A stretch of DNA of 36,136 nt from assembly GCA_018901125.1 (NCBI GenBank), contig JAHIFE010000191.1, positions 1-36,136 of the forward strand. Reading direction: 5' to 3'. The notes under the pieces are model-generated. The model worked only from the letters and a program-made list of their open reading frames with translations, made no database searches and was not told where the DNA came from. This DNA is from Pseudomonadota bacterium. Lineage in GTDB: Bacteria; Desulfobacterota; Desulfobacteria; Desulfobacterales; RPRI01. Every line of letters starts with the position of its first letter. The stretch's first letter is position 1. Below, piece after piece: positions 1-36,136 of this stretch. The translations under genes and the position numbers were made by a program.

Positions 1-142
1 ATAATTAATTTGATAATTAACCAAGCAACAACTATACCATATCAAGGCAATGTAAATATTTCCTTTTAATTAATTAAAAGGAAATATTTACATTGCCTTG
101 ATATGGTATAGTTGTTGCTTGGTTAATTATCAAATTAATTAT
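1..142. repeat. Perfect 142-bp palindrome at the window edge
   Basis: Bases 1-71 are the exact reverse complement of bases 72-142, with no spacer; the centre is the self-complementary TTTTAATTAATTAAAA. The sequence is AT-rich and contains no ORF. It begins at base 1, so the left arm could extend further outside the window. Perfect palindromes of this size are unstable in living cells and are a common fold-back artefact at contig ends. A real terminal hairpin or an inverted mobile-element end is possible but less likely. Confidence 0.9.
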
Positions 143-398
143 TTCCAACTTGTAAATAATTAAGGATTTAGATCAACATAAATATAGCATAAAGACAGCC
201 AGGGGGTAGATAAGCAATAAGAGTTTTATAACTCTTGTTCGCCATGTTGTATTGAGAAACGCAAGCTTAGTGTCAGTATATATTATTACCTCAGGCGCCA
301 TCATGCCAAGACTTGTCTTTAGATGGTTGCTTAGCAATATGCCTTGCAGTTCTATCTGAAACCTTATATTTTTTTAAAGGAGTTGTAAAGAAACCAAA
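143..398. other. Leader region of the GGDEF gene; one short hairpin, nothing else recognised
   Basis: This is 256 bases of AT-rich DNA between the edge palindrome and the first gene. It has one clean hairpin at 219-236 (AAGAGTT, loop TTAT, AACTCTT). An AAAGGAG sequence at 376-382 could serve the gene at 399, but the 16-base spacing is long. I found no convincing sigma-28 or sigma-54 promoter and no c-di-GMP riboswitch core. Confidence 0.5.
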
Positions 399-1895
399 AT
401 GGCTGAAAGAATTCTTATTGTAAGCAACAAGGATATTGATCTCAAACTAATTAGACGAATTATTGATTCTAATAGATTTGACATAGTCGCATATACCCCT
501 TCTCATGACATAAAAAAGTTAATTTTCTCGGGAGATTTTGCAGCTATTCTTGCAGACTATGATTTCGTGGAGGACAGGGTAGTTGAGTGGATAGATATAC
601 TCCAGATAACAAAATCCAGATCATGTTTGATTCTTTATGGTGATAAATGCAGTACTGATAATATAGCAGAAATACTTCGAAAAGGAGCCTATGGATTTAT
701 TCCGCGGCCACTGCTTGAAGAACGCATATATACAACGCTGATAGATGGCCTTGAAAACCGCAAAGCTTTTATTGAGATATTGGCAATGATAGATGAACAG
801 AAAAATGCCAATGAAAGACTAGAGCAGGAAAAATTATCCCTGAGGAAAAAGAATCAGGAGCTGGATTTTATCAACCGTTTCAGCTGTGAGGTAGCCTACG
901 ATTTGAGCTGGAAAGATATTCTTTCCAAAATGATTAAAGCCGGATTTTTAAATATAATTGATTCTGACATTATATCAGTGCTTTATAGAATCGGCAACGA
1001 ATGGTATTTTTCCTGTTATTTGCCTGGTGTCTTGAGTGATAATAGCTCTGTAGTAAAAATGGAAGAGGATATTTGCGATAAATTCTTTTCATTAACCGGA
1101 GAAAGAATATTAACCAAAGAAGTATCAATTTCTGTACATTCATCTGACGCAAATGAGTTGTCAAATATTCCATCATTTTCTTCCGATCAATTGATTCTGC
1201 CTTTAATTCATAGAGAACGTCCATTAGGAGCACTTGTTATACTACCCAAAAACAGTATTTTATTAAAAAACAAAAACAGCGAATTACTGTCTACTCTATT
1301 AAATATCCTTGTAATGTCTCTGAACAATGCGCAGGAATATAATAAAATCATAAAGATGACTATCAGAGATGGTTTAACTGGGGTTTATAACCAAAAGGGT
1401 TTTAAGGAGTTTATTGAATGCGAGTTTCAAAAGGCCAGAAGATATAAAAGACCGGTTTCTATGATTATGATCGATGTAGATAACTTTAAGGCTATTAATG
1501 ATTCTTTAGGTCATTTGGCAGGAGATTATGTTCTGATTGAACTCGCAAAGCGTTTAAATAATGCATTGAGGAAAACAGATATTTTAGTGAGATATGGGGG
1601 AGACGAGTTTGCAATAATTCTTCCGGACACAAAAATGAATGAAGCGGAAGTACTTATAGATAGAATTCTGTCCTCTGTTAAATATGATTTCTTCAATTGG
1701 AAATGTGATAATTTTTTGGTGGAAATAAGCTATGGCATTGCTGTAATCAGTGAACTCGGGCTTATGGATAATGCTAATGATTTAATCTCATTAGCAGACT
1801 ATAGACTTTACAATGCAAAGCGGCGTTTACACCAATATTCACCTATTACATGCAATGGAAGTCTTCCTGTTTTCGGAACCTATTTAGCTTCCTGA
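399..1895 (+). CDS. Pseudo-receiver - GAF - GGDEF diguanylate cyclase
   Basis: A cytoplasmic enzyme predicted to make cyclic di-GMP from two GTP. Residues 1-125 resemble a response-regulator receiver, but the N-terminal acidic pair is replaced (IVSNKD) and the usual KP is RP (FIPRP), so it is probably a pseudo-receiver not switched by ordinary phosphorylation. Residues about 130-155 are coiled coil. About 160-315 look like a GAF sensor domain. The GGDEF domain spans about 325-490, with an intact GGDEF at 400-404 and an RxxD inhibitory site (RKTD, 391-394) five residues ahead, so product inhibition is expected. There is no transmembrane segment. The start is ATG; the Shine-Dalgarno is distant. 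The next gene, a CheD-HDOD fusion on the same strand, follows after about 107 bases. The GGDEF call is firm; the ligand of the GAF domain is unknown. Confidence 0.9.
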   Translation: MAERILIVSNKDIDLKLIRRIIDSNRFDIVAYTPSHDIKKLIFSGDFAAILADYDFVEDRVVEWIDILQITKSRSCLILYGDKCSTDNIAEILRKGAYGFIPRPLLEERIYTTLIDGLENRKAFIEILAMIDEQKNANERLEQEKLSLRKKNQELDFINRFSCEVAYDLSWKDILSKMIKAGFLNIIDSDIISVLYRIGNEWYFSCYLPGVLSDNSSVVKMEEDICDKFFSLTGERILTKEVSISVHSSDANELSNIPSFSSDQLILPLIHRERPLGALVILPKNSILLKNKNSELLSTLLNILVMSLNNAQEYNKIIKMTIRDGLTGVYNQKGFKEFIECEFQKARRYKRPVSMIMIDVDNFKAINDSLGHLAGDYVLIELAKRLNNALRKTDILVRYGGDEFAIILPDTKMNEAEVLIDRILSSVKYDFFNWKCDNFLVEISYGIAVISELGLMDNANDLISLADYRLYNAKRRLHQYSPITCNGSLPVFGTYLAS

Positions 1896-2002
1896 TATGA
1901 GCGAAGCTTGAACACTACTCTTGTTTGTTATTTTAAATTTCTTTTATTATTTTATCACTAAGTAAATATGTTCCATTAAAAAGCACAAAAGGAAATATAT
2001 AA

Positions 2003-3349
2003 TTGAAAAAGCAACTTGTTTTCTCCGGCAACTACTTTGTCAGCAAAGAAAAAGAATTAATTCTGGAATCTTGCCTGGGCTCGTGTGTTGGCGTTGCCAT
2101 CTGGGATAAAGAAGCAAAGGTAGGAGGATTGATTCACCTGCTGCTTCCTGAGTGGACCGGATATGGTGAAATTGCAAAGCCTGTGCTTTACGCAAAAACA
2201 GGCCTGCCTATTTTCATCAATGCCTTATGCGAGGCAGGCGCCGACAAAAAACGTATGGAAGCATGCGTTGCTGGAGGAGCACTGATCGGACCGATATCTC
2301 AATTGGATATCGATCTTAATATAGGCGGCAGAACTGCTGATATTGTCCAGAATATTCTGACTGATGAGTCCATTATTATCTGTAAGGCAGAAACAGGGGG
2401 ATTATTTGGATATCGCTTGAGTATTGATCTAAGTTCATTTGTTAGTTCAATTAATCTTATTGCTGATATCCCGATGCAAAAGGATCAGAATTTTAAAAAA
2501 CCTTCACCGAATGATATAATCCACTCGATTAATGTAGTCCGACCGATTCCTCAAATTATTCTTAAGGTTGTCCAGATGATAAACGATCAAAACTATAATA
2601 TTCAGGAGGTTGCCAGTAATATAAAAAAAGATCAGGTTATAAGTGCTGCAATTCTAAGATTGTGCAGTTCCTCTTATTTAGGGTTGAAGGAAAAGGTTAC
2701 GTCCATTAATCGCGCATTTGCACTATTAGGAGAAAAAAATCTTTTTAAAATAATCATATCCGCTTCTATGGAGTTGTATTTTTCGAACACCGCACAAGGT
2801 TACTCACTTTGTAAAGGAGCGCTTTTCCAGCACTCTCTTGGCACAGCACTTATTTCTGAGGAACTGGCGAAGTTTACCGGCGTTGTTAAACCTGAGATAG
2901 CATATACTGCCGGGCTTTTGCATGATATCGGAAAGGTTGTTCTTGACCAGTATATTTCATCGGCATATCCGCTCTTCTACCGGCGCACCCAGATTGATAT
3001 GGCCGAGCTTTATGAAGCTGAAAAAGAGATAACCGGTTTTACCCACTCCGAAGCCGGAGGAGTCTTGGGAGAACGCTGGTTATTAAATGAATCTCTTATA
3101 GAAATGATCAGATATCATCATCACCCGGAACTGGCATCAGTGAACCCCGAATTATCTCATGTGGTTTATCTTGCTGATTTGTTGATGACAAAATTCCAGG
3201 CAGGACAGGAATTAGGATCTTTGGATAAGGGGGATGTCTCTTTAAGGCTTAAAAAAATCGGGTTAACTTCATCACAGTTCCCGGTTATTGTTGATCTGAT
3301 TCCGCAGTGTGTTCTGGAAGGTACAATAAATCTTCCTGCGCTCTCTTAA
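2003..3349 (+). CDS. CheD - HDOD fusion protein
   Basis: Residues 1-145 match CheD, the chemoreceptor glutamine deamidase. The catalytic Cys (C28 in GSCVGV) and His (H45 in GLIHLLLP) are present. The Thr expected six residues before the Cys is Glu22, flanked by Ser23, so activity is uncertain. Residues about 165-370 form an HDOD domain, a degenerate HD-type signalling domain, containing a GLLHDIGK segment. Translation starts at TTG, supported by AAAGGAAA 8-9 bases upstream and by the absence of an earlier in-frame ATG. It probably links receptor modification to another signalling output. It converges with the HD-GYP gene, 62 bases away. The domain calls are strong; the functional consequence of the fusion is inference. 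Confidence 0.87.
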   Translation: MKKQLVFSGNYFVSKEKELILESCLGSCVGVAIWDKEAKVGGLIHLLLPEWTGYGEIAKPVLYAKTGLPIFINALCEAGADKKRMEACVAGGALIGPISQLDIDLNIGGRTADIVQNILTDESIIICKAETGGLFGYRLSIDLSSFVSSINLIADIPMQKDQNFKKPSPNDIIHSINVVRPIPQIILKVVQMINDQNYNIQEVASNIKKDQVISAAILRLCSSSYLGLKEKVTSINRAFALLGEKNLFKIIISASMELYFSNTAQGYSLCKGALFQHSLGTALISEELAKFTGVVKPEIAYTAGLLHDIGKVVLDQYISSAYPLFYRRTQIDMAELYEAEKEITGFTHSEAGGVLGERWLLNESLIEMIRYHHHPELASVNPELSHVVYLADLLMTKFQAGQELGSLDKGDVSLRLKKIGLTSSQFPVIVDLIPQCVLEGTINLPALS

Positions 3350-3411
3350 TAATTGCCATTTTTTCTTGACCACGATATTTTAAATAATTGGCTCAGAAAT
3401 ATTGCATCGTT

Positions 3412-4977
3412 TTAGATATTTTTTTGCAATTCCCTGTATAAGGGCAGATAAGGCTCTTGTTCTTTGGGCTCGTTATTTACTTCATCGGATAAAGTTTGGA
3501 AATCGTTTTGGTTATAGCTTTCAAAAAAAGCATCCACCACTTTTGGATCAAATTGGCTGCCTGTATTTTCTTTAATAATAGTTAATGCAACATTATTCTC
3601 CATTTTTTTCCGGTAAGAACGATCAGATGTCAATGCATCATAAACATCCGCTACTGACAGAATGCGTGAAAGCATTGGAATATCCTCTCCTTTAAGACCA
3701 TCAGGATATCCTCTACCGTCAAATCGCTCGTGGTGATGGTGAATTATCTTGCATTCATCAAACCACATGCCGAGATGCCCTATAATATTACTACCGATAC
3801 CAGGATGTTTTTTGATTATATCATACTCTTCGTCCGTTAACTTTCCAGGTTTCAGGAGAATACTGTCCGGAGTTCCGATCTTACCGATATCGTGCAGAAT
3901 ACCACTGATGTTTAGTTTTTCAATATCTTCCGGTGAGCATCCTATTGTACTGCCTATCAATCTTGCATATAACGATACTCTGTGTGAGTGTTGTTTGGTG
4001 TAAGGGTCCTTTGCCTCGATTATTTTAACAAATGCATAAAGCGTTGAAAACAGGTTTTCAAAGATATTTTCATAAAGCACCTGATTTTCTACCAAAGAAG
4101 ATGCTTTATTCAACAGAAAATTCATATAATAAAGATCTTTATTTATGAAATAGCGGGCATTGTCATTGATAAACAATACAAGAATACCGAATGTATTTGA
4201 TTTAATTTTAAGAGGAACAGCCATTGTACTGCTGAAGTTATTATTGCTCTTGATAATAAGAGGTATTCCTTCATCTGCAACTTTTTTAATATTATGCTTT
4301 ACGATATTACTAATGGCTGCTGCATGACCATTATCGGACCGGGGATAAGACGCAAGAACTGTTGGATCGTTATGGTTGTTGTAGAAGATGCAAAAATATA
4401 CTTCATCACATTTAGTAATTTCTGCGGCCAGTTGGACAAGAGTGTTTAAAAGCTCCCTTGTACCTGATGGATTTTCCAGTTTCTGAAGAATAAGGTTTAC
4501 TACTTCAACTTCCTTAAGTTTCTGTTGTAATTCCAAATTTATTTTTACAATTTCCCGGTTTTTTTCAGTAGCCTCTTTCAACAGTATACTGTTTACAAAC
4601 AGTTCCCTTTCTTTCATTACCCGCTGGATAGTCTGCTGAATTTTTGACATTTCAAACGGCTTTGTTAAGAAATCTACTACCCCGTTTTTCAAGGTTTTTA
4701 TTGCATTCTCTGCTGTAGGATGTCCGGTTATCATTACAATCGGTATGGTATTATCATGAAGATGGATCTGTTTGGCAAGCTCTATTCCATCTATTTCAGG
4801 CATGGAAATATCTAGAAAACAACAATCGATTTTTTGTTGTTTGATAATTTCGATAGCAATTAGTCCGTTGTTTTCGGCAATGACATTATAATTGGTGGTG
4901 GCTTCAAGATATTCCTTGAATATTTGCAATATGGAAAATTCGTCATCAACAATCATTATTTTTAGAGGTTCTTTCAT
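3412..4977 (-). CDS. RpfG-type response regulator: receiver - GAF - HD-GYP phosphodiesterase
   Basis: Predicted c-di-GMP phosphodiesterase controlled by phosphorylation. The receiver (1-120) keeps the acidic pair D11-D12, phospho-acceptor D56 and K106. A helical linker leads to a GAF-like domain (about 165-300). The HD-GYP domain covers about 310-480, with HD at 362-363 (HDIGK), an HHHH run, and GYP at 423-425 inside the signature GRGYPDG, so catalysis should be intact. It is the last gene of the minus-strand run fliD-fliS-fliT-flaG-RR-HD-GYP and follows the response regulator by 17 bases with a weak Shine-Dalgarno. Its position implies that c-di-GMP breakdown is expressed together with filament assembly. 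Domain calls are secure; the partner kinase is not in the window. Confidence 0.92.
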   Translation of the reverse strand: MKEPLKIMIVDDEFSILQIFKEYLEATTNYNVIAENNGLIAIEIIKQQKIDCCFLDISMPEIDGIELAKQIHLHDNTIPIVMITGHPTAENAIKTLKNGVVDFLTKPFEMSKIQQTIQRVMKERELFVNSILLKEATEKNREIVKINLELQQKLKEVEVVNLILQKLENPSGTRELLNTLVQLAAEITKCDEVYFCIFYNNHNDPTVLASYPRSDNGHAAAISNIVKHNIKKVADEGIPLIIKSNNNFSSTMAVPLKIKSNTFGILVLFINDNARYFINKDLYYMNFLLNKASSLVENQVLYENIFENLFSTLYAFVKIIEAKDPYTKQHSHRVSLYARLIGSTIGCSPEDIEKLNISGILHDIGKIGTPDSILLKPGKLTDEEYDIIKKHPGIGSNIIGHLGMWFDECKIIHHHHERFDGRGYPDGLKGEDIPMLSRILSVADVYDALTSDRSYRKKMENNVALTIIKENTGSQFDPKVVDAFFESYNQNDFQTLSDEVNNEPKEQEPYLPLYRELQKNI

Positions 4978-4994
4978 AGATAGCTCTTTACATG

Positions 4995-5687
4995 TTATTT
5001 ATTACTGCTCAACAAGTTCAGATAATGATCTTTGAATGTCTTGAATTCACTTTCCGTTAGAAGCTCTTTCTCTTTTAGAGATGAAAGCACTTTTAATTTA
5101 TCTATATAATTTTCCGGCAGTGAATCATTATAAAGATAATGAAGGCCGGCCATGCCGGATGAGAAAAAATTCAGGCTCTTTATCTGTCCGGATTTATGTC
5201 TCTGGTCATTTAAAAGCATTAATTCCTGGTATACTTCCTTTAATTTTCTTGTAAGTTCTTTATTCTCTCTGTTTATTTTTATTTTATCTGCAGCCCTGTT
5301 GATAACTATTTGGATCTCCCCCATTTTACAAGGTTTCATTATATAATCATAGGCTCCTTCTCTTACAGCCGCTATCGCTGTTTCTAAAGAAGCATAACCA
5401 GTAACAATAATAACAATTATATCCGGGTCCTTTTTTTTTGCATACTTTAAAACATCCAGCCCACCAACATTTGGCATGATAAGGTCGGTTATAATGAGAT
5501 CAAAAGATTCATTTTTAATCATACTCATAGCTTCGGCTCCGTCGTAACATACCGAAACCGATCTTTCCTGCTCATCCATTAAAGCAAGATCTTTTAATAT
5601 ATCTGCAATTACTTTATCATCATCAACAATAAGTATTTTAACAGGATTATACATTTCAATTAATTTAGATTCGGGCATGGCAAACAC
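4995..5687 (-). CDS. Response regulator: receiver plus coiled coil and SHOCT-like tail
   Basis: A receiver domain (about residues 15-135) with the acidic residues D22-D24, phospho-acceptor D68 and K118 is followed by a helical region (about 140-170). The C-terminus (about 193-228) resembles a SHOCT motif: a leucine-rich helix, then LLTESEF, then a second helix. No DNA-binding or enzymatic output domain is visible. The start is most likely GTG at 5687, because AAAAAGG lies 6 bases upstream and the flaG stop is only one base away; an ATG three codons further in is the alternative. Tight coupling to flaG and the HD-GYP gene suggests it tunes flagellar output, possibly through protein-protein contact. 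The target is unknown. Confidence 0.85.
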   Translation of the reverse strand: MFAMPESKLIEMYNPVKILIVDDDKVIADILKDLALMDEQERSVSVCYDGAEAMSMIKNESFDLIITDLIMPNVGGLDVLKYAKKKDPDIIVIIVTGYASLETAIAAVREGAYDYIMKPCKMGEIQIVINRAADKIKINRENKELTRKLKEVYQELMLLNDQRHKSGQIKSLNFFSSGMAGLHYLYNDSLPENYIDKLKVLSSLKEKELLTESEFKTFKDHYLNLLSSNK

Positions 5688-5688
5688 A

Positions 5689-6030
5689 TCAGACCTTTTT
5701 GTCTAAGATAAGACCTATTGTTTCTTCAATCTTTGCTGATAGGTCGAGTGCTTCCGATGAAGGAATTTCTCTTATAACTTCACCGGTATTCTCATCAACA
5801 ACAGATACTACAATCTTACCCGAAGCTTTATGAACTGAAAAAGACAAATCAATATTATGAATATTTTTCATTTTATTTTGCAGGTCTGCAAGAACTTCAT
5901 CTACATGTGTTACTGTTGAAGGCTTGCTGTCTTCAACTGATCTACCGTTTCCCTCTACGGGCATGGAAGCATTCGACCGTGATAAAGAATTTTGGTTTTT
6001 TCCTGCTAAAGAAACGGGTTCTAATGACAT
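5689..6030 (-). CDS. flaG: FlaG family protein
   Basis: A 113-residue protein. Its C-terminal half (about 45-110) matches FlaG: a predicted helix, then LSFSVHKASGKIVVSVVD, then ENTGEVIREIPSSEALDL. FlaG proteins affect filament length in other bacteria. The N-terminal 40 residues are polar and low complexity. I chose the ATG at 6030, not the in-frame GTG at 6039, because AAAGGAGGT lies 7 bases before the ATG and overlaps the GTG. It sits 36 bases downstream of the fliT-like gene and one base from the next start, so it belongs to the fliD operon. Confidence 0.88.
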   Translation of the reverse strand: MSLEPVSLAGKNQNSLSRSNASMPVEGNGRSVEDSKPSTVTHVDEVLADLQNKMKNIHNIDLSFSVHKASGKIVVSVVDENTGEVIREIPSSEALDLSAKIEETIGLILDKKV

Positions 6031-6066
6031 CTCTATCACCTCCTTTTCTTATTAAATCATCAGAAT

Positions 6067-6495
6067 TTATCTTCTGGCATCCAGATATCTTGGAATTTGG
6101 TTTCTTTTTGTACCGTAACCCTTAGTTGCATGCCTGATATTGTTTATTTTAAGGAGCTCCTCTTTAACACCCCTGCTTTCTGCTTTAACCATTAGCATTA
6201 TTTCAGCATCAATTGGCACAATTTGTTCAAGAAGATTTTTTATGCCATCGAGATAATTATTGAATATTTTTCTAAATCGCTCTGAATTAGGGCGGATAAC
6301 CTTCTGAAGGGATATGTCTATCTTGTTAATTTTATTCATGCAGTCCTGCCTTTTCAATATATAATTAATAACATCTTCCTCTTTCTGCATCAATGCTTCT
6401 TTCATTTCCTCTGTGGCAGAAAGGTATTTGGTAGCAAAAAGGATTTTTTTTTCCAGGAGCAATCCAATATTATTCTCTTGATTTATATTATTCAT
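6067..6495 (-). CDS. FliT/FlgN-like flagellar export chaperone
   Basis: A 142-residue protein that is almost entirely predicted helix, with no transmembrane segment, matching the size and character of FliT/FlgN-type chaperones. The position immediately after fliS (16 bases) and before flaG is the classical fliT slot; FliT guards the cap protein FliD before export. There is no strong sequence motif, as is usual for this divergent family, so the assignment relies mainly on length, helicity and gene order. The basic tail (KRNQIPRYLDARR) is notable. The ATG start has only a weak upstream GGAA. Confidence 0.7.
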   Translation of the reverse strand: MNNINQENNIGLLLEKKILFATKYLSATEEMKEALMQKEEDVINYILKRQDCMNKINKIDISLQKVIRPNSERFRKIFNNYLDGIKNLLEQIVPIDAEIMLMVKAESRGVKEELLKINNIRHATKGYGTKRNQIPRYLDARR

Positions 6496-6511
6496 TTTTT
6501 ACTATTCCGTA

Positions 6512-6958
6512 TCATGCACTTAAATAATTGGAAACCTGCTTCATGTTATCCCCATTAAATCCGATTGATTCATGTTTAGTTTTTTTGCGCTGCCTGTTGA
6601 TGATTTCTTCCCAGGCCGATACAAGTTCTGATAATAACCCTATAACTTCATCAATTCCACTAATATCTTTGTTTATATCAGCCAAAAGTATTCTTCTGTT
6701 CATGTACTTATATATATCCGATAGGTTTTTAGCAACGTCGCCGCCTTTTTCGAAGTTAAGGGAGCATAGCAGTTCGTCAATGAAATTCATGGCCTTTTGT
6801 AGAGCCTTACACTTGCTCGCGTAATCTTTTTCTCTATATTTCTCTTTTGCAATTTTAAGCTGATCTATAGCGCCTTCATAACACATCAATATCAGTTTTC
6901 CCGGATCTGATGTAATTACACTGGTTTTCCTGTAAGACTGTACGCCGTTGTTGTACAT
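6512..6958 (-). CDS. fliS: Flagellin export chaperone FliS
   Basis: A 148-residue FliS, the cytoplasmic four-helix chaperone that binds the flagellin C-terminus. Family hallmarks are the N-terminal YRKTSVITSDPGKLILMCYEGAIDQL-type segment (read here over residues 9-34), where the P-x-x-L-I-x-x-L/C-Y-E-G pattern is diagnostic, followed by a conserved LNFEKGGDVAKNL region near residues 67-80. ATG follows GGGGAT. It lies 32 bases after fliD and 16 bases before the fliT-like gene. The tail after about residue 125 is slightly longer and more polar than usual. Confidence 0.95.
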   Translation of the reverse strand: MYNNGVQSYRKTSVITSDPGKLILMCYEGAIDQLKIAKEKYREKDYASKCKALQKAMNFIDELLCSLNFEKGGDVAKNLSDIYKYMNRRILLADINKDISGIDEVIGLLSELVSAWEEIINRQRKKTKHESIGFNGDNMKQVSNYLSA

Positions 6959-6990
6959 TTATCCCCCTATTGTTTTCGTTTAGACTGGAA

Positions 6991-9900
6991 TTAATTGCTC
7001 CCCCATGAGCTGTATAATGAACTTATCTGACCGGCAAGCCAGTTGCTTTGATTCTGCAACTTATTTAAGGTTAATTCCATTGCAACAAACCGGTTAATCA
7101 TCTGCTCTGACTTTCTATCAAGACGCTCTTCCATATCTTCGATCTGTTTATCTGTTTGCTGCACCTGGTCCTGAAGCGAATTCTGCTTGAAGGCTACATA
7201 TCCTTCAAGCGTATCGGTGATGCCAAAGAGTGTTCGATCAAACAACTCTGCAACTCCTAAAGTCAGCTTTATAGTTCCGATTTCACCTGTTGATGTTCCG
7301 GTGTATTTAACTACCAGTCCGTCAATGTTTGCTTCATTACTGTTTCCCGTGAGGATCTGGCCAGCACCGGTTGACGCTTCACCATTTATTGTTCCTGCCA
7401 CATCTATCCCGTTATCAACCGTTTGGTCGCCTTCTGTCCACAAAAGGTTGTTTTCCTGACTGATAGTAAATGAATTTCCAGTTCCATATTTATCATGATT
7501 AAGAACCATATGATTTCCGGCATCACCTGATGCGGTTATGTTTATAGCATAACGCCCTTTCTGCCCATTTGCATTTGTCGCGAGAACTTCTCCGAAATCC
7601 AGATCGTGCGCGCTTGTGTAATCTAATGTCAGCGCTACGCTGCTTGAGCCTGGAGTGTTATCGGTTATCATGATTTGTCCTGATGCATTGATATCGGCTG
7701 CGACCTGGTTCCCGAAGGCTGTTTTTATGGCAGAAAGCAGACCCTGAACAGAATCAGTCGAAATATCCGAAATAGTATAAGACCCGTTTATCTCTGTTCC
7801 GTTACGGGTGCTTCCTGTAAATGATATTTCGTCGCCATCAACCAGATTTGCAGAACCGCCTGTGCTGTTATAAACACTATCCCATTTTGTAGCTGAAGTG
7901 ATTGATGCAACCTGCCCGGAATCGGCATAAAGTTGTTCGGCACCGGTAACAATCTGTGTATATGTGGTTTCCAATTCGCTGTTGATCGCATTGACCATTT
8001 GGCTCATCGACATTGTACTTGTTAGGTTAACGACAGCGACACTGTCTCCCTCTGTAATCGTAAGAGTTTCATTACCACTTAAGCTTGTATTGTCTGAAGG
8101 CGCCGAAGTGCTCTGTGTAGCTGCAGTATCAATATTTAATGTATATTCACCACGTTTGGTATCATTAGTATGGGAAATATACTCAATGGTTCCAACGCTG
8201 CCTGCACCGTTTGCAGTAAAAAGTTTCTGTACATCATTAAAATTGCTTTTCAAATAACCGCTCAATTTCTTGCTGTCTACGGAAAGCAAGCCGTCCGTAT
8301 CTACGCTTATGCCAACTAATCCCAAAGTTGAATAATCGGATGAAACACCCCAGATATTTTGTATTAAAAGTGATGTCAAATCAGACTTTACGGACATCAG
8401 CGTTCCGTCTCCGAAAAGAACCCCTCCTGTCTTCTCTGTTGTTTCATCATATGAAGTCTGGGATTGGATATAAGACAAAGTACTATTATATTTGGCAACA
8501 AAATTATTTATGTTTCCCATAATAGTATCGTTATCCCGACCGATGTTTAAAGAAACTGTTGTTTCGGTATCTGATTTTAATAAATTAAGTGTAACACCTG
8601 CAATGATGTCATCAATCGTATTTTCAGACCGTGTAACAGTAACTCCATCCACAGTAACGGATGCATCTGCTCCTGCAACTATTTCCCGTTTGCGTACAGT
8701 ATTGTCAAGACTGCCGTCAGTATCAAATTTCAAAGTGGCGTCATCTGTTCCCCCGAAATTTTTTATACCTATTGTAACAGAAAGAGAACTTGCTCCGGTA
8801 GTATTGTCAACAACCATCAATTTCCCTTCACCGGTTATGGATGCAGTTACATTGCCGAATAAGGACTCAATCTTAGACAGAAGATCACCGACTGTGGTTG
8901 CATCAGACAGCGCCAGCGTATCATCTGATACGGAGTTATTGTTTGTATCCACACCTTCCAGATGGATATAATCCGTATTCAGATAACCCGTATAGCCGTC
9001 AATATCCTTGATCAGTGTATCTGCTGTAATTACCGACCCGCCGCTGGTATTTGCAACATTACCGCTTGCACCATATACATCAGAAACGCCGCCTTTTATC
9101 ATGCCCAGAGTTTCAAGAATATTGTTGCTATCGGTATATGTATTGTTGGCTCCTTCCACCATCAGTCTGTAATAAGTGATGCTGTTTTCTACCTCTGAAG
9201 TTATAGATGCAGTAAGCCCTGCTGCTGCAAATTTGGTCTGCAAACTGCTAAGGGTATCCGTGCTTAAATCGATATCACCGACCGACAGACCATTTATTAC
9301 TATTTCCCCGGCACTTGAAGTTTGAGTAGTTGAGAGATTAAGGAGAGACTTGATAGAGATATTAGTGCTGCTGAATGTATCCGTCCTGTCTCCGCCGGCA
9401 AGATGATTCTTTGAGGTTCTGGCGGAATCCGTAAAGCCAAACTGAGAAAGAACATCGGATGCTGAGCCATTTTGCAGGCTGATACCGTTACTGCCTGTTT
9501 TATCGCTGGTAAGGATCATCCGATAGTCACCTGTTCCATAACTTATAATACTGGCTGTAACTCCGGTTGGATTTGTGCCTGAATTTGCATTGTTGATCTT
9601 ATCCCTTACATTGACCAATGAATCAGTTGAGGTGAAGTTGACAACCGTTCCGTTAATCAGGATATCACCTGAATAATCAGAGCCAAGAGCGCTTGATCTT
9701 GTTGCAAAGGAACCGGATGATAGTTTCTGTGCAGCAGCCAGATTATTTACCTTTAATGAGTATGAACCTATAGATGCTGTGGTAGATGTAGTTACGGTTA
9801 CCAGATCGGAAGCTTTAACTGAGGAGCTATCGGTTGTCATAGCTGCTTTGAATACATTAAAATTATCAGTTTCATTAAGATTCCCTGCGGCCGTTTTCAG

Positions 9901-10074
9901 GGCAAGGAGTTTGGTATTAAAAGACTGCCATTCGGAAAGCTTATTTTCATAGTTCGTTTTCTTTGCGCTTACCAAATCGACTCTTCTGTGTTCAACGGCT
10001 ATCAATTGATCCACCATTGTACGCCAGTCAAAACCGCTTGAAAGTCCTGAAATCTGATATGTGCTTGAAGACAT
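6991..10074 (-). CDS. fliD: Flagellar filament cap protein FliD, unusually large
   Basis: FliD caps the growing filament and assists flagellin polymerisation outside the cell. The FliD N-domain is clear at residues 1-100 (ISGLSSGFDWRTMVDQLI), and the C-domain begins near 471 (VTVDGVTV) and ends in a coiled-coil and low-hydrophobic terminus (about 960-1027). At 1027 residues it is roughly twice the usual 450-600. The extra length sits in the surface-exposed middle: about 180-470 contains flagellin-IN-like repeats, and about 620-890 is an insertion that splits the C-domain. Two of the inserted segments (near 370-450 and 746-835) share a pattern DDTL/DEIS...VxxLLSxI...FGN...ITxxGxxMxxDNTxGxSS. 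First gene of its operon, with a sigma-28 promoter about 70 bases upstream and a GAGGGG Shine-Dalgarno. Confidence 0.95.
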   Translation of the reverse strand: MSSSTYQISGLSSGFDWRTMVDQLIAVEHRRVDLVSAKKTNYENKLSEWQSFNTKLLALKTAAGNLNETDNFNVFKAAMTTDSSSVKASDLVTVTTSTTASIGSYSLKVNNLAAAQKLSSGSFATRSSALGSDYSGDILINGTVVNFTSTDSLVNVRDKINNANSGTNPTGVTASIISYGTGDYRMILTSDKTGSNGISLQNGSASDVLSQFGFTDSARTSKNHLAGGDRTDTFSSTNISIKSLLNLSTTQTSSAGEIVINGLSVGDIDLSTDTLSSLQTKFAAAGLTASITSEVENSITYYRLMVEGANNTYTDSNNILETLGMIKGGVSDVYGASGNVANTSGGSVITADTLIKDIDGYTGYLNTDYIHLEGVDTNNNSVSDDTLALSDATTVGDLLSKIESLFGNVTASITGEGKLMVVDNTTGASSLSVTIGIKNFGGTDDATLKFDTDGSLDNTVRKREIVAGADASVTVDGVTVTRSENTIDDIIAGVTLNLLKSDTETTVSLNIGRDNDTIMGNINNFVAKYNSTLSYIQSQTSYDETTEKTGGVLFGDGTLMSVKSDLTSLLIQNIWGVSSDYSTLGLVGISVDTDGLLSVDSKKLSGYLKSNFNDVQKLFTANGAGSVGTIEYISHTNDTKRGEYTLNIDTAATQSTSAPSDNTSLSGNETLTITEGDSVAVVNLTSTMSMSQMVNAINSELETTYTQIVTGAEQLYADSGQVASITSATKWDSVYNSTGGSANLVDGDEISFTGSTRNGTEINGSYTISDISTDSVQGLLSAIKTAFGNQVAADINASGQIMITDNTPGSSSVALTLDYTSAHDLDFGEVLATNANGQKGRYAINITASGDAGNHMVLNHDKYGTGNSFTISQENNLLWTEGDQTVDNGIDVAGTINGEASTGAGQILTGNSNEANIDGLVVKYTGTSTGEIGTIKLTLGVAELFDRTLFGITDTLEGYVAFKQNSLQDQVQQTDKQIEDMEERLDRKSEQMINRFVAMELTLNKLQNQSNWLAGQISSLYSSWGSN

Positions 10075-10145
10075 AAGCCCCTCAATTTTATTAAACCGTT
10101 ATTAACTAAATTTAAGCAGGAAAATAATTCCTGACCTTATCCTGT

Positions 10146-10172
10146 TTATCGGAAAATTTTGTCCAAACCTTA
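10146..10172 (-). promoter_or_regulatory. Sigma-28 promoter of the fliD operon
   Basis: On the minus strand TAAGGTTT (10172-10165), an 11-base spacer and TCCGATAA (10153-10146) match the FliA consensus TAAAGTTT-N11-GCCGATAA with one mismatch in each box and exact spacing. Transcription would start near 10139, about 65 bases before the fliD ATG, and could run through fliS, the fliT-like gene, flaG and the two response regulators. Confidence 0.85.
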
Positions 10173-10218
10173 AATATTTTGTTTCCGGTTATGAAATTAA
10201 GCAAAAAACCTGCCAAAT

Positions 10219-10258
10219 ATAAAGCCCCGCTTCCGGGAATATGGAAACGGGGCTTTAT
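10219..10258 (-). terminator. Rho-independent terminator of flagellin
   Basis: A strong GC-rich hairpin with arms 10219-10234 and 10243-10258 (core AAAGCCCCG / CGGGGCTTT, one C-A mismatch, 8-base loop) lies about 30 bases past the flagellin stop. In minus-strand reading it is followed by a T-containing tract (ATATTTGG, then TTTTTT about 15 bases on). It separates flagellin from the fliD promoter. Confidence 0.85.
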
Positions 10259-10286
10259 AAAATGTTCGAGCATACTGTTTAAGAGT

Positions 10287-11411
10287 TTACTGGAGCAGTG
10301 ACAATACTCCCTGTGGCGCCATGTTGGCCTGAGCCAGCATTGAAGTACCTGCCTGAAGCAGGATCTGGTTCTTTGTGAAGGTCGTCATTTCAGCGGCCAT
10401 ATCCACATCCCTGATTACAGATTCTGCTGCCTGGGTGTTTTCAATGGTAGTTGCCAAGTTAGCAGCGGCATAGCCGAGCCTGTTCTGAGCCGCACCAATA
10501 TCACCTCGCGTGCTGCTAAGCGTTCCGATGGCAGCATCTATAGTGCCCATGAAAGTCAGGGCATTAGCGGCTGTGAGGAGCTGATCAGATGTGAGGCTCA
10601 TAGTAGAGGATGTAGCACTGCCGATCAAAACTCCGATCTGATCGTTTGATGTATTCTTTGCTCCTACCTGGAAGTTAGACGCCGTTGCAGTTGAAGCAGC
10701 GAGAGTACCAGAACTACTAGCATCAGCCTCCGTCCAGTGATCATTTATCGTAAGTTTCAAGCCGAGGGCTTCAAAAGACAGTTCTTTTGTTTCACCTGAG
10801 GCTGCTGCTGTAACACCATATACAGTCTGTGAAACTCGTCCTCCTGCTAAAGTCGCTGAAATCGTGATATTAGCTGTTGTTGCTGAAGCAGAAGCTGTGG
10901 CTATTGTATAAGTTTTACCGGACTGTAGCCCTTCTACTCCACCATAGCCTATCCCAGCGGTAAAAGTCCCTGTTGATAAAGTAACACCAAAAGATCCGTT
11001 CAACAATTTTGTCCCTGCGTATTCCGTTGAATTGGCGATACGGTCGATTTCGTTAATCAGCTTGTTTCCTTCAGAATTTATTTTGTCAAGGTTTGATCCT
11101 GAATTTGCAGATGCTGCCTGAGTGGCTAGTTCTTTTAAGCGGGTAAGCATATTGCCGATCTGGTCAATTGCACCTTCAGCCACCTGAAGCAGTGAATTAG
11201 CTTCCGCGGTGTTTCTGCTCGCTACCTTGTAGCTCGCTATGTCTGCACGAAAACCCTGGGAAATCGAGAGTCCTGCTGCGTCATCCTTGGCGGAATTGAT
11301 ACGATAACCTGAAGAAAGTCTTTCAAGAGATTTGCTCATTCCGCTATCTGCGATCTGTAGATTTTTATGAGCGTTCATTGCCGAAATGTTGTTTTGAATT
11401 CTTAATCCCAT
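10287..11411 (-). CDS. fliC: Flagellin
   Basis: The filament subunit, exported by the flagellar type III system. The conserved N-terminal D0/D1 region (1-138; MGLRIQNNISAMNAHKNL, then LSSGYRINSAKDDAAGLSIS) and C-terminal D1/D0 region (about 280-374; RGDIGAAQNRL, QAAESVIRDVDMA, ending in SLLQ) are intact. The central domain (about 140-270) is short and rich in Ser, Thr and Ala, giving many possible O-glycosylation sites. There is no Cys. At 374 residues it is a modest-sized flagellin. ATG is preceded at 7 bases by AAGGAGGA. It has its own promoter, leader and terminator, so it is expressed as a single gene, and it sits beside the glycan island that probably modifies it. Confidence 0.97.
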   Translation of the reverse strand: MGLRIQNNISAMNAHKNLQIADSGMSKSLERLSSGYRINSAKDDAAGLSISQGFRADIASYKVASRNTAEANSLLQVAEGAIDQIGNMLTRLKELATQAASANSGSNLDKINSEGNKLINEIDRIANSTEYAGTKLLNGSFGVTLSTGTFTAGIGYGGVEGLQSGKTYTIATASASATTANITISATLAGGRVSQTVYGVTAAASGETKELSFEALGLKLTINDHWTEADASSSGTLAASTATASNFQVGAKNTSNDQIGVLIGSATSSTMSLTSDQLLTAANALTFMGTIDAAIGTLSSTRGDIGAAQNRLGYAAANLATTIENTQAAESVIRDVDMAAEMTTFTKNQILLQAGTSMLAQANMAPQGVLSLLQ

Positions 11412-11418
11412 TTTTTAA

Positions 11419-11485
11419 TCCTCCTTGATTTTGTGTAAATTATGCCGGTAATTCGGCTGTAAGTTTTTGGGCTTCCATGCCCAAG
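11419..11485 (-). promoter_or_regulatory. Flagellin leader: possible CsrA-type hairpin and Shine-Dalgarno
   Basis: In the transcript, TTGGGC (11484-11479) pairs with GCCCAA (11472-11467) and displays the loop AUGGAA, which fits the CsrA core ANGGA in a hairpin loop. A second ANGGA (AAGGA) is part of the ribosome binding site at 11419-11426. A weaker 4-bp hairpin (GCCG/CGGC) lies between them. This two-site arrangement resembles the Bacillus hag leader controlled by CsrA and FliW. Neither csrA nor fliW is in the window, so regulation is inferred. Confidence 0.45.
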
Positions 11486-11562
11486 GTTTTTGACCCTTTT
11501 TAGAAAAAAGTTGCTTATCGCCTCCTTGTTATTTTATTGGATCATTTCAACCTTTAGCTCAA

Positions 11563-11590
11563 TTATCGGATGAAGGATTAAAAAACTTTA
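11563..11590 (-). promoter_or_regulatory. Sigma-28-type promoter of flagellin
   Basis: Minus strand TAAAGTTT (11590-11583), a 12-base spacer, then TCCGATAA (11570-11563). The -35 is a perfect FliA match and the -10 has one mismatch; the spacer is one base longer than consensus. The predicted start near 11556 gives a leader of about 145 bases. A MITE-like repeat ends 21 bases upstream of the -35. Confidence 0.8.
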
Positions 11591-11611
11591 GAAAAAAAAT
11601 TAGTATTATAA

Positions 11612-11753
11612 GAGCCAGGTTCAAAACGTTTCAGTTTGGTCAAGCTCAAGGCGGGCGAAAATTTTAACCGCAGGAATACATAGAGTATTTCGAGGATTAT
11701 AATTTGAGCCCAACGCAGAGATCGGCCAAAATGGGGCGTTTTGGAATTGGTTC
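11612..11753 (+). mobile_element. MITE-like repeat, copy 1
   Basis: A 142-bp element with imperfect terminal inverted repeats (GAGCCAGGTTCAAAACG at the left; the complement of CGTTTTGGAATTGGTTC at the right) flanked on both sides by ATAA, a likely 4-bp target duplication. Its body closely matches copy 2 in the same orientation. It has no transposase gene, so it would move only with help. It sits between the stop of the tandem glycosyltransferase gene and the flagellin promoter. Confidence 0.8.
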
Positions 11754-11769
11754 ATAAGTATAAACGGAA

Positions 11770-14700
11770 TCAATGTGTGCTGACCGGCAGCAGGGAGAGA
11801 ACATTTGATACCTGAGAGCAAAGGTCTACATCATGAATCAGGACAATATTGATTTCTTGCAAGATACCACCTAAATCTTCAACGCTATCAAGAGTTCTGT
11901 TCCTGTTCAAACCAAGCTCTTTTAAAACCAGATCGCACCAGTGTATAAATTCAACTACTCGATCCTGCCTTAGCTCGATTTCACACAAGTATAAAAGCGC
12001 TTTTAGTGTCTCTTTTTCCAGGTTGCAGACTCGCTCGAAAAATAATCTTGCATTGTCGAATTGGCCAAGCTGTATTGATATTTCACCGAGATTAAGCCAC
12101 GGAGCAGATTCATACGGATTGTTTTCTATGGCCTTGCTGAAAGCCTCCATTGCACGGTCAAGAAAGTTTTGACGCCTATAAAGGATGCCGAAATTGCATA
12201 ACGCAAAATAGTTTCGGTTGTCTATTGCCAAGAGAGCATCAAGCGCCTGACTTGCCGTTGCCAGATCGTCCGAGTCTAAGGATAGAGTGGCAAGACGGTT
12301 AAGTATTATTGTATCACGGTTTCCAAACTCAAAGAGTTTGACCAGACATTGTTTTTCCTCCGAAAAAAATCCGGACTTCTTGTTCAACTTGGCTAACATG
12401 TACCAGATATCCTGATTTTCGGGCGATTCTACAAGGGCCATGCTCAGATAGGAACGGGCACAAACAAGATCAAAAGATCTGTCCATATGAAAGCATCCTG
12501 CATTCCACCATGCCTGCCACTTGTCTTCTGCATGGTCTGCCGCCATTTGATATTGTACCTGCATCTTTGATATCTCGCCAAGAGCGTGACAGGCATGGCC
12601 TATCAGCAAGTGAATACTCGGGGCTTCGTTCATAGTCGAGTTTATGACTATGCCAGCTTTTTCAGGATTGTTTTCAAACATATCCCGGAGTTCCAGAAAC
12701 TTTGTGCCATGTGATATGACATCCTTCCATTGCCCCCTTTCGCCTGCAATTATAGTCAGTGTGTAGTGCGAGTCAAGGTGCTCCGGATATTTTCTGAGGG
12801 CATCCAGAGAATATTCTCCGGCTTTATTCAGGTTTCCCATACGAAAGAAGGCAATAGCTGCGTTATGGCGTGACCAAAGATACATGGGATTATCATCGTT
12901 TTGCCGCTCTGCCAGATCAATAGCCGTGACGGATTCTTTCGCTGCATCTTCGTCCATTCCTCTTGAAAGATAGGATGCCCCAAGGTAATGATGTGGCATA
13001 GGATCATTGGGATTCTCCTCGATTTGTTTTTTGAGCAGCTCGCTTGTTCTCAAATACTTCTCCTGCGCCTTTTTCTCATCCACATTGTATCCGTAATGCA
13101 TCAATTCAATTCTAGATTCTTTTATTTTAAACGCCCCTGTTACACGATTGTGAACAATTCCCTCGTAATGAATCACTCCGTTATTTCTGAATAGCCTTTC
13201 GAAATTATGCCTGGCCCTTTTGGCACCGTTGCTGTAAGTGCTGATGATATTTACATGGAAGGCATCCGCAGGTCCTGCATCATATACTGCCTCTATAAGT
13301 TCCTCTCCGCTTCCCTGCACAAGCTCCTCATCTCCATCTATCTGAAAAATCCAGTCGCAGGTAGCATATGCCATTGCCTGGTTTCTTGCCTTGCTGAAAC
13401 TTCCTTCCCATGGGTGAAAATAGATCTTGTCCGTATACTGCCTTGCTATTTCAACGGTACCATCTGTGGAACCCGTATCAACAATTACGATTTCATCAAC
13501 ATAATCACAAATGCTTTTCAAACATTGATCCAAAAATACTTCCTCATTTTTTACTATCATGCAGCAAGTGATTGTAGGCTTTCTTGCTTCGACAACTCCT
13601 GCTTTTTCGATTTGCGCAATAAGGCTGTTTACTGTTGAATCGTCCGGTTTTTTTTCATGAGCCCTTTTAAGATATTCAAGTGCTTTAATATGCTTCTTTT
13701 GATTATGGAAATATATGCCGGCCGCTCTTAAAGCAATAAAAGGTTCAGGAGCACAGGATACGGCTTTATCGAATGCATGATCCGAATCTTTAAAAAGATT
13801 AAGCTCAAAATAAGCAACGCCAATAAGGACTTGCACATTCCATTGTTCATTTACCGTACAGGTAAGCAGATTGCCGAAACGTTCCGGAGATTTATTTAAT
13901 AGTTTAATTAACCGGATATATTCATTACCATAGTTGATAAGATGAGCCCATTTTTTCTGATCAAAACAAACAAGGGATAAAACAAAATAAGAATCAATGT
14001 GGTCGGAATACTTTTTGAGGGCAGATTTACTGATTTTTTCGGCCTCATCCGATTCTTTCAAACGGTAATATGATATGGCTGCATTATAATGTGACCAAAG
14101 ATAGATCATATCCGGATCTTTTTTTGCTTCAGCCAGTCGGATTGCCGAAAGGCTAGTATCAAGAGATTCCTGATATTTTCCTTCGGACAGATAAGAACAG
14201 CTAAGATAATGGTAAGTAATGGGATTTTCCGGGTTATCTTCCAAATCCATTTCAAGAAGTCTTACTGTTCGCTCAAATTTTTTCTTTGACTGGGTTTGTC
14301 CCAGATCGTAGCCATAGTGCATAAGACGAATGGGATACACTTTTGCGTTTTTGATACCGACCAGCCTGTTATGCACACGTCCTTCATAATGAATTTGTTT
14401 ATTATTGCGAAAAATTCTTTCCACACTGTGAAGCGATTCACTTTTCCCTTCTCGTAATTTACTGACAATCTGAACCATAACGGCATCTATTGTTCCATCC
14501 TGAACCGCCTTACTGACAATAGGAATATCTTCTTTTACCAGCTCCTCATCAGCATCTATCTGGAAGATCCACTCGCCTGTTGCATACTCAAGATAATGAT
14601 TCCGGGCTTCGCTGAAACTGTCGTTCCATGGATGAACATAGATTTTATCCGTATACTTTCTAGCAATCTCAACTGTTTTGTCTGTTGAGCCTGTATCAAC

Positions 14701-14853
14701 AAAAATGATCTCATCTGCAATCTTCTTGACACTACTCAGGCACTGATCAATATATTTTTCTTCATTTTTAGCTATCAGGCAGACCGAGATCAGAGGTTTT
14801 TTTGAATGTTTTACAGCGGCTATAGTTGATTTATTCTTTTTTTTCTTTTTCAT
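11770..14853 (-). CDS. Tandem GT2 - TPR - GT2 - TPR glycosyltransferase
   Basis: A 1027-residue cytoplasmic protein built as two copies of one module. Each copy starts with a GT2 (GT-A fold) domain of the SunS/TPR-associated type: copy 1 near 20-200 (ISVCLIAKNEE, VDTGSTD, IFQIDADEEL) and copy 2 near 421-610 (ITCCMIVKNEE, VDTGSTD, IFQIDGDEEL). Both have the D-x-D-type metal site and a conserved HYEGxVHNRL/V segment, so both may be active. TPR-like helices follow each (about 205-410 and 630-1000). The N-terminus is Lys-rich. It is separated from flagellin only by a MITE and promoter, making it a prime candidate for transferring sugar to flagellin or extending the glycan. ATG follows TAGGAG at 8 bases. 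The acceptor is inferred. Confidence 0.85.
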   Translation of the reverse strand: MKKKKKNKSTIAAVKHSKKPLISVCLIAKNEEKYIDQCLSSVKKIADEIIFVDTGSTDKTVEIARKYTDKIYVHPWNDSFSEARNHYLEYATGEWIFQIDADEELVKEDIPIVSKAVQDGTIDAVMVQIVSKLREGKSESLHSVERIFRNNKQIHYEGRVHNRLVGIKNAKVYPIRLMHYGYDLGQTQSKKKFERTVRLLEMDLEDNPENPITYHYLSCSYLSEGKYQESLDTSLSAIRLAEAKKDPDMIYLWSHYNAAISYYRLKESDEAEKISKSALKKYSDHIDSYFVLSLVCFDQKKWAHLINYGNEYIRLIKLLNKSPERFGNLLTCTVNEQWNVQVLIGVAYFELNLFKDSDHAFDKAVSCAPEPFIALRAAGIYFHNQKKHIKALEYLKRAHEKKPDDSTVNSLIAQIEKAGVVEARKPTITCCMIVKNEEVFLDQCLKSICDYVDEIVIVDTGSTDGTVEIARQYTDKIYFHPWEGSFSKARNQAMAYATCDWIFQIDGDEELVQGSGEELIEAVYDAGPADAFHVNIISTYSNGAKRARHNFERLFRNNGVIHYEGIVHNRVTGAFKIKESRIELMHYGYNVDEKKAQEKYLRTSELLKKQIEENPNDPMPHHYLGASYLSRGMDEDAAKESVTAIDLAERQNDDNPMYLWSRHNAAIAFFRMGNLNKAGEYSLDALRKYPEHLDSHYTLTIIAGERGQWKDVISHGTKFLELRDMFENNPEKAGIVINSTMNEAPSIHLLIGHACHALGEISKMQVQYQMAADHAEDKWQAWWNAGCFHMDRSFDLVCARSYLSMALVESPENQDIWYMLAKLNKKSGFFSEEKQCLVKLFEFGNRDTIILNRLATLSLDSDDLATASQALDALLAIDNRNYFALCNFGILYRRQNFLDRAMEAFSKAIENNPYESAPWLNLGEISIQLGQFDNARLFFERVCNLEKETLKALLYLCEIELRQDRVVEFIHWCDLVLKELGLNRNRTLDSVEDLGGILQEINIVLIHDVDLCSQVSNVLSLLPVSTH

Positions 14854-14935
14854 GAATCACACTCCTACTAATTAGGATAGATAAAACTTAAAAATCACGG
14901 ACAAGCAAATTACGTTTATCATTGCATGTATGTTT

Positions 14936-15064
14936 TTATTGGAAAGATCCGATCCGCTCTATTTTATTGCTGATTTCTTCGTTGGAGTCTTGTGCGCCGG
15001 CACTGAATAAATCAGCCGACAATGTCCTGCTGTAATATATTGCAGCCTGTTCCAGATCATTCAC
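14936..15064 (-). pseudogene. Short TPR-like reading frame, probable gene remnant
   Basis: A 42-codon open frame from GTG at 15064 to TAA at 14936 reads VNDLEQAAIYYSRTLSADLF and then an acidic Ser-rich tail ending IERIGSFQ. The first part looks like one helix pair of a TPR protein. A TAG stop lies three codons before the GTG, and there is no Shine-Dalgarno, so it is more likely the tail of a decayed gene than a functional small gene. It lies in the 287-base gap between the CmcI-like gene and the tandem glycosyltransferase gene; nothing else is recognisable there. Confidence 0.4.
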
Positions 15065-15140
15065 GGAAAAGCACTAACGAGCCATTATGTTTCTTTTAAA
15101 TATACTCAAGTAAGATAACCGTCTATCGGAAAAAATATTT

Positions 15141-15896
15141 CTATTTCACACGCTTTAGATACCCATCCGGCGAACCGGTCATAATTAGCTTTGAGTCAAT
15201 TGTTCTGTCGATCAAAAAATCATTATTTTCTTTCAAAAATTCCCACACCGCCGTTTTGGGGTTGTTTCCTTTTTCCCATGGGCGATCGTTAGTTGTTCCT
15301 TCAGGTAAATCTTCAATACCTGTATCTCCCACCATGCAATAACTTCCAATATTCACCAAATGGGCGTATGCTTTAAGTTCAGCCAATACGTGCGCATGAG
15401 TGTGATTGCTGTCCAGGCAGACCAGCACACCTTTTTTATTCTTTGCCCGCTCCTTGACCTTGGCAATTATCTTTTCATCTATACTTGAGCCTTCAAACAA
15501 CGTTATTTTCTTACTTAAAGGATGCGCAAGAATAGCCTCTTTGTTGTGAGAACGAATGTCAATATCAATACCTATAACTTCCCCGTTTTCTATGGCTCCG
15601 CATACTTCCAGAATTGCCAGCATAGAGGCACTAAATATCAATGACCCTCCCCATGCTATTCCTGTTTCGATAATTAGTTCTGGTTTTACTTCCCAAATAA
15701 TCTCCTGCAACGCCTGCAAGTCTTGTGGTTCTTGTATTATAGGAACTCCCAACCAATAAAAATTATAAGCATATTTAGCTTTAACAATCTGTTCATGAAA
15801 AGCTTGCCATGTTGTTTGAAGAGGTTTATTCTTTTGATATGATATAGCCCTTTTAATCGCCTCTTTACGAAATTGCTCTAATGGATTTATCGACAT
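15141..15896 (-). CDS. CmcI-like (cephalosporin hydroxylase family) SAM-dependent methyltransferase
   Basis: A 251-residue cytoplasmic enzyme of the CmcI/rhamnosyl-O-methyltransferase family. The SAM-binding motif I is at about 75-90 (IIETGIAWGGSLIFSA), followed by IGIDIDIR near 108-115 and a predicted metal-site region around CLDSNHTHAH (about 160-169). Members near glycosyltransferases usually O-methylate sugars. Its start overlaps the end of the GT4 gene by 10 bases, implying translational coupling. In this setting it probably adds a methyl ether to the flagellar glycan; the exact sugar and hydroxyl cannot be read from sequence. Confidence 0.85.
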   Translation of the reverse strand: MSINPLEQFRKEAIKRAISYQKNKPLQTTWQAFHEQIVKAKYAYNFYWLGVPIIQEPQDLQALQEIIWEVKPELIIETGIAWGGSLIFSASMLAILEVCGAIENGEVIGIDIDIRSHNKEAILAHPLSKKITLFEGSSIDEKIIAKVKERAKNKKGVLVCLDSNHTHAHVLAELKAYAHLVNIGSYCMVGDTGIEDLPEGTTNDRPWEKGNNPKTAVWEFLKENNDFLIDRTIDSKLIMTGSPDGYLKRVK

Positions 15897-17245
15897 CTTT
15901 CCCCCTTCTCATTACATGGCTCATGTTCTTTCATTAATCTACTCCAAACCGCAAGATGCTCATCATCCGGGAAAAACTCCTTATAGTGATGCGCCGTGCC
16001 TCTCGTTCGTGCCTGCCAGATAGCTGATTCAGCAAGCTTTTTTATTTTCTTTGAATGCGTTTCCTTCTCATCGACACTTACCGCATTGCAATACGATTTG
16101 AATTCTTGTCCATACTCTCCAAGAGACTCTAAAAAAACATCCTTAGCAGATATCTCTGCTTTAGGCTTGCTGTTCTCCCACTTTCTAACGCTTTTGGGAA
16201 ACGCCAGCATTTCTTCAAATACTTTTTCCCATTCGTGCTTAAGTGTTTTAAGAGAAAAAGAATTGCGCGCATATTCTTTCGCATTTTCAGATAAATGCAT
16301 TCTAAGTTCTTTATTACCATATAATTTTTCTATGGCATTACCATACTCTTCTTTACTATTAACAACTATTCCCGTAACTCCATCCTGGACCATCTGATTT
16401 TCCATCCGGTTCGAAAATACAACCGGAACTACACCGCAGGCCATACTCTCGGCAAGGGCTTGATCACAGGTTCCATAATGATATAGAGCAAGTGGATACC
16501 CAAACACATCAAATGCTGATAAATATTTCGTGATGTCGTTAACCAGCCCGGTAAATGTAAACTTTCCATCGATACCAAGGCATTTGGCTTCCTGCTGTAT
16601 TTCTTTTTCTTTAGGCCCACCACAGACAATAAATTTCACATCCGGGATATCGACCTGCGAACAGATACTCAAAAAATCAGGATGCATCTTACAATAATCA
16701 ACCGTGCCAATATATCCTACGTTAAAACCTGTATGAGCGTGTGTTTTCACATCCTTGACATGTTCAACGCCGCCGGTCGACCACACCACCCTTAAAGACT
16801 TTTTTTGTTCATCAGAAAGACTATGTACCTCCTTGGTCTCATAACTCACCGGGGTAGTAAAAACAAATATATCCGGATATCGTAAAATCTTCTCAGTAAA
16901 CACATATGGAGGATGAAAGCCTGATATATGACTCCACATGACTACTCGACAAGGCGGCAGTTCCATACGTACAAGAAAATCATAGAGCAGAGGATGGTTC
17001 CACCAGTGAATCAGTACTATATCCGTTTCAGCGATCATAGAAAGCAGTTGCGACTCTTTCACAGATATTCTGTCAGTCAACTTAAGTCCAATATTCTTCG
17101 CCATATCAAGAGCGTGATCATTAGCATAATCAAGACAAGCTACTTCATGTACAAAAGATTGATCATCCTTTACTTTTGCAAAATAATTAAGCAGAACTCT
17201 ACCGACGCCACCGCCAAGATGTGGAGTAATATGAAGAGTTTTCAT
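15887..17245 (-). CDS. GT4-family (GT-B fold) glycosyltransferase
   Basis: A 452-residue retaining glycosyltransferase. The N-terminal HLGGGVGRVLLNYF motif (about 8-22) and the C-terminal Rossmann half (FNVGYIGTVDYCKMHPDFL, then FTGLVNDI, then DQALAESMACGVVPVV near 265-282, the E-x7-E-type donor site) are typical of GT4. The last 90 residues form a helical extension (about 360-452) not needed for the fold. It overlaps the B12 radical SAM gene by ATGA at 17242-17245 and overlaps the CmcI-like gene at its end. It likely adds a sugar in flagellin glycan assembly; donor and acceptor are not known. Confidence 0.88.
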   Translation of the reverse strand: MKTLHITPHLGGGVGRVLLNYFAKVKDDQSFVHEVACLDYANDHALDMAKNIGLKLTDRISVKESQLLSMIAETDIVLIHWWNHPLLYDFLVRMELPPCRVVMWSHISGFHPPYVFTEKILRYPDIFVFTTPVSYETKEVHSLSDEQKKSLRVVWSTGGVEHVKDVKTHAHTGFNVGYIGTVDYCKMHPDFLSICSQVDIPDVKFIVCGGPKEKEIQQEAKCLGIDGKFTFTGLVNDITKYLSAFDVFGYPLALYHYGTCDQALAESMACGVVPVVFSNRMENQMVQDGVTGIVVNSKEEYGNAIEKLYGNKELRMHLSENAKEYARNSFSLKTLKHEWEKVFEEMLAFPKSVRKWENSKPKAEISAKDVFLESLGEYGQEFKSYCNAVSVDEKETHSKKIKKLAESAIWQARTRGTAHHYKEFFPDDEHLAVWSRLMKEHEPCNEKGERCR

Positions 17246-18828
17246 AGTTCGATTTTAAAAAAATTAAAGTATTCTTTCCATACAGAATCGTTCTCTGTTA
17301 TTTCTAACATCTTATGCATCGCTTGCTTTGCCTGCGTAGTTTCCTTTAATCCATACAAAGCTTGAGCAAGATAATAATAGGCAAAGGCGTGATCTGGATA
17401 TCGAGCAATTAAATCTTTAAAACAAGCCGAAGCAATTTTATACTCTCCATGCTTCATACGATAATTGTTTACAAAATTTACTTCTAAATTCATTAAATAT
17501 GATTTCCGTGTAACATATTCAGGAGAATACTCTGGCGTATTTATAACATATTGAGTTGTATCCATCTCACCGATTCCAATATCTTTTCTTATATAACCTT
17601 TTTCTATGCAAATCTTATATAATTCACTGCCCCTGGATGGGGTTGCAAGACTAAAACCGCTCCAATCCAATCCTACATCCTTAATGAATTTTACAGTCTC
17701 TTCTCGATGTTCATCTTTTTCCCCAGGAAGACCATTAACAAAATAACCCTGTATCCAAAAATCGTATTTTCGAAGAATCTGCACAACGGGTTTAACCTTT
17801 TCAACGGTCAACGGCTTGTGAATAATTTCATTGAGTACATAAGGTGACCCGGATTCGATTGCTAAATAAGCCGTATCGAGACCCGCCATTCTCATCAACT
17901 TAGCCAACTCATCATCAATAAAGGCAACCGATAGGCCGTTAGGGCATTCAATTCTAAGATTGAATCGGGCTAACTCTCGGAACAACTGCTTTGCCCTTTT
18001 CTTATTAAATAATAATTGATCGTCATATATTGTTAATACGTTCAACCCATATTCTGATACAAGAAAAGCAACATGCTCAATGACTTTTTCAATACTAGCA
18101 TAACGTACACTTTTATCGTTATCGGAAGATCTCATACAAAACACACATTTAAAAGGGCACCCACGAGAAGTGACTAAAAAAAACTGCTTGCGCGACTCTC
18201 CATATCCGGCAAACGGTGAAAAGGCTTCCTGCATCTCATATTTTGCCACATCGACAAAGTTATAATCAATACTGACAATCTCGTCGAGGTTCTGGATAAG
18301 CGAGGAGCTGGGCATAATGCCTGCCTGTAACGAATAATGAGTAACCCACGACACATCGGTCTTCATACAAGATTTCATATCCTTGCTATTTAACAGCTTT
18401 AAAAGGGGAATCTCGCCTTCTGAAAAACATATCCCATCAAGTTTTTCTTGTTCCTCCAGAATGGCTCTGTATGATGAAGTTGCCGCAGATCCTCCCAGTA
18501 CAACAATCGTTTCCTTATTTTGTTTTTTTACTTCATCAACAATACACATTAAGTGTTCATAGGAATTATCAAACATCATCGACAAGCCAACAACATCTGG
18601 TTGGTATTCAGATAGTTTTTGCTTAATAACCGTTAAATAATCGCTCGTGTTGCTTAAATTACAATCCAAAACATGAATCTGATGTCCAAATGCCTTTAAG
18701 TATGTTGCAATAGAGAGAACACCGTAGGGAAATGCCTTAAAGCTTCTTAATTTAGAACCCTTCTTGCGTAGCAAATAAGGCAATATAATAAATAATACAG
18801 TTTTTTTATCAGGATCTATTTTAATCAT
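17242..18828 (-). CDS. B12-binding radical SAM protein with TPR tail
   Basis: Residues about 10-150 form a cobalamin-binding-like domain (YGVLSIATYLKAFGHQ, then PDVVGLSMM, then VLGGSAAT). The radical SAM core follows at about 210-430, with the iron-sulfur cluster motif C224-x3-C228-x2-C231 (CPFKCVFC). The C-terminal 70 residues look like a TPR pair (YKIASACFKDLIARYPDHAFAYY region). Class B radical SAM enzymes methylate unactivated carbon or phosphinate centres or rearrange bonds, using methylcobalamin. In this cluster the substrate may be the sugar or the flagellin itself. The canonical His-type B12-ligand motif DxHxxG is not visible, so cobalamin is probably bound base-off without a protein ligand. 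It is coupled to the GT4 gene by ATGA. Confidence 0.85.
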   Translation of the reverse strand: MIKIDPDKKTVLFIILPYLLRKKGSKLRSFKAFPYGVLSIATYLKAFGHQIHVLDCNLSNTSDYLTVIKQKLSEYQPDVVGLSMMFDNSYEHLMCIVDEVKKQNKETIVVLGGSAATSSYRAILEEQEKLDGICFSEGEIPLLKLLNSKDMKSCMKTDVSWVTHYSLQAGIMPSSSLIQNLDEIVSIDYNFVDVAKYEMQEAFSPFAGYGESRKQFFLVTSRGCPFKCVFCMRSSDNDKSVRYASIEKVIEHVAFLVSEYGLNVLTIYDDQLLFNKKRAKQLFRELARFNLRIECPNGLSVAFIDDELAKLMRMAGLDTAYLAIESGSPYVLNEIIHKPLTVEKVKPVVQILRKYDFWIQGYFVNGLPGEKDEHREETVKFIKDVGLDWSGFSLATPSRGSELYKICIEKGYIRKDIGIGEMDTTQYVINTPEYSPEYVTRKSYLMNLEVNFVNNYRMKHGEYKIASACFKDLIARYPDHAFAYYYLAQALYGLKETTQAKQAMHKMLEITENDSVWKEYFNFFKIEL

Positions 18829-18871
18829 TTTTATAACCTCGCAAACTCAAACAGGCCGCCTAATGTTGGGA

Positions 18872-20098
18872 TCACGCAAAACCACCCATTATATTCTTAT
18901 ACTCTCCGGTTCCATTTTTATATCTCTCTTTTGGTATCGCATACAATACTGCCCCTGTGCCACCCCATGAGTGCAATCTCATGTAATATTTATAATCTTT
19001 TGCATTTTCCATTAAGAAAAGCGGGATTCTCCAAACTCCGTCAAAATTATGATAAATCGTTATTGCCATGACCGGTCGATATTTTTGAATTGTGTGAAGT
19101 GCGCCTTTTAAAGCAGATAACTCTCCTCCCTCTAAATGCATTTTGATAAATGTAGCCGGAATATTTAATCTATCGAGCGAAATAGTCTTTACTTTGGTAT
19201 TGCCGGAATTGCTCAATTTTGAGGCAAAGTCGAACCCCTGATAGAAATTTTCTTCTCCATTTCTATCGCTTAAAGCATATCTCATTATCATAATGTCTTT
19301 TGTGCCATTTAATACTAATTTACATGATTCGATATTTTCATTGTCCGGTTCTATTGCATAGATATTTTTGTAAGTGCTTTTTACTGTTTTTAAAAACCTT
19401 TCTGTAACAAACCCCTTATGTGCCCCGCAATCTATAAATACTTCATATGAATTTAAGATACTCACAACTTCCGGAATAAAAAATCTGTTACTCGTATTTA
19501 TTTCAATTTCACTAAACAATAACTCTGTTCTGTGCGTATGCCATGCAAGAAACTGAAGATAATACATATGAGAAACAGAATCGTTTATTGAAGAATATAC
19601 TTTCCTGATTAATTCCTTATCTATATCGGAGGGCTTGCTTAAAAACCAACCGTTACTTATAGGGTGGCGGTTGGAATATGCTTCACTAACATCGTAAAAA
19701 AAGGCTATATCCTTCCAGCCTGCTGCTATAAGCTCATCTCGCAATGCAATAAGCGGCGTGGTAACAATACATATAACAAGCAATACATTTTTCTTATCTG
19801 CGGCATCAACATAATCAGGGTGGATGATACGAGTTCCCTGCCAATATCCATCGGTTTTATGCTCTTCTGCGTTTCTATCTACCACATACAAAAATGGTAT
19901 GTTTAGATAGTCAAAAAAACCTTTAGCCATTTTGCCGAGATTTCCTGCGCCGTAAAGTACTATTGGCTTATCAACTTTTCTTGGTTGAAGCTCTGGGATA
20001 GACAATAAAATATTTTCTAAAAGGCTTTCCCCTTTGTTTAAAGAAGACAAAGCAATAGCGGTATACGGCTCTAAACTTAAAGTTTGATTGTTAGTCAT
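18872..20098 (-). CDS. FkbM-family methyltransferase with N-terminal nucleotide-binding-like domain
   Basis: The C-terminal half (about 215-385) is an FkbM methyltransferase: motif I at VFIDCGAHKGFVTERF (220-235), the acidic YAIEPDNEN motif, and the family signature IKMHLEGGELSALKGA (G/E-rich loop). FkbM enzymes typically O-methylate sugars or polyketides. The N-terminal half has a Rossmann start, VLYGAGNLGKMA (47-58), as found fused to FkbM domains in glycan clusters; its role is unclear. The ATG at 20098 directly abuts the TAA of the radical SAM gene. The likely target is a hydroxyl on the flagellar glycan (inference). Confidence 0.85.
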   Translation of the reverse strand: MTNNQTLSLEPYTAIALSSLNKGESLLENILLSIPELQPRKVDKPIVLYGAGNLGKMAKGFFDYLNIPFLYVVDRNAEEHKTDGYWQGTRIIHPDYVDAADKKNVLLVICIVTTPLIALRDELIAAGWKDIAFFYDVSEAYSNRHPISNGWFLSKPSDIDKELIRKVYSSINDSVSHMYYLQFLAWHTHRTELLFSEIEINTSNRFFIPEVVSILNSYEVFIDCGAHKGFVTERFLKTVKSTYKNIYAIEPDNENIESCKLVLNGTKDIMIMRYALSDRNGEENFYQGFDFASKLSNSGNTKVKTISLDRLNIPATFIKMHLEGGELSALKGALHTIQKYRPVMAITIYHNFDGVWRIPLFLMENAKDYKYYMRLHSWGGTGAVLYAIPKERYKNGTGEYKNIMGGFA

Positions 20099-21106
20099 TT
20101 ATTCATCAAATCTCCCCAATAACACCTCCGCATACTCGTCAACATCATCTGGCTGCCCATGCGACATCTGTCCGCAATTACCGCATACAGAATGTCCCTT
20201 GCGTTGTTTCATTAAAAACAACTTCTGATATTCTAAAAGCTGTTTGCCTTGCCAAATATCCTTGACGCGTTCGATTCTCGCATCTCCAATAATCAACTTT
20301 CTCGACCAATCAAGAAAGCATGCGCTAGCCGTTCCATTGGAATTGATTGAAAATGAATAAAAAACATAAGGACAAACTATAACTTCTTTTATTTTTTGAC
20401 CATAGATACCAAATTCTTGATTGACTTCAACACCCTTAAGCTCAAATTCCGGCCAGCACGACATTATGTGTTCAATATAAACACCATCTGCAATATCTCC
20501 GAATGTTTCGTAGAACTTTTTTTTGTCGTCTTCTGACAGTATATCGCCATTGATCTTTATAATGATCTCGCATTGTTTTTTATTTTCATACAAATGGCGG
20601 ATATTATCGACAAGCTTTCCGAAATCGATTTTGAACTTAGAAAATTCCCAGTATTGTTGGGCATTAATGCCCTCAATAGAGATGTTGATCCTGTCAAGTC
20701 CTGCCGCAATGAGATCAGTATTCTTTTGGGGGTTTAATAATATGGCATTCGTTGTTGTATCTATTCTTTCGGCGCATTTTTTCTCTTTTGCATATCTGAT
20801 CATTTCAGCCAATCTGGGGTTAAGAAGCGGTTCGCCATCTTTGTAAAGCCTTAAGACTTTTATAGGTTTGTCAAATTCACAGATATCATCAATGATCTTT
20901 TTATAGAGTTCAAAATCCATTATCCCGTGGTTTCTCCCGGGTGTTTTTTTCATAAGCTTTCTATCGCCGGTAGGGCAGAATTTACATTGAAAATTGCATG
21001 CATCCGAAGGGTCAACGTTGATAATGAAAGGTACAGTTAAAGGTATAACTGTTTCCAGTTTTGTCCTGTTTAATAAATCAATCCTTGGTTTAATCTGTGC
21101 TTTCAT
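20099..21106 (-). CDS. Radical SAM/SPASM-type protein
   Basis: The radical SAM cluster motif is C37-x3-C41-x2-C44 (CNFQCKFC), followed by a TIM-barrel-like core with KDGEPLLNPRL and TTNAILL segments. The C-terminus is a SPASM/twitch-like region with CPYVFYSF, SACFLDW and CGNCG cysteines, which would bind an auxiliary iron-sulfur cluster. Relatives in polysaccharide clusters are sugar dehydrogenases/epimerases or modify peptides; the substrate here is unknown. Its start lies 17 bases inside the end of the SDR gene, so the two are translationally coupled. Confidence 0.85.
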   Translation of the reverse strand: MKAQIKPRIDLLNRTKLETVIPLTVPFIINVDPSDACNFQCKFCPTGDRKLMKKTPGRNHGIMDFELYKKIIDDICEFDKPIKVLRLYKDGEPLLNPRLAEMIRYAKEKKCAERIDTTTNAILLNPQKNTDLIAAGLDRINISIEGINAQQYWEFSKFKIDFGKLVDNIRHLYENKKQCEIIIKINGDILSEDDKKKFYETFGDIADGVYIEHIMSCWPEFELKGVEVNQEFGIYGQKIKEVIVCPYVFYSFSINSNGTASACFLDWSRKLIIGDARIERVKDIWQGKQLLEYQKLFLMKQRKGHSVCGNCGQMSHGQPDDVDEYAEVLLGRFDE

Positions 21107-21953
21107 TCCTATTCCTCAAAATCTTTTTTAACTTCTCATTATCTCCCCAAAAAACCATTGGTTCGTAATCGGGATATGAATATCGACCAAGATCTAATTT
21201 TATTGATTGGCCGGTTTTTCTTAAATATTCTTCTACAAGTGCACGTATTGAAATGGGTTCTCCGCTGCTACAATTAAAAATGCCTTGAAGATAAGTTTGA
21301 GTACTAATTTTTACGATATATTCAGCGGCTTTTTCCACAAAAAGATAATCTCTTTGTTGTTCGCCACCAGACATCGGAAAAACTGTTTCTCCTTTAGCTA
21401 TCGCAGATTTCAATTGTTCTAAAATAGAATTTTTCGATTGCCCTTCACCGTAAAGATAAAAAAGCCGAATCCATTTCCAACAAAAAGAATATTTAACTGC
21501 TAAAACTTCAATAAATTTCCTAAGGGTATCCTTGGCCAATCCATATGAAGTACATGGCGTAGTTGGCATATCTTCAGATAGACAGCCTTCTTTCATCCCA
21601 TACTCAAAGCAAGTTCCAATAACACAAAGATGACGCAAGCCGCGTTCAGTCATTCTTTTGATAAAATAATAACTTTCAAAAAGATTGTTTTCGAAATGAA
21701 AATGTTCCTTGTAATTGGGTAAACCGGGCCAAGCCATATGAATCAGGATGTCAGGCACCTCAAAAAATGCTGCTGGGTCCAGTTCAGTGCTATGCAGATC
21801 ACAGGCAACAAAGTTTACCTTATCAAACCACGGCATAGCCTGCGCACGTTCAAAATTGCGGGCTGTTGCTGTCACTTCATGCCCCTGCTTAAGCAATTCG
21901 GGAATCACATAACGGCCTATGAATCCAGTTGATCCAGTAACAAGAATATTCAT
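21090..21953 (-). CDS. Extended SDR: NAD(P)-dependent sugar epimerase/4-ketoreductase
   Basis: A 287-residue nucleotide-sugar SDR. It has the GSTGFIG cofactor motif at 7-13, an acidic D52 after strand 3, active-site T114, and the Y137-x3-K141 pair (YGLAK). It is shorter than typical 4,6-dehydratases, and the context (after rfbF, rfbG, rfbC and a C-methyltransferase) fits the final 4-ketoreductase that makes a finished CDP-deoxyhexose. Its ATG overlaps the stop of the preceding 29-codon remnant (TAATG) and its 3' end overlaps the radical SAM gene. The reductase role is inferred. Confidence 0.88.
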   Translation of the reverse strand: MNILVTGSTGFIGRYVIPELLKQGHEVTATARNFERAQAMPWFDKVNFVACDLHSTELDPAAFFEVPDILIHMAWPGLPNYKEHFHFENNLFESYYFIKRMTERGLRHLCVIGTCFEYGMKEGCLSEDMPTTPCTSYGLAKDTLRKFIEVLAVKYSFCWKWIRLFYLYGEGQSKNSILEQLKSAIAKGETVFPMSGGEQQRDYLFVEKAAEYIVKISTQTYLQGIFNCSSGEPISIRALVEEYLRKTGQSIKLDLGRYSYPDYEPMVFWGDNEKLKKILRNRNESTD

Positions 21954-22042
21954 TATGTTAAGCCGGTTCGAGCAGCATCTAATGCGTAAGCAACGCCCAA
22001 CTCGGTAATCAATGGTTTGGTATAGTAAATTTGGAACTTCAT
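21953..22042 (-). pseudogene. Probable remnant of a DegT/DnrJ/EryC1 aminotransferase (29 codons)
   Basis: The frame begins with ATG at 22042, overlapping the stop of the C-methyltransferase gene by ATGA, and ends in a TAA that overlaps the SDR start (TAATG). Its start, MKFQIYYTKPLITELGVAY, resembles the N-terminus of sugar aminotransferases, where a Pro-x-Ile-Thr-x-x-Glu pattern is typical. The rest of the roughly 370-residue family is missing. The likely history is an internal deletion that left the translational coupling intact; the alternative is a functional leader-type peptide. The family match is by eye. Confidence 0.5.
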
Positions 22043-23262
22043 GAGACCTCCAGCTTTGGAACCACTGTTACAAATCGCCCGCCCCTTTCCCGGATATACG
22101 CCAGTTGATTCATCACTTCCTCCTTGATGTTCCAAGGCAGGATTACGATAAAATCGGGTTGTCTCTCCCTGATATGGTCTTCCGATACGATGGGAATCCG
22201 GCTTCCCGGCAGAAATCTTCCCTGCTTGGCCGGATTCCGATCTACCACATAAGGCAGCAGGTCGGGTTTGATGCCGGCATAGTTCAAAAGGGTGGTGCCT
22301 TTTGCTGCTGCACCATAAGCACCGACGGTTTTTCCTTCGGCTTTTTGGTCCAGCAGAAACCGGAGAAAGCTATTTTTAACGTTATCAGCACGTGGTTGAA
22401 AGGATTGGTAGTGTATGATGTTACGCATTCCAAACGAGTTTTCTGCCTCAAGCAATGACGATATGGCTTCAGTATCAAGGCGTGGATCTTCCTGATGGCA
22501 GCCATAGACGCGCAAACTGCCGCCGTGAGTTCCCAGCTCTTCAACATCAAAAACCCGCAAACCTGCTTTCCGGAAGATATGCATAACGGTGTACAGGGAA
22601 AGGTAAGAGAAGTGCTCGTGATAGATGGTATCGAACTGGGTATGTTCGATAAGCCGCATTAAATGGGGAAACTCCAAGGTGATAGTTCCTCCCGATTTAA
22701 GCAGAACTTTCAGGCCTATCGTGAAATCGTTGATGTCTGGCACATGCGCATACACGTTGTTGCCGATAATCAGGTCTGCCTTTTGCCCCGCGTCTGACAA
22801 TCGACTGCCAAGCGTCTGACCAAAAAATTCCTGAAGCACAGGTATGCCCAGTTCCTGGGCAGCAGCAGCTGTGCTTGCAGTGGGCTCGATTCCCAAACAG
22901 GGAATTCCGGCTTCGACAAAATTTTTAAGCAGATACCCGTCATTGCAGGCTATTTCCACGACAAAGCTTTTGGCGTTCAATTCCAAGCGCCTAGTAATAA
23001 TCTGGCTGTATTGTCGGGCATGTGCCAGCCAGGTTGAGGATGTAGATGAGAAATATGCATAATCCGGTAAGAACAAGTCCTCTGCTCCGGCATAGTCCTC
23101 GGTCTGCACCAACCAGCAATCTGTGCAGACCCTCAGCTTGAGAGGATAGTAAACCTCCGGTCGGTTGAGATCTGCGGCTGTGAGATAAGCGTTGGACGGC
23201 GGCGCACACCCCAGATCAATAAACTCATGGGTCAAAATATTACCGCAGAAACGGCAGTTCAT
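22039..23262 (-). CDS. Sugar C-methyltransferase (TylC3/NovU/EryBIII type)
   Basis: A 407-residue SAM-dependent enzyme with the three-part layout of sugar C-methyltransferases: an N-terminal zinc-binding domain with C3-x2-C6 and C46-x2-C49; a SAM domain with motif I at VVEIACNDGYLLKNF (about 104-118) and the catalytic-region signature YHEHFSYLS (near 223); and a C-terminal Rossmann-like domain starting KTVGAYGAAAKGTTLL (about 305). Family members methylate C3 of a 4-keto-6-deoxy sugar. The gene begins inside the rfbC stop (ATGA) and follows rfbF-rfbG, so the substrate should be a CDP-4-keto-6-deoxyhexose, giving a 3-C-methyl branch. Carbon position is inferred from the family. Confidence 0.88.
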   Translation of the reverse strand: MNCRFCGNILTHEFIDLGCAPPSNAYLTAADLNRPEVYYPLKLRVCTDCWLVQTEDYAGAEDLFLPDYAYFSSTSSTWLAHARQYSQIITRRLELNAKSFVVEIACNDGYLLKNFVEAGIPCLGIEPTASTAAAAQELGIPVLQEFFGQTLGSRLSDAGQKADLIIGNNVYAHVPDINDFTIGLKVLLKSGGTITLEFPHLMRLIEHTQFDTIYHEHFSYLSLYTVMHIFRKAGLRVFDVEELGTHGGSLRVYGCHQEDPRLDTEAISSLLEAENSFGMRNIIHYQSFQPRADNVKNSFLRFLLDQKAEGKTVGAYGAAAKGTTLLNYAGIKPDLLPYVVDRNPAKQGRFLPGSRIPIVSEDHIRERQPDFIVILPWNIKEEVMNQLAYIRERGGRFVTVVPKLEVS

Positions 23263-23810
23263 ATTTCAATCCCTTTGAAGTTATCGCCAATGAGTGGATA
23301 ACTCTGATCTCTGGGGGAAATCACACTCACAGGTAATGGCCAATTGATCGCCAGGGCATGATCATCAAATCTCAATCCCCGCTCATATTCAGGACTGTAA
23401 AAAGCTGAATGATGATAAATCAATTCGGCATTATCGGTAAGCGCCTGGAAACCGTGTGCGAATCCCTCCGGGATATATACCAATTTCATATTGTCTTTTG
23501 ATAATTCCATACCAAACCATTGCAGATAGGTGGGCACACTTTTTCTGATATCTACAATGACATCAAAAACCGCTCCTTGAATACAACGTATGATTTTTAT
23601 TTCACAGGCCGGTGGAAGTTGATAATGCAGCCCACGAATTGCTCCTTTTTGCCTGGTCACCGAATAGTTAATCTGAACGATCTGATTGTAAAAACCGATT
23701 GTGGCAAACTCTTTTTGGCAAAAGGTTCGCGCAAAAAGCCCCCTGTCATCTACGAACGGTTCAAGTTCAATAGAATAAGCGCCAGCCAACGGGGCTTCAA
23801 TAAATTTCAT
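23259..23810 (-). CDS. rfbC: 4-keto-6-deoxyhexose 3,5-epimerase, RmlC/RfbC family
   Basis: A small cupin epimerase with family landmarks: F-x-D-x-R-G (residues 19-24), GLHYQ with catalytic H62, K72, and Y132 in LIYHHS. The ATG at 23810 overlaps the rfbG stop (ATGA); an in-frame TTG upstream is less likely. Homologues act on dTDP-4-keto-6-deoxyglucose, but the genes around it make a CDP-linked intermediate and no rmlA/rmlB is present. It may therefore act on the CDP-sugar, possibly at one carbon (C3 or C5) to prepare for C-methylation. Confidence 0.88.
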   Translation of the reverse strand: MKFIEAPLAGAYSIELEPFVDDRGLFARTFCQKEFATIGFYNQIVQINYSVTRQKGAIRGLHYQLPPACEIKIIRCIQGAVFDVIVDIRKSVPTYLQWFGMELSKDNMKLVYIPEGFAHGFQALTDNAELIYHHSAFYSPEYERGLRFDDHALAINWPLPVSVISPRDQSYPLIGDNFKGIEI

Positions 23811-24898
23811 TCTTTCACCCAAGAAAGATGTTTGCTTTTTGCATCTGCGATATAACTGTTAATATCATCAAGACTTAATACTTCTTTAGTTTCATAAAAA
23901 GCTCTATACCATAGAGTCGTCTTTTCAACTGCTGTATTACTATTCCACACCGGTTTCCATTGCATTTTTGTACGTGCTTTTGAGCAGTCGAGACTGAGCA
24001 TGCCAGCCTCGTGCGGCTGATTGTGAGTCGTGTCAATTTCATAGTCAATTTTAGGCCAAGACATTTTTATCTGACCTGCAATCTCACCCACAGTTGCATT
24101 CCTATCTTCGAATGGTCCAAAATTCCATGCTTCGGCAAATTCTTTCCGACCTTCCAATAGCTTTTGTCCGAGTAGCAAATATCCGCTCAATGGTTCAAGA
24201 ACGTGCTGCCACGGCCTTGAAGCATTGGGGTTCCTGATCTTTACTTTTTCATTTTGGGTTACGGCACACATCATGTCCGGGATAAGCCGGTCAACAGCCC
24301 AATCGCCTCCACCTATGACATTACCCGCCCGCCCGCTGGCCAGAAGTGTTTGATGGATACTACCGTACCCTTTTGGGTTAAAAAAGGAATTACGCCAGCA
24401 ACTGGTAATGAGCTCAGAACATCCTTTCGAGGCGCTGTAAGGATCATATCCACCCAAAGGATCAATTTCCCTATAGCCCCAAACCCATTCTCTATTCTCA
24501 TAACACTTATCACTGGTAATGTTGACAATGGCATGTACAGAGCCGCTTTCCCTTGATGCCTCAAAAACGTTGATGGTTCCCATAACATTACTTGCAAACG
24601 TTTCCACCGGATCTTTGTAAGAAAGCCTAACAAGCGGCTGAGCGGCAAGATGGAAGACGATCTCCGGCTTGTATTCTTTGAATACCTTTTTTAATTTCTC
24701 TGCATCGCGGATATCACCTATTTCTGAAATCATATCCGCATGAAGCAGTTCAAAATGGTTCGGTTCTGTAGGAGGGGGGAGTGCATACCCGATAACTTCT
24801 GCTCCAATTTTGAAAAGCCATAGAGCAAGCCACGATCCTTTGAATCCCGTATGTCCTGTAATCAATACTTTTCTACGATTATAAATATTATTAAACAT
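23807..24898 (-). CDS. rfbG: CDP-glucose 4,6-dehydratase
   Basis: Converts CDP-glucose to CDP-4-keto-6-deoxyglucose. The N-terminal GHTGFKGSW (15-23) is diagnostic for this dehydratase. Catalytic residues are visible: T128-S-D130-K131 and Y154-x3-K158 (YSASK). The downstream SRPWQHVLEPLSGYL segment, which shapes the nucleotide-sugar pocket, is present too. The 363-residue length is normal. It follows rfbF by 14 bases and overlaps rfbC by ATGA. This is the committed step toward CDP-deoxysugars; the usual next enzyme for dideoxysugars (RfbH) is absent. Confidence 0.95.
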   Translation of the reverse strand: MFNNIYNRRKVLITGHTGFKGSWLALWLFKIGAEVIGYALPPPTEPNHFELLHADMISEIGDIRDAEKLKKVFKEYKPEIVFHLAAQPLVRLSYKDPVETFASNVMGTINVFEASRESGSVHAIVNITSDKCYENREWVWGYREIDPLGGYDPYSASKGCSELITSCWRNSFFNPKGYGSIHQTLLASGRAGNVIGGGDWAVDRLIPDMMCAVTQNEKVKIRNPNASRPWQHVLEPLSGYLLLGQKLLEGRKEFAEAWNFGPFEDRNATVGEIAGQIKMSWPKIDYEIDTTHNQPHEAGMLSLDCSKARTKMQWKPVWNSNTAVEKTTLWYRAFYETKEVLSLDDINSYIADAKSKHLSWVKE

Positions 24899-24912
24899 AA
24901 TTTATCTGCAGA

Positions 24913-25692
24913 TTACTGCCAAATCTTCCACTTTGCTTTTCCGCTGTCCCATAGTTTATTTAGATATTCGACATCTCGCAAAGTATCCATACAGGCCCAA
25001 AAACCTTTGTGTTTATAAACCATCAACTGGCCCTCTTTGGCGATTTGCTCTAAAGGTCCCGTCTCAAGATCGCAGAAAACATCTTCTGTCAGATAATCTA
25101 AAATTTTTCGATTGAATACAAAAAAGCCGCCGCTAACCAGAGTTGCTCCATTTTTTGGTTTTTCGGCGAAAAGGGCCACCCGATCGCCAACCACTTTTAA
25201 TTCTCCAAAACGGGCCATAGGGTTAATCCCCGTTACAGTGGCAAGTTTACCGTGGGCATGGTGAAACTTCAGCAGGGCATTGATATCGATATTGGCGATA
25301 CCGTCTCCATAAGTTACCATGAAGGTTTCATCGGAGACATATCTCCCTGCTTTTTTTAATCTCGAGCCCTTAAGCGATGTTTCACCCGTATCCGCCAGGG
25401 TAACTTTCCAGCCGATCTCATCGTGAGAATAGTGAATATAGAGATTTTCCGATCTTCCAAGCTCCAAGGTCACATCGTTATTCATCAGTTCATAATGGCA
25501 AAAATAATTCTTGATCATTTCACCTTTATATCCGAGAGCCAAAACAAATTCCTGACATCCAAACTGTGAGTAATACTTCATAATATGCCATATAATTGGG
25601 CGATCTCCGATGTTGACCATGGGCTTAGGCCGAAACTCAGTCTCCTCACGTAACCTTGTTCCAAGCCCGCCGCAAAGAATAATTACTTTCAT
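24913..25692 (-). CDS. rfbF: Glucose-1-phosphate cytidylyltransferase
   Basis: Makes CDP-glucose from CTP and glucose-1-phosphate. The nucleotidyltransferase signature LCGGLGTRLREETEFRPKPM is at residues 6-25, with the catalytic Lys at 23. MVTYGDGIANID, EKPKNGATLVSGGFFVF and GFWACMDTLRD are typical of RfbF and distinguish it from RmlA or GalU. I moved the start to the ATG at 25692 because GGGAGG lies 7 bases upstream and overlaps the earlier in-frame GTG. It opens the CDP-sugar block, 57 bases after the TPR-GT2 gene. Confidence 0.95.
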   Translation of the reverse strand: MKVIILCGGLGTRLREETEFRPKPMVNIGDRPIIWHIMKYYSQFGCQEFVLALGYKGEMIKNYFCHYELMNNDVTLELGRSENLYIHYSHDEIGWKVTLADTGETSLKGSRLKKAGRYVSDETFMVTYGDGIANIDINALLKFHHAHGKLATVTGINPMARFGELKVVGDRVALFAEKPKNGATLVSGGFFVFNRKILDYLTEDVFCDLETGPLEQIAKEGQLMVYKHKGFWACMDTLRDVEYLNKLWDSGKAKWKIWQ

Positions 25693-25749
25693 TTTAGAAC
25701 CTCCCACCAGTTCCCTTTATCAAGACAATAAAATAGTTATGTTTAAGCA

Positions 25750-27342
25750 TTATCCCATAGCGCAAGAACTGCCCCCGGACGAATTGCAGTGTTCAATACA
25801 TTTTATATAACATTCCAATAAATCTGATCTTTCCGGGTAAATTAAAAGAGCTTCCTGAAGAGTTTTGAGCAAGTTGCTGATGCGATAATAGCCGAGATGT
25901 GTTATCTCGGTAAATGAAGCAGCTTCTGATTTATCGTTGCGCCAGGTCCAATAATAAATGCCGTTTGATATCAGGTTTACGGCTCTGTCAATCTCGTATT
26001 TCATGTGGTTGCCATATCTGGCTTTGAAACATTTGATTGTTTCTTGTATCAGCGCCTCTTTTTGGGAAATTCCTAGATGAGAATTATTTATCACATCAAG
26101 ATGAGCATAGGTTAATTTGCAATGAGGCAAAGAAATTCCTTGCTCAAATAGAGATGGATCTGTCTCCGACATAAGCTGTGCGTTTCTGTCGTCTGGGGAC
26201 TTATAGTTATAATTACGAGTAAATCTTCTTATAAACAACTGCTCAGGTATCTGGATAATTTTTCCGGACAAAGCCACTTCAGACAGAAGTAAAGTATCTC
26301 CGAATATAGATATGCCCCATGTAGCAGATGCCTTAAGTAAATGGGTACGAAATAACCCCAGCATCATATTGCATATGCCTAATTCCCAAATGAGATGCCT
26401 GAAGCGTTCAACCGGATCATTTTGGTCAACTTTTACATAATCTTTTGCGATACCAAGGAATTCAGAATTAGAATTCAGGAGCTTTGTATGCGGATATACA
26501 AGAGAGACAGATTTATCAGCCTGAAGTACTTTGATGCATTTGCTCACGAAGGACTTTTCATGCAGATCATCATGGGTTGCGAACATGAAATATGGTGCAC
26601 AGGATAGTCCTAAAACGTTAAGGAAGTTGACTTTTATGCCCATATTGCGCTCTTGGCGCACCAAACGAATTCGCGAATCAGATTTCTGATAGGCAAGACA
26701 GATGTCGGGCGTATTATCTGTCGAGGCGTTATCAGAAATAATCAATTCAAAATCTTCAAAATCCTGCTCCAAAATGGATTCGATTGCTTCAGATAGATAT
26801 TTCCCGCCATTATAAACAGGAAGGCCAATGCTTACTGCCGGTGTGTGGTTTTTTCCAGAAGCATTTCTGTTCACAGGAGTATAAGAAGCTGCCTTAACTG
26901 ATTGCAGCATTTTTTTTACGTTTTCCTGATTTGGGACTAAGCTGAGTGAGGCTTCCAGTAGTGGCAATGCCCTGTCATTTTTCCCCATTTCTACATATAA
27001 AACCGCAAGTCGGTTAAACATGTCATAATCGTTGGTGTGAAATGGCAGAATTATTTCAAGACAATCCGCCTCCTTTTCGTTTTGGTTGGCGGCCTGGTAG
27101 AGATCAGCAAGGTTTGACAATGCATCAAGATATTCCCCATTTATATCAAGTGCTTTCAGAAAGAATTGCTCAGCCTGCTCAAGATGGCCCCTGTTATGGT
27201 ATATAACACCTATATTATTGAGCGCTTCATAATTCTCAGGTTTCAGGCCAAGTACCTCCTGAAATACGGTCTCAGCCTCATCAAACAGACCCTCCACAAA
27301 CAAGGCTTCCCCTCTTTGAAGATTTGCTTCTATATCCATCAT
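25750..27342 (-). CDS. TPR - GT2 glycosyltransferase fusion
   Basis: Residues 1-150 contain about four TPR units (for example FDEAETVFQEVLGLKPENYE and LEQAEQFFLKALDINGEYLD). A GT2 domain follows from about 172: VSIGLPVYNGGKYL, LIISDNASTDNT and FATHDD (the D-x-D equivalent). The remaining 200 residues are helical. TPR regions joined to a glycosyltransferase often hold a protein acceptor, as in FlmG of Caulobacter, so this is a good candidate for attaching the first sugar to flagellin. The last residues, CNSSGGSSCAMG, are an odd Cys-Ser-Gly tail. ATG follows GAGGAG at 8 bases. It is the first gene of the glycan island. Confidence 0.82.
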   Translation of the reverse strand: MMDIEANLQRGEALFVEGLFDEAETVFQEVLGLKPENYEALNNIGVIYHNRGHLEQAEQFFLKALDINGEYLDALSNLADLYQAANQNEKEADCLEIILPFHTNDYDMFNRLAVLYVEMGKNDRALPLLEASLSLVPNQENVKKMLQSVKAASYTPVNRNASGKNHTPAVSIGLPVYNGGKYLSEAIESILEQDFEDFELIISDNASTDNTPDICLAYQKSDSRIRLVRQERNMGIKVNFLNVLGLSCAPYFMFATHDDLHEKSFVSKCIKVLQADKSVSLVYPHTKLLNSNSEFLGIAKDYVKVDQNDPVERFRHLIWELGICNMMLGLFRTHLLKASATWGISIFGDTLLLSEVALSGKIIQIPEQLFIRRFTRNYNYKSPDDRNAQLMSETDPSLFEQGISLPHCKLTYAHLDVINNSHLGISQKEALIQETIKCFKARYGNHMKYEIDRAVNLISNGIYYWTWRNDKSEAASFTEITHLGYYRISNLLKTLQEALLIYPERSDLLECYIKCIEHCNSSGGSSCAMG

Positions 27343-27720
27343 AACATTTACTCCTCAGCAACCATTAGCAGTCGTATAGTTATATCATAGCTCATTGCTT
27401 GCATTCCATATCCAGCCTGGATTGGGTAGACATGCGTATCGGCCCAAATAAAAGCCCCTATATCCATAAAAGAACAGAGTTGTTTGTTCAATATTCCGCA
27501 TAATCTCTTTGGGTCGGACAGGCTCCGCCCCCTTCGGTTACATTGGCTTTTATTGCCTCACCGAACACAAATCCCGTTTTGCCGATCTTGGTATCAGAGC
27601 TGCTCATCTTGAAAATGTCCAGTCTCAAAGTTACGGGCAGTATCTTAAGAGAGATAACTCATTATTCCCCACACGAATAACGCTGCTTTCACAATTACAT
27701 CACATAAATAAAACGCCTAT
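27343..27720. other. Intergenic DNA upstream of the glycan island, no gene recognised
   Basis: This divergent region separates the glycan island (minus) from flgM (plus). It should hold the island's promoter. A GCCGATAC box sits on the minus strand at 27443-27436, identical to the flgM -10, but no -35 match lies at the right distance. An open frame at 27509-27808 has no recognisable protein character and runs into the MITE. Confidence 0.4.
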
Positions 27721-27862
27721 GAGCCACTTTCAAAACGTTTCAGTTTGGTCAAGGTCAAGGCGGATGAAAATTTTAACCGCAGGAATACATGGAGTATTTC
27801 GAGGATAAATATTTTCACCCAACGCAGAGATCGGCCAAAATGGGACGTTTTGAAACTGGCTC
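27721..27862 (+). mobile_element. MITE-like repeat, copy 2
   Basis: 142 bp bounded by 18-bp terminal inverted repeats: GAGCCACTTTCAAAACGT at the left and ACGTTTTGAAACTGGCTC at the right, which pair with a single mismatch. The flanks read CTAT and CTAC, a possible 4-bp target duplication that has since changed by one base. The body matches copy 1 almost throughout. There is no transposase. Confidence 0.85.
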
Positions 27863-28223
27863 CTACAAATACGATTAACTTTAGATATAGCAATCAATAT
27901 GCCAAGTTTCTTTTGTAGCTGAATGTTTTGTATAAACAAAAAATTAAACCCCAAATCTGGATTATCTGCAAAGTATCCCAGGAAAATTCTTCCTGATTTT
28001 GCACAAACCGGAACGAATATTACCAACCATTTCCACGACATTGTTTATTGAGGTTTATCGTAGCCGCTGGGAATATGCTCGATGTTTCGGTTTTATGCTT
28101 GACGTCAAGGAACCTTTTAGCTTGATAGTCAAATTTATGACGCTAAAAGCCTTTTCTTAAACCTTGGAAGGCATGCCAATGAATTGACAATTATCAGCGA
28201 ATAAAAAAATATTATTATTTTAC
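27863..28223. other. Intergenic DNA with a palindrome and a bulged hairpin
   Basis: No credible gene. CTTGACGTCAAG at 28098-28109 is a perfect 12-bp palindrome and could be a dimeric regulator site. Just after it, 28114-28149 folds as CTTTTAGC - bulge TTGATA - GTCA - loop AATTTA - TGAC - GCTAAAAG, a 12-bp stem. No T-run follows on the plus strand, so a terminator is unlikely. Confidence 0.4.
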
Positions 28224-28250
28224 TAAAGTTTTATTATTTATTGCCGATAC
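28224..28250 (+). promoter_or_regulatory. Sigma-28 promoter of the flgM pair
   Basis: TAAAGTTT (28224-28231), an 11-base spacer, then GCCGATAC (28243-28250): a full -35 match, exact spacing, and one mismatch in the -10. The predicted start near 28257 is about 45 bases before the first ATG. Confidence 0.9.
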
Positions 28251-28301
28251 TATGTTTGAATGGGTTTTATTTAATTAATATACTGAATGCGGAGTGTTCC
28301 T

Positions 28302-28664
28302 ATGGTTATTTCAGCTTACCAGGTTAATAATGTATTAAGGGTTTACCACGATCAGCTTCGAAACGGCAGAGCATCGGGCAAACCGGTAAATAATTCAAAT
28401 CGATCGCCGGATAGAGTCACTATATCGACCAATGCCAGGCAAAAAGCTGTAAGTGATAAAATTGCATCCAGTATTGCAAACAAAATCAATCAGTACGGCG
28501 CAAAGGATGAAATGGGAAATGAGTCGTTAAATAAATTTGAAGAAGAATTTGAACTTCAACCAAATGTTTCCCAAAATATTCCTGCCGATCTTGTTTTCAA
28601 AATGATAGATGATGAAGGCGAAACAATGAGAATTCTGAATGTTGAAGATATTCAGAATTATTAA
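28302..28664 (+). CDS. DVU0524-type FlgM-associated protein
   Basis: A 120-residue protein recognised by its N-terminus, MVISAYQVNNVLRVYHDQLR, and SPDRVTIS (about residues 33-40), found in a Desulfovibrio-named family encoded beside flgM. No enzymatic motif, signal or membrane segment is visible; it is predicted to be mostly helical. I start at the ATG at 28302, because GGAG lies 7 bases before it, instead of the ATG five codons earlier. It follows a sigma-28 promoter and is 66 bases from flgM, so both should be co-transcribed. Its molecular role is unknown. Confidence 0.8.
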   Translation: MVISAYQVNNVLRVYHDQLRNGRASGKPVNNSNRSPDRVTISTNARQKAVSDKIASSIANKINQYGAKDEMGNESLNKFEEEFELQPNVSQNIPADLVFKMIDDEGETMRILNVEDIQNY

Positions 28665-28730
28665 TAATTCTTCCAAATAAACAGGTCAAATATTATTGAT
28701 TTTTATATAAGCAAAAAGAAGAGGTAATAA

Positions 28731-29051
28731 ATGAAAATTGAAGATAAGATCGCAAATTATGAAATTAATAAACAGTTGCCAAAATTAATGCCTAATATTA
28801 AGGAAGGACAGCAGCTTTCGGAAGGACAAATAAATAACGAAATAAAATCTGAAAGCAGAGATGCTATAGTTAATCTTTCCCGTGCTTCAAAAGAAGTCAG
28901 GCTGGCAAATGAAGTCATAGCATCAACACCGGATATCAGAGAGAATAAAGTTTTGGAAATAAAAGCAAAGGTTGAATCAGGAACTTATGAGATCAATCAT
29001 CAGGTTGTTGCAGCAAAGCTTGCGGATGCTTTTATGGATGATGTTTTCTAA
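28731..29051 (+). CDS. flgM: Anti-sigma-28 factor FlgM
   Basis: A 106-residue FlgM, which binds sigma-28 until the hook is complete and is then exported. The N-terminal half is polar and probably disordered. The conserved sigma-binding half shows SRDAIVNLSRASKEV, then the family pattern DIRENKVLEIKAKVESGTYE (about 73-92), then a final amphipathic helix (VAAKLADAF). GAAGAGG precedes the ATG. It lies downstream of its own sigma-28 promoter, giving the usual feedback loop for late flagellar genes. Confidence 0.9.
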   Translation: MKIEDKIANYEINKQLPKLMPNIKEGQQLSEGQINNEIKSESRDAIVNLSRASKEVRLANEVIASTPDIRENKVLEIKAKVESGTYEINHQVVAAKLADAFMDDVF

Positions 29052-29220
29052 AAACTTCAAATAAATGCTTTAGCAGGGTAACAAAAAAGAAAGACAGGCT
29101 ACTATTAAAATCCGTGTCTTAGTCTTAGCAGCCTGTTTGCAAATCCACCCAATTTCCTGTCAGCCCCACCTCACATGTCGCTTCAGTTAACACGCAATTA
29201 TATTCCTCGCAAACAAAAAT
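29052..29220. other. Intergenic DNA between convergent flgM and mcp genes
   Basis: Part of a 338-base gap. An inverted repeat ACAGGCT (29094-29100) / AGCCTGT (29130-29136) encloses a 29-base loop and could weakly terminate flgM. The rest of the gap is MITE copy 3 and 42 bases of AT-rich DNA. Confidence 0.35.
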
Positions 29221-29347
29221 GAGCCAATTCCAAAACGCCCCATTGTTGCCGATCTTAGCGTTGGGCTCAAATTTTAATCCACGTGTTCCTGAAGTTAAAA
29301 TTTTTAGCCTTGACCTTAAACAAACTGAAACGTTTTGAAACTGGCTC
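29221..29347 (-). mobile_element. MITE-like repeat, copy 3 (inverted, shorter)
   Basis: 127 bp, in the opposite orientation to copies 1 and 2. Ends are GAGCCAATTCCAAAACG and CGTTTTGAAACTGGCTC, imperfect inverted repeats. AAAT lies immediately outside both ends, a likely 4-bp target duplication. It lacks about 15 internal bases relative to the other copies. Confidence 0.8.
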
Positions 29348-29389
29348 AAATACTTAATTTATCTTGTTTTTAGCAGTATAGAGACTTAC

Positions 29390-31105
29390 TTAAAAATCTT
29401 TAAAGTCATCTTCATCCATCGGAATTAACTGTTCAGGCTTTAGTTTCTTGTTGTCTCTACCGACTCCCTGTTTTCTTTCATAGCTGCTTGAATCAGGATC
29501 AGGAAGTGCGCTTTGCTCTTCATATTTATATCGTCGTCTGTCACTATTTTGAGTTTCTCTTCCACCACTCTTAAGCAATGACCTTGAGCTATATAATCCG
29601 TTGGTATGTTGTTTACCTCCTATTACCAACACCAGATCTCCGACATATTGCTTAAGTTGCTCTGCCTGAGCATTCATCTGACCGGAAGCACTGGCAGATT
29701 CTTCCGCATTGGCAGCATTCCGCTGTACTATTTTATCCATCTCTGCAACAGCCTTGTTTATTTGCTCAATACCCTGAGACTGCTCTTTTGATGCAGCTGC
29801 AATTTCTCCCACCAACTCACCAACTTTTGAGGTGGTGGTGGAAACATCCTGGAAGGCCTTATTGGTTTTTGTTACCAGTTCAGAACCTTCTCTTACCTTT
29901 TTGACTGTTCCCTCAATCAGTTGCGCCGTGTTTTTAGCTGCATCTGCAGACCTCATTGCAAGATTTCTTACTTCATCGGCCACTACCGCAAAGCCGGCAC
30001 CTGCTTCACCTGCTCTGGCAGCTTCTACCGCAGCATTCAAAGCCAGAAGATTAGTCTGAAAAGCTATCTCATCAATGGTCTTGATGATCTTTGATGTTTG
30101 ATCGCTTGCTACTGAAATATCATACATTGATTTGGTTAATTCATCCATGGAGTTGTTTGCCTGTACAACAACCTGATTAGCTTCTTTCATAAGGTTGTCT
30201 GCCTGGGTTGCATTATCTGAATTCTGTTTGGTCATGGAAGACATTTCTTCCAGAGATGATGATGTTTCCTCTATTGATGCGGCCTGCTCGGATGCCCCCT
30301 CGGCCAGCGACTGACTTGATGAGGACACCTGCACTGTGGCTGCGACCACTTCTTCAGCTCCATCGGTAAGCCCTTTAACTACGCGGTTGATCGGTTTTGT
30401 AATGCTGCGGGTCAGGAAAAATGCAATCAGAGCTCCCAATGCAAGTGCGACTAATCCCAGAGAAAACATAATAACACGGGCATTGGAATAAGCACTTTTG
30501 GCCTTTATAAAGGCCTCATCACTTTGTTGACCCTGATAAGCAATAATGGAATCTATAGCCTCAGTCATCTGTTTTTGAGGAGTAAGCATTTCTATCGTAA
30601 TCACATCGGCTGCTCTGGCATTGTCTTCGGTTGAATTCAAAGTTCCGGCCATCGTAGATCCAAATTTAGTAGTATCAGTATTAGCATATCCGGCCAAACA
30701 ATATTCAATGGATCTATTCACTAGGGATTCGACGATTTGTTGCTTATTAAGTATGTCAGCTATAAGCTTTTTACCTTTTTCGTCTTTGATTTTAGCAGCC
30801 AGCTTAAGATATGATTCACTGAATTTGGCACGGGCCTCATCAATCTTTTTTCTCTCGTTACGCACAGCATCACTCCCGATGCTTAAGACTGCATTTCTAA
30901 CAGATTGAGTTACAACATTCATCTGTTTTTCTAAATCATTGGCCAATAATACTGCTGCGTTTTTGTTATTGATAATATCTTCCATATAAGAATTGATGGT
31001 TTTTATTCCGGAAAGTCCTATTGCTGCGGTAATGCATAGTAGAAACAAAACGACCCCAAAACCAATCCCTATTTTTGTGCCTAAATTCATATTTTTAAAA
31101 GACAT
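29390..31105 (-). CDS. Methyl-accepting chemotaxis protein
   Basis: A membrane chemoreceptor. TM1 is at about 11-33 and TM2 about 210-232, with a mostly helical periplasmic region of about 175 residues (4HB_MCP-like) between them. HAMP follows (about 233-285), then the signalling domain with the highly conserved hairpin tip [25 protein letters not shown] (read over about 345-369) for CheA/CheW contact. Glu/Gln-rich helices on both sides offer methylation sites for CheR, CheB and CheD. The C-terminus is a 60-residue flexible linker ending [10 protein letters not shown], which may tether modification enzymes. AAGGAGGA lies 6 bases before the ATG. It lies 65 bases downstream of cheW. The ligand is unknown. 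Confidence 0.95.
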
Positions 31106-31170
31106 AACCCTTCCTCCTTATAATTCTTGCTTTATACTACAAGCCGCTGAATACAATAAAAAAATATAAA

Positions 31171-31683
31171 TTATACTGTTTTTTCTATCATTGCAACTTC
31201 ATCACGGCTTAATACTTTATCGATATCGAGAAGAATTTTGATTCCGCCTTCGAATTTAGCCATTCCAAGTATATAGTCGGTTTTCAATTTTGTCCCGAAT
31301 GTTGGTGTTTCTTCAATATCTTCCGCCTTTATGTTCAATACTTCCGATACTGAATCTACTACAATACCGATCATAACAGTTTCAGACTCGCTTGATATTT
31401 CCACAACCACGATGCATGTCCGTTCTGTGTAATCGATTTTATTCATTCCGAACCTAAGCCTTAAATCAATCACAGGGATCACTTTTCCCCGAAGGTTTAT
31501 TACTCCTTTGACAAACTCCGGTGTTTGCGGAACCGGAGTTATCGGCATCATTCCAATGATCTCTTTGATTTTTAAAATACTTATACCATACTCCTCATTG
31601 GCTAATGCAAAAGTTAGGTATTTTCCCTCCCTGTCGGACATTACATTTATTGCCTGGCCCATTTTTTCCGCCAATTTTGACAT
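31171..31683 (-). CDS. cheW: Chemotaxis coupling protein CheW
   Basis: Links chemoreceptors to CheA. It has the CheW SH3-like double barrel: YLTFALANEEYGISILKIKEII, then PVPQTPEFVKGVINLRGKVIPVIDLR, then VVDSVSEVLNI and YILGMAKFEGGIKILLDID, all family signatures (each seen here in order from residue about 23 to 160). I start at the ATG at 31683 because AAAGGAGG lies 9 bases upstream; the longer frame to 31716 would place this Shine-Dalgarno inside the gene. It heads a cheW-mcp pair driven by a sigma-28-type promoter 240 bases upstream. Confidence 0.95.
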   Translation of the reverse strand: MSKLAEKMGQAINVMSDREGKYLTFALANEEYGISILKIKEIIGMMPITPVPQTPEFVKGVINLRGKVIPVIDLRLRFGMNKIDYTERTCIVVVEISSESETVMIGIVVDSVSEVLNIKAEDIEETPTFGTKLKTDYILGMAKFEGGIKILLDIDKVLSRDEVAMIEKTV

Positions 31684-31929
31684 TTGCTTCCGCCTCCTTT
31701 CTTTGGACAAAACCAAAACATCTTTTGGAAACCTTTGCGTAAAGCTCCCTTTTGCCCGATTAGCACTAACTTTGAAATAGACAATGATATTCCTTCAGTT
31801 GACATCCCCCTCCTTAAGCTTGAGCGCAAAATTGAACATCATTCATATGAGCTTTTTAGGAAAAGGCCATACTGCTTCACATCTTAACAAAATATAATGC
31901 ATTGTCTTCATTATACTGCCCAATCCCTA
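31684..31929 (-). other. Long cheW leader, possible small ORF
   Basis: About 240 bases separate the sigma-28-type promoter from the cheW start. On the minus strand AAGGAGGGGG is followed directly by ATG (31802-31800), opening a frame of about 50 codons that overlaps the cheW start. It begins MSTEGISLSISKLVLIG and is not recognisable. The Shine-Dalgarno is too close to that ATG to be ideal, so I do not call a gene. Confidence 0.3.
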
Positions 31930-31957
31930 TTATCGGTATTAAATAAGGATAGCTTTA
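31930..31957 (-). promoter_or_regulatory. Sigma-28-type promoter of cheW-mcp
   Basis: Minus strand TAAAGCTA (31957-31950), a 12-base spacer, then ACCGATAA (31937-31930). The -10 has one mismatch and the -35 two; spacing is one base over consensus, exactly as in the flagellin promoter of this window. It lies about 75 bases before the cheR stop-proximal end, so it serves cheW, not cheR. Confidence 0.65.
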
Positions 31958-32043
31958 GGCTGTTTTATGTTTGGGATATGAAAACTAATTTTCTTATTCT
32001 ACAACCCAGCAATTTTGATACAAATGATAACAGTTATAATGTT

Positions 32044-32811
32044 TTAAACTGGCAGGACTTTATTATAAATACTAGGTTGTACATACTTAAAGGGGTGACT
32101 AATAGTATTTAAACTCTCTGCACCGCCTATAATAAGACAACCGGGCGCTTTCAGAGCGTTATGTAATTTATGCGCCACATTAGACTTTGTTTCATTGTCA
32201 AAGTATATAAACACATTCCTGCAAAAAATAATGTCATATTTCTGGGATGGTATAGGATCTGAGATAAGATTATATCTTTTAAAGGTTACCATTTGTCTTA
32301 TCTCGTTTTTTACGCGGACATGATTATTCCATGAGTTTGTGCCTTTTTGGAAATATTTTCTAAGAATATCGGGAGGAAGATTTTTTGCTTTCTCTATAGA
32401 ATATATCCCGTTTTGTCCCATCCGCAGCATTCGTGTTGATATGTCCGATGCAATTATGGATGGTTTAAATCCCTTTTCAAGACAGTAAATTGCCAAAGAA
32501 TACGGCTCTTCACCGCTGGATGAAGCAGCACACCATATATTCATATGGTCTTTCGTTAGATATTTAAAATGATGGCTTTCTCTGAAGAAATAGGTATGAT
32601 TGGTAGATACAGCGTCAAGAAAATTTATTAGTTCTCTTTGATCATTTTCCAGAACTTTTAAATATTCTTTAACGGATTTTATACCGGTAGAACGCAAACG
32701 CTTGTCAAGGCGAGATTGCAAAAGTTGTTTTTTCCCATCATGAAGATTTATTCCGCATTCATGATAAACAATTTCGCTGAGTCTCTTGAATTGCCTGGTT
32801 GTTAAATCCAT
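32044..32811 (-). CDS. cheR: Chemoreceptor methyltransferase CheR, compact form
   Basis: SAM-dependent methylation of receptor glutamates. The N-terminal helical domain (MDLTTRQFKRLSEIVYHECGI, then LQSRLDKRLRSTG) is followed by STNHTYFFRE, the SAM motif SSSGEEPYSLA, DIS, and CRNVFIYFD, all canonical. The usual 10-20-residue linker between the FFRE helix and the SAM strand (LPEL...LRIWSAG in others) is cut to YLTKDHMNIWCAAS, making a compact CheR of 255 residues. The ATG at 32811 is chosen from family alignment; no good Shine-Dalgarno is seen, and an in-frame GTG at 32862 is the alternative. It is separated from cheW by the cheW promoter region. Confidence 0.9.
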   Translation of the reverse strand: MDLTTRQFKRLSEIVYHECGINLHDGKKQLLQSRLDKRLRSTGIKSVKEYLKVLENDQRELINFLDAVSTNHTYFFRESHHFKYLTKDHMNIWCAASSSGEEPYSLAIYCLEKGFKPSIIASDISTRMLRMGQNGIYSIEKAKNLPPDILRKYFQKGTNSWNNHVRVKNEIRQMVTFKRYNLISDPIPSQKYDIIFCRNVFIYFDNETKSNVAHKLHNALKAPGCLIIGGAESLNTISHPFKYVQPSIYNKVLPV

Positions 32812-32862
32812 TTGGCAGAACTCTGGCCTTCTCAATTTATGAACGGTCAAATTTAATAACAC

Positions 32863-33538
32863 AGATTACTATTTCAAAATCTCTTTCTAAGAGAAGTAAA
32901 TACTATTCTGTATTTTTAACATGCCGAATTAAAACGGTTATTAAAATATATTTGCAACATTGTCAATCATTATGTGCAATACCAGATATTATGTTCGTGT
33001 ATAAAATTTCCGGCTTTCGCTTTATTAATAAATATAAAAAGATTCTGGCTTTTTAAGTTCAATTATATTATTCTCTTAGATCTTGTGCCTAAACCTTGCT
33101 TCGACTTAAAAAATATATTAATCGCAACTATCACTGTTGCCAGATTTTTCACCCTTGCTTTAAACGAAATCTTTTTATTTATGTTACAGTAAAAAATAAT
33201 TTTTCAAAATAACGATTTGCAATGTTTGTGCCATAAATAGGTGCCATCCGTTTATGGCATTGCAAATATATTACATTCAATGCGTTCCACCCTCTTTCCA
33301 TGCCGGGGCTTAAAAATCTCCGGCATGTTGACGGACTTTTTTTTGAGTACGTCAACAATAATCAGGTGGAATTTTTTTCCTGCTTCAACAAACTTCTTAA
33401 TTTGAAAAGTGTCAGCGTCAACAATTTGACTGTTCAGCCAAAAATATACGACTATTCCAAGTATACTTAGCCTTTTTCTTGTTTAGACTACATATGATAT
33501 TATTGATGTTTTGAATTCCATAAGGCTTGTCTGTTTTA
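32863..33538. other. 676-base AT-rich intergenic region with several inverted repeats
   Basis: No credible gene. Structure seen: (a) 33215-33267, a bulged hairpin (ATTTGCAATG - bulge TTTGTG - CCATAAA, loop of 13, TTTATGG CATTGCAAAT); (b) 33299-33327, CATGCCGG / CCGGCATG; (c) 33327-33356, GTTGACG / CGTCAAC around a T8 run, overlapping (b) by one base; (d) a direct copy of CGTCAACAAT at 33350-33359 and 33416-33425; (e) the palindrome AAGTATACTT at 33459-33468. (b) with its downstream T8 could terminate plus-strand transcription. Confidence 0.5.
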
Positions 33539-33547
33539 TGGTATAAT
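33539..33547 (+). promoter_or_regulatory. Extended -10 promoter candidate for the PilZ gene
   Basis: TGG followed by a perfect TATAAT (33542-33547) fits an extended -10 sigma-70 site; no good -35 is present at 17 bases. A start near 33554 would place the ATG at 33550 outside the transcript and favours the ATG at 33613. Confidence 0.45.
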
Positions 33548-33612
33548 AATTGCTAACATATTTTCTAAAGTATGGAGTTATTTCCATCGTCAAAATTGTA
33601 CCGGGGATAAAG

Positions 33613-34233
33613 ATGCTTTCAAAAAGAAGAGAATTACGCTCGGATGTGAGAACAAGTTTATCATATGCAGTCAAATATGAAATAATCTCTCCTGAAGAAT
33701 ATTATCTTATTAAAAATAAATCTGATTCTCTTCTGAACCCCGATAGAAAAAAGTTAAAGATAGATCCCGTGCTTTCCGATAACAATGCCAAGATAGATTC
33801 TGATTTAAAGATTGATTACTATGATGATGCCTTATTGAAGTTTCTTGTTAAAATGGATGAAAAACTGGATATTATTTTATCTATGCTGTCAACAAATGAG
33901 GCCCGATCAAAAACTTTTAATCAGGGAACATGCAATAATATCAGTGCATCGGGAATTAGCCTTGTTACATCCGAACCGGCAAGTAAAGGGCAGATTGTTC
34001 ATGTAAATATAGATTTATGCAAATTGCCCCCGGTTTACATTGACGCTTATGGCGAAATCGTCAGGACAACAGGTATTTACGAAGATAATATCCCAATGTA
34101 TAATTTAGGTATAAAATTTATAGACCTTGACGAAAAGGACAGGGAAAAGATTGTGGCTTATATTTTCAGTAAGCAAAGAGAAGACCTTCGTAACGGAAAA
34201 ACAGGATCAGACCAACATATGATGGACTCGTAA
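33613..34233 (+). CDS. PilZ-domain protein, probable c-di-GMP receptor
   Basis: A c-di-GMP-responsive adaptor, probably cytoplasmic. The N-terminus carries an Arg-rich RRELRSDVRTSLSYAVKYEI segment that looks like the PilZ RxxxR arm. After about 90 residues containing an amphipathic helix (LKFLVKMDEKLDIILSML), the beta-barrel follows with the second motif N-x-S-A-S-G (NISASGISL) and a C-terminal YNLGIKFIDLDEKDREKIVAYIF. The long gap between the two binding arms is unusual but known for related deltaproteobacterial PilZ proteins. I use the ATG at 33613 (GGGG 6 bases upstream); the frame is open back to 33550. It is upstream of cheA. Confidence 0.82.
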   Translation: MLSKRRELRSDVRTSLSYAVKYEIISPEEYYLIKNKSDSLLNPDRKKLKIDPVLSDNNAKIDSDLKIDYYDDALLKFLVKMDEKLDIILSMLSTNEARSKTFNQGTCNNISASGISLVTSEPASKGQIVHVNIDLCKLPPVYIDAYGEIVRTTGIYEDNIPMYNLGIKFIDLDEKDREKIVAYIFSKQREDLRNGKTGSDQHMMDS

Positions 34234-34448
34234 AAAAATCCATCAACAGTCTTAGTGCAAATAAATCACAACTAACGGTGAGAGCTAAACAGCAAAATAA
34301 TGAACTCAAGCAAAAGTCTTTATTGGACAATATTTAAGATATGAACCGTATTATATCGGATGGCAGACTTGAGTTCGTTGGAAGTATATTTGATCAAGCT
34401 GTTAACAACGAGCAGAAGGATATGATTGATGACAAAGATGTTAGATAA
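34197..34448 (+). pseudogene. Coding-like but startless frame with an internal stop between pilZ and cheA
   Basis: In the frame one base off pilZ, the sequence from about 34197 reads coherently as protein (SINSLSANKSQLTVRAKQ, then ELKQKSLLDNI), meets TAA at 34335-34337, and resumes at ATG 34341 (MNRIISDGRLEFVGSIFDQA) to TAA at 34446. No start codon with a Shine-Dalgarno serves the first part. It may be a decayed small gene, or a pilZ C-terminal extension thrown out of frame at the A5 run 34196-34200. The family is not recognised. Confidence 0.35.
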
Positions 34449-36136
34449 TATTAGTCGGGAAATTGAGTCTCTTGCGCTAGAAACGGTGATGCTGGACACC
34501 GAAGATGTGCCAAGTCTGGGAAAAACCGTAAAATCAATCGAGTCTATTATTGAACTGTCGGAAGCGCTAAAAGAACAGGCGCTGATATCAATCAGCAAAG
34601 CAATGAAAGAGTATATTGGATCCGTTATTTTGAGGGAAACTACGGATTTGGTTCCTTTTGAAAAAGGTATCTCCTTCATGCAGAAAATTGCCGGGGATAT
34701 ATCCAAAGGCAAAAGTTACGAAGGGGATATATCCGAACTGATAGCTGGCTTAAGCCATCAGGTTAATGATGAACTTGAATCGTCAGGCGATAAGGATATT
34801 GAAACCGATACAGATGCTTGTCCGGCAAATATTTCAGCGCCAGTAAAAATTAACGATGAAGACAGGGAAATTATTTCCGATTTTGTTGTTGAATCACTTG
34901 ATAACCTGGCATCTATCGAAGTCAAACTTATGGACCTTGAGCAGGATCCCGGCGATGCTGAGACAATCAATGCCATATTCAGACCATTTCATACCGTTAA
35001 AGGTGTCTCGGGGTTTTTGAATTTTAACAAGATTAATAAATTTGCCCATACAGTTGAGAACTTGCTGGACAAGGCACGAAACGGTGAAGTAACAATTAAC
35101 GGTGAAATAATTGACGTAATTTTAGAAAGCGTGGACATCTTAAAAACTATGATTGAAAATGTCAGAAGTTCTCTCGATTCCGGAATGCTTTCTGAGGGCA
35201 ACGAAGATACCGGAAGCATTATGCTAAGAATCGAAGAACTTATTTCTCCAACATCGAAGGATAAGAAAAAACGTTTGGGAGAAATGCTTATTTCATCCGG
35301 TACGGTTACTGAAGCAGATATCAATGAAGCACTGGAAATCCAGCAAAAAAAACCGGAAATGAAATTAGGCCAGATACTGGTTGAACACGAAAAAGTTAAA
35401 ACAAAGGCCGTAGTTTCATCTCTAAGAGAGCAGAAACGCGCGGATGCTATCGAAACACTCCAGGTGAAGGTAGATACTGTAAAACTGGATAATATTGTTG
35501 ATATGGTCGGAGAATTGGCAATTGCCCAGTCAATGCTGAGGCAGCATGAAGCTGTTTTAAACAACAAAGACAGAAAGCTGATTCAAATAACCAATCAGTT
35601 GAATTTGATTACATCCAGTCTGCAGAATACCGCCATGTCAATGAGAATGATACCGATAAAAAATACTTTTCAAAAAATGCTTCGACTCGTTCGGGACTTA
35701 GCCAGAAAAGCAGGTAAGGAGATACAACTTGTCACATCCGGTGAAGAAACTGAGATAGACAGAAATCTTATTGAGGAAATTTATGAACCTATGGTTCATA
35801 TGATTCGAAACTCAATTGACCATGGCCTGGAGCTTGCTACTGAAAGAATCGCAAAGAACAAACCGGCACAGGGCACTGTTTATCTTAAAGCATATCATAA
35901 GGGCGGAAACATAGTTATTGAAATAGGTGATGACGGGCGCGGATTGAACAGAGAAAGAATTGTGTCAAAGGCTCTTCAAAGCGGCTTAATCAAAGAGGGA
36001 GAAAAACTGACTGATGCAGAAATTGATAATCTGATATTTCATCCCGGATTTTCAACTGCCGAAAAGGTGACGGAGATTTCGGGAAGAGGTGTAGGCACCG
36101 ATGTTGTGAAAAGTAAAGTAGAAAAATTAAGAGGAA
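34429..36136 (+). CDS. cheA: CheA histidine kinase with tandem MshEN-like motifs (3' end outside window)
   Basis: The chemotaxis kinase, 569 residues visible. Order: helical N-terminal domain (1-110); HPt domain (about 140-240) with phospho-acceptor H188 in FHTVKGVSGF; two MshEN-like motifs (282-335), the first RLGEMLISSG...IQ and the second KLGQILVEHE...EQ; dimerisation helices (about 345-440); HATPase with N-box MIRNSIDHGLE (about 457-467), G1 IGDDGRGL and G2 GRGVGTDVV. In MshE-type ATPases such paired 24-residue motifs bind c-di-GMP. The second motif has Glu where Gly10 is usual, and the spacer is 6 rather than 5. Start ATG 34429 has GAAGGA 8 bases upstream; 34438 is the alternative. The CheW-like end lies beyond 36136. 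Confidence 0.93.
   Translation, partial: MTKMLDNISREIESLALETVMLDTEDVPSLGKTVKSIESIIELSEALKEQALISISKAMKEYIGSVILRETTDLVPFEKGISFMQKIAGDISKGKSYEGDISELIAGLSHQVNDELESSGDKDIETDTDACPANISAPVKINDEDREIISDFVVESLDNLASIEVKLMDLEQDPGDAETINAIFRPFHTVKGVSGFLNFNKINKFAHTVENLLDKARNGEVTINGEIIDVILESVDILKTMIENVRSSLDSGMLSEGNEDTGSIMLRIEELISPTSKDKKKRLGEMLISSGTVTEADINEALEIQQKKPEMKLGQILVEHEKVKTKAVVSSLREQKRADAIETLQVKVDTVKLDNIVDMVGELAIAQSMLRQHEAVLNNKDRKLIQITNQLNLITSSLQNTAMSMRMIPIKNTFQKMLRLVRDLARKAGKEIQLVTSGEETEIDRNLIEEIYEPMVHMIRNSIDHGLELATERIAKNKPAQGTVYLKAYHKGGNIVIEIGDDGRGLNRERIVSKALQSGLIKEGEKLTDAEIDNLIFHPGFSTAEKVTEISGRGVGTDVVKSKVEKLRG

Follow-up and report, generated by a model that had tools for sequence, protein, structure and literature searches.

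The window, that is, the whole 36,136-nt stretch of DNA analyzed here (contig JAHIFE010000191.1 of the Desulfobacterales assembly GCA_018901125.1), ends within a cheA gene (34429-36136, plus strand). The nearest named relatives also place the organism with Desulfobacterales; homologues of the CheA are present in Desulfospira joergensenii and Desulfobacter vibrioformis. The frame starts with an ATG at 34429, a TTG one codon upstream being another possible start, and encodes the first 569 residues of CheA; it is incomplete at the 3' end because the contig itself stops at base 36136, and related frames are mostly about 730-890 aa long. The protein is recognized as CheA by the Pfam matches to the phosphotransfer domain with its FHTVKG motif (P1, Hpt; 34867-35169, E 1.1e-13), the dimerization domain (P3, H-kinase_dim; 35464-35643, E 3.1e-10) and the incomplete ATPase/kinase domain (P4, HATPase_c; 35791-36132, E 1.6e-08), all on the plus strand. 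A complete relative from a Desulfonema limicola MAG (L044), which is 87% identical to the window CheA over residues 140-430, also contains the CheW-like (P5) C-terminal domain; the same region of the window protein would fall beyond the contig end. The Hpt, dimerization and kinase domains are shared with classical CheA (P1-P2-P3-P4-P5), as is the CheW-like end in L044. In contrast to classical CheA, the window protein has no detected P2, with an MshEN_N domain there instead (residues 282-335; 35272-35433, plus strand), which was recognized by profile, fold and conservation and contains a predicted c-di-GMP site, and carries about 130 additional residues at its N terminus (34429-34818, plus strand). 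The latter region has no Pfam family at E <= 0.01; among 81 sequences of the family, 78 have 70 residues or more of it. The possibility that it is a second, degenerate Hpt domain was rejected, given an hhalign probability of 1.2 against the Hpt region.

Located between Hpt and H-kinase_dim, the MshEN_N domain occupies the P2 position. The Pfam search reported no P2 or CheY-binding family in the window CheA at an E limit of 10, a limit to be read with the HMMER filters, which discard most matches above about 0.1. The statement of an earlier note on this DNA that the domain replaces P2 accordingly holds in the positional sense only, since more than half of CheAs have no P2 according to a 2023 survey (PMC10782961).

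Directly upstream of cheA is a PilZ-domain gene (33550-34233, plus strand; Pfam PilZ, E 6.1e-13). Its product contains RSDVR (RxxxR) and NISASG ([D/N]xSxxG-like) stretches roughly 100 residues apart, which we take to be the PilZ motifs, partly after PMC5013675. Farther upstream, on the minus strand, are genes for a CheR methyltransferase (32044-32862, Pfam E 1.1e-49), a CheW coupling protein (31171-31716, E 1.3e-39) and a methyl-accepting chemotaxis protein (29390-31105, MCPsignal E 1.6e-47). The opposite part of the window encodes a GGDEF protein, a putative diguanylate cyclase (399-1895, plus strand, E 1.2e-42), and a receiver protein of the HD-GYP type, a putative c-di-GMP phosphodiesterase (3412-4977, minus strand; Response_reg E 1e-29, HD_5 E 1.6e-41). 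The GGDEF, HD-GYP and PilZ genes that had been assigned to the same locus are therefore all in the window, but only the PilZ gene adjoins cheA, the others being about 29-33 kb away. The organism is equipped to make c-di-GMP, its genome containing 17 GGDEF matches, of which one has an internal stop. Among the 69 related loci with more than 1.2 kb upstream of cheA, a PilZ homologue is found upstream in 11, within 600 nt in 5 of these. L044 has a PilZ gene upstream of cheA and, downstream, cheD, an HDOD gene, a single-receiver (cheY-like) gene, cheX, cheB and cheZ. In the window, a single frame (2003-3349) fuses CheD with HDOD, which in L044 are separate and follow cheA. Another frame (6991-10074, 1027 aa), next to other flagellar genes, probably encodes an unusually long FliD-type filament cap, judged by position and by eye.

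Motifs and fold of the MshEN_N domain

The two MshEN motifs of the window CheA, motif I (RLGEMLISSGTVTEADINEALEIQ; 35272-35343, residues 282-305) and motif II (KLGQILVEHEKVKTKAVVSSLREQ; 35362-35433, residues 312-335), lie on the plus strand and are separated by 6 residues, counting residues from the ATG at 34429; the tandem pattern at residues 282-335 was thus borne out with the coordinates and the spacer that the earlier note had given. In MshE, c-di-GMP is contacted by positions 1, 2, 3, 17, 21 and 24 of each motif, with polar contacts made by Gly3 and the next residue through the backbone and by Gln24 through the side chain (PMC5013675, PMC11731258). Assigned after PMC5013675, the contact positions are R282, L283, G284, I298, L302 and Q305 in motif I and K312, L313, G314, V328, L332 and Q335 in motif II. 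Gly3 and Gln24 are present in both motifs, and both have hydrophobic residues at positions 2, 17 and 21 and one of the residues Arg, Lys or Leu that the extended consensus accepts at position 1 (PMC11731258); the c-di-GMP binder GSPII-C has Pro at position 1 of motif II (PMC11731258). Motif I departs from the MshEN motif by Thr at position 11 and Ile at 17, with Gly10 kept, and motif II by having Lys, Glu, Lys and Val at positions 1, 10, 11 and 17, respectively. In the engineered GSPII-A domain of PilF, the reported cost of retaining Ile in motif II, at both 17 and 21, is only 2.4-fold, a figure that applies to Ile and not to the Val found at 17 in motif II of the window CheA.

Gly10 is described as a turn residue that makes no ligand contact (PMC5013675) and for this reason was not treated as defining. 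The Glu at this position and the longer spacer had been suggested to reduce affinity; both concerns look minor, given that the motif II turn is kept in the AlphaFold model despite the Glu and that Gly10 is kept in only 5 of 61 family members (lost in 56), and that the spacer is 6 residues here, 5 in MshE and 7 in GSPII-C. The relaxed motif of Wang et al. (2016) has no match in the window CheA; in the close set of relatives defined below, it occurs at least once in 27 of 81 sequences and twice in 4, and in the distant set in 19 and 2 of 40, respectively. A relaxed double-motif pattern, which was devised post hoc with the window sequence already known, was found in none of 200,000 composition-preserving shuffles of the window CheA.

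The profile search for MshEN had a divided outcome. In single-sequence Pfam scans, neither PF05157 (Pfam MshEN) nor other MshEN models matched the window CheA. In L001, an MshEN protein of the same genome and the one protein checked in this respect, the PF05157 match begins directly after motif II and, from this protein alone, the model seems to describe the C-terminal subdomain of MshEN. In the window CheA, the MshEN_C subdomain is absent after motif II, with H-kinase_dim starting about 10 residues downstream, so that the domain is MshEN_N only and not the full MshEN/GSPII domain; Pfam is blind to it because the PF05157 match in L001 covers the C-terminal half that the window CheA lacks. Hence the Pfam result was discarded as an argument against MshEN_N, being outweighed by the start of the L001 match and by the strong matches of a family profile in the PDB. 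This profile comprises 22 members, namely the window protein and 21 of the 29 homologues collected from other genomes (L011-L039), the remaining ones either having a divergent form of the domain (6) or being without it (2). Among all PDB chains, it found 17 matches up to E 10. PilF, PilB and MshE account for all of the top 14 (E 1.3e-29 to 7.8e-4), the remaining three lying at E >= 0.78. The PilF value of 1.3e-29 is a sum over three copies, the best single copy being GSPII-C (9.5e-15), the best-matching solved domain and a c-di-GMP binder; MshE (5htl) is matched at E 3.2e-9. An hhalign comparison with five MshEN domains of the same genome gave 98.1% and E 7.2e-14, with the register as expected.

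AlphaFold2, run on an alignment of the window protein and 59 relatives (of the 66 chosen, seven were omitted for their longer stretches), predicts four helices at residues 283-290, 295-307, 313-319 and 325-343, with a mean pLDDT of 76 and a pTM of 0.54. A longer model (residues 250-569) has the same four helices, followed by about 10 unstructured residues and then the long P3 helix. AlphaFold, Foldseek and VIA agree on a four-helix bundle. Foldseek ranks 1-18 are N-domains of MshEN, GSPII or PilB, the first 11 of them c-di-GMP-bound, with no E below 0.001, and 5htl_B is superposed on the model at 0.9 A over 57 columns; the overlay on MshE proposed in the earlier note thus did reveal an MshEN-like fold. 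VIA ranks 1-11 are all MshEN-type, with Z 10.1 for 5htl_B versus 5.1 for the first unrelated chain, values in the range below about 13 that is not decisive for helical bundles. The MshEN-type identity is thus borne out, in the form of MshEN_N, by the profile, profile-profile, structure-prediction and conservation tests, and the presence in the window CheA of an MshEN_N-type domain with the ligand contacts kept is supported.

The domain has in common with MshE (5HTL) and GSPII-B and GSPII-C of Thermus PilF the tandem 24-residue motifs, the four-helix bundle, the contact Gly and Gln of both motifs, the Leu/Ile/Val clusters and the Arg or Lys at position 1. It differs from these domains in being located within CheA rather than an ATPase, in having no MshEN_C, in the spacer of intermediate length, in the loss of Gly10 from motif II, and in the Ile and Val at position 17.

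Conservation of the contacts and distribution in the phylum

Conservation was analyzed in a close set of 81 sequences (window plus 80 loci), 61 of them non-redundant, in which near relatives are favored because the 80 loci are the best-ranking ones among 436 retrieved with Hpt-domain patterns. Of the 48 motif positions, only four show no variation across all 61 non-redundant sequences, namely G3 and Q24 of each motif. The mean entropy of the contact positions is 0.74 bits in motif I and 0.47 bits in motif II, compared with 1.35 bits for the core of either motif and with 2.35 and 1.77 bits, respectively, for the rest; in each motif, mean entropy at the contact positions is below that of the other positions outside the core (p 0.002). 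Positions 1, 2 and 17 of motif I are variable (1.57, 1.27 and 1.48 bits); Pro predominates at position 1 (40 of the 61 sequences), followed by Arg (10) and Leu (7), whereas position 1 of motif II is Lys or Arg in all 61.

A wide set consists of 40 hits read residue by residue, one each from 40 of at least 45 families with spanning hits, which were chosen for spanning both halves of a composite MshEN_N + dimerization profile. In this distant set, G3 is kept in 40 families in motif I and in 39 in motif II, and Q24 in 30 and 40, respectively; all four Gly/Gln contacts are kept in 29 of the 40 families, and the Gln of motif I is lost in 10. Because the models used to pick the family sets include the domain, its presence in these sets is partly selected. 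For contrast, we considered 37 PF05157 loci from the same order (8 of them from the window's own genome, and two, L002 and L004, representing one protein), of which 22 had no sufficiently high-scoring double motif and were set aside; both Gln are found in 4 of the 15 MshEN domains that could be placed.

The composite profile matches in 169 of 296 genomes of the phylum. Among the 150 matches listed, 133 span both parts by hand count and 17 match mainly the dimerization part; 40 of the 133 were those read residue by residue, and the sampling covers one phylum. Hits with the MshEN_N-CheA fusion are present in at least 113 of the 296 genomes, the window's included, so that the survey of CheA for this insertion, suggested at the outset, shows it to be widespread in the phylum. 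A co-occurrence with GGDEF, which is missing from 0 of the 113 fusion genomes and from 13 of the 183 others (p 0.002), was given no weight because the genomes listed with a match include none of these 13, and the absence of any related CheA confounds the comparison.

Proposed function in chemosensory signaling

The simplest reading of these observations is that a c-di-GMP-sensing module might be located in the hinge between the phosphotransfer domain and the dimerization helix, with the predicted MshEN_N four-helix bundle filling the P2 position. By analogy with MshE, each CheA subunit would bind one c-di-GMP across its two motifs: the backbone NH groups of G284 and G314 would contact the guanines, the side chains of Q305 and Q335 the ribose-phosphate, and the Leu/Ile/Val clusters together with R282 and K312 would stack on the bases. 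Judging from the motifs and the model, c-di-GMP is likely to be bound by this domain. The missing C-terminal half is compatible with binding in a known case, given that a four-helix fragment of 57 residues engineered from PilF GSPII-A (residues 9-65, with the motifs restored) is reported to bind c-di-GMP without that half. Good motifs are no guarantee of binding, however, because GSPII-A with all six consensus residues restored did not bind, as described, until other features were removed. The bundle lies about 10 residues from P3 and tethers P1, so that ligand binding would alter the reach of P1 to the kinase site or the orientation of P3, and CheY output would then depend on both the receptor arrays and the cellular level of c-di-GMP. 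Gating of the kinase in this manner is slightly favored, and either direction of the effect is possible. As a whole, the explanation that a c-di-GMP-binding MshEN_N in the P2 position of CheA affects the phosphorelay is probably correct.

Alternatively, the domain could be a degenerate or structural MshEN_N that has kept the fold, binds no nucleotide and serves, between P1 and P3, as a rigid spacer or as a contact in the dimer. Non-binders of this fold are documented, and both the loss of the motif I Gln in 10 of the 40 distant families and that of the motif II Gly10 in 56 of 61 close sequences are in line with degeneration. However, invariance across all 61 close sequences is confined to the four polar-contact residues, and the non-binders, as described, differ at key residues (XpsE, PMC5013675), have H33 and R62 at the Gln24 positions (PilF GSPII-A), or are without the motifs (X. 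citri PilB), which makes such degeneration quite unlikely. Convergence is a different matter: an unrelated helical repeat, such as DUF4388, might mimic the motifs. DUF4388 is the Pfam model touched by most members (19 of 22), albeit weakly, with a best E of 0.00097, but the window fragment, at 17.2 bits, stays below its gathering score of 25 bits, the MshEN profile matches are far stronger and specific, and fold and motif register agree, so that convergence is disfavored as highly improbable.

The bundle might also be a docking platform that does the job of P2 by bringing CheY, CheB or PilZ to P1, in which case c-di-GMP would tune docking rather than the kinase reaction. This idea agrees with the location of the bundle at the P2 position in a protein in which Pfam finds no P2 family, with the PilZ gene immediately upstream in the window, and with the cheY-like, cheX and cheB genes that follow cheD and the HDOD gene downstream of cheA in L044; furthermore, a PilZ protein of X. 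citri is reported to bind the N-terminal region of a PilB. The X. citri analogy is weakened by the important contacts described there with the ND1 half, which is missing here, and PilZ adjacency extends to just 11 of the 69 loci (5 within 600 nt). The invariant positions coincide with the predicted polar ligand contacts, and nothing needs replacing, inasmuch as P2 is dispensable in many CheAs (PMC10782961). We regard a docking role as unlikely and retain c-di-GMP sensing in the hinge as the preferred reading.

The combination of MshEN with CheA is real and already in print: in one clause, Wang et al. (2016; PMC5013675) include 'chemotaxis protein kinase CheA' among the partners of MshEN, the same domain pairing as in the window CheA. 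The mention in the main text gives no taxon, position, conservation or test. Beyond this paper, we found no report of the pairing in the literature consulted on MshEN, CheA and c-di-GMP, and no test of an MshEN-CheA in the open literature consulted. The pairing is thus known in name, and the present analysis contributes where the domain sits in the kinase, that it is limited to the N subdomain, that the binding residues are conserved and how far it has spread in the phylum. In the 2023 CheA survey (PMC10782961), the section on auxiliary domains gives P2, receiver and CheC/CheX, MshEN does not occur in the main text, and the stretch between Hpt and the dimerization domain is described as unstructured in AlphaFold models of CheAs without P2. 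The abstract of the same survey presents CheA as generally having no sensor domain, a statement that a CheA directly gated by c-di-GMP would, if real, contradict. Action of c-di-GMP on a chemosensory or motor component has precedents in the PilZ chemoreceptors, Cbp1 and one of A. brasilense, and in CheY-like motor regulators, as described for these proteins; there, the nucleotide acts at the receptors or the motor, whereas here it would act at the kinase. If c-di-GMP binds, a large share of one phylum would take the swim-or-settle decision at the level of the chemosensory kinase.

The chances are about even that a widespread class of CheA in this phylum has its own c-di-GMP sensor, MshEN_N at the P2 position, that directly gates the phosphorelay; that such a class has gone unrecognized would be explained by the Pfam MshEN model corresponding to the domain's other half. 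More generally, given the start of the PF05157 match after motif II in L001, receptors with MshEN_N only may escape Pfam-based surveys. A separate observation on L001 (contig C97) is that the frame of this pilus/secretion-type ATPase runs, by eye, into a receiver-like stretch.
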